Source: an uncultured Gammaproteobacteria bacterium
Lineage (GTDB): Bacteria > Pseudomonadota > Gammaproteobacteria > CAMYKB01
DNA length: 63,949 nucleotides
Assembly: GCA_947258875.1 (NCBI GenBank)
Contig: CAMYKB010000009.1
Coordinates: 1 to 63,949, forward strand
Reading direction: 5' to 3'
Shown: piece by piece, positions 1 through 63,949 of the stretch
Position numbering within the stretch: position 1 is the first letter of the stretch
Layout: each line of letters starts with the position of its first letter
Program-made: the position numbers and the translations under genes
The notes under the pieces: generated by a model
Seen by the model: only the letters and a program-made list of their open reading frames with translations
Databases searched by the model: none
What the model was told of the DNA's origin: nothing

Positions 1-12
1 ACCCATCCTACT
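1..12. repeat. Edge of a dispersed repeat (GTAGGATGGGT family)
   Basis: Read on the minus strand the first bases give GTAGGATGGGT, the opening of the repeat seen in full at 62715-62747. Only this end lies in the window, so the assignment rests on 11 shared bases. Confidence 0.35.
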
Positions 13-25
13 GTTGTTTTTCCAT

Positions 26-808
26 TTATTTCTTCGTTCCAAGCACGATATCCTCTTCCCGTAATTGCGCGAGTATCTGTAAGCCACCCTGGATGATGGT
101 TTCCGGCTCAGGGTGTTGCATTTCTTCGGCGATTTGCTGAAGGAGCTGTCGTCCGGTTTTGTCTGTTTGCTCTTCTATCAGTGACAACAATCGCGCGGTC
201 AGCGGGTTGAGTTCCTTGAAGCCGACGTCGTCATTGCTGTCGCGGTAGACCATGAGGTAAGTCGGCTGTTCGCTGGGCTCTTGTGGCTGGAACTCGGGGC
301 TGATCTGATGCACGGGATAGTCGTAGCTCAGTAACCAGGCGAGCGGTGACAACACCGGCTGGCCTTCGAGCAGGTCGCCATGCGGGTCGATGTGTTCCCA
401 ATCGGGTTCGTCCTCGGCAACCGAAAGTGCGAGTTCCACCCATTCATAATGCGCCAGTTGATAGGCGAACGGCGGGTCTTCCGGTTGGGGTTCGCGTTCG
501 CGTTCCAGGTATTTGAGGAATTCCTGCGAAATTTCCAGGAAGTAGGGTGTGTGACATTCGTGGTTCGAAAAGAAATCACGCACCATGCGATGCCAGTCTT
601 CGTCCGTGTACAGTTTGCGCAGTATCGGGAAGCCGCCTTCGATGAAGCCTTGCACGTTGTTGTAAAACAGTTCGCGATACACCGCCATGCGCCGGTCTTC
701 GACATCGTCAGGGCGTTTGTTGCTCTTGGGGTCGCGGATGTGTGCTGCGAAATTGTATTGCAGCCGTTTGAACTCAGGGGTGCGTTCGTTCATAGACAAT
801 CTATCCAT
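26..808 (-). CDS. hvfC: HvfC/BufC-family RiPP maturation partner (DUF2063)
   Basis: This belongs to the HvfC/BufC family (formerly DUF2063, once called putative DNA-binding). Members partner an MNIO-type iron oxygenase, here the gene just upstream, to modify copper-binding ribosomal peptides; binding of the precursor peptide is the accepted role. An N-terminal helical domain lies at about residues 10-110 and carries the family run [17 protein letters not shown] second domain follows at about 140-260. The start at 808 overlaps the last 8 bases of hvfB, which suggests translational coupling. A second ATG at 793 (product MNERTPEF) is equally possible, since neither has a strong ribosome-binding site. 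No HvfA/BufA precursor gene is visible nearby. Confidence 0.85.
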
Positions 809-1658
809 GCGCGAGTTGCGAGGCGAATTTTTCCTGCCACTTGTGCTGATATTTGTGGATGAGGTCGACTTCCTGCATCAACTCAGCGAAGGGTGGGAAG
901 TTGAAGTCGCGCTCCAGTAAGGTCGGTAATACGCCAAAGTGGGCATAGGCCTTGTCGAGCAGATCCCATACCGGGTTGATGACTTCGGCGCCGTGGGTAT
1001 CGACGACCAGGTCGATATCCTCTTCAAAGTGCCCGGCGATATGACAATAGGCGATGCGTTCGCCCGGCAGTGCCTTGAGATAGGTTTCGGCGTCGTAACC
1101 GTGATTTACGGAATTCACATAGATGTTGTTGACGTCCAGCAACAGATCGCAGTCGGCTTCCTCGAGCACGGCGGTGACGAAGTCGATCTCGTCCATCTCC
1201 TTGCCGGGTGCAGCATAGTAGGAGACATTTTCGATCGCGATGCGGCGTTCCAGTATCTCCTGGGTACGTTTAATGCGGTCCGCGACGTAGTGTACTGCCT
1301 CTGCAGTGAAGGGGATGGGCATCAGGTCGTAGAGGTGGCCTTCATCGGAGCAATAGCTCAGGTGCTCGCTGAAGCACTGGATGTGGTGTTCTTCCATAAA
1401 CTGCTTGATCTTGCTAATCAGGTCTTCGTCCAGCGGAGCGGGACCACCGAGCGACAGGGAGAGGCCGTGGATCACGAAGGGATAGCGCTCGGTGAGGGCG
1501 CGGAAGCGTTTGCCCAGGCTGCCGCCCACGCCGATCCAGTTCTCAGGCGCAACTTCCATGAAATCCACCTGCTCCGGAAGGTGGGCTTCGATTTCGCTCA
1601 TGATGCCGCGGCGCAGGCCGAGGCCGGCGCCATAGACGGGAAATTCTTTGCGGGACAT
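801..1658 (-). CDS. hvfB: MNIO-type RiPP peptide maturase, HvfB/BufB family (DUF692)
   Basis: This is a multinuclear non-heme iron oxygenase of the DUF692 family, which converts cysteines of a precursor peptide to heterocycles (oxazolone/thioamide or thiooxazole) in bufferin- and methanobactin-like pathways. The 285 residues are full length for a TIM-barrel MNIO. Candidate iron ligands fall in conserved motifs: H64 (VIHGLS), H99 (SEHLSY), E143 (IENVSYY), D175/N177 (LLDVNN), H206 and H210 (CHIAGH), H222 (DTHG) and E249 (LLERDFN). It overlaps hvfC by 8 bases. A cation/proton antiporter sits 58 bases upstream and a DoxX protein further up, whereas the usual order puts a small Cys-rich precursor gene directly before it. 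The substrate is therefore unknown here. Confidence 0.9.
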
Positions 1659-1716
1659 AGTGATGTGACCTGTGTTTCGTTACCTAGTTATACGTGTTGT
1701 ACCAGAATTCGGATGC

Positions 1717-2949
1717 CTATGCAGGTCTTGCCCTCTCAGAAAAACCGGCTAGTCCTAAATGCTTTAGTAACAAGCCCATAGTGGGTGCCTGGATGAACAG
1801 GGTGAACAATACCACGCCATAAGCTATGGATTGGACGGTATACCAGGCCTCAAGTTCCAGGGGCAGTGACAAGGCCAGGGCCACTGTGACGGCACCACGC
1901 AGGCCGCCCCACAACATTACGCTGCGATGAACGAGTGGTACCGGGGCCACGCCCGGCAAGGGCTGGATGGCGGGTAGCAGGACATAGACCGCCAAAATAC
2001 GGGCCATCAGCACGGCGGCGATGCCTATCAGCATCGCCAGCCAGCGCTCGCTGAACATGTCGAGGGTGATGGTCACGCCCAGTAATAAGAAGATGAGTGC
2101 ATTGGCGATGTAGGCGTTGAATTCCCACAACGTGCAGGGGAAGGCAGCGTCACCCCTGCGGCGATTGATCTCGCCCATCATCAAGCCGCTGCAGAGCACG
2201 GCCATTACGCCGGACACATGCAATACGTGCTCTGCTACGTAAAAACTGACGATCCCACCCGCGACTGTTGCGATGCCGCGCGGTACGGCCGACTTGAAGG
2301 CGGTCATCAACAGCATACCCAACGCACCGATCACCACACCGGCCAGGATGCCACCGGTAAAGGTGCGCAGAAATTCCAGGATTGCGCCTGACAGGGTGAT
2401 CTCGCTGGCGGGCATCAGCGTTAACGCTAACAAGAGGGAGAACAGCACGATGGCGGTGGCATCGTTAAACAGGCTTTCGCCCTCGAGCATGATATGCAGC
2501 TGATGCGGTGCACCTGCTTTTTTGAAGAGCGCAACCACCGCAACGGGATCAGTGGCCGACAGCAAGGCGCCGGTCAGCAAGGCGACCACCCAGGGGAAAC
2601 CGGTTGCTGAACCAATGCCCAGGTAAATGATGCCACCGGTAATAAAGGTGGCAATCACCATGACAGGGATCGCCAGATACAGTATGGGGATAATATTTTT
2701 CAGCACATCACGCGTGCGCAAATTGAACGCGGACTCAAACACCAGTACCGGTAACAAGACTTCGAGGATTAGTTCACTGAAATGATGCCAGCGCAGTCCG
2801 GTGTCGAAACCCAAGGCCACTACACACTCTGAGCCGATAAAACCGACAATCACCAGCGCCGCACTAAACGGCAGCCGCAGGCGAGTTGCTAGTGGCTCAA
2901 TTAACAGGGCTGCGATAAGCAGCCCGGTAAACCAAAGTAGAGTGGTCAT
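1717..2949 (-). CDS. CPA1-family Na+/H+ (cation:proton) antiporter
   Basis: This inner-membrane antiporter of the CPA1/NhaP type exchanges Na+ or K+ for protons. It has about twelve hydrophobic segments. Family motifs are FESAF at residues 71-75, SATDPVAV at 131-138 and EGESLFND at 156-163, which includes the Asn-Asp pair of the transport site. The 410 residues lack the long C-terminal cytoplasmic tail of many relatives. It lies between the DoxX protein and the MNIO gene on the same strand, so the three may be co-transcribed, although a long palindrome separates it from doxX. The transported ion cannot be read from the sequence. Confidence 0.88.
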   Translation of the reverse strand: MTTLLWFTGLLIAALLIEPLATRLRLPFSAALVIVGFIGSECVVALGFDTGLRWHHFSELILEVLLPVLVFESAFNLRTRDVLKNIIPILYLAIPVMVIATFITGGIIYLGIGSATGFPWVVALLTGALLSATDPVAVVALFKKAGAPHQLHIMLEGESLFNDATAIVLFSLLLALTLMPASEITLSGAILEFLRTFTGGILAGVVIGALGMLLMTAFKSAVPRGIATVAGGIVSFYVAEHVLHVSGVMAVLCSGLMMGEINRRRGDAAFPCTLWEFNAYIANALIFLLLGVTITLDMFSERWLAMLIGIAAVLMARILAVYVLLPAIQPLPGVAPVPLVHRSVMLWGGLRGAVTVALALSLPLELEAWYTVQSIAYGVVLFTLFIQAPTMGLLLKHLGLAGFSERARPA

Positions 2950-2984
2950 GGTTTGAGTCTGGCAGGCTGTGTAGACTTACTATT

Positions 2985-3034
2985 CGTCATACCCGCGCAC
3001 GCCTACAGGGACGTAGGCGTGCGCGGGTATGACG
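2985..3034. repeat. Perfect 22-bp palindrome, nested hairpin repeat
   Basis: Two perfect 22-base arms (2985-3006 and 3013-3034) flank a 6-base loop, AGGGAC. The outer part, CGTCATACCCGC, recurs at 58250. The inner part, GCCTAC-AGGGAC-GTAGGC, recurs at 13878. On the plus strand a run of six T follows after GA, so it could terminate plus-strand transcripts, but no plus-strand gene lies before it. The flanking genes are on the minus strand, where no T run follows. Confidence 0.8.
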
Positions 3035-3100
3035 GATTTTTTAAGCAGTAATGATGGATGTAGGACCGAATCATTATCTATAGCCTGCTACAAGACCGTG

Positions 3101-3712
3101 TTACTGATTCCTGAAAGTTTTCGCGATCCAGTGATCCAGGCTGAAGTACTTGCCGCTGCCGATAAAGAACAGTGCCAGCAGCATCACAAAATAAGTGGCT
3201 GCCCATTCGATACCATTGTTGCTGATGACGAAATTACCGCTTTCAGTGAGCCAACTGTAGTTACCATTCTCTTGCAGGATTTCTCTGCCACGGGAGAGGC
3301 GCTCTATCGCGCCCGATGCATCTTCGAACTGGAAGGGACCCAGTAGTGAAGAGGCAAAGGCAGCATCCGGACCGGCAACTGCCTGCCAGCCGTTTTGCCA
3401 ATGCACTGTGACGGCGGCAACGATCATGGTAATCATCAGGGGAAAGGATACCCAGCGTACCCCGAGGCCGAATACCAGCAATACAGCTCCGATGATTTCC
3501 GTCCCTGTTGCAAGACCTGCCAGCAGGGTAGGGAACGGCAGTCCCAGCCCCCATTCCGGATTACCAAACCAGGCCGCGGTATCGGGAAAGGAGTTAAATT
3601 TTTTCATACCCGCAATCCAGAATATCGGCGCCAGATATAAACGTATTGCGAGTGGCGCCAAAAAATCCAGCGCACGTGTCTTGTCCAGTAAATCCTGTAG
3701 CGCATTTAGCAT
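3101..3712 (-). CDS. DoxX-family membrane protein (HvfX-like)
   Basis: This is a DoxX-family integral membrane protein of 203 residues with four likely membrane segments (about 20-40, 60-85, 88-105 and 168-190). Between segments 3 and 4 it carries a soluble stretch of about 60 residues containing WLTESGNFVISNNGIEWA. That insert is how I recognise the HvfX/BufD type found in MNIO-HvfC clusters. Its role there is not settled; membrane-linked redox or copper handling has been proposed. The neighbours hvfB and hvfC support the same pathway, but an antiporter gene intervenes. Plain DoxX is certain, the HvfX subtype likely. Confidence 0.82.
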   Translation of the reverse strand: MLNALQDLLDKTRALDFLAPLAIRLYLAPIFWIAGMKKFNSFPDTAAWFGNPEWGLGLPFPTLLAGLATGTEIIGAVLLVFGLGVRWVSFPLMITMIVAAVTVHWQNGWQAVAGPDAAFASSLLGPFQFEDASGAIERLSRGREILQENGNYSWLTESGNFVISNNGIEWAATYFVMLLALFFIGSGKYFSLDHWIAKTFRNQ

Positions 3713-3727
3713 GTAGTATTCCTCTTA

Positions 3728-5254
3728 TTATTGATAAACAGCTAATTTATCCGGAGTGTGTCGGTGCTCGGGGTATAACTCATCCAGCGAAATTGAACGT
3801 CCGTTGAGGGTGACTATACGCGCATGATAACGCTGTAGTTGTCTGGGTTCCTTGACGCCGCATGAATGTGCAAGCACACAAACCTCATGTACCATATTAT
3901 TGATATAGTTTTTGACTCGTACTGATTTTTCTTCAGGATTCAGGCCGGCCTGGAGTTTTCTGTCATGTGTGGTAATACCTGTAGGGCATGTGTTCTTGTT
4001 GCATTGCAATGCCTGGATGCAACCCAGTGCAAACATAAATCCTCGAGCAGAGGTTACAAAATCCGCGCCTGCGCAGTAGGCCCAGGCAACCTCGGAAGGT
4101 GTGATCAGCTTTCCCGAGGCAATTACTTTAATACGCTCGCGTAAACCATTCTCGGTTAATTTGTCGATTACCAGTGGCAGACTTTCTTTTATTGTCAGGC
4201 CGACATTGTCCATAAGGCTCATGGGCGCGGCACCGGTGCCACCATCAGAGCTGTCAACTGTAATGAAATCCGGGGCGCATTGCGGGCCACGCCTGGCGAT
4301 GCTACTTAGCATGTCGTCGAGCCAGCCAGTAGAGCCGATTACTGATTTGAAGCCCACGGGTTTACCGGTGACCCTGCGTACGCGTTCTATCATATTCAGT
4401 AGATCATCAACGGTGTTGATGTCCGTGTGCCGGTTCGGGCTGATGGAGTCGGTGTTGATCGGAATGCCGCGGATCTGCGCGATTTCTTCAGTGACCTTGC
4501 CGCCTGGCAGGATGCCGCCTTTGCCGGGTTTGGCACCCTGGCTCAGTTTGATCTCGAACATTTTCACCTGGGGGTGGGCAGCCACCTCCCGGAGTTCTTC
4601 ATCGCTCAAGTTTCCCTGCGCATCACGCACGCCATACTTTGCCGTACCAATTTGAAATACGATATCGGCGCCACCTTCTAAATGATAGGGTGATAAGCCG
4701 CCTTCACCGGTATTGATCCAGCAACCGGCCTCGCGCGCACCATTGGATAATGCGCGTACAGCGGGTTCGGATATGGCGCCGAAACTCATACCTGAAATAT
4801 TGAACAGAGAACTCGTTGTATAGGGGTGTTCGCAATATGAGCCAATCGTCATCCTCGCTGTAGGTGTTGCATCTTCCCCCAGTGTCGGGAAGGCACAATT
4901 TACAAACAATACCGTACCGACAGGATGAAGGTCCTTGGTTGAGCCAAAGGCGATGGTGTTATCCAGGTCTTTGGCTGCGCGATACACCCAGGATCGTTCG
5001 GCACGGTTGAAAGGCAGCTCTTCCCTGTCCATCGCAAAAAAATACTGGCGGAAAAATTCGCCCAGATGTTCGAATAAATAACGGAAGTGACCCACGACGG
5101 GGTAGTTATGCAGGATCGCCTTCTTGGTCTGGGTTTTATCCATGACATACAGGACGGCAATGCCGAGTACTGCCAATCCAATGAAGCAGATAAACAGCAG
5201 CGCAAAGATTTCCAGAAAGTTAAGCAGGAAACCTGATATATGTTCGAATGACAT
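3728..5254 (-). CDS. FMN-binding glutamate-synthase-family protein
   Basis: This has the FMN/Fe-S synthase domain of glutamate synthase (GltB2-like) without the glutaminase and ammonia-channel parts. One or two membrane segments lie at residues 10-37, so it is probably anchored. Glutamate-synthase motifs are MSFGAIS at 156-162, the flavin/2-oxoglutarate loop SQGAKPGKGG at 238-247, DGGTGAAP at 337-344 and the 3Fe-4S cysteines C412, C418 and C423. At 508 residues it matches the stand-alone membrane-linked family, whose substrate is not established. It ends 15 bases before the DoxX gene on the same strand, suggesting co-transcription. Confidence 0.88.
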   Translation of the reverse strand: MSFEHISGFLLNFLEIFALLFICFIGLAVLGIAVLYVMDKTQTKKAILHNYPVVGHFRYLFEHLGEFFRQYFFAMDREELPFNRAERSWVYRAAKDLDNTIAFGSTKDLHPVGTVLFVNCAFPTLGEDATPTARMTIGSYCEHPYTTSSLFNISGMSFGAISEPAVRALSNGAREAGCWINTGEGGLSPYHLEGGADIVFQIGTAKYGVRDAQGNLSDEELREVAAHPQVKMFEIKLSQGAKPGKGGILPGGKVTEEIAQIRGIPINTDSISPNRHTDINTVDDLLNMIERVRRVTGKPVGFKSVIGSTGWLDDMLSSIARRGPQCAPDFITVDSSDGGTGAAPMSLMDNVGLTIKESLPLVIDKLTENGLRERIKVIASGKLITPSEVAWAYCAGADFVTSARGFMFALGCIQALQCNKNTCPTGITTHDRKLQAGLNPEEKSVRVKNYINNMVHEVCVLAHSCGVKEPRQLQRYHARIVTLNGRSISLDELYPEHRHTPDKLAVYQ

Positions 5255-5774
5255 CTCCGCTCCTCAGTTGTTCTTGGGCTTAGTTACGTCACCCACGAAG
5301 AAATGGATGCTTGAAGCCCTTGTTAGGTATTCAATGTTTATCGACCGAATTGCAGAAAATATGAGTGATTAGTGGATATTATTCGGACACAGGCAGCAAA
5401 ATAATGCTGTCTGGGTCTGATTTGGGCAAAAAAAAGGCTTATCTACAAGGTTTTCCACATTGGCCTGTGAAATTCCAATCCCTGATTTATGGATGTGTTG
5501 TCTCTTGTTCCCACGGTCCTCGGCAACCGCTCCATGCGTTGCCCTGCCACCTACATCCTTGTAGGCGTCTGTAGGCTGAGGTATGGGTTCCCACGCGGGA
5601 GGGTGGGAATCAGGAAAGGGGGAGAGGTTGGCTGGCCATGTCATATGGAGACATGGTTTCTATTCACTAAAACGCACGCTATATCGATGGAATCATGATG
5701 TCGCCGCGCATGACTTCGGTGGCATAACCACCCGCCTCGATGGTTTCGATGTTCTCATGGCTGCCAAAGTGGTC
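5255..5774. other. Non-coding gap with decayed sequence
   Basis: No convincing gene is seen. Short open frames have no family features. The middle (5507-5600) holds modular repeat units in minus orientation. The stretch 5694-5770 translates on the minus strand to GGYATEVMRGDIMIPSI and then a stop, which may be a relic of another gene that I cannot name. Confidence 0.5.
5522..5565 (-). repeat. Hairpin-repeat module pair
   Basis: Two hairpins lie side by side: GGCAAC/GTTGCC (5522-5527 with 5538-5543) and CCTACA-TCCT-TGTAGG (5550-5565). On the minus strand the order is micro-hairpin, then an ACGCA linker, then GGAGCGGTTGCCGAGG, the same order as at 13878-13922 and 62324-62371. Confidence 0.65.
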
Positions 5775-6181
5775 TCATAGTTGCGCATGAATTGCGGTTT
5801 GATCTGTGACATCGTAACCAGCGGCTGGGCGGGGTCTGCGGCGTCGATCTCCACAGGGATGACGCCCACTTCGAGCTGTAGCTGGATTGTTATTATTGTA
5901 TCCTTGATGCTGAGGCGGCCGGATATAACAAGGGCATGCAGGGTCGCGATGGTCGGGTGTCCTGCAGAGGTGTTTCTTCACTCGGGGTAAAATAACGCGC
6001 CCGAATATCGGCCCCCCTATGATTTCATCACAAATGATGTCTCGGAAAGACTCATCTCGCGTGCGATGGCCTGCATGGCATTTGCTGACAGATCATCTGC
6101 ATCAAGCACCACGGCGCAGGGATTGCCGCCATAAGCGGCTCGGGTGAAGGCGTCGGCCTGGATAATAGGCAGGGTTTTCAT
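5775..6181 (-). pseudogene. phzF-family isomerase relic (truncated, frameshifted)
   Basis: The first frame starts with ATG at 6181 and reads IIQADAFTRAAYGGNPCAVV and IAREMSLSETSF, the N-terminus of PhzF-family epimerases, before a stop at 6017-6019. Homology continues in other frames. A +1 shift at a run of six G gives ADIRARYFTPSEETPL, and a one-base loss then gives GHPTIATLHALVISG followed by PVEIDAADPAQPL. About 120 residues of a 260-300 residue family are recognisable and the C-terminal half is missing. The lesions plus truncation indicate a dead gene rather than one sequencing error. Confidence 0.75.
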
Positions 6182-6328
6182 GACGGCTTAGTTGTTGATC
6201 GCAGAATTCTTTTGTACAGCATATAGCATTTCGCCGATGCGCTGAAAGTGCCTGAATCGATACTTGTTGTTGTGTGTTAATTAATGAATGGTGAAAAAGA
6301 GTGTCTTGTTCATTGTGCGGCAGAGTCC

Positions 6329-6892
6329 CTATTTTAGTGGGATGCACAGCGAAAGTACCAGGGATTCCGTGCCAGGGTTTTTTTCAGAAAGACCGCCGTT
6401 TGAAATATGGAACAGTGCCACGCCAATACGATATTCGGAAGGGAAGCGGTAGGCAATCTCAATCCCCGGGCGGAATTCCAGTTCATTACCCAGTATCAAC
6501 TCTTCGCTGTCATTAAACGTGCCGACTCCAAAACTGGGAATAGCAAGCCAGTTGTCATTGATCCTATAATCATAGCGTAGATCGCTATAGATAAAGTACG
6601 CGCCATTCTCGGCCACTGCAAACCCGATAGCGGGTATTAAATTATGTTTCTTAAGCGCCTTAAAACGGTACTCCATACCGAAGCGAAAAGGATCGTCCAG
6701 GTCGTCTGCGATACCCACAGCGCCAGCGGTCAAATTCAGCATAGGTATAGACTTGTGTGGCGGTGAGTCAGCATGCGCCGGCAGGCCAAGGAACGCGACA
6801 ATCAATGCTACTTTGGTGAGCGCAGAGAAAACCCGGCAGCGAATAAGGTTTCGCTGGTCTGAGTTGTGTACCGCAGGGTTTTGGTGCCGCAT
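6329..6892 (-). CDS. pagL: PagL-like lipid A 3-O-deacylase (outer-membrane)
   Basis: This is an outer-membrane beta-barrel esterase of the PagL/acyloxyacyl hydrolase family, which removes the 3-O-linked acyl chain of lipid A. A signal peptide ends near residue 41 (LGLPAHA). The catalytic set is at the C-terminal end: H162 and S164 in FHISNG and E176 in NPGTE. The spacing of 2 and 12 equals that of H126/S128/E140 in Pseudomonas PagL. The mature part of about 146 residues fits an eight-stranded barrel ending in IPLK. The N-terminus before the hydrophobic core is long, so a later non-ATG start is possible. It stands alone between a decayed region and UPF0114. Confidence 0.82.
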   Translation of the reverse strand: MRHQNPAVHNSDQRNLIRCRVFSALTKVALIVAFLGLPAHADSPPHKSIPMLNLTAGAVGIADDLDDPFRFGMEYRFKALKKHNLIPAIGFAVAENGAYFIYSDLRYDYRINDNWLAIPSFGVGTFNDSEELILGNELEFRPGIEIAYRFPSEYRIGVALFHISNGGLSEKNPGTESLVLSLCIPLK

Positions 6893-7122
6893 ATAACAAC
6901 TCTTTCCATAGTTGCCTTGCTGTTACGGTATGTTTATCGCGAGCAGGAGGTTGTCGAATCTTTCCCTGAGCAGGCCTTGCTTTGGTGACAATAGTACACG
7001 CGCTACCTGCGATCAAGAGGGCTTCTTGAATTTTCTAGTTCCCACGTCTTTACGCGAGAGCAAGGGATAAAATATTTCGCTTCGCTAATAGTGTGGACTG
7101 GTGCACAATCCGTGAGCATTCA

Positions 7123-7656
7123 CTAGTGAGGTTTGTCGCTGCTGCCACCACTGGAGATGCGGTCCATCAGTGCAAACAGTACTCCTGATAAGACAAAGGC
7201 CATATGTATTATCACCTTCCAGAGCAGTACATCCATGTCTGCCTCGGTTGGTGTTTCGGGGATATTTACAAATGTCTTAAGCAGTTCGATAGCGGAGATG
7301 GCAACGATGGCACCAATCACTTTAAGTTTCAGCCCGCTGAAACCGACTTTACCCATCCAGTCGGGTTTGTCCACATGATCTTTTACGTCGATTTTCGAAA
7401 CGAAAATCTCATAGCCGCTGAAAATAATCATCAGAAGCAAGCTGCCGACCAGGGCCATGTCGACCAGGGTCAGAATTGCAATAACGACTTCGCCCTCCGA
7501 CAAGCTCAAGACATGGGGCGCAAGATGAAACAATTCCTGGGTAAATTTGGTCAGTAGCAAGCCGATGCTGATAATCAGGCCCACGAAAAATGGCGCTAAT
7601 AACCAGCGGCTGTTAAATATGACCGCTTCTAAAGTGCCTTCTATTTTATCTAACAT
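7123..7656 (-). CDS. UPF0114 (YqhA) family membrane protein
   Basis: The 177 residues match the UPF0114/TIGR00645 family (E. coli YqhA), whose function is unknown. Four membrane segments are visible at about 18-38, 55-83, 105-128 and 143-165. Conserved features include FNSRWLLAPFF near the N-terminus and LKVIGAIVAISAIELLKTF in segment 3. It has 169 bases before it and 230 after it without genes, so it is probably transcribed alone. Confidence 0.85.
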   Translation of the reverse strand: MLDKIEGTLEAVIFNSRWLLAPFFVGLIISIGLLLTKFTQELFHLAPHVLSLSEGEVVIAILTLVDMALVGSLLLMIIFSGYEIFVSKIDVKDHVDKPDWMGKVGFSGLKLKVIGAIVAISAIELLKTFVNIPETPTEADMDVLLWKVIIHMAFVLSGVLFALMDRISSGGSSDKPH

Positions 7657-7825
7657 CAGTTTCCTCTGATCTTTGTGGGCTTATTTTTTCCGAGTCATTA
7701 CTAGCAGCACAATGATGGCAACCCTTTCGTTGTGCAAGCCTTTGATTAAGTCTGGGTGGTTCTTTTGATTCAATGTGGAGCATTATTAGTGAATCTGGGG
7801 GTAATCACAAGATATTATCCATATA

Positions 7826-8254
7826 TCAAGTTAGTCTCAGGATGCACTCCAGGTAGCGGGCTTCATCGGGTGGCGTATTGTTTTGCTGGGCTTCCCATAA
7901 GGCTGCACCCAGGCACTCCATGATTCGGTGTTCGGCTTCATGCGCGCCGTGTGATTTTATGAGCGCCTGGTAGGCCTGAAGAATACCGTTTGGCCTGTCA
8001 GTGCTGACTTGCTCGCGAATCGCGAGGTGCATGCTCATGTGCAGAAAAGGATTCGACTGGCCAGACTCCGTCGTGTATTCACTATTAAGCATGGCTTCCT
8101 TGTTGCTAAGCAGTGCATGGTATTCGGGGTGTTCCTCGATCACCGCGGTTACCAGCAGCTCTATGGGTTCCAGCGATTTACCCTGCGCTCGCTTCAGCCA
8201 TGCGTCATAAAAATATTCCCGCATCTTGTTTCTGTCGTTTCCAAAGAACATCAA
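7826..8254 (-). CDS. DUF1841 family protein
   Basis: A cytoplasmic protein of 142 residues matching DUF1841, a proteobacterial family with no known function. The N-terminus (MFFGNDRNKMREYFYDAW) and the run ELLVTAVIEEHPEYHALL are typical, as is the helix LHMSMHLAIREQV with its spaced histidines. Two ATG codons stand together at the start and either may be used. It lies 54 bases downstream of nth on the same strand, as DUF1841 genes often do, so co-transcription with nth is likely. Confidence 0.85.
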   Translation of the reverse strand: MMFFGNDRNKMREYFYDAWLKRAQGKSLEPIELLVTAVIEEHPEYHALLSNKEAMLNSEYTTESGQSNPFLHMSMHLAIREQVSTDRPNGILQAYQALIKSHGAHEAEHRIMECLGAALWEAQQNNTPPDEARYLECILRLT

Positions 8255-8308
8255 TAAATCCGTGTGTGGTTGTCTGCTGGTGAAATCATACTGTTTGGTA
8301 TTCCAATG

Positions 8309-9001
8309 TTAGCTTTTTTTAACCCTGCGCGTGGTTTTTCTCTTTGTCGCTGCTGGTTTTTTGGTGTTTCCCATATTTTTCTGCTTGTACTCGCAGAGTT
8401 CCTTGATGAGACACTCGCTGCACTTGGGGGCGCGTGCAACGCAGGTGTAGCGGCCCAGCAGGATCAGCCAGTGATGGGCGTCATGCATAAATTCATCAGG
8501 AACAAATTTGAGTAATTTTTTTTCGACTTCCAGAACATTCTTGCCGGGGGCAATCCGCGTGCGGTTTGAGACGCGGAATATGTGTGTGTCCACTGCGATG
8601 GTCGGCTGGCCAAATGCCGTATTGAGGATGACGTTGGCAGTTTTTCGCCCCACGCCTGGTAGTGCCTCCAGCTCTTCGCGGTTATCCGGCACTTCTCCGC
8701 CGTGCAGTTCGATCAGCATGCTGCAGGTCTTGATAATGTTTTCGGCCTTGCTGTTATACAGGCCAATGGTCTTGATATATCGTTTCAGGCCGCTAATACC
8801 GAGTTTCAATATGGCTTCGGGCGTATTGGCTACGGGATACAGTTTGGCGGTCGCCTTGTTGACGCCAACATCAGTGGCCTGAGCGGAGAGAATCACCGCA
8901 ACCAGTAATTCAAAGGGTGTCTTGTATTTGAGTTCGGTAGTGGGCCTGGGATTGGCCTGCTGCAGGCGGCTGAATATTTCGTAACGCTTTTGAGGATTCA
9001 T
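8309..9001 (-). CDS. nth: Endonuclease III (DNA glycosylase/AP lyase)
   Basis: This removes oxidised pyrimidines from DNA and cleaves the abasic strand. The helix-hairpin-helix LPGVGRKTA carries catalytic K120, and D138 lies in AVDTH, the same numbers as in E. coli Nth. The 4Fe-4S cluster ligands C187, C194, C197 and C203 also match E. coli exactly. A lysine- and arginine-rich tail of about 20 residues extends past the cluster. It is the last member of the rsx neighbourhood, as in E. coli, although a DUF805 gene stands between it and rsxE here. Confidence 0.97.
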   Translation of the reverse strand: MNPQKRYEIFSRLQQANPRPTTELKYKTPFELLVAVILSAQATDVGVNKATAKLYPVANTPEAILKLGISGLKRYIKTIGLYNSKAENIIKTCSMLIELHGGEVPDNREELEALPGVGRKTANVILNTAFGQPTIAVDTHIFRVSNRTRIAPGKNVLEVEKKLLKFVPDEFMHDAHHWLILLGRYTCVARAPKCSECLIKELCEYKQKNMGNTKKPAATKRKTTRRVKKS

Positions 9002-9059
9002 CTTTCAGTAATAAATGTGGCCGGGATTCCTCCCGGCCACGTTGTGGGTCGTTGAAGGA

Positions 9060-9632
9060 TTATTGCGCGCCTTGTGAGGCTTCCTGTGCGCGTTTAACGT
9101 AATCCTGATAAGCGGGGACTGCGACTGCAACCATAGCGACGATGTAGCCGACAAAAAGCAGTGCCGCGATGCTTGCCAGGATTTTGACAGCCAGTGAATT
9201 GGGTGGGGTTTGCAGGCCGTACTTATTGTCACCTTTTGTGCCTGGCACAAACAGCAGCACGAGGGCAAAGATAGCGTTTGCCAGGGGGACAAGAAATAAC
9301 AAAGACAACCAGCCGGTTGTGTTCATATCGTGTAGACGTTGCGAGCCCAACATGAACATATAGGTAAAGGCAATAATGTAGATCGGTAAAAGTATGACCC
9401 ACATCATCGTCATATTGGTTGTCTCACCCGTTTGGGTCATCATGGGTATCGCTATCGCCATGGCAATGCCGGCGACGAACATGAAGATAATGCCGAAAAT
9501 AAACGAGTAGGTGAAATATCTCAGCCTTCCCAGTCTTCCTTTGAATGAAAGGATTTTGATTTCTGAAAATTCCTCATTAAATACATCCGAAACGGCGCCG
9601 CCCGGCGTTTGATATGGATTGGTTTCCGACAT
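9060..9632 (-). CDS. DUF805 domain membrane protein
   Basis: The DUF805 core at about residues 28-140 has three or four membrane segments and the signature motifs KGRLGRLRYF and GSQRLHDMN...GWLSLL. A further membrane segment at about 150-172 is followed by VPAYQDYVKRAQ, which resembles the start of a type IV pilin-like helix. The family is of unknown function. The gene sits between rsxE and nth on the same strand, 58 bases before nth, where E. coli has no gene. It could be part of the operon or a later insertion. Confidence 0.8.
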   Translation of the reverse strand: MSETNPYQTPGGAVSDVFNEEFSEIKILSFKGRLGRLRYFTYSFIFGIIFMFVAGIAMAIAIPMMTQTGETTNMTMMWVILLPIYIIAFTYMFMLGSQRLHDMNTTGWLSLLFLVPLANAIFALVLLFVPGTKGDNKYGLQTPPNSLAVKILASIAALLFVGYIVAMVAVAVPAYQDYVKRAQEASQGAQ

Positions 9633-9693
9633 GTTAATCCCCCTGGATTGGTGTTGAACAGCGTTATGGAACTTCTCTTGAGGTCCCTGTAAG

Positions 9694-10383
9694 TTATGCG
9701 CTGGTTGGTAGCGTGTCTGTAGGTATGTTTATGGTTGCGGCGCGTTTTGTCAGTTGTTTATCAATTATGTTTTTAATCGCCAGCAGCATGCCCAGTCCGA
9801 TAAATGCGCCAGGCGGTAATATGGCAAGCAGGAATCCACGGTAGTCGTCGATTACCGTCAGGGTCATGTTGCGGGCGGCTTCACCGAACATCAGGTGTGC
9901 CTGTGAAAGTAAGGTGCCGGAACCCAGAAGCTCGCGCGTCGCCCCTAACAGCACCAGCACAAGCGTGAACCCTAATCCCATGGCAAGGCCGTCAATAAAG
10001 GCGCGGTCTACGGTGTTTTTGGAGGCAAAGGCCTCGGCACGGCCGATGATCGCGCAGTTGGTTACGATCAAGGGAATAAAAATGCCGAGAATATTATAGA
10101 GCTCATGAAAATAAGCGTTCATCGCCAGTTCGATCCCGGTGACGATGGATGCAATCACCAGCACGAACACAGGTATGCGCACCTCGGGCCGCACCCAGTT
10201 GCGTATCAGGGACACAGTAATATTTGAAACCACGAGCGTCAGTGTGGTGGCCAACCCCAGCCCCAGGCCGTTGATGACGGTTGCAGAGACTGCAAGCAGC
10301 GGGCACAGCCCGAGCAGTTGTACCAGCCCCGGGTTGTTGTGCCACAGTCCTTCAAGTGCGATTCCCGTATAACTATTTTTCAT
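9694..10383 (-). CDS. rsxE: Rnf/Rsx electron transport complex subunit E
   Basis: A membrane subunit of the Rnf complex, which couples ferredoxin:NAD+ electron flow to ion movement or, as Rsx, reduces SoxR. Six membrane segments and the motif [19 protein letters not shown] (about 27-45) identify it. The open frame extends upstream, but I place the start at 10383 (product [14 protein letters not shown]): this matches the family N-terminus and overlaps the last 11 bases of rsxG, a coupled arrangement. It is paralogous to rsxA in the same operon. Confidence 0.95.
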
Positions 10384-11029
10384 TCTTCGTGCTGCTTTCA
10401 GTAGGGGGACTGGCCATGTCAAACAGTTCATCTTTATGATCGGAAAAGTATACCAGACTATTACGCACGGCTCTGACTACGGCACGTGGGCTGATGGTGG
10501 CGCCAGTAAACTGGTCAAACTCTCCGCCGTCACGCTTGACGCTCCAGCGCTCGAGAACAGGGTTCTCGAGCGAACGACCTGCAAAGCCCAGTATCCAGTC
10601 ACTGCGTCTGCTTTCTATTGGGTCACCCAGGCCGGGTGTTTCCCGGTGACTGACAACACGTACTCCGGCGAGCGTGGCATCATAATGTATACCCACCAGT
10701 AACCTGATGGGGCCGTTATAGCCATCCGGGGCTGTCACCGTCAACACAGCCGCAATCGGCGCTTCTTTGTGACGCGCACGGTACACCGTTACCGGTAAGT
10801 TGCCGTTGAGCAGAGTCGAGTCGAACTGGATGCTGTCCTGCAGGATGTCGTTGTCATAGGCGTCATCTGGAATGATTTCGTGCAGGCTGCGCAACAGCGC
10901 CTCTTCCTGGTTGGCAATGATGCGCATGCGTGTGTTTTCGTGCACATAGGCAACGATACCGGTACCCAGTATCGCAAAACTGCCGAGCAAAATTGCTGAA
11001 CCGATGATCTGGCGTTTATTAATCGCCAT
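10373..11029 (-). CDS. rsxG: Rnf/Rsx electron transport complex subunit G (flavoprotein)
   Basis: This periplasmic-facing subunit carries covalently bound FMN. A single N-terminal membrane anchor lies at residues 10-30. The flavinylation motif TGAT is at 175-178, with T178 the expected phosphoester-linked residue. TPGLGDPIE at 131-139 is also conserved. It overlaps rsxD and rsxE by 11 bases each, which argues for translational coupling of D, G and E. The C-terminal 15 residues are polar and variable. Confidence 0.96.
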
Positions 11030-12059
11030 AGGATTTGTGCCCGAAGCTGCGTGGCTTAGTGAAATGGTCTATCGCTGGTACAGCCATATTCATGAGCAGC
11101 ACTGCAAAGGCCACGCCATCGGGATAGCCACCCCAGGTGCGGATAATGAACACCAGCAGGCCGATGCTTGCGCCATAGATGATGCGGCCAAACGGCGTGG
11201 TGCTCGCCGACACCGGGTCGGTGGCGATAAAGAATGCGCCCAGTATCGCGCCACCGCTGAAGATATGGAATGCCGGTAACGGGTGTGTGTCGGGGTCGGA
11301 TAGATACAGTACGCTGGCTATGATGAATAACGCGGTCAGCATTGACACCGGAATGCGCCAGTTGATCACGCGTTTGTACAGCAACCACAGCCCACCAAGT
11401 AAAAACCAGTTGCCAATCCATTCCCAGCCCTTGCCGCCAAAGTCACCCCACAACGGACTGGTGCGTATTTCATCTATGGTTTGGTTAAGCCCAAGTTGGG
11501 TGCGCATGCTGTCCAGTGGTGTAGCCGCAGTAATCGCGTCCCAACTGATACCGGCAGGGAGTTGCCCAGTGAAAACCGCGGTCAGGGTTTCAAGAAAGCC
11601 AAGTTGTGTTTCTGCCAGCATGCGTGGTGCTAACCAGGTGGTCATTTCCACCGGGAACGAAATGAGCAATACCACGTAACCGGCCATTGCCGGATTGAAC
11701 GGGTTGTAGCCAAGGCCGCCATAAAGATGTTTTGCTATGACAAGGCTGAAGGCAACACCGATGGTGATCAGCCACCAGGGTGCCAGCGGTGGTAGTGCCA
11801 GTACCAGTAACCAGGCAGTAACAACTGCGCTGAAATCACTCAGAAACAGAGCAATCGGGCGCTTTCGCAAATACAGCATGATGGCTTCTGTTACCAATGC
11901 CACAGTCACACCGATCACCAGATTTATCAGCACACCCCAACCGAAATACCAGATCATCGCCACTGTCCCGGGGACCAGGGCGTAGATCACCTGGCGCATC
12001 ACGCCAGCTACACTGGATGTGGGCGCAAGATGCGGTGAGGTAAGCGTATTAAAATGCAT
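11019..12059 (-). CDS. rsxD: Rnf/Rsx electron transport complex subunit D
   Basis: A membrane subunit with covalent FMN and about nine membrane segments. The open frame begins at 12131, but the family N-terminus starts with hydrophobic-Ser/Thr-Ser-Pro-His, so I take the ATG at 12059 (product MHFNTLTSPH), 25 bases after rsxC. GYNPFNPAMAGYV (117-129 in this numbering) is conserved. The expected flavin site reads TAAT at 177-180, followed by PLD, with T180 as the candidate acceptor. It therefore differs from the S/TGAT form seen in rsxG, though ATPLD itself is preserved. Confidence 0.95.
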   Translation of the reverse strand: MHFNTLTSPHLAPTSSVAGVMRQVIYALVPGTVAMIWYFGWGVLINLVIGVTVALVTEAIMLYLRKRPIALFLSDFSAVVTAWLLVLALPPLAPWWLITIGVAFSLVIAKHLYGGLGYNPFNPAMAGYVVLLISFPVEMTTWLAPRMLAETQLGFLETLTAVFTGQLPAGISWDAITAATPLDSMRTQLGLNQTIDEIRTSPLWGDFGGKGWEWIGNWFLLGGLWLLYKRVINWRIPVSMLTALFIIASVLYLSDPDTHPLPAFHIFSGGAILGAFFIATDPVSASTTPFGRIIYGASIGLLVFIIRTWGGYPDGVAFAVLLMNMAVPAIDHFTKPRSFGHKSYGD

Positions 12060-12084
12060 GTTGGTGTCATGAATCCCGTAGGGG

Positions 12085-13734
12085 CTATTTGGTTTGTTGT
12101 TTTTCCTGGCGGCGCTTTTCAACTGCTTCAATTTTGCGCCTCTGTGCCTCGGTCAGGTTATCAATATTTTTCGCCTGCACTTGTGTAGCGGCTTTTTTTG
12201 CACGCACGCGTTCCAGTGCGGCCTGGATTGCGGCTTTCCCGGTATCGCCGGAGGCGTCTTTGTTTTGTTTTAGCGCGGCCTTTTTTCTGGCGTGCTTTTC
12301 TGCACGTTCCTGCTTGATTCGTTCGAGCCGTTCAAGACGGAACTCATGGCGGCGGCGTGCAATATCGGAAGCCTGTTTGTCACGCTCTTGCGCCCATACC
12401 TCGGTCTTGGCGAAACGGTAATATTGCACGAGCGGGATGTTGCTTGGGCAAACATAGGCGCAACAACCACACTCGATACAGTCAAAGAGATTGTAATCCT
12501 GGGTCTTGTCGAGGTCTCTGGCCATCGAATGCCAGTAGAGTTCCTGCGGCAATAATCTTGCCGGGCACACGCGTGCGCATTCGCCGCAACGTATGCATGG
12601 CATTGCGGGCGCCGGTTTCGCAATTTCGTTTTTGGCAGCAGCGAGAATACAATTCGTGCTCTTGATGACGGGTACCTCATCGCTTTCCAATGCGAAACCC
12701 ATCATCGGGCCGCCCATGATGAGGCGCTCGACTGAATCTGTATAGCCACCACAAGCGGCGATTAATTCCGCCATGGGTGTGCCTAGTAATACCTCCAGAT
12801 TGCGCGGTTGTTTAACACCCCCACCGGTTACCGTCACGATGCGCGATAGCATAGGCTTGCCCTGCGCCACTGCCTGATATACTGCTTGTGCAGTCCCGAC
12901 GTTATGGCATAGCACGCCGATGTCCAACGGTAGGCCGTCACTTGGCACCTCATGCCCCGTCAGTACCTTGATTAACTGACGTTCTCCACCCGTGGGATAA
13001 ATCGTGGGAACACTGGTAATTCGGATGCCGTCCACTTCGTCGCCGCCCAGGGCGTTGCGAAGTGAGATGAGTGCGTCTGGCATGTCGGCTTCAACTGCAA
13101 TGATGCAGGTATTGGCTAGCGTTGCTTGGCGAATAATGCGCAAACCTTCAAGAATGTCATGCGCATGAGTTCGCATGAGCGTGTCATCACAACTGATATA
13201 AGGCTCACACTCCGCGCCATTTAGAATGAGTGTGTCGATCGGATGTTGTGGATTTAATTTAACAGCGGTGGGAAATGCGGCGCCCCCAAGGCCGACAATA
13301 CCGCAGGCGCGTGCGCGTTGGCGTATCGTTGCGCCATCGAGTTCATGGTAATCGGGCAGCGCTGCGGGCAGCTCATCCGTCCAGCGGTCGTCGCCGTCTG
13401 GTTCAATCACGATACACGGGGCGCGTTGCCCCGAAGGATGCGGTACCCGTTGTTCCGAAACCTCTATCACCGTACCGGAGGTCGAAGCATGGATGGGTGC
13501 GCACACATAATCCTTGGCTTCGGCGATGAGTTGCCCCTTGAGTACCTGGTCCCCGGGTTTAACCAAAACCTGCGTCGGTTCGCCGATGTGTTGCTGTAAA
13601 GGCAGTACGATCCGTGCGGGTAAAGGCGCGGGTAAAGGCGCGGGTAACAATGGTAACTGTGTGGAGAGTTCCTTGTGAGCGGGTAGATGCAAGCCGCCGT
13701 GGAAATGCCAGAGTTTGTGGGGGTGGAGCTCCAT
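12085..13734 (-). CDS. rsxC: Rnf/Rsx electron transport complex subunit C
   Basis: A peripheral subunit that takes NADH/FMN and two 4Fe-4S clusters. The nucleotide-binding loop GLGGAAFPTAVK is at 148-159. Cluster ligands are C380/C383/C386/C390 and C419/C422/C425/C429. The first part holds the RnfC barrel with FHGGLHLPAHK. A charged, Ala/Lys-rich coiled tail of about 110 residues follows the clusters, as in other gammaproteobacterial RsxC proteins. A small Ala-Pro-Leu repeat is present at residues 32-40. Unlike the usual tight order, 483 bases of repeats separate it from rsxB. Confidence 0.96.
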   Translation of the reverse strand: MELHPHKLWHFHGGLHLPAHKELSTQLPLLPAPLPAPLPARIVLPLQQHIGEPTQVLVKPGDQVLKGQLIAEAKDYVCAPIHASTSGTVIEVSEQRVPHPSGQRAPCIVIEPDGDDRWTDELPAALPDYHELDGATIRQRARACGIVGLGGAAFPTAVKLNPQHPIDTLILNGAECEPYISCDDTLMRTHAHDILEGLRIIRQATLANTCIIAVEADMPDALISLRNALGGDEVDGIRITSVPTIYPTGGERQLIKVLTGHEVPSDGLPLDIGVLCHNVGTAQAVYQAVAQGKPMLSRIVTVTGGGVKQPRNLEVLLGTPMAELIAACGGYTDSVERLIMGGPMMGFALESDEVPVIKSTNCILAAAKNEIAKPAPAMPCIRCGECARVCPARLLPQELYWHSMARDLDKTQDYNLFDCIECGCCAYVCPSNIPLVQYYRFAKTEVWAQERDKQASDIARRRHEFRLERLERIKQERAEKHARKKAALKQNKDASGDTGKAAIQAALERVRAKKAATQVQAKNIDNLTEAQRRKIEAVEKRRQEKQQTK

Positions 13735-13908
13735 GGGGGCTAAGTTTACCAGCTAACAGCTATAAGCATTATCGATATTTGAGGTATGGATTCATCGCAA
13801 AGACGCAAACGACTCCATGGATGGAGGAGGTAGGGTAACGCATGCCTGCATGGATGTAGGTATTAGGGTAACGCATGCCTACAGGGACGTAGGTATTAGG
13901 GTAACGCA

Positions 13909-13978
13909 GGAGCAGTTACCGAGGAGCAGTTACCGAGGAGCAGTTACCGAGGAGCAGTTACCGAGGAGCAGTTACCGA
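13909..13978. repeat. Tandem array, five perfect 14-bp units
   Basis: The unit GGAGCAGTTACCGA is repeated five times without a mismatch (starts at 13909, 13923, 13937, 13951 and 13965). The first copy completes the GGTAAC/GTTACC stem of the module before it. Single diverged copies occur at 62356 and, inverted, near 5522. There are no spacers, so this is not a CRISPR. Confidence 0.9.
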
Positions 13979-14023
13979 GGACACGAAGAAAGATAAAAAT
14001 ATAAGTGAATATCGGCTTTTCTC

Positions 14024-14047
14024 GTTCCCACGCTCCGGCGTGGGAAC
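14024..14047. repeat. GTTCCCACGC palindrome
   Basis: A perfect 10-base stem GTTCCCACGC/GCGTGGGAAC with loop TCCG. Related arms (TTCCCACG, GTGGGAAC) recur around 5511, 5588 and 14080-14100. Confidence 0.8.
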
Positions 14048-14217
14048 GTATACCGTTACCTCATATAGCCACGATATAGGTTCCCGCAGCGGACCGTGGG
14101 AACCAGGGGTGTTTTACTTATCGGCATTACCGGTTTGTGATTCTGTTGCACAAAGAGCACATCAGGGACATCGCGTAGACGATCTGAAAGTTCTTCCGTG
14201 GTGGTGTATACAACCTT

Positions 14218-14757
14218 TCAAAATTGCTGTTGTGGGTAAGGCCATTTCCAATCTTCGAGCTCTTCTTTGACCGGTACCATCTCGATGCAATCCACAGGGC
14301 AGGGCGGCAGGCACAGGTCGCAGCCGGTGCATTCGGATTCGATGACGGTGTGCATTTGCTTGGCGGCGCCCAGGATCGCATCGACAGGGCAGGCCTGGAT
14401 GCACAGGGTACAGCCGATACACAGGTTCTCATCGATAACAGCAACGCGTTTGTCCTTGTGTTCGCCGTGTTCTTCGTTGAGAGGTTTGGCTTCACGGCCA
14501 AGCAGGTCGGCGAGTGCCAGGATGGTGGTTTCGCCGCCGGGTGGGCACTGATTAATATCAGCTTCGCCGGCCGCGATGGCCTCGGCATAAGGGCGACAAC
14601 CGGGATAGGTGCATTGTCCGCACTGGGTCTGGGGGAGTATCGCATCGATCTGGTCGACCACTGGATTGCTTTCCACCTTGAAGCGAATCGCGGCATAACC
14701 CAGCAACAGGCCGAATACTGCCGCGAGGATGCTGATGGCGAGAATAGCAATGAGCAT
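14218..14757 (-). CDS. rsxB: Rnf/Rsx electron transport complex subunit B
   Basis: A ferredoxin-like subunit at the membrane surface. A single N-terminal anchor lies at residues 2-24. The first 4Fe-4S site uses C46, C49, C54 and C71. The 2x4Fe-4S ferredoxin domain uses C113/C116/C119/C123 and C143/C146/C149/C153. The start codon is 15 bases after the rsxA stop on the same strand. The next operon gene, rsxC, is delayed by 483 bases of repeats. At 179 residues it is close to E. coli RsxB. Confidence 0.97.
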
Positions 14758-14772
14758 GTCGCGAGCGGTGTC

Positions 14773-15354
14773 TTATATCTTGATCATGCCGGCAAAGCCC
14801 ATGAAGGCCAGCGACATCAGTCCGGCAGTGACCAATGCGATGGCGTTACCTTTGAAGACTTCGGGTACATCAGCTACGGCCAGGCGTTCGCGCATGGCCG
14901 AGAATAATATTAGTACCATGGAGAAACCCACCGCAGCACCAAAACCATACAGCGCCGATTCCACGAAACTGTGTGATTCTTGTACATTAAGCAAGGCAAC
15001 TCCCAGCACCGCACAGTTGGTAGTGATCAGGGGCAGGAAAATACCCAGGACGTTATAGAGCAGCGGACTGGTCTTGTGTACCACCATTTCAGTGAACTGC
15101 ACTACCACGGCGATCACCAGGATAAAGGCGATTGTACGCAAGTATTCCAGTTCCAGAGGTGCCAGCAGGTATTCGTTGACGACATAACTGGTCACCGATG
15201 ACAGCGTCAGCACAAAGGTCGTCGCCAGCGCCATGCCGATGGCGGTTTCCAGCTTGCGGGATACGCCCATGAATGGGCACAGGCCCAGGAACTTCACTAA
15301 TACGAAGTTATTGACCAGTACCGTGCTAACGAGGATGAGGGCGTATTGGTTCAT
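14773..15354 (-). CDS. rsxA: Rnf/Rsx electron transport complex subunit A
   Basis: A six-segment membrane subunit, first gene of the operon. [18 protein letters not shown] (residues 24-41) and the half-membrane motif ITTNCAVLG at about 108-116 are the conserved cores that, with RsxE, form the pair holding the membrane iron-sulfur cluster. At 193 residues it equals E. coli RsxA. The promoter must lie in or next to the composite repeat upstream; I could not pick out a convincing one. Confidence 0.97.
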
Positions 15355-15457
15355 GTATGAGTGGGTTTTTGCTGTGTGGGTATGATAGCAAGTTTGGGGT
15401 GGGGTTTGATGGTTTTGTCGTATTCATATGTATGATGGAACTGAAAAGTATTCGTCA

Positions 15458-15475
15458 TTCCCGCGAAGGCGGGAA
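15458..15475. repeat. TTCCCGC palindrome (dRS3-like)
   Basis: TTCCCGC-GAAG-GCGGGAA preceded by CGTCA. This short repeat is common between genes of many proteobacteria. A near-identical copy is at 56550-56569 and arm variants occur at 2985, 58250 and 62311. Confidence 0.7.
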
Positions 15476-15509
15476 CCTAGTTGATAAAGCGTTTTTGATT
15501 ACCAATTGT

Positions 15510-16201
15510 GTCGCTAACGCGACGATTGTTTTAGTCGGGGCCCGTCCCGACGGCCGAGGTACTTTCTTTGTCAACAGCGACAAAGAAAGTACCCAAAGAA
15601 AACGCCGCCCCGACAGGCGTGCTATTCCTGCGGTTCACGCGCCACATCCATGTGCCGCGCCCTAACGGGCAGCCCAAGGGCTGTGCAAATCGGCTTTCCT
15701 GCCGATTTGTCGCAGCTTTGGCTCCGAGGTTGTTCGACAGCACTTCCTTGTGCTGGCGAACAATGCGCGCGATCCCTCGCGCGCCCCTCCGGGCTCCCAG
15801 CCAAAGCTTTACGATGCTCGGGCTCGCTTGAAAGGGGATTTAAAACCCACGCATTGAGTTTCGGGGTTTTGATTAAACGAACTTTCAGTCTGAAATAGCG
15901 CTCCCGGGTTACGCTGCGCTTACCCAGGCTACAAAAGCGGTTTATTGTTTTGCACTTTGATTTTGATCTTCGTCCCGTTCGATGCAGCCGAGTATCGCAG
16001 CGAAAAATCGGGGGAAGTGCGCCCCCTGTTTGAGCTGAGCGCGGCTGGTCTTATGCTTAGCCCTGGGCTGAATATAAGACCCAGTCGTCGGGTGTCCTTT
16101 CTTTTGGGTAGTTTTCTTTGGGCAAGCAAAGAAAAGTACCATTCGCTCAGCCGCGTAGGCTGGTGCGAATACCCACATGAAATAATCATCGCGGTAGCGA
16201 T
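15510..16201. repeat. Composite inverted repeat element (two head-to-head copies)
   Basis: The left end opens with hairpin GTCGC-TAAC-GCGAC (15510-15523) and GATTGTTTTAGTCGGG. The right end reads, in reverse, ATCGC-TACC-GCGAT (16188-16201) and GATTATTTCATGTGGG, so the ends are inverted relatives. Each half then has an ACTTTCTTTG-type segment: a perfect 12-bp stem at 15561-15590 on the left and TTTTCTTTGGGCAAGCAAAG at 16109-16128 on the right. The left half also holds CACA-TCCA-TGTG (15643), CAAATCGGC-TTTCCT-GCCGATTTG (15686-15709) and a 14-bp stem with loop TTCCTT (15730-15763). The centre holds GGGTTACGCTGCGCTTACCC (15906-15925), related to the repeat at 62715. Open frames inside it look spurious. 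Confidence 0.8.
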
Positions 16202-16217
16202 ACTTTAATATTAGAGG

Positions 16218-16364
16218 TTATCTAATGCAGAGATTTTGTTCGTAATCGAATCGACCACCTGAATCGAGGCATTTATCGATTTCGATATGCCTCTTGAACC
16301 AATTGCCAGCTACTAAACAGAGAGTAACGACGGCTAATGTGATTGCTAGTAGCTTTAATTTCAT
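16218..16364 (-). CDS. Small membrane protein, 48 residues, downstream of metG
   Basis: An ATG-started frame of 48 codons begins 14 bases after the metG stop on the same strand. Residues 4-21 form one hydrophobic segment (LLAITLAVVTLCLVAG). A short polar tail follows containing DKCLDSGGRFDYEQNLC, with two cysteines flanking a Gly-Gly-Arg turn. I know this Cys-Leu-Asp-x-Gly-Gly pattern from small exported or membrane proteins of other gammaproteobacteria, but no function. It is too short for standard gene calling, and the ribosome-binding site is weak. It probably shares the metG transcript. Confidence 0.5.
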   Translation of the reverse strand: MKLKLLAITLAVVTLCLVAGNWFKRHIEIDKCLDSGGRFDYEQNLCIR

Positions 16365-16378
16365 GATGAATGCGAAAA

Positions 16379-18406
16379 CTACTTCACCCTCATCCCCGGC
16401 TTTGCCCCTTCATCCGGATTAAGAATAAAAATATCCTTACCACCGGGCCCGGCGGCAAGCACCATGCCTTCGGATAAACCGAAGCGCATTTTTCGTGGCG
16501 CGAGGTTGGCGACCATCACGGTGAGGCGGCCTTCGAGGTCTTCGGGGGCGTAAGCGGCCTTGATGCCGGCGAAGACGTTGCGGGTTTCGCCGCCAAGATC
16601 AAGCGTAAGTCGCAATAGCTTGTCGGCGCCTTCGACGTGTTGTGCCTTGACGATCTGTACCACACGCAGATCGAGTTTGGCGAAGTCGTCGTAGTTGATT
16701 TCCGCGCTGATGGGGTCGTCCGCCAGAGGACCAGTGGATTTGGCCCCGGTGGCGGCGAGGTTTTCCTTGGAGTCTTCTATCATGGCATCGATGGCCTCTT
16801 GTTCAACACGCGTCATCAGCGGTTTGAATTTGTTGATGGTGTGGCTTGTGAGTGGTGAATGAATGCTCTGCCAGGTAAGGGGTTCGATATCTAAAAAGGT
16901 TTCAGCATTCTCTGCAAGTTTCGGTAGTACAGGTTTGAGGTAGGTGATTAAGACCTTAAACAGGTTGAGCCCCACGCTACAGATATCTTGTACATCTTGT
17001 TCGCGGCCGGCTTCCTTTGCGATCACCCAGGGCTTGTGTTCATCAATATACTGATTGGCGCGATCCGCCTGTGCCATGATTTCGCGCATCGCGTGGCTGT
17101 ATTCGCGCTGTTGGTATAACGCGGCGATGGATTCGCCCGCGGCGGCGATGTTGTCATACAACGCTTGTTCGGAAAGTTGGCCCGATAATTTGCCGCCGTG
17201 TTTTTTATTAATAAACCCGGCGCAACGACTGGCAATGTTTACCACTTTGCCTACCAGGTCGCTGTTCACACGCGCCATGAAATCTTCGAGATTCAAGTCG
17301 ATGTCATCCACGCCGGGACCGAGCTTGGCAGCGTAGTAGTAACGCAAGTACTCGGGATTAAGATGATCAAGGTAGGTGCGCGCCATAATGAAGGTGCCGC
17401 GCGACTTGGACATCTTCTGTCCGTCGACTGTCAGAAAACCATGACAGTATACTGCCGTCGGTGTGCGAAAACCGGCGCCTTGTAACATGGCAGGCCAGAA
17501 TAGGGTGTGGAAGTAGGCGATATCCTTGCCGATGAAGTGATGCAGCTCGGCAGCAGAATCCTGTGTCCAGTAGTCATCGAAATTTATATTGTGTTTGTCG
17601 CAATAATTCTGGAAGCTGGCCATGTAGCCGATGGGTGCATCCAGCCACACGTAGAAGTATTTGCCCGGCGCATCAGGAATTTCGAAACCAAAATAGGGTG
17701 CGTCGCGTGAGATGTCCCAATCCTGCAGTCCGGCCTCGAACCACTCATTGAGTTTGTTGCTGATCTCCGGTTGCGTGTGGTCGCCACGTGTCCATTGGTG
17801 CAGCATGTCCTCGAAGTCACCGAGCTTGAAGAAATAGTGTTCCGATTCTTTAGTCACCGGTGTTGCGCCTGACACCGCAGACACTGGGTTTTTGAGCTCG
17901 GTTGCTGAGTAAGTAGCGCCACAGTTCTCGCAGGAATCGCCGTACTGGTCAGTCGTGCCGCAGCGCGGGCAGTCGCCCTTGATAAAACGGTCTGGCAGGA
18001 ACATGCCGGCCTCGGGGTCGTAGGCCTGCTTGATGCTGCGTCGGGAGATATGGCCGGCCTCGTTGAGGCGGCGGTAGATCAACTCCGAGTAGTGGCGGTT
18101 CTCTTCGGAATGCGTCGAATGATAGTTGTCGTAGTTGATCAGGAAGTCGTTAAAGTCGGCCTGATGAGAGTCACTCATGCGGCCGATCAGCTCTTCCGGG
18201 GTGATATCCTGTTCACGGGCCTTGAGCATGATGGGTGTGCCGTGGGCATCATCGGCACACACGGCGATGCAGTCATGGCCACGTAAGCGCTGGAACCGTG
18301 CCCAGATGTCGGTCTGGATGTGTTCGACCATATGTCCCAGATGGATTGGGCCATTGGCATAGGGCAGGGCACTGGTGACCAGGATTTTGCGTTTCGTTTC
18401 GCTCAT
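16379..18406 (-). CDS. metG: Methionyl-tRNA synthetase
   Basis: This charges tRNA-Met and initiator tRNA. The start at 18406 (product [19 protein letters not shown]) is chosen because the upstream extension lacks family similarity. Class I motifs are HLGH at residues 22-25 and KMSKS at 331-335. The zinc knuckle has C146, C149, C159 and C162. A C-terminal EMAP/Trbp111-type tRNA-binding domain starts near 575 ([11 protein letters not shown]). At 675 residues it matches the long dimeric form of E. coli. It is divergent from apbC, a pairing common in gammaproteobacteria. Confidence 0.97.
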
Positions 18407-18626
18407 GATGCTTGTATTGTGGGGCAAGGCCAAAAAGCCGTCTACCTTACCAGTTCGGGGCTGTCCGGGCCAAGAACCCACAGCTTCCAGGTATTGCCCG
18501 CAATCTCTACAAGAGGCCCTTCATACTGTAACGTTTCTGTGTCCCTCGGCATGATATATAATGGCCGGCTTGTGCTCGGGCGCCTGCTAGAGCGTCCCAG
18601 AATCGGTAGAGTGAGGAGATTAAGAG

Positions 18627-19718
18627 ATGGCTGATGTCAGCAAAGAACAGGTCGAAGCGGCGTTAAAAGAACTCAACGACCCCTATGTAGAAAAGAACCT
18701 GCTCGCCAGCAAAGCTGTCAAGGATATCCAGGTCGTTGCAGGCAAGGTCAGTATCAAGATTGTGCTGGGCTATCCGGCCAAGGGCTATGTCGATCAATTG
18801 GCGGCAGAGGTGAAGGCCAAAGTCGAAGCCATCGACGGCGTGAGCGTCGCCGATGTGGAGGCCACCTGGAAGATCGAGGCCCACTCGGTGCAGAAAAACC
18901 TCAAGCCGATGGAAAACATCAAGAATGTCATCGCTGTAGCCTCCGGCAAGGGCGGTGTCGGCAAATCCACTACCGCCGTCAACCTGGCGCTGGCACTATC
19001 GGCCGAGGGCGCCATTGTCGGTGTGATGGATGCTGATATCTACGGACCCAGTATGCCGCGCATGTTGGGTATTACCGGCCAACCGCAATCCCCGGATGGC
19101 AAAGGCCTCAACCCGATGGAAAATCATGGTGTACAGGCGATGTCCATGGGTTTCCTGATTGAGGAAGATACGCCCATGATCTGGCGCGGACCGATGGTTA
19201 CCCAGGCGCTGGAGCAATTGCTGAACGATACCCAATGGCGCAACCTCGATTACCTCATCATCGATTTGCCGCCGGGCACTGGTGACGTACAGCTGACCCT
19301 GGCGCAGAAGATACCCGTCAGCGGCGCTGTTATCGTTACCACGCCGCAGGACATCGCCTTGCTGGATGCGCGCAAGGGCCTCAAGATGTTCGAGAAAGTC
19401 GAAGTCCCCGTGCTGGGCGTGGTCGAGAACATGAGTATCCACATCTGTAGCCAATGTGGACATGAAGAACCGATCTTTGGCACCGGTGGTGGTGCCAGTA
19501 TGGCCGAGGAATCCGGCGTCGATCTGTTGGGACAACTGCCGCTGGATATCAATATCCGTGAGCAGGCCGACAGTGGCAAGCCCACCGTCGTCGCCATGCC
19601 TGACAGTCGCATAAGCGAGATCTATCGCGAGATTGCGCGTAAGGCGGCGGGTAAGCTGGCGGCCAAGGCCAAGGACTTTAGTGCTAAGTTCCCGAAAATT
19701 GTCATCCAGAACAACTGA
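18627..19718 (+). CDS. apbC: Iron-sulfur cluster carrier protein (Mrp/ApbC)
   Basis: A P-loop ATPase that carries and hands over 4Fe-4S clusters. An N-terminal DUF59/MIP18-like domain spans about 1-90. The deviant Walker A GKGGVGKST is at 107-115, and the cluster-binding CxxC is C274-C277. The ribosome-binding site GAGGAG is 8 bases before the ATG. It is divergent from metG over 220 bases, which should hold both promoters, and is followed by dcd after a 269-base hairpin-rich gap. Confidence 0.95.
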   Translation: MADVSKEQVEAALKELNDPYVEKNLLASKAVKDIQVVAGKVSIKIVLGYPAKGYVDQLAAEVKAKVEAIDGVSVADVEATWKIEAHSVQKNLKPMENIKNVIAVASGKGGVGKSTTAVNLALALSAEGAIVGVMDADIYGPSMPRMLGITGQPQSPDGKGLNPMENHGVQAMSMGFLIEEDTPMIWRGPMVTQALEQLLNDTQWRNLDYLIIDLPPGTGDVQLTLAQKIPVSGAVIVTTPQDIALLDARKGLKMFEKVEVPVLGVVENMSIHICSQCGHEEPIFGTGGGASMAEESGVDLLGQLPLDINIREQADSGKPTVVAMPDSRISEIYREIARKAAGKLAAKAKDFSAKFPKIVIQNN

Positions 19719-19793
19719 GAGCGTGTCTTTTGACTTTATGCGCCGTTAAGTCTTGTCGAGCGATGCTCATGTGCTCACTTGTACGTCGTTCCC

Positions 19794-19880
19794 GCCCATC
19801 CATGGGCTCCACGACATAAGAACATCCATGTTCAAAACTGCGCATGTGAGCCGATTATCATGAAGTACATCCATGTACTT
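19794..19880. repeat. Three TCCA-loop micro-hairpins in a row
   Basis: GCCCA-TCCA-TGGGC (19794-19807), GAACA-TCCA-TGTTC (19820-19833) and AAGTACA-TCCA-TGTACTT (19863-19880) share the core CATCCATG but have unrelated, perfectly paired stems. The first is nested in GTCGT/ACGAC arms. The gap between apbC and dcd thus holds the clearest cluster of this family. Confidence 0.8.
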
Positions 19881-19901
19881 CCCCGCTTTGCGGCTCGCGT
19901 G

Positions 19902-19925
19902 AAAATTCGCTGCAGGCGAATTTTT
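19902..19925 (+). terminator. Likely terminator after apbC
   Basis: A 9-bp stem AAAATTCGC/GCGAATTTT with loop TGCAG ends in five T. It lies 184 bases after the apbC stop and 63 before dcd. It resembles a factor-independent terminator, but the stem is A/T-rich and it follows repeat hairpins, so it could equally be part of them. Confidence 0.4.
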
Positions 19926-19987
19926 GCCTTGATTAAAAACGGAATCCATCATTCTCGGAATTTATCTTAGGGAGCGAGAAAGCATTC

Positions 19988-20554
19988 GTGAGCATTAAGT
20001 CGGATAAATGGATCCGCCGCATGGCGGCAGAGCAGGGCATGATCGAGCCGTTTGAGGCCGGGCAGGTGCGCGAGAACGGTGAGGGGCGTATCGTTTCCTA
20101 TGGCACGTCCAGTTACGGTTACGATGTGCGTTGTGCGGATGAGTTCAAGATATTCACCAACATCAATTCCGCGATCGTCGATCCCAAGGGTTTCGATGAA
20201 AACAGTTTTGTCGATGTGAAATCCGATGTTTGCATCATTCCTCCCAATTCATTTGCCTTAGCGCGCACGGTTGAGTACTTCCGCATACCGCGTTCAGTGC
20301 TAACGATATGCCTCGGCAAATCGACCTATGCCCGCTGCGGAATCATCGTTAATGTCACCCCGCTGGAGCCGGAATGGGAAGGTCACGTCACCCTGGAGTT
20401 CTCCAACACCACGACCTTGCCTGCAAAAATCTATGCCAACGAGGGCGTGGCACAGATGCTGTTCTTTGAGTCCGATGAGGTTTGTGAAACCTCGTACAAG
20501 GATCGCGGCGGGAAGTATCAGGGTCAGAAAGGTGTGACGTTACCCAAGACCTGA
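19988..20554 (+). CDS. dcd: dCTP deaminase
   Basis: This converts dCTP to dUTP, the main route to dUMP for dTMP synthesis in gammaproteobacteria. The trimer-fold signature is intact: SSYGYDVR at 41-48, [11 protein letters not shown] at 108-118 and the catalytic Glu E137 in VTLEFSN. At 188 residues it is full length. The start is GTG, with a GGGAG element about 12 bases before it; no ATG fits the family N-terminus MSIKSDKWI. It follows apbC on the same strand, as in Pseudomonas. Confidence 0.96.
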
Positions 20555-20588
20555 AAACTTCCTGGGTAGAAGCAGGTTCATACTTCAC

Positions 20589-20606
20589 CTAAAGAAGGTT
20601 CTTTAG
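20589..20606. terminator. Hairpin between convergent dcd and DUF2799 genes
   Basis: A perfect 8-bp stem CTAAAGAA/TTCTTTAG with a 2-base GG centre lies between two genes that converge. No T run follows on either strand, so termination is only suggested by position. Confidence 0.25.
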
Positions 20607-20666
20607 CAGTGTATGTGGCGCGCATGTTGTTAAAAACTGTTCTGTAGCTGAAATCAATTCCGGAGT

Positions 20667-21308
20667 TTATCGATAAGGGCTGGCGGCTTTCAGGTCGGCG
20701 ATTTTATGGTCCAGAATGGGGACTTCGTCTTCGAGAATATGCAGTTCATTATGGAGTTGTGTTTTCTCCTCTATGAGGGTTTTTATTTGCCGAAGTAATT
20801 CCAGGCGCCTTTGTGGTGTGACATTATTGGCAACCAGTAATAATTCCTTGTCTTCGATTTCATGGGCGATGTTCTCGAGGTCACTCTGGATATTATTGAT
20901 CGCAGTTTGCTTGCCATTGCGTGATTTCTGCAGGTTATAAATATCAGTTCCGTAAGCATGGGCGTTCAGGAAGTCTGTCTCGAGATAGCTCGGGCATACA
21001 TTAGCGTATCTGCGTCCGTTTAAACCTTGCACATAACCATTGCGCGGAACGCAAAACACTTCCAGGCCCTCCGCTCTACCAGTCTGATAGGCATCGAAAT
21101 CAGGGGCTATCCCATGTTTTGCGCAGTCTTTTCTATGATTGCCAATCCGGTTGGCGCTATACCCACGGGTACCGTCCTCATAACCGATAACGCGCCAATC
21201 AGCGGCCTGACACTCTTCTTTATCGAGGGTCGCGCAACCGTGCAATATGATTGTGAGGGTGATAACCGAGACTAAGCGTGAATATTTGAACAAAGTAGAC
21301 CGAAACAT
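20667..21308 (-). CDS. DUF2799 family lipoprotein
   Basis: A secreted lipoprotein: a signal peptide with lipobox LHGC puts the lipidated cysteine at residue 25. The DUF2799 core follows at about 33-125, with ADWRVIGYEDGTRG, HRKDCAKHGIAPDFDAY, GRAEGLEVFC and CPSYLETDF. The C-terminal half (about 125-207) is a long predicted coiled coil rich in Glu, Leu and Lys. Function is unknown. It is convergent with dcd and has 188 bases between it and the next upstream gene. Confidence 0.82.
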   Translation of the reverse strand: MFRSTLFKYSRLVSVITLTIILHGCATLDKEECQAADWRVIGYEDGTRGYSANRIGNHRKDCAKHGIAPDFDAYQTGRAEGLEVFCVPRNGYVQGLNGRRYANVCPSYLETDFLNAHAYGTDIYNLQKSRNGKQTAINNIQSDLENIAHEIEDKELLLVANNVTPQRRLELLRQIKTLIEEKTQLHNELHILEDEVPILDHKIADLKAASPYR

Positions 21309-21496
21309 TGCCCTCTCCCTGGTGATGTGTCCTGGAGTGATAATATTAAGTTAGTTTAGCTGAATCACCCCTGAATGAGACTAAATTTTGGTGCTCAAGT
21401 GGCAGCACAATGATGCCGCTTATCGATATGAGGCAGACACAAGTTCGGCTGTTAATGCAAATGAGGCGGTATCGGGTTTTTTTATGATATTCATTA

Positions 21497-22399
21497 CTAA
21501 AGGCTATCAGGCTGGGCCTGTCTGCAATGATTCTCCCCGTCGCCGGTTTCAATTTGCAAGGTTGTGTGTTCTATACTGAAACGCTCCAGAAGTTGCTGAG
21601 ACAGGGTCTGCAGGAAGCAATCATCCGACTTTCCACCAGGAATAGTTAAATGTGCTGTCAATGCTGTCTCTGTGGTGCTCATGGCCCAGATATGCAGGTC
21701 ATGTATGTCCGCGACGCCGGGTTGGCTTCTTAGGTAAGCCTCTACCTCGATCGGGTCGATATTTCTGGGCACTGAGTCGACGGCGAGGTTCATGGAGTCA
21801 CGTAGCAAATCCCAGGTACTAATGAGGATGACGGCGACAATAAACAGGCTGATGGCTGGATCCAGCCACAACCAGCCGGTGGCGATGATGGCAATGCCCG
21901 CAATGACGACACCTAGCGATACTGCGGCATCAGCAGCCATATGCAGGTAGGCACCCTTTATGTTGAGATCATGCTTACGTCCGGAGAAGAACATCAGGGC
22001 TGTTGCAGTGTTAATAATTACCCCTATCGCTGCAACTATAATGACTGTTGCGCCATCAACAGCTGCAGGCGCGCTCAGACGTTCCAATGCCTCCCAGGCA
22101 ATAGCTCCCATCGCCATGAGCAACAACAGGCCGCTGAATAGAGATGCGAGTATCGTTGCTCGACGGAAACCATAGGTGTATCTCGGGGTCGGTCTTTTTG
22201 TGGCCAATACGCTTGCGCCCCAGGCCAGCAGTAGACCGACGACATCCCCGAGGTTGTGCCCGGCATCAGCTATCAACGCCAAGGATTCAGCGATGAAGCC
22301 GTAAACCACTTCGATTACGACAAACGAGATGTTGAGTGCGACGCCAATTGCAAAGGCGCGATTGTATATGTGTGGCCCGTGGTTGTGATGCTGTGGCAT
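21497..22399 (-). CDS. Cation diffusion facilitator (zinc-type exporter)
   Basis: A CDF-family proton-driven exporter of divalent metals, of the CzcD/ZitB kind. The start at 22399 gives a His-rich N-terminus (MPQHHNHGPH); the longer frame upstream adds nothing typical. Six membrane segments are followed by a C-terminal ferredoxin-like domain from about 215. The metal site has H48/D52 in segment 2 (ADAGHNLGD) and H153/D157 in segment 5 (HMAADA), the HD-HD arrangement usual for zinc with cobalt or cadmium. It has no operon partners. Confidence 0.9.
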   Translation of the reverse strand: MPQHHNHGPHIYNRAFAIGVALNISFVVIEVVYGFIAESLALIADAGHNLGDVVGLLLAWGASVLATKRPTPRYTYGFRRATILASLFSGLLLLMAMGAIAWEALERLSAPAAVDGATVIIVAAIGVIINTATALMFFSGRKHDLNIKGAYLHMAADAAVSLGVVIAGIAIIATGWLWLDPAISLFIVAVILISTWDLLRDSMNLAVDSVPRNIDPIEVEAYLRSQPGVADIHDLHIWAMSTTETALTAHLTIPGGKSDDCFLQTLSQQLLERFSIEHTTLQIETGDGENHCRQAQPDSL

Positions 22400-22881
22400 G
22401 GTTTTGAAGGGTGTTTTTATAAACGCATCGCCTATTATGCTCGTCGCCGATATGTCCAATTATGAAAACATGCACCTAAAAGGCTTATAAATATTTTCGG
22501 TCGTAGTGTATATGGAAATTATAAAAAATACTGTTCCTGTAGATTTTGTTTAGAATTCCATGGGTTGGCGGCTCTCTTGTACTTGATTAGTTGATTAAAT
22601 TGATGTATGTCAATATTATGACGGGGCAAATGGGATATCCATACAATGCAATGGAAGCATAAAAGGCTAAATTTGCTCAGATCAGGTCGACAATCCAACT
22701 GGATTGGTAATGGAGTGGAGCAGTAAATATTCAATATATTTTTGTTCGTGCTCTTACAATAATTTAATAATTTACGATCGATAATTGCTAACTCATTAAC
22801 CGCGGTTTCGTTTAACAGTGATAAGGCTTGATGATAACAATCATAGTTCATGAAGGGCGGCCTTTGAGTGGAGGATGAATC
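22400..22881. other. A/T-rich gap before yeiH
   Basis: The stretch is markedly richer in A and T than its neighbours. One minus-strand frame of 110 codons (22519-22851) has no family features, and I do not call it a gene. The promoter of yeiH should lie near the right end; I see no convincing boxes. A GTGGAGGATGAATC sequence provides the ribosome-binding site for the ATG at 22882. Confidence 0.4.
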
Positions 22882-24459
22882 ATGATTTATACCAAGAAAT
22901 CACCAGCATTATTTATTATCGGAATCATCATGCTTGCCATCTGGTTTACGGCGGATTCAGGCATGTTGGCTTCTTACATTGAGCATCTCGGAGGTAAGAA
23001 ATACAAATACTTGGGTGAGCTCACAAGCATCCCGTTATATTTCGGGATACTGTCTGTGGCAGTTGGGCTTTGGCAGTGGTTTGGCAAGCATACAGAGGGT
23101 CACTGGGATTATTATTCATCGACCGTTGCTGGCGCGATGTTTATCCTGCTGATTGCCATGTTGGTACGCTGGTTTGTGGCGCCCGAGGTGGCGGTTATCA
23201 GTACCGGTATGGGTAAAGTCGGGAACACCGGTTCCTACATCCACAAATTGCTCGGCCTGAACTATGTTGTAATCGGCATTGTTGCAGGTATTGTCATAGT
23301 CAACGTATTCAAGGTGCCTGAGTGGGCTCAGAATGGCGTCAGGGTCTCCAGGCTTGGTTTGAAAACAGGTGTGATTTTGCTCGGCACACTCTATAGTGCT
23401 GCGGAGCTCAAAAACCTCGGCGGCTTATCCATTGTCATGATTGGCTTTTTTGTGTTGGGCTCAGTCGGATTGGTGCTTTGGATAGGGGCGCGTATGAAGA
23501 TACCTAATTCCATGGGGGGCGTACTCTCTGCCGGTATGGGCGTTTGTGGCGTGTCGGCGACTGTGGCAGCCGCACCTGTGGTGCAGGCGAAATCAGTAGA
23601 GATTGCCTACACTATCGGTACCATCCTGCTGTGGGGCGTGGGTTGCATGTTTGTGTTTCCTATCATTGGCAATCTGCTGGGAATGTCGCACGTGCAATTC
23701 GGAGCCTGGGCTGGCACGGGTATTTTGAATTCAGCGCAGGTTGCGGGTGCGGCATTAGCCTTCCAGCCAGATGGCATTGAAACATTGAAGGTTGCTGAGA
23801 TTTTCAACATCACGCGCGTACTGGTGCTGCCTATCATCGTATTATGGCTGGCTGTCTGGTATGTCAAGCGCGAAGAGCATGCGACACAAGTCAATGTGGG
23901 TAAAGTGATTTTCGAAAAATTTCCCGTCTTCGTGTTGGGCTTCATCCTGATGTTCGCTCTGTCAACCACCGGTATGTTTGCACCGGCAAATCACTACAAA
24001 GGAAAATTCTTCGGCAATACCGCTGAATCCGGGTTCAAGGAAAGTAAGCTGCTGAAATCAGATCAAATAGCAATACTTCAACAGGAGATGGGAAAAGTTC
24101 AGCGCGCCGATCGCAAGGAGGCAGTGCAGCGTCTCATCGATAACGGCAAGGTTATGAGTATTAGTGATGATGATGCCATACGCGGCCTGGTTAACGCCAA
24201 AGTGGTCTCCAAGGAGGCTAATGGTATCCTCAAGGCTGCCCATAAGGCTGTGCGGCATACCGCCAAGAAGATCAAGGCCTTCCGTAAATGGATCACCTGG
24301 TTGTTCGCATTTGGTTTGGTGGGTTTGGGTATGCAGATTACTTTTTCATCGATGAGGCAGGCGGGTGGTCAACCTGCTGTTATTGGTGGGATTGTTGGTT
24401 TTCTCAAGGCGATATTGTCACTGATTGTTGTGATGATGCTGGTTGCCGAAACAATTTAA
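22882..24459 (+). CDS. YeiH-family putative sulfate exporter, long form
   Basis: An inner-membrane protein of the YeiH/UPF0324 family, annotated as putative sulfate exporters on limited evidence. About 11-12 membrane segments are visible. Hallmarks are the re-entrant GMGVCGVSATVAAAPVV around residues 219-235 and GTGILNSAQVAGAALAFQP around 278-296. At 525 residues it is far longer than the usual 330-350: there is an N-terminal extension with three extra segments and a hydrophilic insert of about 90 residues (375-465) between late segments. A 42-residue protein and a universal stress protein follow on the same strand. Confidence 0.85.
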   Translation: MIYTKKSPALFIIGIIMLAIWFTADSGMLASYIEHLGGKKYKYLGELTSIPLYFGILSVAVGLWQWFGKHTEGHWDYYSSTVAGAMFILLIAMLVRWFVAPEVAVISTGMGKVGNTGSYIHKLLGLNYVVIGIVAGIVIVNVFKVPEWAQNGVRVSRLGLKTGVILLGTLYSAAELKNLGGLSIVMIGFFVLGSVGLVLWIGARMKIPNSMGGVLSAGMGVCGVSATVAAAPVVQAKSVEIAYTIGTILLWGVGCMFVFPIIGNLLGMSHVQFGAWAGTGILNSAQVAGAALAFQPDGIETLKVAEIFNITRVLVLPIIVLWLAVWYVKREEHATQVNVGKVIFEKFPVFVLGFILMFALSTTGMFAPANHYKGKFFGNTAESGFKESKLLKSDQIAILQQEMGKVQRADRKEAVQRLIDNGKVMSISDDDAIRGLVNAKVVSKEANGILKAAHKAVRHTAKKIKAFRKWITWLFAFGLVGLGMQITFSSMRQAGGQPAVIGGIVGFLKAILSLIVVMMLVAETI

Positions 24460-24472
24460 AGGGGTGTGACCT

Positions 24473-24601
24473 ATGAGTAACGAAGAGAAGAAATTCGAGC
24501 GAGGTTCCGCGCTGTCTATTTTTGGTAGTGACCGAAGAGAAGACTTCATGGCGCTGCTAATTGCGTTGGCTATTGCCTTTGGTGTGTTTGTCTATATTTA
24601 A
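24473..24601 (+). CDS. Small membrane protein, 42 residues, next to yeiH
   Basis: A frame of 42 codons starts 13 bases after the yeiH-like stop behind a good ribosome-binding site (AAGGGG, nine bases before the ATG). The first half is charged (MSNEEKKFERGSALSIFGSD), then DRREDF leads into one membrane segment, MALLIALAIAFGVFVYI. The single-segment build, tight spacing and strong ribosome-binding site suggest a small partner of the exporter. I do not recognise a named family. It ends just before a long hairpin that probably closes the transcript. Confidence 0.6.
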   Translation: MSNEEKKFERGSALSIFGSDRREDFMALLIALAIAFGVFVYI

Positions 24602-24607
24602 TAAGGC

Positions 24608-24651
24608 AGCCTGAAGCCATATCTGTTCCACACAGGTATCGGCTTCAGGCT
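24608..24651 (+). terminator. Long hairpin after the yeiH unit
   Basis: The outer stem AGCCTGAAGCC/GGCTTCAGGCT (11 bp) continues into an inner 7-bp stem (ATATCTG/CAGGTAT) with one bulged C and loop TTCCACA. Only TTT follows, so it is a weak intrinsic terminator or an RNA-stabilising structure. It ends 10 bases before the usp start. Confidence 0.55.
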
Positions 24652-24661
24652 TTGGTGCTGA

Positions 24662-25129
24662 ATGAATCGCTCTAAACATGTTTTGCTCCCGAGTCACGGG
24701 ACGGTTGGTGCGCAAGCTGCAGAATCTGTGGCAATTGAGTTATGCGCAGAAGATGCAAAAATTCACCATTTGGTAGTGGTTCCTGATTTATGGAAAGGCA
24801 TGATGGGAGATGACTGGCTCAATAATGGTGTCACACGTGACAGATATGCGCGCTATCTAGAAACGGAACTCGGACGCGAAGTAGAGGAACACTGCGAGCG
24901 CGTACGCAGTAAGGCCAAAGAAAAAGGAGTTCATTATTCTTGCGAGATCGTTTTGGGCAAACCGGATGAGTGTTTGATAGAAGCTTGTATGGAAACTGAT
25001 TATGATCTTGTTGTGATGGGCTCGCCACGACCTAAAGGCACACCCGGCTTGCGTTCACGCATGGCCACTAAGTCATTGACGCAGGCCTTGTCATCACCCT
25101 TGTTGACTGTTCCCTATCCGGATGGCTGA
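24662..25129 (+). CDS. Universal stress protein (UspA fold)
   Basis: A single UspA domain of 155 residues: strand 1 HVLLPSHGT, strand VHYSCEIVLG and the late segment YDLVVMGSPRPKG fit the fold. The nucleotide-binding G-x2-G-x9-G-S/T motif is only partly matched (GSPRPKGTPGLRSRMATKSLTQ lies in its place), so ATP binding is uncertain. The last 8 bases overlap the next gene, which implies coupled translation with the SRPBCC-like membrane protein. A role near the putative sulfate exporter is suggested by position alone. Confidence 0.82.
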   Translation: MNRSKHVLLPSHGTVGAQAAESVAIELCAEDAKIHHLVVVPDLWKGMMGDDWLNNGVTRDRYARYLETELGREVEEHCERVRSKAKEKGVHYSCEIVLGKPDECLIEACMETDYDLVVMGSPRPKGTPGLRSRMATKSLTQALSSPLLTVPYPDG

Positions 25130-25733
25130 AGCGGAAGCTGCGGCAGATAGTCAGGATGCCGCCTGGGCATCTTTTAATACTCCCTTGGATAAAGCGTCAT
25201 TGTTGGCTTTTTGCCAAAATGTTGAGCGTCTGTTACGTATTAATCCCTATCTGGAATTCGAGAAGTGGGAATCCTGTGGCGAAAACCTGTTTCATTTCCA
25301 GGGGCGCAACTTGAGCCAAAATCCACCCTTTGCCATTGATCTGGAACTGCAGATGGAGTCACAGGCGGACTGTGTGCGGCTCGAATACAACCGGGGCCTT
25401 AAATCCAGTACCACCTTTAAGATTGAGGATGCGTCGCAAGGTTCCAAACTCACTATTATCGAAGATTACGAAGCGGTCCATGAAGATGAGCGCCAAAGGC
25501 GGCTTGAGGAAGTGGACAAAAGCCTGGTGAAATGGGCCGAGGATCTGCAGCTGTATATTATGCGATGGAAGCGTTGGTCCTGGCTGGCTCCGTGGCGATG
25601 GTATATGCAACGAATCTGGCAGCCAATGAACCCTGCTTCACGGCGTATCACCTATATGCTGTTATGGATAAGTGTAGTAGAGGTGGCGTTGATTATTTTA
25701 GGGGTCGCCATCTATTTCGCGGAATTTAGATAA
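25122..25733 (+). CDS. SRPBCC-like protein with C-terminal membrane segment
   Basis: A 203-residue protein that I do not recognise as a named family. Residues 15-150 look like a START/SRPBCC ligand-binding fold: polar strands, ENLFHFQGRNLSQNPPFAIDL, STTFKIEDASQGSKLTIIEDYE, then a long helix RRLEEVDKSLVKWAEDLQLYI. A Trp-rich amphipathic patch (WKRWSWLAPWRWYMQRIWQPM) precedes one membrane segment at about 177-197. It overlaps the universal stress gene by 8 bases and has the same strand, so both are probably made together. Assignment to SRPBCC is inference from the strand pattern. Confidence 0.65.
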   Translation: MAEAEAAADSQDAAWASFNTPLDKASLLAFCQNVERLLRINPYLEFEKWESCGENLFHFQGRNLSQNPPFAIDLELQMESQADCVRLEYNRGLKSSTTFKIEDASQGSKLTIIEDYEAVHEDERQRRLEEVDKSLVKWAEDLQLYIMRWKRWSWLAPWRWYMQRIWQPMNPASRRITYMLLWISVVEVALIILGVAIYFAEFR

Positions 25734-25752
25734 AACACATTGCTCTATTGGT

Positions 25753-26072
25753 TTAATCACTTTGTTCTGAGAGCGCTCTGCGGAGCCTTTCAGCTTTCTC
25801 GTAATCCATGAAATTTGCATATCGCTGATGGGAGTCAAGTGCCGTGTGTGCTTGCCAGAACACCAATATTGCTCCGTGCATGAAATTATTTCGCGCGCAG
25901 AGGCGATTAAGCCATTCACATAGCCACAATAAACGCAGTTGAGTTTCTCAATGATATTGAGATAGGCAAGTTTGTGTCGATCAATCACGATATATTTTGA
26001 TCGCTGTATCCGCGCTATGCCATAAAGCCGAAAACAGATGATTTGATAAATGGATATGCTGATGCCGAGCAC
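25753..26072 (-). pseudogene. Frameshifted conserved membrane-linked protein (YCGYxNG family)
   Basis: The first frame reads CFRLYGIARIQRSKYIVIDR, then KLNCVYCGYVNGLIASAREI and EQYWCSGKH, the core of a small conserved proteobacterial protein of unknown function. After a GTGTGTG run at 25844-25850 (CACACAC on the coding strand) the expected C-terminus continues in another frame as DSHQRYANFMDYEKAERL and stops at 25753. The N-terminal membrane segment seen in relatives is also mostly missing, since the frame has no ATG and a stop at 26109 closes it. A sequencing slip could explain the shift but not the lost N-terminus. Confidence 0.7.
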
Positions 26073-26114
26073 GTGACACGTATTACTGTCATGCTTTGCC
26101 TTTGCTAGTCAGAA

Positions 26115-26684
26115 CTATTTTTTTAGTTCTTTATATCGATAACAACTGGTTAAATGGTCATTTACCATGCCGACAGATTGCATGTAGGCATAACAAATCG
26201 TGGTGCCGACAAATTTGAAACCGCGTTTTTTTAAGTCTTTGCTCATGGCGTCGGATTCTTTGCTGAAGGCGGGCATTCCCTTTAGGGTTTTCCAGCGATT
26301 GATGATCGGTTTACCATCGACGAATTGCCAGATGTAGTCTGCGAAGCTGCCATACTCTTTCTGTGCTTCCAGGAATAGCTGTGCGTTGGTCCTTGCTGAA
26401 TTGACCTTGAGACGGTTACGGACGATGTCGGGGTTCTGCAACAGTTTTTCGATTTTTTTGTCGGTGTAGCGTGCCATCTTTCTGGCATCGAAATTGTCGA
26501 AAGCCTTGCGGTAACCTGCGCGTTTCTTGAGAATGGTTGACCAGCTTAATCCGGCCTGCGCGCCTTCAAGGATAAGCATTTCAAACAGCTTATGGTCGTC
26601 GTAGCAGGGAACGCCCCATTCCTTGTCGTGATAGTCGATGTAGTCGTTAAATCCCAGGCACCAGTCGCAACGTTTTTTATTCAT
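26115..26684 (-). CDS. tag: DNA-3-methyladenine glycosylase I
   Basis: This excises 3-methyladenine from alkylated DNA. The helix-hairpin-helix family features are clear, with the catalytic Glu at E40 (ILEGAQAGLSW; E38 in E. coli). Zinc ligands are C6, H19, H177 and C181, matching C4/H17/H175/C179 of E. coli Tag. At 189 residues it is full length. Its start overlaps by 4 bases (ATGA) the stop of a small upstream frame, which suggests a two-gene unit. Confidence 0.95.
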   Translation of the reverse strand: MNKKRCDWCLGFNDYIDYHDKEWGVPCYDDHKLFEMLILEGAQAGLSWSTILKKRAGYRKAFDNFDARKMARYTDKKIEKLLQNPDIVRNRLKVNSARTNAQLFLEAQKEYGSFADYIWQFVDGKPIINRWKTLKGMPAFSKESDAMSKDLKKRGFKFVGTTICYAYMQSVGMVNDHLTSCYRYKELKK

Positions 26685-26863
26685 TCAGGTATCCAATCCA
26701 TGTAGGTGAAGAGTTCCTGCTCAAGCCATGTCGTGCTTAATTTCCCTGTCAGCGAAGCCGCGCCTTGATCGACATGAGCGATTACGCAGAGGCCCTCGTT
26801 CCAGAGCGAGACATGCAGTGCAGTGGATCTGTCGGAGAATAGCTTGCGATGATACGGCATCAT
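26681..26863 (-). CDS. Small conserved-looking protein coupled to tag
   Basis: A 60-codon frame whose stop overlaps the tag start as ATGA, the usual sign of translational coupling. The product has a compact mixed strand-helix pattern: ALHVSLWNEGLCVIAHVDQG, then AASLTGKLSTTWLEQELFTYM. There is no signal or membrane segment. Two ATG codons stand in tandem at the start; a TTG just before them is less likely. I do not recognise a family, and there is no function to offer. The gene-like composition and the exact coupling are the reasons for calling it. Confidence 0.45.
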   Translation of the reverse strand: MMPYHRKLFSDRSTALHVSLWNEGLCVIAHVDQGAASLTGKLSTTWLEQELFTYMDWIPE

Positions 26864-26955
26864 CAAAATTTAATAAACATAATAAAAACAATAGACTGCA
26901 TGCATTGAGTGGCCGTATGGCTGCTGCAAGCCAAGCCTTGTATTGTGAAAATGCC

Positions 26956-26985
26956 TTGACTTCAGGTAATAACAGGGCGTATAAC
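26956..26985 (+). promoter_or_regulatory. Sigma-70 promoter of tusA-tetR
   Basis: TTGACT (26956-26961) and TATAAC (26980-26985) are separated by 18 bases. This is the best promoter match noticed in the window, and it faces the tusA gene 60 bases downstream. Confidence 0.7.
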
Positions 26986-26987
26986 TA

Positions 26988-27001
26988 AGTGAACGGTCAC
27001 T
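26988..27001. promoter_or_regulatory. Likely TetR-family operator
   Basis: The palindrome AGTGA-ACGG-TCACT begins two bases after the -10 box, on the expected transcription start. AGTGAACG half-sites of this form are common targets of TetR-family repressors, and a tetR gene is second in the unit, so autorepression is the simple reading. Confidence 0.6.
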
Positions 27002-27045
27002 AACTTGAGTGGCCTGTACATTGTAATCGTTGACTGGAGGTTCTT

Positions 27046-27279
27046 ATGGAGACCCAATTTAATGTAGAAGTTGATGCTGTAGGCTTGAATTGCCCATTGC
27101 CGATTTTGCGGGCCAAGAAGGCTGTCAAGGATTTGTCGAGCGGAGAAGTGATGAAGGTCGTGGCAACCGATCCGGGTTCAGTGAAGGATTTCGAGGCCTT
27201 CTGTAACCAGACCGGCAATGAATTGCTCTCGCATGAAGAAGAAGCAGGCAAGTACGTCTTTATGATTAAGAAAGGCTAG
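27046..27279 (+). CDS. tusA: TusA-family sulfurtransferase
   Basis: A 77-residue sulfur carrier with the invariant motif GLNCPLPILRAKK, active cysteine C16. Such proteins hand persulfide sulfur to tRNA thiolation, molybdenum cofactor synthesis or, in sulfur oxidisers, to the Dsr/Hdr route. A GGAGG ribosome-binding site lies 7 bases before the ATG. It is first in a two-gene unit with a TetR regulator behind a strong promoter, and not beside dsr, hdr or tus genes, so the recipient cannot be told. It may be one of several TusA paralogues. Confidence 0.92.
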   Translation: METQFNVEVDAVGLNCPLPILRAKKAVKDLSSGEVMKVVATDPGSVKDFEAFCNQTGNELLSHEEEAGKYVFMIKKG

Positions 27280-27312
27280 GCAGGAGAGGGGCTCCGCGCT
27301 CGCAAGGTAATA

Positions 27313-27966
27313 ATGCAGATACCGTCATTGGAAACAGCCGACGAGCCACCTCCAGTGGTAAAGCGATTATCAGCCCCTGAGCGCAGGGCATCCTTCATTG
27401 ATGCAGCCAGCAGATTATTTGCCGAGAAAGGATTTCATGGCGTTTCCGTAGATGAAATCGTGCGGGTGGTGGGTGTAAGCCCTGCGGTTCTCTACCGACA
27501 CTTCGCTTCCAAGGAGGCGCTATACCAGGCTGTACTGGATGAACTTTCCTGTCAACGTGAGGATTATGTAGCTGCAGTCGTGAAGAGCGATATGGTCTTT
27601 GCGAATGTACTGCGAGAAATGACCCACGTCTTCATGCGTAGTTTTATACGCCAACCAAATCTCCTGAAAATGGAGATGCACAGCCAGCTGGAGGGTAATC
27701 CCGCCACACAGGAATTTTTTAAAAACCGCTGGAAAACGTTTACGGACTACATCGAGTTCGGCCTGGGGGAGTTGCAAAATGCAAAAGAGATCCCGCCCAT
27801 TGATACGCGTGCCGCAGGCCTGATGTATCAGGGCATGCTGCGTGAGGTGCTGTTAACCAAGTGTTTGCAAGCGACGGATCGATTCGATGATGTAGAGTTG
27901 GAACCACTTGTGGACCAATTGCTGGACCTGTTTCTCAAGACAGTGTACTGCGCGGAGGTTGCTTGA
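27313..27966 (+). CDS. TetR/AcrR-family transcriptional regulator
   Basis: A one-component repressor. The helix-turn-helix domain lies at about residues 25-70 (FIDAASRLFAEKGFHGVSVD, then VVGVSPAVLYRHFASKEALY). The ligand-binding part at about 80-217 is all helical, with one cysteine (C81) after the DNA-binding domain and two near the C-terminus. It starts 33 bases after tusA. The palindrome at 26988 is a fitting operator, so it may regulate its own unit and tusA. A link between sulfur state and TetR ligand is only inference. Confidence 0.88.
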   Translation: MQIPSLETADEPPPVVKRLSAPERRASFIDAASRLFAEKGFHGVSVDEIVRVVGVSPAVLYRHFASKEALYQAVLDELSCQREDYVAAVVKSDMVFANVLREMTHVFMRSFIRQPNLLKMEMHSQLEGNPATQEFFKNRWKTFTDYIEFGLGELQNAKEIPPIDTRAAGLMYQGMLREVLLTKCLQATDRFDDVELEPLVDQLLDLFLKTVYCAEVA

Positions 27967-27988
27967 GCGTATTCGGAAATACTGTGTG

Positions 27989-28522
27989 TCAGGACGAAGG
28001 CTCCTGGCTATGATCATGTAGGATAATAGCCTGGGTGAACAGAGTTGAATTCGGCAGTAGGATCGTTCTTTTTGTGTCGCACAGAGTTGTATAGCGCAGG
28101 TCAATGTCTTTGACGAGCCCTTTATAATTACCCACTTCTATGCTGTCGCCGCGTTCGAAGGGCCGGTAAAAGAGCAACAAGATCCCGGAAAGCAGGTTCG
28201 AGATGGCGTCCTTGAGGGCGAAGCTGAGCGCGAAACCGGTAAGACCAAGACCTGCAATCAAGCCAGTGATATTAATACCCAGGACATCGAACACTGTAAT
28301 CGTGGCGATTACAGCGACCAGTAGTCTGACCAATCGTGACACCAGCCGTAGTTCATCCTGTTTGTCTTCGGCAATAGCGTTAGCGAGTCGTTGTTGTAGT
28401 TTCTTTATCAGAAAGATCGAAACAACGGCGGCAGCAGCAATTAACAAAATCGCGATCAGTTGCGCACTCAGGCCTGCTCCTTGTTGGCTGAGCTCTACTA
28501 TTGGTGCGTCGCCGGCATTCAT
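27989..28522 (-). CDS. MscS-family small mechanosensitive channel
   Basis: A short MscS-like channel of 177 residues with two membrane segments (about 18-38 and 60-82), the pore helix GFALSFALKDAISNLLSGILLL at about 92-113, and the beta domain FERGDSIEVGNYKGLVKDIDLRYT. The C-terminal alpha/beta domain of E. coli MscS is absent; the protein ends soon after LLPNSTLFTQAIILHDH. I choose the ATG at 28522, since the longer frame runs back into mgtE. It follows mgtE by 16 bases and converges on tetR. Confidence 0.85.
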   Translation of the reverse strand: MNAGDAPIVELSQQGAGLSAQLIAILLIAAAAVVSIFLIKKLQQRLANAIAEDKQDELRLVSRLVRLLVAVIATITVFDVLGINITGLIAGLGLTGFALSFALKDAISNLLSGILLLFYRPFERGDSIEVGNYKGLVKDIDLRYTTLCDTKRTILLPNSTLFTQAIILHDHSQEPSS

Positions 28523-28538
28523 TTGCGCAAGTTTCCAG

Positions 28539-29900
28539 TCATAGCAAGAGTATGGTTGCCAGTCCCAGGAAGGCAAACAGGCCGATAACATCGGTAATAG
28601 TGGTAAGGATAACACCGCCTGCCAGTGCCGGGTCGATATTAATGCGTCGTAGCAGTAAGGGAATCAGTACTCCGGCAAGCGCAGCGATCAGCAGGTTAAT
28701 GATCATGGCAACGCCGATGATAGTGCCAAGACGCGTATCACTAAACCACAGTCCGGCAACGATTCCAACCACTAGTGACCAGGCAATTCCGTTGAACAAT
28801 CCTACGCCCGCTTCTTTTAGCATGAGTAGTCTGGCGTTACTGCGATCAACGTGACCCAGTGCCAGGCCGCGAATGACCAGCGTAAGTGTCTGGCTGCCGG
28901 CAATACCCCCCATGCTGGGAACAATGGGCAATAGCACCGCGAGGGCCACGATCTGTTCGACGCTGCCCTTGAAAAGACCGATAACCCAGGCGGCAATGAA
29001 GGCAGTGAGCAGGTTGACGCCCAACCAGATGGCGCGATGGCGCGCAGAGGGTAGCACCGGTGCGAACAGGTCGTCCTCCTCAGTAAGGCCAGCCATACTC
29101 ATTACTGAATGGTCAGCCTGGTCGCGAATGACGTCGACCACGTCATCAATGGTAATGCGCCCCAGTAATCTGCCTTGATCATCGAGCACTGGTGCCGAGA
29201 TCAGGTCGCGGTCCTGGAAGACTTTGGCAACATCGTGTGCATGGATCAGTGCGGGAATACCCTCGACCTCCGTCGACATGACATCGGCTACTGTAAGGTT
29301 AGGGTCACTTGTGACCAGTAACGACAATGGCAGAATGCCGAGGTAGCGGTCATAGCGGTTGACTACGAACAGGCTGTCCGTGGTACTCGGGATTTCGTTG
29401 CCCTTGGCGCGCAGATAACGCAATACCACATCAAGGGTGACATCGGCCCGCACCGTGACGGTGTCGGGGTTCATGAGGCCGCCTGCGCTGTCCTCATCAT
29501 AAGAGAGTACGGCCTCGAGACGTTGCCGGTGTTGGTGGTCCATACCATCCAACGCCTGACGGGTAACGGCGTCAGGGAGGTTGACCAGCAGGTCGGCCAG
29601 GTCATCCATGTCCAGGCCTTCGGTGGCCGCCAGCAAGTCGGCCTCTTCCATATTGTCGATCAGGCCGGCCTGGACTTCGTCGCCCACCTGGACCAGTACC
29701 TCACCGCGGTCATCCTCATCGACCATTTCCCAGACAAACAGGCGCTGGGATGGTGGCATCGATTCGAGCAGGCGGCCGATCTCAGCTGGATGCAGGCCGT
29801 TGAGGATGCGTCTCACCTGCTGCATAGCACCGCTCTGAAGCGCTTCGTTGAGCGACTCCAGATTGGTCTTGATCTGTTCCTTGGCCGCAGTCTCCTGCAT
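28539..29900 (-). CDS. mgtE: Magnesium transporter MgtE
   Basis: A Mg2+ channel gated by intracellular Mg2+. The cytoplasmic N domain spans about 10-130. The paired CBS domains (about 135-255) include EDSAGGLMNPDTVTVRADV and a second repeat near LTVADVMSTEVEGI. The membrane domain has five segments from about 285, with PSMGGIAGSQTLTLVIRGLAL around 330-350. At 453 residues it is standard. In several proteobacteria mgtE closes the rpoN-pts cluster, and it does so here after a 152-base gap from the HPr gene. Confidence 0.95.
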   Translation of the reverse strand: MQETAAKEQIKTNLESLNEALQSGAMQQVRRILNGLHPAEIGRLLESMPPSQRLFVWEMVDEDDRGEVLVQVGDEVQAGLIDNMEEADLLAATEGLDMDDLADLLVNLPDAVTRQALDGMDHQHRQRLEAVLSYDEDSAGGLMNPDTVTVRADVTLDVVLRYLRAKGNEIPSTTDSLFVVNRYDRYLGILPLSLLVTSDPNLTVADVMSTEVEGIPALIHAHDVAKVFQDRDLISAPVLDDQGRLLGRITIDDVVDVIRDQADHSVMSMAGLTEEDDLFAPVLPSARHRAIWLGVNLLTAFIAAWVIGLFKGSVEQIVALAVLLPIVPSMGGIAGSQTLTLVIRGLALGHVDRSNARLLMLKEAGVGLFNGIAWSLVVGIVAGLWFSDTRLGTIIGVAMIINLLIAALAGVLIPLLLRRINIDPALAGGVILTTITDVIGLFAFLGLATILLL

Positions 29901-30052
29901 CCTGTACCCCGGTGGTGGTAGTTGTTTACATCATGGGCGGGAGTGTAACAGGCGTCGCTTCATCGCCAAAAGGGAAAAGCAGGCTTGAGGGTAATAAATG
30001 TTAAGAAAATGCGGATTTATACACTATTTTGCAATGCATGGGGGTGTTACGG

Positions 30053-30331
30053 CTACTCGTCCTCACCGAAACGTTCGTTGATGAGTTTTTCCAACTTACC
30101 GATCGCAGATTCTTCGTCACTGCCATTAGCATAAAGGATAACGCAACTGCCTTTGCCGGCTGCCAGCATCATAACACCCATGATACTTTTGCCATTGACG
30201 CGGCGTTTGCCTTTTTCAAGTTCGATCTCGCTATTGAAGGTCGAGGCGAGGTTGACGAACTTTGCTGCGGCGCGTGCATGCAGGCCAAGTTTGTTGATGA
30301 TAGTAATTTCCTTGTTAATCATGCCAGTCAT
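30053..30331 (-). CDS. ptsH: Phosphocarrier protein HPr
   Basis: A small phosphocarrier. The histidine that accepts phosphate from EI is H18 in GLHARAA. A serine that HPr kinase can phosphorylate is present in NGKSIMGVMML (S49 in this numbering, equivalent to Ser46). The start overlaps the preceding EIIA gene stop as ATGA; a second ATG three codons on gives the more usual N-terminus MINKEITI. With HprK encoded four genes upstream, regulation by serine phosphorylation is likely. No EI gene follows, unlike most such clusters. Confidence 0.93.
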   Translation of the reverse strand: MTGMINKEITIINKLGLHARAAAKFVNLASTFNSEIELEKGKRRVNGKSIMGVMMLAAGKGSCVILYANGSDEESAIGKLEKLINERFGEDE

Positions 30332-30729
30332 TGTTCCGTGTCGCAGTGAAGAATACCATCATGGCCACCGGTGAGTGCCTTGTTGACCATTTCATATAAA
30401 TTCAGGCTCGGGTAATTGAGCACCCGGATCAGCATCGGCAGGTTGATGCCTGCCAGTACCTGCACTTGATGCGTTTTAAGTTCCTGCAGGCGGTTGGCGA
30501 TATTGCTGGGTGTGGAGCCGTACATGTCAGTGAGCACCAGTACACCGTCGCCGCCATCCAGTTTTTTACAGAGCTTTACCGCCTTACTGAAGACCGTATC
30601 GGGTTCGCAGTTTTGTGCTACCGACAGCGTTGCAGTTTGTATTGGGCAAAATCCCAACGTTGACTGGGCGGTTTTAAGCATATGTTTGCCGATATCGCCG
30701 TGCGTGATGATCAATAAACCAATGGACAT
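30328..30729 (-). CDS. PTS EIIA component, mannose/fructose type
   Basis: An EIIA-Man domain of 133 residues with the phosphorylatable H10 (LLIITHGDIG), TDMYGSTPSNIANR at about 68-81 and AGINLPMLIRVL at about 93-104. The start at 30729 is chosen because the upstream extension has no family features. No EIIB, EIIC or EIID genes accompany it, so it is not a sugar transporter part. Together with HPr, HprK and EIIA-Ntr it belongs to the regulatory PTS seen in proteobacteria without sugar-PTS permeases. It overlaps ptsH by 4 bases. Confidence 0.9.
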   Translation of the reverse strand: MSIGLLIITHGDIGKHMLKTAQSTLGFCPIQTATLSVAQNCEPDTVFSKAVKLCKKLDGGDGVLVLTDMYGSTPSNIANRLQELKTHQVQVLAGINLPMLIRVLNYPSLNLYEMVNKALTGGHDGILHCDTEQ

Positions 30730-30751
30730 GTCTGTGTTTCCGGATTGCCGC

Positions 30752-31612
30752 CTATCCCAATTCACGATGCCGTGTTGAAACACTATAATCGTCGCGTTCA
30801 CGGAAAAATTGTGTGAGCCTTTCCGCAAGATAGACAGAACGGTGCTGGCCGCCGGTGCAGCCTATAGAGATACTCAGGTAATTGCGATTTTCAGCGGCGA
30901 ACTGTGGTACCCAACGCACCAGGAATTCGCGGATGGTGCCAAACATGTCCTCGACGACTGCATGCTTTTCCAGAAATTCGATGACTTCCGGGTCCTGCCC
31001 CGTGAGACTGCGAAGCCTTGGTTCCCAGTGTGGATTAGGTAGGCAGCGTACGTCGAATACATAATCGGAATCACTGGGCGCGCCATGTTTAAAGCCGAAA
31101 GACTGGAACAGCAATGATAAGGATGCTTGTTGTTTACCGCAAATTCGATTGCGAACCAGGGCGCACAATTGATGTACGTTGGTCTTGGTGGTATCAATTG
31201 AGAGGTCAGCCTGCGAGGCAATATCTGCTAATAATGCCTCTTCGAGTTGAATGGCTTCCAGTAGTGGTATGCCATGACGTGCCAGCGGGTGTTTACGTCG
31301 GGTTTCGCTGAAGCGCTTGATCAGGGTTTCATGCTGGGCCTGCAGGAAAACAATCTCAACATCCAGCCCGGTTGCCCTGATCTTGTCGATTGTATCCGGA
31401 AACTGCCGCAGATCCTGAGCACCACTGCGAGCATCGATGCCTACAGCAACATTTTCATATAATTTCTGGCCTGGTGTCATGAGTTGTCTGACAAACTCAG
31501 GCAACAAGCCGAGATGCAGATTGTCGATGCAATAGTAGTCTTCGTCTTCGAGGGTGTGGAGTGCGACCGTCTTTCCCGAACCTGAAAGCCCGCTAACAAT
31601 AATTAATTTCAT
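30752..31612 (-). CDS. rapZ: RNase adapter protein RapZ
   Basis: A nucleotide-binding protein; in E. coli it directs RNase E to the small RNA GlmZ and so controls glucosamine-6-phosphate synthase. Walker A GLSGSGKT is at residues 8-15 and a Walker B-like region near 55-60 (VGIDARSG). The C-terminal domain contains GCTGGQHRSVYLAERL near 255-270, the conserved RapZ signature. At 286 residues it is full length. It overlaps hprK by 4 bases and is followed 22 bases later by the EIIA-Man gene. Confidence 0.95.
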   Translation of the reverse strand: MKLIIVSGLSGSGKTVALHTLEDEDYYCIDNLHLGLLPEFVRQLMTPGQKLYENVAVGIDARSGAQDLRQFPDTIDKIRATGLDVEIVFLQAQHETLIKRFSETRRKHPLARHGIPLLEAIQLEEALLADIASQADLSIDTTKTNVHQLCALVRNRICGKQQASLSLLFQSFGFKHGAPSDSDYVFDVRCLPNPHWEPRLRSLTGQDPEVIEFLEKHAVVEDMFGTIREFLVRWVPQFAAENRNYLSISIGCTGGQHRSVYLAERLTQFFRERDDYSVSTRHRELG

Positions 31613-32556
31613 TTACGATTTTTCTGCATCAGTCGTGCTTGTCGATTAGCGAGGTCATCTCCTGCATTATAACCATTAAGTCGCAGTAAATGATTGCGCA
31701 CAGCAGCTTCCACCAATACCGCCAGGTTACGTCCGGGTGCGACCGGAATACTGATGACCGGGATTTCCAGGCCCAGGACATTGCGTAACTGTTGCTTGCT
31801 GATTAGGCGATCTTCATTGCTGCGTTCATGTTCTTCGAGTTGTTTTAGCTCCAGGATCAGGCGCAGGTATTTGCCGCTCTTGATTACACTGTCGCCATAC
31901 ATGGCACGGATATTCAGGATGCCGAGGCCACGCACCTCAAGAAAATCTTGAAGGATGGCTGGGCAGGTGCCATTGATAATATCAGGCGCGATACGTGCAA
32001 ACTCGGGTGCATCATCAGCAATCAGGCGATGGCCGCGCGTTATTAGTTCAAGTGCAAGCTCGCTTTTACCAACGCCGCTCTCGCCTATGAGTAGTACCCC
32101 GATACTCAGCACCTCCAGGAAAACGCCATGTAGTGTCACCCTGTCGGCCAGCATGTGGGTGAAGTAGTAACGCAAGTTGTTCAGGATTTCGTTGCTCGCG
32201 ATCGGTGATCGCAGCAACGGTACCTTGCGGGCATTGGCATGCGCCACAAATTCATCCGGGGGGTTCTGATTGTCGGTTATGAGTATTGCGGCAGTGTTTT
32301 TGCTGAATAGTTGCTCGAAAGCATCCTTGCTCGAGTTCTTGCGCAGGCCTGCAAGATACTGCAGTTCGGTGCTGCCGAGCAGTTGTAGCTGATTCGGGTG
32401 TATGAGATTGAAATGCCCGACAAGGCTAGCGCTGCCGTCCTCGCTTTGAAGGGTGGAGAAGAAGCGGTCTGTGCCTTCTTTGCCGGCGACCCATGTCAGA
32501 CTCAGGCGTTTGGAAAGGTCTCCGAAGAGTGTCTGAACAGTGAGCTCTTCACTCAT
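31609..32556 (-). CDS. hprK: HPr kinase/phosphorylase
   Basis: This bifunctional enzyme adds phosphate to, or removes it from, the regulatory serine of HPr. Walker A GESGVGKS lies at 158-165, a DDAPE loop at 181-185 (commonly DDAVE), and the HprK signature EVRGLGILNIRAMYG at 207-221. The 315 residues include the N-terminal domain. HprK is absent from enteric bacteria but occurs in many other proteobacteria beside ptsN and rapZ. It overlaps ptsN and rapZ by 4 bases each, so the three are translated as a set. Confidence 0.95.
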   Translation of the reverse strand: MSEELTVQTLFGDLSKRLSLTWVAGKEGTDRFFSTLQSEDGSASLVGHFNLIHPNQLQLLGSTELQYLAGLRKNSSKDAFEQLFSKNTAAILITDNQNPPDEFVAHANARKVPLLRSPIASNEILNNLRYYFTHMLADRVTLHGVFLEVLSIGVLLIGESGVGKSELALELITRGHRLIADDAPEFARIAPDIINGTCPAILQDFLEVRGLGILNIRAMYGDSVIKSGKYLRLILELKQLEEHERSNEDRLISKQQLRNVLGLEIPVISIPVAPGRNLAVLVEAAVRNHLLRLNGYNAGDDLANRQARLMQKNRK

Positions 32557-33020
32557 GCGGCATGGCTAGGCATTTGCTGGTCCATGATGTCCAGTAAACT
32601 GGCAGGGCTGTCGGCGTTGCGCAATTGGGCCAGAGTTTGTTCGTCATTGAACATCCCGGCAAGCTGCGCAAGCAAGCCGAGATGTTCTTCAGTCGATTCT
32701 TCGGGGACCACCAGAGCTACCATGATGTCTACAGCCTCATTATCAGGGGCATCATAATCAACACCATCATCCAGTATCAATGCGGCAGCGACTGCGTCGC
32801 TGACGCCATTGATGCGGCTATGCGGGATAGCAACCCCGCTCCCCATGCCGGTACTCCCTAGACGCTCGCGGCTTATGAGGCTGTCAAATATTTGTGTATC
32901 GGATAGCCCGGGTGTGTCTGTAGCGAGTTTTTCGCTAAGGATCTCAAGAGCACGTTTTTTGCTACTCAGTGAAGGTAGGAAAATAATGCGCTCGGGCTTG
33001 AGTATGTCGACAATGTTCAT
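32553..33020 (-). CDS. ptsN: PTS EIIA-Ntr (nitrogen regulatory protein)
   Basis: A regulatory EIIA domain of 155 residues with active H67 in GVAIPHSRI. In E. coli the protein controls potassium transport, phosphate sensing and amino-sugar synthesis according to its phosphorylation state. The neighbours hpf and rpoN upstream and hprK downstream are the usual set. Its phosphate source here would be HPr, but the EI enzyme is not in the window. Confidence 0.95.
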   Translation of the reverse strand: MNIVDILKPERIIFLPSLSSKKRALEILSEKLATDTPGLSDTQIFDSLISRERLGSTGMGSGVAIPHSRINGVSDAVAAALILDDGVDYDAPDNEAVDIMVALVVPEESTEEHLGLLAQLAGMFNDEQTLAQLRNADSPASLLDIMDQQMPSHAA

Positions 33021-33059
33021 GATGTGTAGTAGTCCCCAACTAAGTGCCTGTGCCCCTTG

Positions 33060-33380
33060 TCAGGCGTGCTTCATGTGTGAGCCTTCCACCCGGTGGTGGT
33101 CCTTGATTTTTTCCTTGTGCTTTACAACCTGTCTGTCTAGCTTGTCCACGAGGCCATCAATTGCTGCATACATATTTCCTTCGACCGCGTCAGCAAACAA
33201 CTTGTTCCCGCTTAACATCATTGACGCTTCTGCCTTATGTCGCAGTTTTTCTACCGTTAATACCACATGCGCATCAATGACATGATCAAAATGCCGTTCC
33301 AGGCGTTCGAATTTGTCCAAGACATAGCTGCGTAAAGCAGAGGTAATATCGATATGATGGCCTGTGACGTCAATCTGCAT
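33060..33380 (-). CDS. hpf: Ribosome hibernation promoting factor (short HPF)
   Basis: This binds the 30S subunit and helps form inactive 100S ribosomes under stress. The start at 33380 (product MQIDVTGHHIDITSALRSYV) matches the family; the longer frame does not. At 106 residues it is the short form without a dimerising C-terminal domain. Characteristic parts are KFERLERHFDHVIDAHVVL and FADAVEGNMYAAIDGLVDKL. It lies between rpoN and ptsN, 39 bases from ptsN. Confidence 0.94.
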   Translation of the reverse strand: MQIDVTGHHIDITSALRSYVLDKFERLERHFDHVIDAHVVLTVEKLRHKAEASMMLSGNKLFADAVEGNMYAAIDGLVDKLDRQVVKHKEKIKDHHRVEGSHMKHA

Positions 33381-33536
33381 GGTTAGGCTCCTTATATGTA
33401 AATTTACAGAAATTATGAGTGCTGCATCGAGCGGGATATGTCGCGGTGTCGTCGCATTATCATTGGTATAGCAGGGGGGGATGCCTGCCGTGGCTTGGTA
33501 TATCAGTGAAGAGGGTGACATAAAAATTACGTGTTA

Positions 33537-35006
33537 TCAGTTCAACCGTTTGCGTTCATTTGATGGAGAGATCGACATGGCCTCGCGATATTTGGCGACG
33601 GTCCGGCGGGCAACATTGATACCCTTCTCAGTGAGTATAGCCGCAATTTTGCTGTCACTGAACGGCTTCCCGGAATTCTCTTCGGCGATCAGTTTTTTGA
33701 TCATAGCGCGGATTGCGGTAGCCGAGCACATGCCGCCGTCTGAGGTGCTGACGTGGCTGGAGAAAAAATACTTGAACTCGTAAATGCCGCGCGGGGTGTG
33801 CATATATTTCTGTGTAGTCACCCGCGAGATTGTGGATTCGTGCATCTCGAGCTGCTCGGCGATATCCCTCAATACCAGGGGTTTCATAGCCTCATCACCG
33901 TATTCTAGGAAGGCGCGTTGATGTTCGACGATTGCGGTGGCCACTTTTAACAGGGTTTCATGGCGGCTTTGCAGGCTCTTGATAAACCAACGCGCTTCTT
34001 GCAGCTGGTCGCGCATGTAGGTGTTGTCCTGGCTGTTATCGGCGCGTTTGATCATGCCCGCATACAGGCTGTTGATGCGTACGCGAGGTGCAGTATCTGG
34101 ATTCAATTCGACAAGCCAGCTATTGGCCTTTTTATAGACCAGTACATCAGGGATAACGTATTCAGAGGTGCGGCAGCTGATAGAGTCGCCGGGCTTGGGG
34201 TTGAGGGTCTGTATCAGGGCGACGATCTGCTCAAGTTCATCTTGTGAGATTTTAAGTTTACGTATGATTTGTTTGAAATCGCGCGAGCCTAGCAGATCAA
34301 GGTGTTTGGTGACGATGTCACGCGCCGCATCGAGATTGCCTATATCGGGGAATTGCTGCAGTTGTATATCCAAGCACTCGGCTAGATCGCGTGCGCCGCA
34401 ACCTATGGGGTCGAGATGCTGAATAAAGTGCAATACAGCCTCGACCTCGTCGGGTTCGATCTCGTTATCGTTATCAGCGGCGAGATCGGCGTGAATATCC
34501 TCAATCTTCTCGGTCAGGTAACCGTCTTCGTTGATGGCGTCGATAATGGAAAGTGCAATCATCTGGTCACTGCCGCTGAGTGACGCCATTCGCAATTGCC
34601 ACAGCAGGTGGTCCTGAAGGCTTTCCCCGGCGCCAGGTTGGTTTTCAAACAAATCCTTACCGTTAACGTCGGCGACGCCGGTTTGGCTATGGTAATTGTC
34701 GTAAGTGTCTTCCCAGTTGCTGTCTACCGGCAGTTCTTCCCCCGGGATTTCGGTGAGGGTGATGGCAATGTCATCCTCCTCAAGGCCTTCGCCCGCTTCA
34801 TCGGCGTCGCTGGCGTTTTCCCGGGTTTCAGCGTCCTGGTCTGTGTCCTCTTCTGCCGTTTCCAGCATCGGGTTACTTTCGAACACCTGCTGGATCTCGG
34901 CCTGTAGTTCCAGGCTTGATAGCTGTAACAGGCGGATCGCCTGCTGCAGCTGGGGTGTCATGGTCAAGTGCTGACCGATGCGAAGTTGTAACGATGGTTT
35001 AAGCAT
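33537..35006 (-). CDS. rpoN: RNA polymerase sigma-54 factor
   Basis: The alternative sigma factor for -24/-12 promoters. Region I (1-50) is Gln/Leu-rich ([22 protein letters not shown]), region II is acidic (about 50-115), and the core-binding and DNA-binding parts follow. The RpoN box [10 protein letters not shown] is at 466-475. At 489 residues it is standard. It lies downstream of lptB with 182 bases between, and upstream of hpf, the usual order. Confidence 0.97.
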
Positions 35007-35188
35007 GTTGCTGCGCAGTCCTTTACATCAGAAGTCTGGCGTGTCCATGAAAATCGCCGGGGTCATGAGGCAACGAACTACCCGGGAGGGCCGCAAAGTG
35101 GTGTACAACCTGTGTTCCATGAGAGAAATTATAGAGCAAACGAACCGCATTGGCGTGATAATTGCATTTCTATAGATGAATCAAGCTC

Positions 35189-35914
35189 TTAGAGACTAAA
35201 ATGCTCGCCGAGGTAAACGTCGCGTACCGCCTGGTTGCCCAGCACGGCTTCAGGTGAGCCTTCTGCGATGACTTTTCCGTCGCTGAGTATATAGGCACGG
35301 CCGCAAATACCAAGGGTTTCGCGTACATTGTGATCTGTAATCAGCACCCCGATACCGCGTTCCTTCAGGTGCGAGATGATGCGCTGTATATCCAGTACCG
35401 AGATTGGGTCGACGCCGGCGAAGGGTTCGTCCAGTAGGATGAAGGCGGGCTCCATCGCCAATGCGCGTGCAATTTCGACACGGCGGCGTTCGCCTCCTGA
35501 GAGGCTGATGCCCTGGCTGTCGCGGATGTGGTCAATCTGTAATTCTTCGAGTAATTCCTCGAGTTTTTGTTGGCGTGCTGCGGGTGTCAACCCGCGGCGC
35601 GTTTGCAGCACTGCCATGATATTTTCAGTCACCGAAAGTTTGCGGAATACCGAGGCCTCCTGCGGCAGGTATCCGACACCCATGCGAGCGCGTATATGCA
35701 TGGGGTAGGCTGTGACGTCTTCATCATCCAGGCGGATACTGCCACTGTCACTGGGCACCAGTCCGACGATCATATAGAAGCAGGTGGTTTTGCCTGCGCC
35801 ATTAGGCCCCAGTAATCCGACGACCTCACCGCTGTTGACGTTGAGGGAGACGCCGTCGACGACCATGCGGTCTTTATATGTTTTGCTAATGCTTTCAGAA
35901 CGCAAGCTTGTCAT
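35189..35914 (-). CDS. lptB: LPS export ABC transporter ATP-binding protein LptB
   Basis: The ATPase that powers LPS extraction from the inner membrane together with LptFG and LptC. Walker [10 protein letters not shown] is at 36-44, the ABC signature LSGGERRR at 138-145 and Walker B LLDEPFAG at 160-167. At 241 residues it is full length. It overlaps lptA by 4 bases. The lptFG genes are not in the window. Confidence 0.96.
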
Positions 35915-36420
35915 TGTTGTTCAATTTCTTCGGGCATGATAGTGATCTCAACCCGGCTGCTACCATCTGGCTTGCCAGCCTCGACGATTCCAGTGTCCGT
36001 TTGATATACGATGTCCTCGCTGGCAAAACGGTTGGCGTCCTGTTGAAGTTCAGCGTTGCCTCTCAGCACAATTTTTTGGTTGGCCGCATGGTATTCCATG
36101 TGCTCGGCGCGTGCCTTGACCTCCTTGCCCTCATCAGTGCGTTGCCGCAAGGTGCCGGGTTTGCCATTGACGATCGCTTTTGTAAATTTACGATTTGCCG
36201 TAATGATTTTGACAATATCTCCGGTGATCACCATGCTGCCCTGCGTGATGCGGACATTGCCGGTATAGGTAGTGACTCCGGTTTTATCATTGTGCAAGGA
36301 TGTGTCCGATGTTATTTGAATGGGTTTACTACGGTCATCCGACAAGGCAAACACTGGTGAACAGAGTATTGCTATCAGTCCTATCAGGCAGGTGGTGGCA
36401 TGACTTGGTCTAAGGCTCAT
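35911..36420 (-). CDS. lptA: LPS transport periplasmic protein LptA
   Basis: The periplasmic bridge protein that carries LPS across the envelope. A signal peptide ends near residue 26 (SPVFA). The OstA-type beta-jellyroll follows: [20 protein letters not shown], then [20 protein letters not shown] and repeated short strands. At 169 residues it is normal length. It overlaps lptC by 11 bases and lptB by 4 bases, so C, A and B are coupled. Confidence 0.94.
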
Positions 36421-36970
36421 ACATTGCCCTCGTTTTAGATTTGATCTGCATCAGTCCACTCTTGAAATCAATGCTTAGGCCGTGGCCGTTCACGCTGTAA
36501 ATATCGGCTATGGCGGTAATGTCATGGTCGCTGTGCGCAGTTTTGGCTTGCGGTAGTACAATCAGGTCGCGCGTGTTCACCTTGACAGCAGAGTGTGTCT
36601 CATCGGGTAACTGGTTAATGACAACATCCCCGAGTAGATGCACTTGCTCACCCTTGGCCGTGATGCGCCCGAGTTCAGACTGTGCTTGTATGGGTGCCGC
36701 ATCCTCACGATAGAAATACAGTTCGGGTGTTTGCATCTCCGTGGTGTCGTCATCCATATAGTGACGCATGTTAGGGGTGTTTAGTCGGTAGTAGGGTTTG
36801 CCGGCCTCGTTCATAATCGTAATGCTAAGATCACTAAGGATGTGGTCGGCACGATGCGCCTGCTTGGTAGCATGCGATATACGCGTCTCGTCATGCTGGG
36901 ATTCGGTACGCCACAACCACAGCAGCACGATACCAGCGATAATCAGCAAGGTTATGATCCGCGTGTTCAT
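36410..36970 (-). CDS. lptC: LPS export protein LptC
   Basis: An inner-membrane-anchored periplasmic protein linking LptBFG to LptA. One membrane segment lies at residues 4-20 (RIITLLIIAGIVLLWLW), followed by a jellyroll of short strands with PYYRLNTPNMRHYMDDDTTE and GEQVHLLGDVVINQ. At 186 residues it matches the family. It overlaps kdsC by 4 bases and lptA by 11. Confidence 0.93.
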   Translation of the reverse strand: MNTRIITLLIIAGIVLLWLWRTESQHDETRISHATKQAHRADHILSDLSITIMNEAGKPYYRLNTPNMRHYMDDDTTEMQTPELYFYREDAAPIQAQSELGRITAKGEQVHLLGDVVINQLPDETHSAVKVNTRDLIVLPQAKTAHSDHDITAIADIYSVNGHGLSIDFKSGLMQIKSKTRAMYEP

Positions 36971-37491
36971 TGTAAATAGTGATTCACCGCGGCTTCCAGG
37001 GTGCCTTGTGATTCCATAATGAGTTCACAGACCTCGCGCGCAGCGCCACGGCCTCCGGGATTACTGGTGAGCCAGTGCGCATGCCGCTTGACGGCGGGGT
37101 GTGCGTCACCTACACCAATCGCCAGACCCACTCGGGATAATATCGGCAGATCGACAATGTCGTCACCGACATATGCGACTTCCTCAGGTCTGAGCTCGAG
37201 TTGTTGTATCAACTTCTCGAAGGCGGGCAGTTTTTCGCGGCAACCCTGGTGAATATGTTTAATGCCCAGGTCAGCCATGCGGTGCTCAACGACTTTGGAA
37301 ACGCGGCCGGTGATGATGGCGATTTTGACACCTTGTTGTTGCAGCATGTACATGCCGTGACCGTCTTTGGAATTAAAGGCCTTGTATTCCTGGCCATCGT
37401 CGCCGATGAACAAGCTGCTATCCGTGAGCACACCGTCGACATCGAATATAACCAGTTTAATCTGTTTCGCTTTTTCAATGATATCTTGCAT
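36967..37491 (-). CDS. kdsC: 3-deoxy-D-manno-octulosonate 8-phosphate phosphatase
   Basis: A HAD-family phosphatase that makes free Kdo for LPS core synthesis. The nucleophile and acid residues D17 and D19 stand in FDVDGVLTD; the motif YVGDDIVDLPI lies near 117-127. There is no cap domain, as is usual for tetrameric KdsC. At 174 residues it is full length. It sits between kdsD and lptC, the standard order. Confidence 0.95.
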   Translation of the reverse strand: MQDIIEKAKQIKLVIFDVDGVLTDSSLFIGDDGQEYKAFNSKDGHGMYMLQQQGVKIAIITGRVSKVVEHRMADLGIKHIHQGCREKLPAFEKLIQQLELRPEEVAYVGDDIVDLPILSRVGLAIGVGDAHPAVKRHAHWLTSNPGGRGAAREVCELIMESQGTLEAAVNHYLQ

Positions 37492-37550
37492 GGAATGATG
37501 TCTACCGTCGGCGTTGTTTCGGGGGAAAGGGCGAGTGATTTACGAGTGAT

Positions 37551-38528
37551 TCAGACCACGCCCGCCTTCAGCAGGTCGTGCATGTTAATGGCGCCAACCA
37601 GCTTGTGATCTTCATCCGTCACGGGCAGGGCGTTGATCTTATAGTCTTCCATTAATTGCACGGCCTCAACGGCCAGTTGCTGGGGCTGAATGGTTTTACA
37701 ATCGGGTGTCATGACTTCATCAACGGACATGGTGTGAATGTCGACATTTCTGTCCAGCGTTCGGCGCAGGTCGCCATCAGTATAGACACCGATCACCTTG
37801 TTCTGTTTATCGACGACGGGCGTCATGCCCAGCCCCTTGCGTGTAATTTCCAGTAAGGTTTCTTTGAGGGGAGTGCCAGTTTTAACAACTGGCGCCTGAT
37901 CACCTTTATGCATGATGTCCTGCACATGCAATAACAGCCGGCGGCCCAGGCGGCCGCCCGGGTGTGAGCGTGCGAAATCGTCGGCATTAAAACCACGCGT
38001 CTCCAACAGTGCGACCGCGAGTGCGTCGCCCATCACCAATGTCGCGGTGGTACTGGAAGTGGGCGCCAACCCCAACGGGCACGCCTCTTTGTTAACACTG
38101 ATATCGAGATTAACATCGGCTTCCTGCGCCAGATTAGAGCGGCTGTTGCCGGTCATGGTGATCAGTGGCACGCCGAGGCGTTTGATCAAGGGCAAAATTG
38201 TGAGCAATTCATCGGTTTCGCCGGAGTTGGACATGGCGATCACTACGTCCTTATCCGTAATCATACCCAGATCGCCGTGGCTGGCTTCGCCGGGGTGCAC
38301 GAAAAATGCCGGGCTGCCGGTGCTCGCCAAGGTCGCGGCAATCTTGCTGCCGATATGACCGGATTTGCCCATGCCGGTGACGACGATGCGACCCTCGCAG
38401 GTCAACATGTATTCGCAGGCACGTGTGAAATTGTCATCAATGCGCCCAGCCAGGGCCGTTATAGCCGCGGCTTCGGTGTTGATAACGGCCAGCGCCAGTT
38501 CGCGAATCTTTTGCGGATGAAGAGTCAT
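37551..38528 (-). CDS. kdsD: D-arabinose 5-phosphate isomerase
   Basis: This makes arabinose 5-phosphate from ribulose 5-phosphate, the first Kdo step. A SIS domain (about 35-170) has VTGMGKSGHIGSKIAATLAS and the loop EASHGDLGMI. Two CBS domains occupy about 200-325 (MHKGDQAPVVKTGTPLKETL; DEVMTPDCKTI). The start at 38528 is used because the longer frame overlaps yrbG without similarity. It is followed by kdsC. Confidence 0.95.
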   Translation of the reverse strand: MTLHPQKIRELALAVINTEAAAITALAGRIDDNFTRACEYMLTCEGRIVVTGMGKSGHIGSKIAATLASTGSPAFFVHPGEASHGDLGMITDKDVVIAMSNSGETDELLTILPLIKRLGVPLITMTGNSRSNLAQEADVNLDISVNKEACPLGLAPTSSTTATLVMGDALAVALLETRGFNADDFARSHPGGRLGRRLLLHVQDIMHKGDQAPVVKTGTPLKETLLEITRKGLGMTPVVDKQNKVIGVYTDGDLRRTLDRNVDIHTMSVDEVMTPDCKTIQPQQLAVEAVQLMEDYKINALPVTDEDHKLVGAINMHDLLKAGVV

Positions 38529-38548
38529 AACTGCGTCAGGGTAACCGA

Positions 38549-39532
38549 TCAGCCTTGTGTGCTCCAATAAATCAGGATTTGGTAGGCGATAAATGCGCTC
38601 AGTAGCAGACTGCCACGCAGGCGATTGATTTTGCCGCCATTACGCACCCGGAAAATCATGATAAACAGCAACAGCGTGAGGCCCAGCATCACGGGATAAT
38701 CGCGGCTGAGCACTTCGGGGGGGAATGCTGCGGGAAAGATCACGCCGGGAATACCCAGCACGCCCAGGGTGTTAAACATATTGGAACCCAGCACGTTGCC
38801 AACCGCGATGTCATCTTCATTTTTCAGGGTGCTGGCGATGGCGGCCGCCAGTTCTGGCAGGCTGGTGCCGATAGCGACGATGGTCAGGCCGATTACGAGA
38901 TCGCTCACGCCCATGGCTTGTGCAATATTTACGGCGCCCCACACCAGTATGCGTGAGCTGGTCAGTAGCAGGACTAGCCCGAGCAGCAGCCAAAGCAAGG
39001 CGCGGCCCATGGACATGGGTTCGGGCATTTCCTGCGCGAACTCCTGGCTGATCGGGTCACTGGGACGAGTGTGCATCGCATCCCAGGTAATCCAGCCCAT
39101 CACAGCGATCAGGCCAATCAGCAGCATGACGCCATCGAATCTGCCCAGATGACCATCGGCGAGCAGCAGATAGGCAACCAGTAAAATACCCAATAGCAAA
39201 GGCATTTCGTGGCGCAAGATGCGCGAATGCACCGCCAGCGGCGCAATGATGGCTGTCACTCCGAGGATGAGGGCGATATTGGCGATGTTGGAGCCCAGTG
39301 CGTTACCGATCGCCAGGCCCGGGTTGCCTTGCCAGGCTGAAAACACGGAAATCAGCATCTCTGGCGCCGAGGTGCCGAAGCCGACAACGGTGATACCGAT
39401 GACCAGGGGAGAAATGCCAAGGTTGCGTGCAGTGGCCGCGGCCCCCAGTACGAAACGGTCGGCGCCCCACACTAGTACGACTAATCCGAGAATAGCGGCG
39501 ATTAAAGACAAGGTTATCAAGGTGGTGTGCAC
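38549..39532 (-). CDS. Calcium/sodium antiporter (YrbG family)
   Basis: A CaCA-family cation exchanger with ten membrane segments formed by two inverted halves. The alpha repeats are GFGTSAPE with GNALGSNIANIALILG (51-58, 76-91) and AIGTSLPE with GNVLGSNMFNTLGVLG (220-227, 245-260). At 327 residues it matches E. coli YrbG, which also precedes kdsD. The physiological ion is not proven in the family. It is the first gene of the Kdo/Lpt/rpoN block. Confidence 0.94.
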   Translation of the reverse strand: MHTTLITLSLIAAILGLVVLVWGADRFVLGAAATARNLGISPLVIGITVVGFGTSAPEMLISVFSAWQGNPGLAIGNALGSNIANIALILGVTAIIAPLAVHSRILRHEMPLLLGILLVAYLLLADGHLGRFDGVMLLIGLIAVMGWITWDAMHTRPSDPISQEFAQEMPEPMSMGRALLWLLLGLVLLLTSSRILVWGAVNIAQAMGVSDLVIGLTIVAIGTSLPELAAAIASTLKNEDDIAVGNVLGSNMFNTLGVLGIPGVIFPAAFPPEVLSRDYPVMLGLTLLLFIMIFRVRNGGKINRLRGSLLLSAFIAYQILIYWSTQG

Positions 39533-39626
39533 ATCTGGTGATTCACGAGTGCGCGATTATACATGGCTTGTACGCGTGTGCCTTGTAATCATCATCGGTG
39601 CGGCTCTGCTGCTACAATCGTGCGTG

Positions 39627-40247
39627 ATGCAAGAGGCAACGCACAACAAATCTGTGGAGCTCGCCGCGATCGGCTGGGAACATCCCGCCTGGGTTGGGTG
39701 CTTCTATCCGCATGATCTGCCGCCTGACTGGTGGCTTACGTATTACGCTAACGTCTATCGGGCAGTGCTGCTGCCGACCCTGACCTGGTCGAAGCGCAAG
39801 CTACCAGATGTATCGCAGTGGTATAACGATGTGCCGGCGACGTTTCGTTTTTTTCTATCTGTGGACGAGGCGCTCGTTAATTCACAGTGCTGGCCAGACG
39901 TTATAGCGGCGTCGCTTGCGCTGGCCGACAAGCTGGGTGGCGTGGTTGTCACGGGCGAGCAGGGTTTTGCGCCAACAGTGCGCGAGCATTTCGTAAGTGA
40001 TGTTCCGCTGTTCGTGACCGCAAGCAAGGGGCATCCGGCTATTGCACGCAGTTGGACTAACAATAAATTCCACTGTGGCGAGATGGGTATGTTGCGTTAT
40101 GTGACGCCGCCCAACCTCAAGGTTTTGCGTGCCGATATCGAACGTTTTGCCGACAATGCACAATGTGACGAAGTGTGGTTGTTTCTCGACAGTGATTATG
40201 AAACGCTGGAAAATAGCGTCACGATCAAGGCATTTTTGGGCTTATAA
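39627..40247 (+). CDS. Conserved hypothetical protein, DUF72-like
   Basis: A 206-residue product that weakly resembles DUF72 TIM-barrel proteins: AAIGWEHPAWVGCFYPHDLP near the start, then WWLTYYANVYRAVLL. It is shorter than usual DUF72 (240-290). The open frame extends upstream, and with a GTG at 39550 or 39592 would add a hydrophobic stretch ending LLLQSC, which looks like a lipoprotein signal. I prefer the ATG at 39627 because DUF72 proteins are cytoplasmic. It is divergent from yrbG and precedes the mla operon. Function unknown. Confidence 0.55.
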   Translation: MQEATHNKSVELAAIGWEHPAWVGCFYPHDLPPDWWLTYYANVYRAVLLPTLTWSKRKLPDVSQWYNDVPATFRFFLSVDEALVNSQCWPDVIAASLALADKLGGVVVTGEQGFAPTVREHFVSDVPLFVTASKGHPAIARSWTNNKFHCGEMGMLRYVTPPNLKVLRADIERFADNAQCDEVWLFLDSDYETLENSVTIKAFLGL

Positions 40248-40359
40248 GCATTCCGTTTTAAGTTACACTTGTCGCGCCAGATGGCGTGCCTGAGTACGTC
40301 GTGCATGAGGAGGGTATATCACACAACAGTTTGACAACAGGGAATCAATACTGGTCGAG

Positions 40360-41145
40360 GTGCGCGACCTGCATTTCTCGCGCGGTTCACGCAAGATTTT
40401 CGATGGCCTTAGTCTTGATATTCCGCGCGGCAAGGTAGTCGGTTTGATGGGGCCTAGTGGCACCGGCAAGACCACCCTGCTCAAGTTGATCGGCGGACAA
40501 TTGCGCCCGGATTCCGGTACTGTCACTATCGACGGGCTGAATGTGCATGAGTTGTCGCGGCGTGAGTTGTATGCGCTGCGCAAGCGTATGGGTATGTTGT
40601 TTCAGAGCGGTGCATTGCTGACCGATCTCGATGTTTTCGAAAACGTGGCCTTCCCACTGCGCGAACACACCCGCCTCCAGGAGCCCCTGCTGCGTCAACT
40701 GGTGATGATGAAGCTTGAGGCCGTGGGTCTGCGCGGGGCGCGTGAGCTGATGCCCAGTGAGTTATCGGGTGGCATGGCGCGCCGCGTGGCTTTAGCGCGC
40801 GCCATTGTGCTGGACCCGATGATCATTATGTACGACGAGCCCTTCACCGGACTCGATCCAATTACCAAGGGCACCATCGTCAGTCTCATCAAGCAATTGA
40901 ACGAGACGCTGGGACTGAGCAGCATTGTCGTCTCGCATGATGTGCATGAAACCATCATGATTTCAGACTTCGTCTATGTGATTTCTGATGGCAAGGTAGT
41001 TGACTCAGGTCCTGCAGATGAACTGGCTAACAGTGAGTCTGCCTGGGTGCAGCAGTTCATACAGGGGCTGCCGGACGGCCCGGCGCCGTTCCATTATCCT
41101 GCCACTGACTATCAGGATGATATGTTCGGAGCTTCCGGCCCATGA
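40360..41145 (+). CDS. mlaF: Phospholipid transport ABC ATP-binding protein MlaF
   Basis: The ATPase of the MlaFEDB transporter, which maintains outer-membrane lipid asymmetry. Walker A GPSGTGKT is at 31-38, the signature LSGGMARR near 132-139 and Walker B IIMYDEPF near 152-159. The GTG used here is the first standard start codon in frame, but relatives begin about six residues earlier (LVEVR), and that sequence is present in frame upstream without ATG, GTG or TTG. A strong GGAGG (40309-40313) precedes an in-frame ATC at 40318, so initiation may be non-standard. It overlaps mlaE by 4 bases. Confidence 0.93.
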
Positions 41146-41921
41146 ACGCTTTGCAAAGACTAGGGCGCTGGGCGCTCGGTGTATTTGAACGCCTGGGGCG
41201 TGGTCATGTTTTCCTGTTGCAGGTCCTGATCAGTCTGCCCAGCCTGATTACGCGACCGATGCTGGTGATACGCGAAATCTTCTCAGTCGGTGTGCTGTCG
41301 CTGTTGATTATCCTGGTGTCAGGTCTGTTTGTGGGCATGGTGCTGGGGTTGCAGGGTTATGTTAATTTCGCCAAGTTCGGTGCTGAAGAATCACTCGGTA
41401 TGTTCGTGGCCCTGTCTCTGGTACGCGAATTGGGTCCGGTGGTGACTGCGTTGTTGTTCGCCGGCCGTGCCGGTTCGGCACTGTCTGCCGAGATCGGCCT
41501 GATGAAGGCGACTGAACAATTGTCCGGTATGGAGATGATGGCGGTTGACCCACTGAAGCGCGTGATCGCGCCGCGTTTCCTTGCTGGCGTGATTTCGATG
41601 CCGTTGCTTGCAGGGATCTTCAGCATGGTGGGCGTCTATGGCGGCTATTTTGTCGGCGTTGGCCTACTGGGTGTAGATGAAGGTGCCTTCTGGTCGCAGA
41701 TGCAGGGTAAGGTTGATCTGCGCGCGGATGTGGTGAACGGTATTATAAAAAGTGTGGTGTTCGGTATCGTGGCGACCTGGATTGCGGTGTTCGAAGGTTA
41801 CGACGCGGTTCCCACCTCCGAAGGAATCAGCCGGGCTACTACACGCACAGTGGTCAACAGTTCGCTGGCGGTGCTGGGCCTGGATTTTGTGCTGACGGCA
41901 TTGATGTTTGGCGATTTATAA
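41142..41921 (+). CDS. mlaE: Phospholipid transport permease MlaE
   Basis: The membrane permease of the Mla transporter, 259 residues with about five membrane segments. Conserved cores are [20 protein letters not shown] at about 61-80, [20 protein letters not shown] at about 94-113 and the [17 protein letters not shown] loop. Its start overlaps mlaF by 4 bases, and mlaD follows after 39 bases. Confidence 0.96.
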
Positions 41922-41960
41922 CGTACTAAATGGAAATCAACCTAAGGTTGAGGTTTTGAT

Positions 41961-42419
41961 ATGACAACACGATCCACAGAAATTCTGGTTGGCGCATTTG
42001 TAGCGGCTGGGTTTGCGGCCTTATTCATGCTGGCGATGAAAGTGAGTAACCTCAGTAGCATGGGTAATAACGAGGGCTATACCCTGGCGGCTCATTTTGA
42101 GAACATCGGTGGTTTGAAGGTGCGTTCACCGGTAACCGTCGCGGGTGTGCGCGTCGGGCGTGTCTCCGCGATCAGTTATGACAAGGATCGTTACAAGGCC
42201 CGGGTCAGCATGAGTATTGATGCAATACACGATTATTTTTCCATTGATACGGCAGCGAGTATCTATACCGCAGGCTTACTGGGTGAACAATATGTAGCCC
42301 TGGAACCGGGTGCTGAAGATGAGCTATTAAAGGCGGGTGATGTGATCGAGCACACACAATCCGCTATGGTTCTTGAGGAAATTATCGGGAACGTATTAGT
42401 AAAATTAACGACTAAATAA
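41961..42419 (+). CDS. mlaD: Outer-membrane lipid asymmetry protein MlaD (MCE domain)
   Basis: The hexameric lipid-shuttle subunit of the Mla transporter. One N-terminal membrane segment lies at about 8-28, followed by a single MCE domain at about 38-117 (GLKVRSPVTVAGVRVGRVSA). A short helix at the end (AMVLEEIIGNVLVKL) fits the pore-forming C-terminus. At 152 residues it matches family size. A 164-base gap with a GGTAAC/GTTACC hairpin (42421-42439) separates it from mlaC. Confidence 0.94.
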   Translation: MTTRSTEILVGAFVAAGFAALFMLAMKVSNLSSMGNNEGYTLAAHFENIGGLKVRSPVTVAGVRVGRVSAISYDKDRYKARVSMSIDAIHDYFSIDTAASIYTAGLLGEQYVALEPGAEDELLKAGDVIEHTQSAMVLEEIIGNVLVKLTTK

Positions 42420-42583
42420 CGGTAACTGGCCGGGTTACCGGGTGCGCGAGGGGCGTAGCACTATTTTCAAACTAGCGTTTGATTGGCTTTGGGCCAGGCA
42501 GTGCTCAAGGTTGAGCATGTCGCGGCACGTTCTGAGATCGGCCAGGTATGGCTTGAAAACAAAAATAAGCAGGGGATAGATCC

Positions 42584-43195
42584 ATGAGAAAGTTGTTATT
42601 CACAGTATTGACGGGTGTGCTGGTCTTTGGCGGAGCGGTTAATGCGGCCGTGCAGAGTCCGGAAGATATGGTGCGCGATACTTCGCAGCGTGCACTTGCG
42701 GTATTAGACAAGGATCTTGATAAGATTCGGTCCGATCCTGCCTACGTCTACAAACTTATCGATGAAATCATCTTGCCGGTGCTTGATTTTGAGGCCTTTT
42801 CAAAATTGACCTTGGGCAAGAACTGGAAGACGGCCACCCCGCAACAACGTGAACGCTTCATGGCGGCGTTCAAGGATATGTTGGTGCGTACCTATACCAA
42901 ATCATTGACCGAATATCAGGGGGCCAAGATCGAGATTGCGCCGCCCCGTGACAAGGGCAATGAGAAATACCAGACAGTTGATACACGTCTGAGCACCAAT
43001 AATGGTGCGTCATCGCTACAGGTCAGTTTCAGGTTTCGCAGGTCGGATAGCCAATGGAAGGCCTATGACCTGGAGATCGATGGGCTTAGTATGGTAAAGA
43101 ATTTCCGTACCAGCTTTACCCAGGAAATCAATCAGACCAGCCTGGATGCCCTCATTGATCGACTTGCCAAGGCCGGAACTGACGCCGGTCAATAA
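42584..43195 (+). CDS. mlaC: Phospholipid-binding periplasmic protein MlaC
   Basis: A periplasmic carrier that moves phospholipids between MlaA in the outer membrane and MlaFEDB. A signal peptide ends near residue 22 (GGAVNA). The Tol-Tol-Ttg2D fold follows, with LPVLDFEAFSKLTLGKNW, then RFMAAFKDMLVRTYTKSLTE and YDLEIDGLSMVKNFRTSF. At 203 residues it is standard. Its stop codon overlaps the mlaB start by 1 base. The mlaA gene is not in the window. Confidence 0.94.
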   Translation: MRKLLFTVLTGVLVFGGAVNAAVQSPEDMVRDTSQRALAVLDKDLDKIRSDPAYVYKLIDEIILPVLDFEAFSKLTLGKNWKTATPQQRERFMAAFKDMLVRTYTKSLTEYQGAKIEIAPPRDKGNEKYQTVDTRLSTNNGASSLQVSFRFRRSDSQWKAYDLEIDGLSMVKNFRTSFTQEINQTSLDALIDRLAKAGTDAGQ

Positions 43196-43512
43196 TGATG
43201 GCGACGCGGCTCGAGATACACGACGATGGCATGCTGGTGCTTAACGGCGCACTGGGCTTCGGCGATGTGCCGGATCTCTGGGATCAGTCATGGCCACTAT
43301 TAGAGGCAGCCGCAGGAGATACCGTGCAAGTGGATTTGCGTGGGATCGAGCGTATCGATAGCGCTGGACTGGTATTGTTGCTGGGCTGGGCGGGCTGGGC
43401 GCATCGTTTGTCCAAATCCATCCGTTTCCTTAATCCGCCGCAACAGCTGCTGCGGCTGGCCCGCGCGAATAACCTGCAACAGATGCTGGGATTCAAGGAA
43501 GATTTTCAATAA
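43195..43512 (+). CDS. mlaB: Mla transporter STAS-domain subunit MlaB
   Basis: A small cytoplasmic STAS protein that stabilises and regulates MlaF. The conserved loop RIDSAGLVLLLGW at about 59-71 carries the Asp-Ser pair of the family. At 105 residues it is close to E. coli MlaB. Two ATG codons stand in tandem at the start. The ibaG (BolA-like) gene that usually follows is missing; 176 bases lead straight to murA. Confidence 0.88.
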   Translation: MMATRLEIHDDGMLVLNGALGFGDVPDLWDQSWPLLEAAAGDTVQVDLRGIERIDSAGLVLLLGWAGWAHRLSKSIRFLNPPQQLLRLARANNLQQMLGFKEDFQ

Positions 43513-43682
43513 TCAGCTGCGGATAGGGGTGTATGCAGGAAACCATCTGCCGTTGTCCCGCAAATTCCGTTATTATTCCGTTATTCATTAACAGTGACCG
43601 CACAACCGTTACCGGCTTGCTTGTCACATAACCGGCGAACAGCATTTTCACTATGTTGCCCGCGCGGGCAACGACCTCATAG

Positions 43683-44948
<1,266 letters not shown>

Positions 44949-44958
44949 GTCTTGTATC

Positions 44959-45585
44959 ATGACTGAGCCGCTAACAATTGCTGTTTCTAAAGGACGGATA
45001 TTCAAGGAATGCCTGCCGCTGCTGGCAGCCGCGGGTATCGAGCCCCGTGACGACCCAGACACCAGTCGCAAACTGATCCTCGATACCAATCTGGATGATG
45101 TCAAAATTGTCATTATTCGCGCTTCTGATGTGCCGACCTATGTGCAATATGGCGCCGCTGATATCGGTGTGGCTGGTAAGGATGTGCTGATGGAACATGG
45201 TGGGGAAGGTATATATGAGCCACTGGATCTGGGTATCGCGCGTTGCCGCATGATGGTGGCAGGTAAGCCGCAACAGGCGGCCGATACCACGCGTCTGCGG
45301 GTGGCCACCAAATATGTCCGCACCACACGGCGCTATTATGCGAACCTGGGTAAGCAAGTGGAGATCATCAAGCTCTATGGTTCCATGGAACTTGGCCCGA
45401 TTGTGGGTCTGGCCGACCTGATTGTGGACCTGGTCGATACCGGTAACACACTCAAGGCCAATGGTCTGGTACCCTTGGAGCACATCGCCGACATCAGTTC
45501 GCGTTTGATCGTGAACAAGGCGTCCATGAAAATGAAACATGCGCGGGTACGCGCCTTGATCGATAAAATCAGCACGGCAGTCTAA
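44959..45585 (+). CDS. hisG: ATP phosphoribosyltransferase, short form
   Basis: The first step of histidine synthesis. At 208 residues it is the short HisG, which lacks the C-terminal regulatory domain and needs HisZ for activity; hisZ is not in the window. The start at 44959 (product [17 protein letters not shown]) is taken over a longer frame that overlaps mur[13 protein letters not shown] and [17 protein letters not shown] are typical. It starts 10 bases after murA and its stop overlaps the next start by 1 base. Confidence 0.95.
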
Positions 45586-46688
45586 TGAGTGAAACCCAGA
45601 CGAAAAACTTGATGCAACCGCACGTCAAATATGAAACCGATGATCTACGCATCAGTGGTATCAAGCAGTTGCGTTCACCCCAGGAACTTCACGTTGAGTT
45701 GTCAGCTTCTGATGCGGGTACCGAAACGGTATATGCCGCGCGCCAGGCGATACATCATATTCTTCACGGCCAGGATGATCGATTATTAGTGATCGTCGGT
45801 CCGTGTTCGATTCACGATCCTGATGCCGCGCGCGAATATGCGCGACGTCTTAAGTCTGTGCGCGAAGATCTTAGTGATGACCTGATGATCGTCATGCGGG
45901 TGTATTTTGAGAAGCCGCGCACCACGGTAGGATGGAAAGGGTTGATCAACGACCCGGACCTGGATGGCAGTTTTTCCATCAACAAGGGCCTGGGGTTGGC
46001 GCGTAGTTTACTGCTGGATCTGGCGGAGATGGGTGTGCCCGCAGCAACCGAATATCTCGATCTCATCAGTCCACAATATATCGCTGACCTGATCAGCTGG
46101 GGCGCCATCGGGGCACGCACTACCGAGAGCCAGGTGCATCGTGAGCTGGCTTCAGGCCTGTCGTGTCCGGTGGGGTTCAAAAACGGGACGGATGGTGATC
46201 TGCAAATCGCTATTGATGCCATGCGTTCCTCCTCGCGCCCACATCATTTCCTGTCGGTGACCAAGCAAGGCAACTCGGCAATCTTTTCAACCACTGGTAA
46301 TGAAGATTGTCATATCATTTTACGCGGTGGCCGAGAACCGAATTATGATGCCGCCAACGTGGCCTTAGCTATCGAAAAACTGCAGGCCGCCATGCTGCCG
46401 CCACGGCTGATGATCGACATGAGTCACGCCAATAGCCGCAAGCTACACCAGAACCAGATCGATGTGGGACGTGATGTGGCGCAGCAGATCGCTCGCGGGC
46501 AACTCCATATCAATGGCGTGATGATTGAGAGTCACCTGGTTGCCGGCCGCCAGGATGTGCTGCCTGGTAAACCGCTGGTCTATGGGCAAAGTATTACCGA
46601 TGCCTGTATCGGCTGGGATGATACCGTGACAGTGTTACAAGAGCTGGCGGCCTCGGTGCGCGCACGTCGTCAACAGGTTGCCGACTAA
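45585..46688 (+). CDS. 3-deoxy-7-phosphoheptulonate (DAHP) synthase, class I
   Basis: This condenses PEP and erythrose 4-phosphate at the entry of aromatic amino acid synthesis. It is the AroF/G/H type of 367 residues: GPCSIHD at 72-78 with the metal-binding cysteine C74, then [19 protein letters not shown] and MIDMSHANS are all present. The feedback specificity (Tyr, Phe or Trp) cannot be read safely. It is translationally coupled to hisG through a 1-base overlap and abuts hisD, an unusual place for an aro gene. Confidence 0.93.
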
Positions 46689-46710
46689 TTACCTTAAATA
46701 CGAGCAAGCC

Positions 46711-48012
46711 GTGCCCGATATTCGTCGACTTAACACTACAGATGCCGATTTTCGTGCCGCACTAGACCGCCTGTTGGCATGGGATAGCGCCACCGATGAG
46801 CGTGTTTTCACAACAGTCATGCAGGTACTCAAGGATGTGCGTGAGCGTGGGGATGCCGCGCTGCTTGAATACACGCGCAAGTTTGATCGCCTGGATGTTG
46901 CACAAGCCACCGAGTTGGAAGTTTCTGCACAGCAATTACAGAAATCTCTGAAGGCGATTAATACCTCGCAGCGGGAGGCGCTGGAAACCGCTGCCGATCG
47001 TTTGTGGACTTATGCCGAGCGCCAGAAACTTGAATCCTGGGAAATACAGGAAAAGGATGGTTCGCGTCTTGGTCAACAGGTCTCGCCGATGGATCGTGCC
47101 GGACTGTATGCGCCGGGAGGCAAGGCGGCCTATCCTTCTTCGGTATTGATGAATGCCATTCCAGCCAAGGTCGCCGGCGTCCCTGAGTTGATTATGGTAG
47201 TGCCCACGCCCGCTGGCGAGCGCAACGACATGGTGTTTGCCGCTGCCGCCATTGCCGGTGTGGATCGCGTCTTTACCATTGGCGGCGCGCAGGCTGTTGC
47301 AGCGCTGGCCTATGGGACCGAGACCATCCCCCAGGTCGACAAGATCGTCGGGCCAGGTAATATCTACGTTGCCACCGCCAAGCGCATGGTATACGGCGCT
47401 GTGGGCATTGACATGATCGCCGGCCCGTCCGAAATCCTGGTGGTCTGTGATGGCGACACCGATCCCGATTGGATTGCGATGGACCTGTTCTCCCAGGCCG
47501 AGCATGATGAGGACGCGCAATCGATCCTGCTGTGCCCCGACGCTGATTTCCTCGAGCGTGTAGCCACTAGCATGGATAAACTGCTGACGGAAATGCCGCG
47601 TGCCGAAATCATCCGTTCCTCGTTACGTGAGCGTGGCGCACTCATTGCAGTGCGCGATCTCGATGAGGCGGTAGAATTGATTAATCATATTGCCCCGGAA
47701 CATCTTGAATTATCAGTCGCTGATCCTGATGCGTTACTGCATGGCATTCGCCACGCCGGCGCCATCTTTATGGGCCGTTTTACGGCCGAAGCCCTGGGTG
47801 ATTATTGTGCCGGACCCAATCACGTGCTGCCAACCTCGCGCACGGCGCGTTTCTCGTCGCCATTGGGTGTGTACGACTTCCAGAAACGTTCCAGTGTGTT
47901 GGATTTCACGCATGACGCTGCCTCTGCATTAGGTAAAACGGCGTCCGTACTTGCGCACGGTGAGGGCTTGGTCGCGCATGCGCGTTCGGCGGAATATCGG
48001 ATTAAAGATTAA
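46711..48012 (+). CDS. hisD: Histidinol dehydrogenase
   Basis: This oxidises histidinol to histidine in two NAD+ steps with a zinc ion. The start GTG at 46711 (product [14 protein letters not shown]) fits the family; a TTG at 46678 would overlap the DAHP synthase by 11 bases and add 11 residues. Conserved parts include [52 protein letters not shown] and the C-terminal [18 protein letters not shown]. At about 433 residues it is full length. The next his gene is pushed away by a repeat element. Confidence 0.96.
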
Positions 48013-48023
48013 ATACATAGGGA

Positions 48024-48347
48024 GTGGCTAACGCCACGATTATTTTAGTCGGGGCTGGTGCCCAGCCTACGTGGCTCGAGCGAAAGTTACTTTCTTTGTT
48101 AACAGCGACAAAGAAAGTGGGTTTTGCGCTCAGCCGCGCAGGCTCCCCCAAGTCGCTCAAGGCCACTGTGCTTCGCAGCTTTGACTCCGAGGTTTGTCGA
48201 CAGGCCATCCTTGGCCTGTCGACAAATGCGCAGCATCTATGCCGCGCCCCTTCGGGCTCCCAGCCAAAGTATATCGCTCGGCCGCGTAGGCCCAAGCGCA
48301 CGCCTAAGGGGGTGAAGACCGGCAACGAATCATATCCGATTAAGGTT
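48024..48347 (+). repeat. Second copy of the composite hairpin element
   Basis: The element opens with GTGGC-TAAC-GCCAC (48024-48037) and GATTATTTTAGTCGGGG, as at 15510 but with one base pair of the stem swapped on both sides. An 11-bp ACTTTCTTTGT stem (48089-48118) follows. A perfect 15-bp stem with loop TCCT (48193-48226) lies where the first copy has an unrelated 14-bp stem with loop TTCCTT. The stretch GGGCTCCCAGCCAAAG occurs in both copies. The element fills the 379-base gap between hisD and hisC, and no gene is present. Confidence 0.8.
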
Positions 48348-48391
48348 ATTGTTTAATTTTCCTATTTGCCCCTTTGCGGTGAAATATCTTT

Positions 48392-49465
48392 ATGAAAAAC
48401 AAAATCGAACAATGGATACGACCCGAGATCCGCGCGTTGTCGGCGTATCACGTACCCGAACCTGCCGATGTCATCAAACTGGATGCGATGGAAAATCCTT
48501 ATCGTTGGCCGCAGGGGATGGTAGACGAGTGGTTAGAGTTGTTGCGCGATGTACCGCTAAACCGCTATCCGGATGCGGGCGCGCGTGCAGTGAAAAACGC
48601 CTTGCGTGCCAGCATGCAGGTGCCAGAAGGGCAGGACATCATGCTGGGAAATGGTTCGGATGAGCTGATCCAGATGGTTTGCATGGCGATTGCCGATTCG
48701 CAACGCTCGGTGCTTGCACCGCTACCCAGTTTTGTGATGTATCACATGATCGCGCAGTTTACCGGGATGCGGTTTGAAGGCGTGCCGTTACGCGCTACTG
48801 ATTTCTCGTTGGATATGCCCGCCATGCGCGTAGCGATCGAAAAAACACAGCCTGCGGTTATCTTTCTGGCCTATCCAAATAATCCTACGGGGAATTTATG
48901 GGCGCGAAATGATGTGGAAGAAATTCTTGAGCTCGCGCCAGGTCTGGTTATTGTTGATGAAGCCTACGCGCCATTTGCGGCGGATTCGTTTATGTCTGAT
49001 CTGGGGCGTTTTGACAATCTGTTAGTAATGCGCACTTTGTCAAAATTCGGATTGGCCGGTTTACGACTCGGTGTGCTGGCAGGCCCCACGTCGTGGTTGG
49101 AGGAGATCGACAAGCTGCGACTGCCTTACAATATTAATGTCCTGACGCAGGTAAGTGCTACTTGTGCGTTGCAACACGCAGCGGTATTTACAGGGCAGGC
49201 GAGTGCGATACGCGCCCAGCGGCAGCTCATGTTTGATCAGCTCTTAGGTATGCAGGACATCACGCCGTTCGCCAGTGATGCCAATTTTATTTTATTTCGC
49301 ACCGCTAGCGGTCGTGCCACGGAGATTTTTAATCGCATCCGCGAGCAAGGAGTATTAATCAAGAACCTGGATGCGCCCGGATTGCTCGCGGACTGCCTGC
49401 GCGTAACGATAGGCTTACCGGAAGAGAATGCGTGTTTTATAGAAGCGCTACGAAATGCCCGCTGA
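48392..49465 (+). CDS. hisC: Histidinol-phosphate aminotransferase
   Basis: A PLP enzyme of aminotransferase fold I that makes histidinol phosphate. The PLP lysine is K218 in RTLSKFGLAGLRLG, and N164 in the YPNNPTGN loop and D189-Y192 (VDEAY) are conserved. At 357 residues it is full length. It normally follows hisD directly, but here a repeat element intervenes, so its promoter may lie in or after the repeat. It converges on the DegS/AlgW gene with 23 bases between. Confidence 0.95.
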   Translation: MKNKIEQWIRPEIRALSAYHVPEPADVIKLDAMENPYRWPQGMVDEWLELLRDVPLNRYPDAGARAVKNALRASMQVPEGQDIMLGNGSDELIQMVCMAIADSQRSVLAPLPSFVMYHMIAQFTGMRFEGVPLRATDFSLDMPAMRVAIEKTQPAVIFLAYPNNPTGNLWARNDVEEILELAPGLVIVDEAYAPFAADSFMSDLGRFDNLLVMRTLSKFGLAGLRLGVLAGPTSWLEEIDKLRLPYNINVLTQVSATCALQHAAVFTGQASAIRAQRQLMFDQLLGMQDITPFASDANFILFRTASGRATEIFNRIREQGVLIKNLDAPGLLADCLRVTIGLPEENACFIEALRNAR

Positions 49466-49488
49466 ATGGTGAACTGGTAAACAGCGGA

Positions 49489-50646
49489 TCACCGAGTCAT
49501 TGGGCGTTGGCCGACCTGGGCCTTGGTGTCAATGCGTTCCTCGCGGCGCAGGCCGCGGATGTCGAGTGCGTCACCGGGTTTGTGATGTGCAATCAACAAC
49601 AACGCATGGCGTGCGTCGTTGATGGGCTGACCGTCGATGTGGGTGATGATGTCGCCGGGTTCGATACCGGCACGCTGCGCCGGTCCGTTGCGGATCACCC
49701 CGGCAATCAACACGCCCTCAGTGTTTTGCAGGCCGAGAGTCTGGACGATCTGTGGTGAGATATTGCTTAATTGCACGCCCAGCCAGCCACGTATCACGCG
49801 GCCATTCTGGATAATCTGGGTCATCACGTCATAGGCCAGATCTACCGGTATGGCAAAACCGATACCCTGTGAACCGCCGCTGCGCGAGAACAACGCCGTG
49901 TTGATACCAATCAGCTCACCGAAGGCGTTGATGAGCGCACCACCCGAGTTGCCACTGTTGATGGCGGCATCGGTTTGGATAAAATTCTCGAAGGTGTTGA
50001 GCCCCAGGCGGTCGCGCCCGGTTGCGCTAATAATCCCCTGGGTGACGGTCTGACCTACATTGAACGGGTTGCCGATGGCCAATACTACATCGCCCACCTG
50101 TAGGTTGGCGGAAGAACCGACGGTGATGCTGGGCAGGCGGCTGGTTGCTTCCATCTTAAGCACGGCCAGATCGGTTTCCGGGTCACTGCCGACAAGCTGC
50201 GCCCTGACGCTGCTGTTGTCATGCAGCAGGATCTCGATTTCGTCGGCATTTTCGATGACGTGGTTATTGGTGAGCACATAACCCTGTTCACTGACGATAA
50301 CGCCGGAGCCAAGGCTGTTCTGGACGCCGCGGTTGGCGTTGTTCGCATTGTTATCGAAATAGCGCCTGACCAGGGGAGTGCCGAACAGGGAATCCGCATT
50401 GCGATTGACATAGGTACGGGTATAGATATTGACCACTGCAGGCGCTGCGCGTTTGACGGCCTCGGCGTAGGACACAGGTCCTGTAGCCGTCACCACCTTG
50501 GCCGGTGTATCGTGATTGTGCTGGACCTCGACAACCTCGGACTGAGTTGCGAAGCGCTCGGGCAGAAACAACAGCAACAGCAGGCCCGCGGCGAGGCCGA
50601 CGGCCACGGCTTGCAGAATAAAGATGATAGTTTTGCGCAGGTTCAT
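49489..50646 (-). CDS. DegS/AlgW-type envelope-stress serine protease
   Basis: A membrane-anchored HtrA protease. A single N-terminal segment (about 8-28) tethers it to the inner membrane, the catalytic triad is H129, D159 and S234 (GNSGGA), and one PDZ domain spans about 285-375. With one PDZ domain and an anchor it fits DegS/AlgW, which cleaves anti-sigma factor RseA/MucA when outer-membrane proteins misfold. The 385 residues include a short polar tail. It is divergent from the Nif3 gene and convergent with hisC. Confidence 0.92.
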   Translation of the reverse strand: MNLRKTIIFILQAVAVGLAAGLLLLLFLPERFATQSEVVEVQHNHDTPAKVVTATGPVSYAEAVKRAAPAVVNIYTRTYVNRNADSLFGTPLVRRYFDNNANNANRGVQNSLGSGVIVSEQGYVLTNNHVIENADEIEILLHDNSSVRAQLVGSDPETDLAVLKMEATSRLPSITVGSSANLQVGDVVLAIGNPFNVGQTVTQGIISATGRDRLGLNTFENFIQTDAAINSGNSGGALINAFGELIGINTALFSRSGGSQGIGFAIPVDLAYDVMTQIIQNGRVIRGWLGVQLSNISPQIVQTLGLQNTEGVLIAGVIRNGPAQRAGIEPGDIITHIDGQPINDARHALLLIAHHKPGDALDIRGLRREERIDTKAQVGQRPMTR

Positions 50647-50708
50647 AGATGCGATACCCTATCACGCATACCCCATAGCGTCAGCAGCCCTGGCAGCGTG
50701 ATTATGTC

Positions 50709-51467
50709 ATGACAAAACTCGTCACCCTGGTTAACCACATCGAGCAGCTGCTCGATGTGGCCAGCTTCAAGGATTACTGTCCCAACGGCCTACAGGTTGA
50801 GGGCCGGCCGGAGGTGGCGGTACTGGTCAGTGGAGTCACGGCCAGCCGTGGCCTGATCGAGGCGGCTATCGAACGGGGCGCGGATGCCATCCTTGTCCAC
50901 CATGGCTACTTCTGGCGTGGTGAAGATCCTTGTATTACCGGTATCAAACGGGCGCGTCTGGAACGCATATTGACGCATGGCATTAGTCTGCTGGCTTACC
51001 ATCTGCCGCTGGATGCGCATCCCGAACTGGGCAATAACGTGCAACTCGCCAGAGCGCTGGATATCGAGGTGGATGGGCCGATCGGCACGCGCGCTGGTGA
51101 TAGCCTGATCTTTCAGGGGCAGCTCCCTGCGCCTATGACAGCTGCCGAGCTAAGTCAGCATGTGGCGGGGCGTCTGGGACGGGAGGTGCTGCACATCCCC
51201 GGCGGACCGGCGCAGATACGCAGCATCGGCTGGTGTACCGGTGCCGCGCAGGGATTTATCGATCAGGCGGCGGCACAGGGACTGGATGCCTATCTGAGCG
51301 GTGAGATATCTGAACAGACCACGCACACCGCCAGAGAAGCTGAAATTCACTATTTTGCGGCCGGCCATCACGCCACCGAACGCTATGGCGTGCGTGCTCT
51401 CGGTGAGTATCTGGCACAGCAATTTGGCATCAAGCACGGGTTTGTCGATATCGATAATCCCGCCTGA
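50709..51467 (+). CDS. Nif3-like dinuclear metal centre protein
   Basis: A NIF3/YbgI-family protein of 252 residues that forms a hexameric ring with two metals per subunit; its reaction is unknown, and GTP cyclohydrolase-like claims are not general. Metal-site motifs are VHHGYFW near 63-69, LLAYHLPLDAHPELGNN near 95-111 and AAGHHATERYG near 217-227. This gene often stands beside degS/algW in gammaproteobacteria, as here, divergently. It precedes petA by 198 bases. Confidence 0.92.
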   Translation: MTKLVTLVNHIEQLLDVASFKDYCPNGLQVEGRPEVAVLVSGVTASRGLIEAAIERGADAILVHHGYFWRGEDPCITGIKRARLERILTHGISLLAYHLPLDAHPELGNNVQLARALDIEVDGPIGTRAGDSLIFQGQLPAPMTAAELSQHVAGRLGREVLHIPGGPAQIRSIGWCTGAAQGFIDQAAAQGLDAYLSGEISEQTTHTAREAEIHYFAAGHHATERYGVRALGEYLAQQFGIKHGFVDIDNPA

Positions 51468-51665
51468 TTATCCCATTGGTGATACATGACAGGCCCTGTC
51501 CGGACTTGACCTATCGAGCCAGTTAGGCGATCCTATTCAAGTTTACTGGCCGCATATTTTATGCGGTAATTTTTTGCTAATCGGTGGCTGCGCGAAACAC
51601 GCATTAGTCTGTTTTGCTAAACGATCCCGCCTCAAAAATTCAAAACTCATCAGGAGAACAACAAG

Positions 51666-52256
51666 ATGGCAGACGATGGCGTAGATAAGAGCCGACGCCG
51701 CTTTCTTACGCTCGTGACCAGCGTGGTTGGTGGAGCTGGAGCTGCGGCCGTGGCTTGGCCATTGGGCCGTTCCATGGCGCCCAGTGCCCGCGCGAAAGCC
51801 GCTGGGGCACCTGTCGAAGTCGACATCAGTAAGATGGAACCAGGCATGCAGCTTACCGCGGAATGGCGCGGCAAGCCGGTATGGATCATTCGCCGTACCG
51901 AAGAGATGTTATCTGCACTAAGTAAAGTGCGCGAGCAGGTGCGCGACCCCGATTCCGAGGTCGAGCAACAGCCAGACTATGCTCAAAATGAATACCGTTC
52001 GGTAAAACCTGAGTACTTGGTACTGGTGGGTATTTGTACGCACCTGGGGTGTTCGCCGACATTCCGCCCCGAGATTGGTCCCGCTGATCTCGGAGCCGAC
52101 TGGGAAGGTGGATTTTTCTGTCCCTGTCATGGCTCCAAGTTTGATCTGGCGGGACGTGTCTACAAGGGTGTGCCTGCCCCGACTAACCTGGTAGTGCCGC
52201 CTTATCAATATTTGTCTGACACGCGCCTATTGATCGGTGTGAGTGGAGTAGCCTGA
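51666..52256 (+). CDS. petA: Ubiquinol-cytochrome c reductase Rieske iron-sulfur subunit
   Basis: The Rieske subunit of the bc1 complex. A twin-arginine signal-anchor (SRRRFL at 9-14, then a membrane segment) targets it by Tat. The 2Fe-2S ligands and disulfide cysteines are in CTHLGC (124-129) and CPCHGS (152-157). At 196 residues it matches Pseudomonas-type PetA. A GGAGAACAACAAG ribosome-binding region precedes the ATG. It overlaps petB by 1 base, first of a three-gene operon. Confidence 0.96.
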   Translation: MADDGVDKSRRRFLTLVTSVVGGAGAAAVAWPLGRSMAPSARAKAAGAPVEVDISKMEPGMQLTAEWRGKPVWIIRRTEEMLSALSKVREQVRDPDSEVEQQPDYAQNEYRSVKPEYLVLVGICTHLGCSPTFRPEIGPADLGADWEGGFFCPCHGSKFDLAGRVYKGVPAPTNLVVPPYQYLSDTRLLIGVSGVA

Positions 52257-53644
52257 TGAACAAGATGTTGACTGGTATGCTGGGTTGGGTGGATGACCGC
52301 TTCCCACTCACCAAGATGTGGGAAGAGCACCTTTCCAAGTATCACGCGCCGAAGAATTTTAACTTCTGGTATTTCTTCGGTTCTCTTGCGCTGTTGGTGC
52401 TGGTATTGCAGATTGTCACCGGTATCTTTTTGACCATGCACTATAAGCCGGATGCCAAACTGGCGTTTGCGTCGGTTGAGTACATCATGCGCGATGTGCC
52501 CTGGGGCTCTTATATCCGTTACATGCATTCCACCGGTGCCTCGGCATTCTTTGTCGTGGTATATCTGCATATGTTCCGTGGTTTGTTGTATGGCTCATAC
52601 AAGAAGCCGCGCGAATTGATCTGGTTGTTCGGTATGTTCATTTACATGGCGTTGATGGCCGAGGCCTTCATGGGCTATCTGTTGCCCTGGGGGCAGATGT
52701 CCTATTGGGGTGCACAGGTGATCGTCAACCTGTTTGGTGCAATCCCGCTTATCGGTGAGCAGTTGGCCATCTGGATTCGTGGTGATTTCGTGGTCTCCGA
52801 CGCGACGCTCAATCGCTTCTTTGCCCTGCATGTCATTGCCGTGCCGTTGGTGCTGATTGGCTTGGTTGCGGCGCATATCCTGGCCCTGCACGAGGTTGGC
52901 TCCAACAACCCAGATGGTGTGGAGATCAAGAAGAAGAAAGACGCGAACGGCATTCCTCTGGATAGTGTCCCGTTTCATCCGTACTACACGGTGAAGGATA
53001 TTGTCGGTGTCTCTGTGTTCCTGTTTATCTTTGTGGTGGTGATGTTTTATGCACCGGAGATGGGCGGTTACTTCCTGGAACACGCCAACTTCGTACCTGC
53101 CGATCCGTTGACTACACCAGAACACATCGCACCAGTATGGTATTTCACACCGTTCTATACAGTGTTGCGCGCCGTGCCCAATCCCTTTGGTGGCGTGGTG
53201 GCCATGGGTGCGGCAGTGGTCATCCTGTTCTTCCTGCCCTGGATTGATCAGAACCCGATCAAATCAATTCGCTACCGTAGCGTTCTGCACAAGCTAAATC
53301 TGTTCGTGTTTGTCGCCGTGTTCCTGTATCTGGGTTATCTCGGCACCAAATCAGCAACACCGGTGCTTGCGGAAATGGCGGTACGTTTCAGCGAAATGTA
53401 CTTCCTGTTCTTTGCCGTGTTGTGGTTCCACAATAAACCGCGTTCCGCAGGTTTTTCCTACACGGTGTTCGCATTGTTTATAGGCGCGATCACGCTCTAT
53501 GATCTATTGTTCCGCCAGGACACGTCAGGGCTCATGATGTATACCTGGTTTTTACCGGTCGTTTATTTGGCCGTGACAATACTTGGACCGATTTTCAGTA
53601 ATTTGAATGCCGAGAAACCGGTGCCAGAGAGGGTGACAGAATAA
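52256..53644 (+). CDS. petB: Ubiquinol-cytochrome c reductase cytochrome b
   Basis: The central two-haem membrane subunit of the bc1 complex. Haem histidine pairs lie in HSTGASAFFVVVYLHMFRG and HVIAVPLVLIGLVAAHIL. The quinol-site motif reads PVWY (in HIAPVWYFTPFY) in place of the textbook PEWY. At 462 residues it is about 50 longer than many bacterial forms, because of added membrane segments after the eighth (AGFSYTVFALFIGAITLYDL, then WFLPVVYLAVTILGP). It overlaps petA and petC by 1 base each. Confidence 0.96.
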   Translation: MNKMLTGMLGWVDDRFPLTKMWEEHLSKYHAPKNFNFWYFFGSLALLVLVLQIVTGIFLTMHYKPDAKLAFASVEYIMRDVPWGSYIRYMHSTGASAFFVVVYLHMFRGLLYGSYKKPRELIWLFGMFIYMALMAEAFMGYLLPWGQMSYWGAQVIVNLFGAIPLIGEQLAIWIRGDFVVSDATLNRFFALHVIAVPLVLIGLVAAHILALHEVGSNNPDGVEIKKKKDANGIPLDSVPFHPYYTVKDIVGVSVFLFIFVVVMFYAPEMGGYFLEHANFVPADPLTTPEHIAPVWYFTPFYTVLRAVPNPFGGVVAMGAAVVILFFLPWIDQNPIKSIRYRSVLHKLNLFVFVAVFLYLGYLGTKSATPVLAEMAVRFSEMYFLFFAVLWFHNKPRSAGFSYTVFALFIGAITLYDLLFRQDTSGLMMYTWFLPVVYLAVTILGPIFSNLNAEKPVPERVTE

Positions 53645-54393
53645 TGAAGAAAATCGTTCTGGGTTTCATTTTTTTAATGGCGCTCTCAGGTGTGGCGGTT
53701 GCAGCTGGTGGTAGTGACTACGGTGAGCAGTTTGGAAAAGCACATATCGACCTGGGGAACAAGGCATCCCTGCAGCGTGGCGCCAAGTATTTCGTGAATT
53801 ACTGCCTGAGTTGTCATTCTGCGGCCTATAGTCGATACAATCGCGTTGGCCAGGACCTGGGTCTGAGTGATGAACTCGTCGAGGAAAACTTTATCTTTGA
53901 CGACAAGAAGGTGGGTGATCTCATGACCATCGCGCTGAGAAATGACATGGGGAAAAAGTGGTTTGGTAAAATGCCGCCCGACCTTTCCGTCGTATCGCGT
54001 TCTCGTGGTGTTGATTGGCTATACAACTACCTCAAGACTTTTTATCTGGACGAGTCACGTGATCTGGGCGTGAATAATCTGCGTTTCGAGAATGCCTATA
54101 TGCCCCATGTACTGTGGGAATTGCAGGGCTGGCAGAAGCCGGTGTACAAGACGGTCGTCGAGGACGGCAAGGAAAAACAGGTCATCGATCATCTGGAACT
54201 GGTGGAGCCCGGTAAACTGACTCCGGAAGAATACGACCAGGTGGTTCGTGATCTTGTTGGCTTCATGGCATACTTGGGTGAGCCTGCCCAGCTGGAACGC
54301 AAGCGCCTGGGATTCTGGGTGCTGTTGTTTCTTACGTTATTGATCGTCATCAGCTATCTCCTTAAAAAGGAGTACTGGAAGGATGTTCATTGA
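53644..54393 (+). CDS. petC: Ubiquinol-cytochrome c reductase cytochrome c1
   Basis: The c-type haem subunit of the bc1 complex. A cleavable signal ends near residue 20. The haem-attachment site is C54-L-S-C57-H58, an axial Met candidate lies in FGKMPPDLSV, and one C-terminal anchor (about 222-241) ends in KKEYWKDVH. At 249 residues it is normal. It is last of petABC, with sspA following after 54 bases, the usual gammaproteobacterial order. Confidence 0.96.
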   Translation: MKKIVLGFIFLMALSGVAVAAGGSDYGEQFGKAHIDLGNKASLQRGAKYFVNYCLSCHSAAYSRYNRVGQDLGLSDELVEENFIFDDKKVGDLMTIALRNDMGKKWFGKMPPDLSVVSRSRGVDWLYNYLKTFYLDESRDLGVNNLRFENAYMPHVLWELQGWQKPVYKTVVEDGKEKQVIDHLELVEPGKLTPEEYDQVVRDLVGFMAYLGEPAQLERKRLGFWVLLFLTLLIVISYLLKKEYWKDVH

Positions 54394-54447
54394 TAGTGTG
54401 TATCGAGTTATTAGTACCAAAACTGTTTTTAAGCTAGGGGAAAAGTC

Positions 54448-55074
54448 ATGACATTGATCGCGAACCGAAGATCAGGCATGACCCTGTTCTCAGACCCGCA
54501 GTGCCCGCAAAGCCACCGTAGCCGTATCGTGCTATCGGAAAAGGATATTACGGTAGATATACTGCAGGTCGATCCTGCGGATATGCCCGAAGATTTGTCG
54601 GACCTGAATCCCTATAATTCAGTGCCGACACTCGTCGACCGTGATCTGGTGTTGTACGACGCGCGCGTGATCATGGAATACCTTGATGAGCGTTTCCCGC
54701 ATCCACCGTTGATGCCGGTCGATCCGGTGTCGCGCGCTCGTGCACGTCTGGCTCTGTATCATATCGAACGCGACTGGTATGGTTTATTGCCAGATCTCAG
54801 TTCGGGTGATTCCAAAAAGCAAGAATCTGCACGCAAGATCCTGCGTGAGAGCATGTTGTCATCGGTAGAGATATTCAAGGCCAAGCCGTTTTTCCTGAGT
54901 GACGATTTCGGCCTGGTCGATTGCACTATTGCGCCCATTTTATGGCGTTTGAACAGCTACGGTATTGAGTTGACGGCGCAAATGAAACCCATTAGCGAAT
55001 ATGCTGAGCGTATCTTCGACAGGCCGTCATTTCGTGAAAGCATGTCCGATTACGAATCAGAACTGCAGCAGTAG
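54448..55074 (+). CDS. sspA: Stringent starvation protein A
   Basis: A GST-fold protein that binds RNA polymerase and alters transcription during starvation and stress. The N-terminal thioredoxin-like part has RRSGMTLFSDPQCPQSHRSR and the helical part ends in DYESELQQ. The PHPPLMPVDPV loop between domains is the family signature. At 208 residues it is full length. It lies between petC and sspB, the conserved order. Confidence 0.95.
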   Translation: MTLIANRRSGMTLFSDPQCPQSHRSRIVLSEKDITVDILQVDPADMPEDLSDLNPYNSVPTLVDRDLVLYDARVIMEYLDERFPHPPLMPVDPVSRARARLALYHIERDWYGLLPDLSSGDSKKQESARKILRESMLSSVEIFKAKPFFLSDDFGLVDCTIAPILWRLNSYGIELTAQMKPISEYAERIFDRPSFRESMSDYESELQQ

Positions 55075-55164
55075 TTACCCACGGCCTGGGCGCATTGTGT
55101 CGGTGCTCCGGTCATAAATTCTCCAGATTTCACTGTAGTGTGATACTTCATAGACTGTAATACC

Positions 55165-55545
55165 ATGAGTATGACATCCAGCCGACCCTACCTGATCCGT
55201 GCCATGTACCAATGGATCGTGGACAATGGTATGACACCTCATCTGGTGGTCGAAACCACCAATGATGAAGTTGAAGTGCCGCGACAATACGAGGATAACG
55301 GCAAGATCGTCCTCAATATCGGTCCTATGGCCATCAAGGCGCTGACGTTGGGTAACGAAGACCTCACCTTCAATGCCCGTTTCGATGGGCAACCCATGGA
55401 TGTGTACATTCCCGTAAAACATGTGCTTGCCATTTATACTCGTGAGAACGGGCAGGGCATGATGTTCTCCGACGACCAGAACCCCAGTCCGCCAGAACCT
55501 GAAGACAGTCCCCCACCCAGGCCTCAGCTTAAAGTGGTCAAGTGA
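55165..55545 (+). CDS. sspB: ClpXP protease specificity-enhancing factor SspB
   Basis: An adaptor that brings ssrA-tagged proteins to ClpXP. The substrate-binding domain is at about 5-105 (SSRPYLIRAMYQWIVDNGMT, then GPMAIKALTLGNEDLTFNAR). A Pro/Glu-rich linker leads to the ClpX-binding tail RPQLKVVK. At 126 residues it is a little shorter than in E. coli. It follows sspA by 90 bases. Confidence 0.95.
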   Translation: MSMTSSRPYLIRAMYQWIVDNGMTPHLVVETTNDEVEVPRQYEDNGKIVLNIGPMAIKALTLGNEDLTFNARFDGQPMDVYIPVKHVLAIYTRENGQGMMFSDDQNPSPPEPEDSPPPRPQLKVVK

Positions 55546-55687
55546 AGTCTGCAGCGGCCAGCGATCTTTGGTCTCATGTCCAGCACACGATGATCTCGCC
55601 AGGCGACTCAAAATTCATTAAATAGCCCATATACCGCACAATCAAAATACGATTGTGTTGCCTGATTGCGAATTTGGTTCCAAACTA

Positions 55688-56194
55688 ATGACCATGATCA
55701 GGATCGTGCGCGGCGATATCACTACCCTTGAAGTCGATGCCATTGTTAACGCGGCGAATAATGCGTTGCTGGGTGGCGGCGGGGTCGATGGTGCAATTCA
55801 TCGCGCAGCGGGAGCGGAATTACTCGCCTTTAATCGCAGCCTGGGGGGTTGTCCAACGGGTGAGGCGCGACTTTCACCGGGCTTTAAGCTGCCTGCGAAA
55901 TGGATTATCCATACGGTCGGGCCTGTCTGGCATGGTGGCGAACAGGGCGAGGCACAGTTGCTGGCGTCGTGTTACCGCAATAGCTTCAAACTGGCACTGG
56001 AACATGATGTCAGCAGTATCGCCTTTCCCTCCATCAGTACCGGTGTGTATGGTTTTCCCAAGGAACAGGCGGCAGACATCGCGCTTGCTGTAATGCGCGA
56101 ATACGAGTCGCGCTTCGAGACCATCATAGCCTGCGTATTCAGCGAACAGGACGAGGCGTTGTATCTGCAGAAAATGAAAGTAAGTAACGATTAG
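55688..56194 (+). CDS. Macrodomain protein (YmdB-like ADP-ribose deacetylase)
   Basis: A single macrodomain of 168 residues, likely to hydrolyse O-acetyl-ADP-ribose or mono-ADP-ribose. Conserved features are [20 protein letters not shown], the acidic-patch region [23 protein letters not shown] and the phosphate loop [10 protein letters not shown]. Two in-frame ATGs (55688, 55694) compete; the longer frame back to 55655 adds nothing typical. No partner gene is evident; the heptamer repeats follow. Confidence 0.9.
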
Positions 56195-56320
56195 CGGTTT
56201 TACCGTGCCAGATGTGACGCGCCTCTGTAATAAAACTCCCTCACGAAATTATTCTGTTCTCTCTTTTCGCTTTTTTTTGTTCTAGAAAGTATATTCTTTG
56301 TACATCAAAAGATCGTGACA

Positions 56321-56549
56321 AGTGAATTCCATCCTGCCAGTCTGATCTAAGGTCTTGGATCTTGGATCTTGGATCTTGGATCTTGGACCTTGGACCTTGG
56401 ACCTTGGACCTTGGACCTTGGGTCTTGGGTCTAGTAAATTCCATCCTGCCAGTATGATCTTTGGCCTTTGATCTTTGATCTTTGGTCTTTGGTCTTTGGT
56501 CTTTGGCCTTTGGTCTTTGGCCTTTGGTCTTTGGTCTTGTGTCTTTGTC
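56321..56549. repeat. Twin heptamer arrays, each with a 28-bp leader
   Basis: Block 1 (56351-56427) has 11 seven-base units of the form GAYCTTG. Block 2 (56459-56549) has 13 units of the form CTTTGRY. Each is preceded by a near-identical 28-base leader containing AATTCCATCCTGCCAGT (56321-56348 and 56433-56460, two mismatches). Within block 1 like units are grouped (four GATCTTG, then five GACCTTG), which suggests expansion by slippage. Minus-strand frames through it are low-complexity and not called. The rest of the 463-base gap has no gene. Confidence 0.9.
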
Positions 56550-56569
56550 ATTCCCGCGTAGGCGGGAAT
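56550..56569. repeat. ATTCCCGC palindrome (dRS3-like)
   Basis: ATTCCCGC-GTAG-GCGGGAAT directly abuts the last heptamer unit. It matches the repeat at 15458 except in the loop. Confidence 0.75.
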
Positions 56570-56657
56570 CCAGTCAATAATAGTAAATTGCAAAGTGTGA
56601 ATCACCGTCTCGGTGTTGTGATTAATTGATGTGTGTGCACAGAGGTTGATCTGCGGA

Positions 56658-58052
56658 TTATTTCTGCACGGGTAGCGGCGGCAGGGATTTATCCGCGTTC
56701 AGAATATTATTCGGATCGAACTGGCGTTTGATGCCGTGCATCAGGCGCAGGGTTTCGGGATCGATCTCCCGGTCAATATAGTCACGCTTGGCCAAACCCA
56801 CGCCATGTTCTCCGGATAAGGTTCCAGCCAACCGAATCACAAGATCGAATACCTCGTCGAGACACTGGGCGGCGGCATTCATTTGTTGTGCGTTTTGCGG
56901 ATCGATCAACAGATTCACATGGATGTTGCCATTACCGGCATGACCGAAGTTTACGATAGGGATGCGGTACTGCCGGCTCAGCCCTTCCAGGCCATTAATC
57001 AGCGCCGGCAGCTGTGAAACCGGTACCGCCACGTCTTCATTGATTTTCAGGGGCGCGATATTGCGCAGTGCAGGGGACAACGCCTTACGCGTGGCCCATA
57101 AGTCTTCAACATCCTGCGGGTCGTGGGCAATGGTGAGTGCAACGCAGCCTGCAATGCGTGCGGCGGTGGCGATATTGTCGGCGTCGTGATCAATGCAGGC
57201 TTTATTGCCGTCAATCTCGATCATCAACAATGCGCCGGCATTGTGCGGCAGTTTCGCGGGCGCCGTGTTGCGTACCATGTCGATGGCATTGTGATCCATG
57301 AACTCCAGCGCGCAAGGTACCGTGGGTTGCGCCATGATGGCCGATACGGCACGTGCAGCGGATTCAACGCTGTCATACACCGCCTGCAGAGTGCGGGTGG
57401 TTTCGGCCAACGGTGTCAACCTCAGTGTGGCTTCGGTGATAATGGCGAGCGTGCCTTCTGAACCGATCAACAGACGCGTCAGGTCCAGGCCGACCACACC
57501 CTTGGTGGTACGCACCCCGGTGCGCAGTTCTTCGCCCGCGCCGGTGATCGCGCGCAATCCGAGGGTGTTTTCGCGTGGCGTGCCATATTTAACCGCGTGC
57601 GGACCGGCGGAGTTATAGGCAAGATTGCCACCGACGGTACAAAACGCGGCGCTGGTGGGGTCCGGCGGCCAGAAGAAACCGTGTTCGCCGACAGCGTCCT
57701 GCACGTCCTGATTGGTGACACCGGGTTGCACCTGTATCAAACGGTTGGCGGGATCGACATCAATAATCTTATTCATACGTTCCAGCGATAACACCAGGCC
57801 ACCGGGCAGGGGCACTGTTGCGCCGGTAGTGCCCGTACCACGGCCGCGTGCAGTCAGCGGCACCGAAAAGCGGTTGCACTGGCGCACGATATCGCGCACC
57901 TGTTCGTGAGTGGTGGCAAACACCACGGCTTCCGGCAGGGCGTGTTTGCGACTGTTGTCATAGCCATAGGGCCAACAGTCTGCAGCTTCTGTGAGCACGT
58001 TGTCGTGACCAACGATATCACGCAAGGCAGAGATGAAATGAGGGTCAGGCAT
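56658..58052 (-). CDS. FAD-linked oxidase (GlcD / D-lactate dehydrogenase family)
   Basis: A flavoprotein of the GlcD/DLD family that oxidises D-2-hydroxy acids such as D-lactate or glycolate. The PCMH-type FAD domain spans about 38-217 (LTARGRGTGTTGATVPLPGG, then GTVGGNLAYNSAGPHAVKYG-like core). The C-terminal cap has FGHAGNGNIHVNLL near 367-380 and SGEHGVGLAKRDYI near 413-426. At 464 residues it is standard. No glcE/glcF partners are adjacent, so a stand-alone D-lactate-type enzyme is more likely. The exact substrate is open. Confidence 0.88.
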   Translation of the reverse strand: MPDPHFISALRDIVGHDNVLTEAADCWPYGYDNSRKHALPEAVVFATTHEQVRDIVRQCNRFSVPLTARGRGTGTTGATVPLPGGLVLSLERMNKIIDVDPANRLIQVQPGVTNQDVQDAVGEHGFFWPPDPTSAAFCTVGGNLAYNSAGPHAVKYGTPRENTLGLRAITGAGEELRTGVRTTKGVVGLDLTRLLIGSEGTLAIITEATLRLTPLAETTRTLQAVYDSVESAARAVSAIMAQPTVPCALEFMDHNAIDMVRNTAPAKLPHNAGALLMIEIDGNKACIDHDADNIATAARIAGCVALTIAHDPQDVEDLWATRKALSPALRNIAPLKINEDVAVPVSQLPALINGLEGLSRQYRIPIVNFGHAGNGNIHVNLLIDPQNAQQMNAAAQCLDEVFDLVIRLAGTLSGEHGVGLAKRDYIDREIDPETLRLMHGIKRQFDPNNILNADKSLPPLPVQK

Positions 58053-58306
58053 TAATGGGTGCTTATGTGAAGATCAAGGCTGGAGCGTAAAGCACGGAGG
58101 ATTGTCTTGCTATATCAAAAACGTACACAAATTGGTTTGCAGTCACTACTACTCCACTAAATAATTAAATTATCACGTTTCAAGCTAATAATTCAGGATA
58201 TACGAATTTCTATGATGACTATAGACATGAAATCATAAAAATAACATGTCGTCATACCCGCCAGCGAGGGTATGACGCGTTAGTGGGGCGCTAGTGGTTT
58301 CAGCGC
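58053..58306. other. Gap with CGTCATACCC palindrome
   Basis: No gene is seen. An A/T-rich stretch is followed by the palindrome CGTCATACCC-GCCAGCGA-GGGTATGACG at 58250-58277, whose arms repeat the outer arms of the 2985 hairpin. It may serve as a terminator for diaA transcripts, although no T run follows on the minus strand. Confidence 0.55.
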
Positions 58307-59250
<944 letters not shown>

Positions 59251-59258
59251 TTAAGGGG

Positions 59259-61139
59259 TTATTGCTCGGTCGTGTTGTCCAGCACTACCGGTTCACCCTT
59301 CACGAACTGTGCCCATTTGAGTTCGCGGTGAATGTTCTGGCTCTCATCCATAAACAGATTGCCAGTCAAACCTGAATAACGTTCATAAGATTTTGCATCG
59401 AGACGTTTTAAGTAAGGTACCACGCGGTAGGCGTCAACACCCAGGGCTGCCAGGCGTGGCAGGCGCGTGCTCTTGTCGTAATGCAGGGTTAACTGGCGGG
59501 CGAGTTCGGGCTTTTTTGTACTCATGCCGAGCGTCCATGGCATGTCGCAATAGATAATATCGTCGAGGTCTTTATTTCTGCGTACGTCCTTAACTCCGGA
59601 ATAAATATGCGAGGTCGCATATACCGGCAGGTTCTTGGCAAAATGAAACTTGAGTTGCGGGCGTAGACTGCGCGCCTGCCGTGGCGATGCCGCAAAGAAC
59701 ACCATGTCCGTATCCTGCCGGCGCGACGGTTCGAATTCGATATCTCGTTTTAGCAGGTTTCTCAACGCCTGATAGCGCTGCGTGCTTTCATTGAGCTGCA
59801 ATACTCGCTTGATGGCATCGGCGTAATCGGCATCTTTCGCCGGATAGGTCTCGGCGCCGGCGATCGTACCGCCTAATTGTTCAAAGCGCGTACGGAAACT
59901 ACCAAGCAGGCGTTTACCCCATTCTCCTTCAGGCACCAATACCACGGCCCTCTGGTGGCCATCCTGCGAGGCGCGTTCGGCGGTTTGCATGGCTTCGTCT
60001 TCCGGCAGCAATCCGAACTGGTAAAGGTTGGCGGGTACCGGCATGCTCTCGTCGATGTAGTTGAGCGGTAATATGGGCACCGGCAGCTTCGTCATCTGGG
60101 TGAGTTGATTGGTGTATTCCTTGACCAGTGGGCCGATGACTATCTCGGCGCCTTCGAGTACCGCGAGTTCGTACTGGTTCCACAGATCCTGTCCTGGCGC
60201 CGCGATGTCATAAACCGCAAGCTCTGGTTTTTCCGCGCCGCTGGTGTCGAGATCGTGAGCGGCCTTGATGCCCGCCAGCACCGTGTTGGCAACATGTTGA
60301 TAACGTCCGGAGAGCGACAGCAATACCGCGATCTTGTGCGGGCGGAATTGCAGCGATTGCCAGTCATCGCGTAGTTGTGTGGTAAACACCGGGGCGGCCG
60401 CATGTGCAGGATAGCGTTGCTCCCAGGTCATCAGCTGTTGTTGCAGGGTCTCGAATGTTGGTGTGGGCTGTTTGGAAATGCTTGCCAGTTCCAGCCAGCC
60501 GGCAACATCGCGGTCACTGCTGCGTATCAACCACTCCTGCAGGTCATCATCACTGGCGCGGCTCAGTGCCTCCCATAAGGATTGTTCATTCTGGCTGCGT
60601 TCCTGGGGTGAACTCAATTCCTGATCGAGACTGACACGTGCCATTACACTTGCCAGTATCTGGTCGTTCTCCAGCAATGCCTGCGCGCGAATATCGAGTA
60701 TCGCGCTGCGGTATTCCGGTGCGATATCGGCGAACGTTACCGGTAATGCCTGCAACGCCACATCGGGGTGTTTATCGATCAGCGCCAGGCGGGCCTCTGC
60801 TATGCGCTTGCGCACCAGTGGCGGCCCCTGCAGTGGGCCTTCATCGATCAACGCTAGATATTGCCGTGCCTGTGCCGCTGTGCCTTCGGTCAGCAAGGCC
60901 TCAACCGCACGGACTTGCAGATTCTCGCGCTCCGGCGGCGCGCTGCGCATGGCCTGCTCCCAGAATATATCGGCAGCAGCTTCGCGCTCTTGTCGTTTCA
61001 GCAGGCGCTCCGCCTTGGCGATCTCAAAGCGGGATGCACCCGCCGGAGTACCGCTTCGGGGCAGGGTATCGCAGGCGGCCAACGCCAGCGCTAGACAGGC
61101 GACCAGCAGGCCGCGAATAACAGGGTGATTAATAGTCAT
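59259..61139 (-). CDS. lpoA: Penicillin-binding protein activator LpoA
   Basis: An outer-membrane lipoprotein that activates PBP1A. The start at 61139 gives a clean lipoprotein signal with lipobox LAAC (C23). Residues about 35-260 form TPR-like helices; from about 270 to the end a periplasmic-binding-protein-like domain follows (KIAVLLSLSGRYQHVANTVL). At 626 residues from this start it matches the family. It is divergent from rsmI across about 70 bases. Confidence 0.94.
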   Translation of the reverse strand: MTINHPVIRGLLVACLALALAACDTLPRSGTPAGASRFEIAKAERLLKRQEREAAADIFWEQAMRSAPPERENLQVRAVEALLTEGTAAQARQYLALIDEGPLQGPPLVRKRIAEARLALIDKHPDVALQALPVTFADIAPEYRSAILDIRAQALLENDQILASVMARVSLDQELSSPQERSQNEQSLWEALSRASDDDLQEWLIRSSDRDVAGWLELASISKQPTPTFETLQQQLMTWEQRYPAHAAAPVFTTQLRDDWQSLQFRPHKIAVLLSLSGRYQHVANTVLAGIKAAHDLDTSGAEKPELAVYDIAAPGQDLWNQYELAVLEGAEIVIGPLVKEYTNQLTQMTKLPVPILPLNYIDESMPVPANLYQFGLLPEDEAMQTAERASQDGHQRAVVLVPEGEWGKRLLGSFRTRFEQLGGTIAGAETYPAKDADYADAIKRVLQLNESTQRYQALRNLLKRDIEFEPSRRQDTDMVFFAASPRQARSLRPQLKFHFAKNLPVYATSHIYSGVKDVRRNKDLDDIIYCDMPWTLGMSTKKPELARQLTLHYDKSTRLPRLAALGVDAYRVVPYLKRLDAKSYERYSGLTGNLFMDESQNIHRELKWAQFVKGEPVVLDNTTEQ

Positions 61140-61209
61140 CGGCTTACGGAATGTACTTCCCAGTGTATGATGCAGGCATGTTACAGACATTAAGTTGAGC
61201 GGAGGGTGC

Positions 61210-62058
61210 GTGTCAATCGAAGCCGGTATTCTTTATATCGTCGCCACGCCACTCGGCAACCTGGGCGACATCACGCAGCGTGCCATCGATACCTTAAAAA
61301 CAGTTGACCTGGTCGCCGCCGAAGATACCCGCCATAGCGGCAAATTACTGCAGCACTACGGCATCGACACGCCCACCCTAAGCGTTCACGAGCACAATGA
61401 GCAAGCCCGGATTGAGAAACTGCTCACACGCCTGCAAGCCAAACACTCCATTGCTCTGATATCCGATGCCGGTACCCCGCTCATCAGTGACCCCGGCTAC
61501 CGGCTGGTGGCGGCGGCCCGGGCGGCGGGCATCAAGGTGGTGCCCATCCCCGGGCCCAGCGCCCTCATCACCGCGCTCTGTGCGGCCGGCCTGCCCACCG
61601 ACCGCTTTGTCTTCGAAGGCTTCCTGCCCGCCAAATCCGGCGGCCGCCAAAAACACCTGCAGGAGCTCGCCCACGAAACCCGTACACTCATCTTCTATGA
61701 GTCCAGCCATCGTATTGTCGATAGCCTCAATGACATGCGAGAAATGTTAGGTGGTGATCGTGACGCCGTCGTCGCCCGCGAACTCACCAAAACCTTCGAA
61801 ACCATACATAGCGGCACGCTGGACGAACTCTGTCAATGGGTACAAAACGACAACAACCAGCAAAAAGGCGAGTTTGTGGTGCTCATAAAAGGCAAGCAAG
61901 AAACACCGAGCGAACACATCAACGAAGAGGCGCGCAAGATTTTGACATTACTGCTCGCAGAACTTCCTCTGAAAACCGCTGCACGCATAACAGCCGAAAT
62001 CACCGGTGAACATAAAAACAAATTGTACCAATTGGGGTTGGAGATTAAGGGAGGGTAG
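61210..62058 (+). CDS. rsmI: 16S rRNA 2'-O-ribose C1402 methyltransferase
   Basis: An SAM-dependent tetrapyrrole-methylase-fold enzyme that methylates the ribose of C1402 in 16S rRNA. ILYIVATPLGNLGDITQRA near the start, DTRHSGKLLQHYGI, and SDAGTPLISDPG near 88-99 identify it. I take the GTG at 61210, since GGAGG ends four bases before it; a TTG at 61195 would add five residues. At 282 residues it is full length. Confidence 0.95.
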   Translation: MSIEAGILYIVATPLGNLGDITQRAIDTLKTVDLVAAEDTRHSGKLLQHYGIDTPTLSVHEHNEQARIEKLLTRLQAKHSIALISDAGTPLISDPGYRLVAAARAAGIKVVPIPGPSALITALCAAGLPTDRFVFEGFLPAKSGGRQKHLQELAHETRTLIFYESSHRIVDSLNDMREMLGGDRDAVVARELTKTFETIHSGTLDELCQWVQNDNNQQKGEFVVLIKGKQETPSEHINEEARKILTLLLAELPLKTAARITAEITGEHKNKLYQLGLEIKGG

Positions 62059-62087
62059 GTTGTCATTACCGCGTACGCCTACATGGC

Positions 62088-62109
62088 AAGGATTGTTCCT
62101 ACAATCCTT
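62088..62109. repeat. 9-bp stem with TCCT loop
   Basis: AAGGATTGT-TCCT-ACAATCCTT is a perfect hairpin of the constant-loop family, with a stem unlike any other copy in the window. Confidence 0.75.
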
Positions 62110-62186
62110 TTGCATTTCCTCTATCCCTGAAGGTCAAATGTAGGCGGTAGAGCGACGCAGGATGCTAAAGCCGAGGCGGTAGTAGT

Positions 62187-62202
62187 GGTACATGGATGTA
62201 CC
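62187..62202. repeat. GGTACA-TGGA-TGTACC micro-hairpin
   Basis: A perfect 6-bp stem with loop TGGA. The core CATGGATG is the reverse complement of the CATCCATG shared by the three hairpins at 19794-19880. Confidence 0.75.
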
Positions 62203-62310
62203 GTTTACGGACCTAAGGATGGAATCCAGTTAGTAGAGTTCGCATGTGCTATACGTGCGAAGCGGTATACTCATTTCGTTTCTGCGTCATCCCCGCTCAG
62301 CATATTCGTC

Positions 62311-62378
62311 ATCTCCGCGAATGCCTACATGGATGTAGGTAGTAGAGCAACGCAAGGAGCAGTTGCCGAGGCGGAGAT
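62311..62378. repeat. Nested repeat: arms enclosing hairpin modules
   Basis: The arms ATCTCCGC (62311-62318) and GCGGAGAT (62371-62378) enclose CCTACA-TGGA-TGTAGG (62324-62339) and the GCAAC/GTTGC stem (62347-62366) with GGAGCAGTTGCCGAG. The same inner modules occur without these arms at 13878-13922. Confidence 0.75.
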
Positions 62379-62714
62379 CCAGTTAAAAAGTGCAGTGGAC
62401 TAGCTGCATCGCAAGTTTTCGGTTTTTTTCGGGACTTATTCCCGCTCCGGCATGGATCCAGCAACAACATAATACGCGTCAATATTTTGACGGTGGTTAA
62501 TTCTTGGCCATATTAGTGATAGCCGCATATCTATATTTTGAAAATCATTTTGCCGATAAAATTTGATTCTTAATCAATTCAATACAACGTATTGTTAAGT
62601 GGCTAAACGATATTAAGTCGATTGCACACTCAAAACCAACTTGCAATGACGAAATAGCATTGCTAGCCTGAACCGCAACAACAAAAAAACGGCGCAGATA
62701 TAAAATAAAATCGC

Positions 62715-62747
62715 TGTAGGATGGGTGTAGCGCAGCGTAACCCATCA
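62715..62747. repeat. GTAGGATGGGT...ACCCATC dispersed repeat
   Basis: ATGGGT and ACCCAT arms flank GTAGCGCAGCGTA. This is a widespread intergenic repeat type in gammaproteobacteria. A related GCGCAGCGTAACCC core is at 15906-15925, and the first bases of the window match its left end. Confidence 0.65.
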
Positions 62748-62957
62748 ACTGAAATAAAAAAAGACCGGGGAATTTTCTTAGGGCTTCCTCTTTAAGTGCA
62801 TTAGTACACACACTCAAAGCGATGTTCCGGGCGTTCGTATCTAAGAGTGCATGCTGTTTAGTAGCGCCGGTTATTTAGGTGGCTGCACTTGAGGGATGCC
62901 GGGATATGCGGGGCCTTGCCCACTAAGGCGACAATACTGATAAAAAAGGTGAGAATT

Positions 62958-63949
62958 ATGGTGCGTGATTGGTCATTAAACTGCGGGAATCTGATTCAAT
63001 TGCATTCAAGTTGCACTGTTCCAAAAGTGTTTTGGCTATTTATCATTCTAACCATAAAGATAGTTGTCGCTTCATTATCAGTAACAATTGCATTGTCTGA
63101 TGCTAACGCTTATGAGACATACTATTATACCCGTGCATCGAGTTGCAGAAGTTATGATCCAATACATTTCTCTACACCAGAAGCAGCCTGTGAGCCCTGG
63201 TTTGATAGTTGGGCCGCGCTTGATCCCGATGTTTATGACCTGGAAATTCGCTACAATATTACCGGGCCTCAATGCTATCTTAAGAGGCCAATCGATTATA
63301 GTTATACTGGTATCGGCTGCAAGCTCGCACCGTTTCCTTGCCCCGAAGGGCAAGTCTTCAACCCCCAAACCGAAACATGTGATTCTACTCATAAGAATGT
63401 TGGGGGGGGTGCATGTTCAGGATCACCATCAGAAAGTAACGCTTCTGGAACGTTGATTAACAATCCAATCAATCCATCTATTGGTAATAAGTATCAGCGC
63501 GAAGTAGACATAGAGAGCAATAGCTCGCTCGGATTTGTGCGTTATTACAACAGCTTTCCAATAGCGTTAGACATTGGTAGTAAATACATAGGTTCAGGCC
63601 GTTTTGGCGCCAGCTGGCTACACAATTATTCGCAAGCCATCTATACAAGATGGTTGTTGGTTGACAATTCAAGTGCAGATACGGTCGCCCTGACGCGAGC
63701 TGATGGTAAGGTGTATCTTTATTCCCTCAATACAACAACGAATACCTGGGTCCCCGACTCGGACGTGACGGCGGTTCTTATATCGTTACGGGATGGTGCG
63801 GGCACCATTACTGGCTGGGAATTTCATAACGCAAGAGATGAAATAGAGCGTTACAGTGCCGAAGGGGTGTTGCAATCGATAGTAGATATTCGTGGCAATA
63901 TTCAAACCCTCGACTACGATATCAATAATCGCCTGACGCGTGTCGAAAG
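62958..63949 (+). CDS. Rhs/YD-repeat protein, N-terminal part (runs off window)
   Basis: An open frame of 330 codons with no stop, cut by the window end. A long signal region has a hydrophobic core at about 24-46, with likely cleavage after residue 51 (DANA). A Cys-rich segment follows (about 60-155, with PCPEGQVFNPQTETCD). The DUF6531-type start of Rhs proteins comes at about 170-245: NPINPSIGNKYQREVD, LGFVRYYNSF and GASWLHNYS. The last residues (DIRGNIQTLDYDINNRLTRV) begin a YD repeat. Such proteins often end in a toxin domain; that end is outside. A run of eight G lies at 63402-63409. The A/T content is higher than in the core genes, suggesting transfer. AAGGTG before the ATG is the ribosome-binding site. 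Confidence 0.85.
   Translation, partial: MVRDWSLNCGNLIQLHSSCTVPKVFWLFIILTIKIVVASLSVTIALSDANAYETYYYTRASSCRSYDPIHFSTPEAACEPWFDSWAALDPDVYDLEIRYNITGPQCYLKRPIDYSYTGIGCKLAPFPCPEGQVFNPQTETCDSTHKNVGGGACSGSPSESNASGTLINNPINPSIGNKYQREVDIESNSSLGFVRYYNSFPIALDIGSKYIGSGRFGASWLHNYSQAIYTRWLLVDNSSADTVALTRADGKVYLYSLNTTTNTWVPDSDVTAVLISLRDGAGTITGWEFHNARDEIERYSAEGVLQSIVDIRGNIQTLDYDINNRLTRVE

Follow-up and report, generated by a model that had tools for sequence, protein, structure and literature searches.

The focal locus of this work lies in a stretch of 63,949 nucleotides from an uncultured Gammaproteobacteria bacterium (the window, i.e. the whole of that stretch), and it raises the question of what keeps the loop of a group of hairpins fixed while their stems change. 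Three such hairpins can be read on the minus strand of the cluster at 19785-19881. Hairpin A (19862-19881) is, as read in the sequence and folded, GAAGTACA-UGGA-UGUACUUC; the form given in the original prediction, AAGTACA-TCCA-TGTACTT, is present but shorter than the full stem of 8 bp, GAAGTACA-TCCA-TGTACTTC. Hairpin B (19820-19833), GAACA-UGGA-UGUUC, follows from sequence, fold and homologues in other genomes, and hairpin C (19785-19815) from an alignment (A1), pair counts and a model (R2), which matches the cluster at 19780-19840. Hairpin C is built of an outer stem (GUCGU/ACGAC), a purine internal loop (GGAG/CGGGA) and an apex, CCCA-UGGA-UGGG, at 19794-19807. Hairpins B and C correspond to hp1 and hp2 of a module that is called type D here, and a possible closing stem around the two (19773-19851, minus strand) can be read from the sequence as GCUCAC (19846-19851) with GUGAGC (19773-19778). 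Paralogues of the cluster are located at C1:155322 and C2:16453-16575; in these, terminal inverted repeats resembling GCTGTTGAAAAGCC are readable, terminal repeats being visible by eye in the type D copies L051 and L052. Rfam gave no match at the focal cluster, nor, up to an E of 0.5, where nine named loci have their type D module, and a type D search of plasmids gave no match.

The other hairpins of the original prediction are present at, or only a few bases from, the positions it had assigned to them. Its description of a fixed loop on variable stems is confirmed, except that the constant part extends beyond the TCCA/TGGA tetraloop: what the hairpins share is a core of eight bases, CATCCATG (or CATGGATG on the opposite strand), and since the variants CAAGGATG and CAGGGATG are likewise enriched, this core reads CA-NGGA-TG on the G-rich strand. 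The latter is the minus strand at 19794-19881, 5550 and 48193, and the plus strand at 13813, 13845, 62187 and 62324. That the stems are perfect or nearly so also holds (the stem at 13845 includes one G.T pair), while the hairpin at 62088, which is GT-AGGA-AC on the minus strand and does not have the CA/TG closure, falls outside the class.

When the window was compared with 300 dinucleotide shuffles of itself, requiring a stem of at least 5 bp, it contained 8 CA-NGGA-TG hairpins, whereas the shuffles averaged 0.18 and never exceeded 3; TGGA loops numbered 6 versus 0.55. Across 464 kb of genome sequence, made up of the window and 400 kb of further stretches, 21 of the 122 CANGGATG sites are extended by at least three further pairs, where 2.5 are expected, and no comparable excess was seen for other CANNNNTG loops (1.0x), for NGGA with other closing pairs (1.2x) or for the reversed core (1.8x). 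Enrichment of the loop trinucleotide across all hairpins is weak (1.6x for GGA). Raw ACANGGATGT counts relative to a reversed-pattern control were dropped, because they are confounded by codon usage, and the stem-extension test was used instead.

The hairpins are carried by at least three dissimilar types of dispersed repeat (C, D and A/B), in which, by inspection, no likeness in sequence is found apart from the hairpins. Types A and B consist of GTCATNCCCGC-like inverted arms with CCTACA-NGGA-TGTAGG or GCCACA-NGGA-TGTGGC. Type A is represented in the window by GGTACA-TGGA-TGTACC (62187-62202, plus strand), and type B by CCTACA-TGGA-TGTAGG (62324-62339, plus), by CCTACA-AGGA-TGTAGG (5550-5565, minus) and by an element at 13813-13860, between an rnfB-like gene and rnfC, with CTCCA-TGGA-TGGAG (13813-13826) and CCTGCA-TGGA-TGTAGG (13845-13860), both on the plus strand. 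Extra hairpins of type B have a GCA(N)GGAGC loop on stems that are variable too, such as the second hairpins GCAAC-GCAAGGAGCA-GTTGC (62347-62366, plus) and GGCAAC-GCATGGAGCG-GTTGCC (5522-5543, minus). A related hairpin with GGA in a larger loop, GGTAAC-GCAGGAGCA-GTTACC, is found at 13900-13920 (plus), and a minimal type B-like element at 2984-3035, with no strand assigned, is a 22-bp perfect inverted repeat with AGGGAC at its apex. Adjoining the type B hairpins are about five tandem copies of GAGGAGCAGTTACC (13905-13990). At 14023-14048 there is a perfect 11-bp palindrome, CGTTCCCACGC-TCCG-GCGTGGGAACG, whose G-strand loop is CGGA without CA/TG closure and which is probably another dispersed repeat.

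Type C has two element cores in the window, at 48181-48267 and 15718-15804, both on the minus strand. The former includes the predicted hairpin at 48193 (15-bp stem, loop TCCT), which was found with its G-rich strand on minus, and apparently lies inside the his operon, with hisD (46678-48012) on one side and a class I/II aminotransferase gene (48392-49465, probably hisC) on the other. A model of type C has 12 matches in the genome, and its fold comprises four helices with two GGA hairpins, in the layout of the Rfam family TwoAYGGAY (RF01731), i.e. two hairpins with AYGGAY loops within one enclosing stem, with RGGA or a mutated loop instead in some copies. The best TwoAYGGAY copy of the genome (L018:9255-9319) scores 40.6 bits, under the gathering score of 43, which is reached in the genomes G012, G025 and G009. 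Matches to RsmW (RF02809), including a weak one at 48190-48302 of the window, score 33.4 and 28.8 bits, under a gathering score of 52. Type C thus shares with TwoAYGGAY the two adjacent GGA hairpins in an enclosing stem, but differs from it in staying under the gathering score here, in its 12 genome matches and in its strongly diverged stems. TwoAYGGAY has previously been proposed to bind CsrA (PMC4333381).

If the stems matter as structures, they should have changed in pairs, and this is what the alignments show. In the pattern used to search for type D, the two outer stem positions were unconstrained. It returned 36 stretches, many of them in one Chromatiales MAG; other carriers include Shewanella mangrovi, a Solemya symbiont, Sedimenticola, Ectothiorhodospiraceae and Xanthomonadales, and type D is recurrent across Gammaproteobacteria. 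Both free positions pair in 29 of the 32 distinct sequences, in six combinations, with chance at about 1 in 16. In alignment A1 (type D), 96.2% of the cells are paired compared with 87.0% after shuffling, 23 cells are changed on both sides compared with 7.5, and covariation amounts to 0.256 compared with 0.092, while in 16 of 24 sequences hp1, lying outside the search pattern, forms stems that are perfect yet varied. In nine distinct copies of type C, 96.4% of the cells are paired and 19 of the 34 pairs have two-sided changes (7.1 when shuffled); the enclosing helix is nearly constant. The stems of types C and D therefore covary, contrary to what unrelated chance palindromes would do, and together with the excess over the shuffled window and the excess of extended stems this refutes chance as an explanation, leaving it a practically negligible probability. 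Exchange of modules occurs too, as copy C38_42496 joins the hp1 of C7_69811 to a near copy of the hp2 of C1_74156. For the suggestion that the stems arise by templated inverted copying there was no demonstration; compensatory change and such mosaic exchange suffice for the data, though inverted copying may still have contributed.

A contig titled as a Halobacteria archaeon (L197) contains a bacterial 6S RNA as well as a type D module, for which reason its title is probably misassigned. Type D modules with GG/CC stems are found on L176, L181 and L189 (titled Cyanobacteria bacterium RYN_339), and L001 has a cobalamin riboswitch at 5846-6067 (Rfam, 118 bits).

The original prediction knew of no described family of such hairpins. 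This was mistaken in kind, as a constant GGA loop on a stem of changing sequence is the known form of a CsrA/Rsm site, and type C in addition has the weak similarity to TwoAYGGAY/RsmW given above. By SELEX, the consensus site of CsrA is RUACARGGAUGU, and its GGA is favoured when it lies in the loop of a hairpin (PMC4347634). The core described here, CA-NGGA-TG and often ACA-NGGA-TGT, matches this site in its CANGGATG form, with ANGGA in the loop and paired ACA/UGU or CA/UG closing the hairpin. The genome has a single csrA, the product of which is identical to E. coli CsrA at 53 of 61 residues and retains the RNA-binding residues L4 and R44. That the loop is the recognition element of a protein, with selection acting on the structure, was among the original proposals and is well supported, since the stems covary and the core matches the CsrA site exactly; to judge from the sequences, CsrA is likely to be that protein.

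Should CsrA be the protein in question, one would expect the hairpins to go with csrA. Sampled stretches from 11 csrA-bearing genomes contain 356 CANGGATG sites, of which 50 have extended stems (8.2 expected); in stretches of nine genomes that lack csrA the figure is 2 of 85 (2.1 expected), the csrA-less G195 (0/10) being left out of these totals. The difference (Fisher p 0.001) comes from a sample that was partly picked for high counts and is phylogenetically confounded; in fact, most of the signal is from G000, G125 and G019, which were chosen for high counts or given, and the eight remaining genomes with csrA have 7 extended sites out of 147. Among 229 genomes of the class, searched with models of the two types, type C or D is carried by 56 of the 194 with csrA versus 7 of the 35 without (p 0.19, which is weak). 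The seven csrA-less carriers are all drafts that are fragmented and/or incomplete: G038, G099, G163, G186 and G214 are 73-87% complete, while G123 (95% complete) consists of 470 contigs and G195 (98%) of 270. Restricting the comparison to near-complete genomes (completeness of 95% or more, no more than 100 contigs) gives 35 carriers of 115 with csrA and 0 of 11 without (one-sided p 0.023). The association supports the identification of CsrA and is confounded by phylogeny and assembly.

One alternative is that the hairpins act as single-stranded DNA: a transposase (REP/RAYT or IS200/IS605-like) would recognise the loop when the element moves, the resemblance to a CsrA site would be accidental, and either strand could matter. 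The repeats are indeed dispersed, multi-copy and mostly intergenic, they are found between convergent genes more often than between divergent ones (20 versus 8), and the type D copies L051 and L052 have their terminal inverted repeats. Transposed copies, however, should share their stems, whereas here the stems differ and covary while the adjacent sequence of the element is kept. An accident would moreover have to account for a loop that is exactly ANGGA with the CA/TG pairs of the CsrA site, that is common to several dissimilar repeat types, and of which the extension signal is absent where csrA is absent in the sampled genomes, and on balance a transposase as the reader of the loop seems unlikely. 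Alternatively, a mutational process might have made the stems, i.e. correction of quasi-palindromes by template switching, with the loop as a relic of an ancestral repeat. Several consecutive compensated stem steps between close paralogues (alignment A2) would fit this, but it leaves the same loop in dissimilar repeats, the match to the CsrA site and the association with csrA unexplained, and hairpins are visibly exchanged between copies as well (C38_42496), so that template switching is a decidedly improbable origin.

CsrA sites are classically found in mRNA leaders, and some copies are sense-oriented and near genes, so the hairpins could also be cis-regulatory elements in the leaders or 3' UTRs of adjacent genes. 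Against this, the GGA strand runs antisense to the genes on either side at the his and rnf loci of the window and at the focal locus, where the neighbours are mrp/apbC and dcd, which means that a separate transcript would be needed at these three loci. There is also no overall orientation bias with respect to neighbouring genes (22 same and 17 opposite in a wider set of loci, in which an apparent antisense bias of type D disappeared), and copies between convergent genes outnumber those between divergent ones; we consider a cis-regulatory role very doubtful. An asymmetry between G.U and A.C mismatches was rejected as an indicator of the strand, since the counts are inconsistent (15 to 3 in one count, made on non-independent copies, but 1 to 4 in alignment A1).

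The reading that we hold to be probable is that the hairpins are sites of the CsrA/RsmA type, consisting of a GGA tetraloop with CA/TG closure on a stem whose sequence is free as long as it pairs, and that usually two or three of them stand together on each copy of a dispersed repeat. In CsrB/RsmZ-type RNAs, paired GGA hairpins bind CsrA dimers, and the G-strand RNA of the repeats, once transcribed, would fold into such pairs and could bind CsrA in the same manner. The copies would then act as small decoys of CsrA, or be under its control themselves; an RNA made from the elements, bound by CsrA and having an effect on the cell, and with it titration of CsrA by transcribed repeats, is what we infer from these features. 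Unrelated repeat families may, judging by their sequences, serve as decoys for the same regulator. A wider and more tentative possibility is that several unrelated mobile repeat types independently gained paired CsrA sites across Gammaproteobacteria, together forming a genome-wide buffer that sets the level of free CsrA, or using CsrA to control their own RNA. Titration of CsrA, a global regulator, is ascribed to a few dedicated RNAs. Should high-affinity sites be present in many dispersed repeats, the dose of CsrA would be coupled to the load of mobile elements, which would turn repeat copy number into a regulatory variable. The type D module, for its part, is a testable RNA family without an Rfam match here.

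No report linking CsrA with MITEs or REPs was found in literature searches, a 2024 review of MITEs does not mention CsrA (PMC10969869), and the presence of CsrA hairpins in several repeat types, as well as type D itself, look new. Like the binding hairpins of CsrA/RsmA, those described here have GGA in the loop, paired ACA/UGU or CA/UG and an otherwise free stem, but they occur in excess in dispersed intergenic repeats rather than within mRNA leaders or a single sRNA gene. The sponge RNAs CsrB/CsrC and RsmX/Y/Z/W likewise have several GGA hairpins per RNA, whereas the elements of this study, known from sequence alone, have two or three sites each in many dispersed copies. With MITEs and palindromic repeats (REP, ERIC, QMITE, NEMIS) they share a short, dispersed, inverted-repeat and non-coding nature, and terminal inverted repeats can be read in type D copies; what sets them apart is a loop that stays constant on stems that change.
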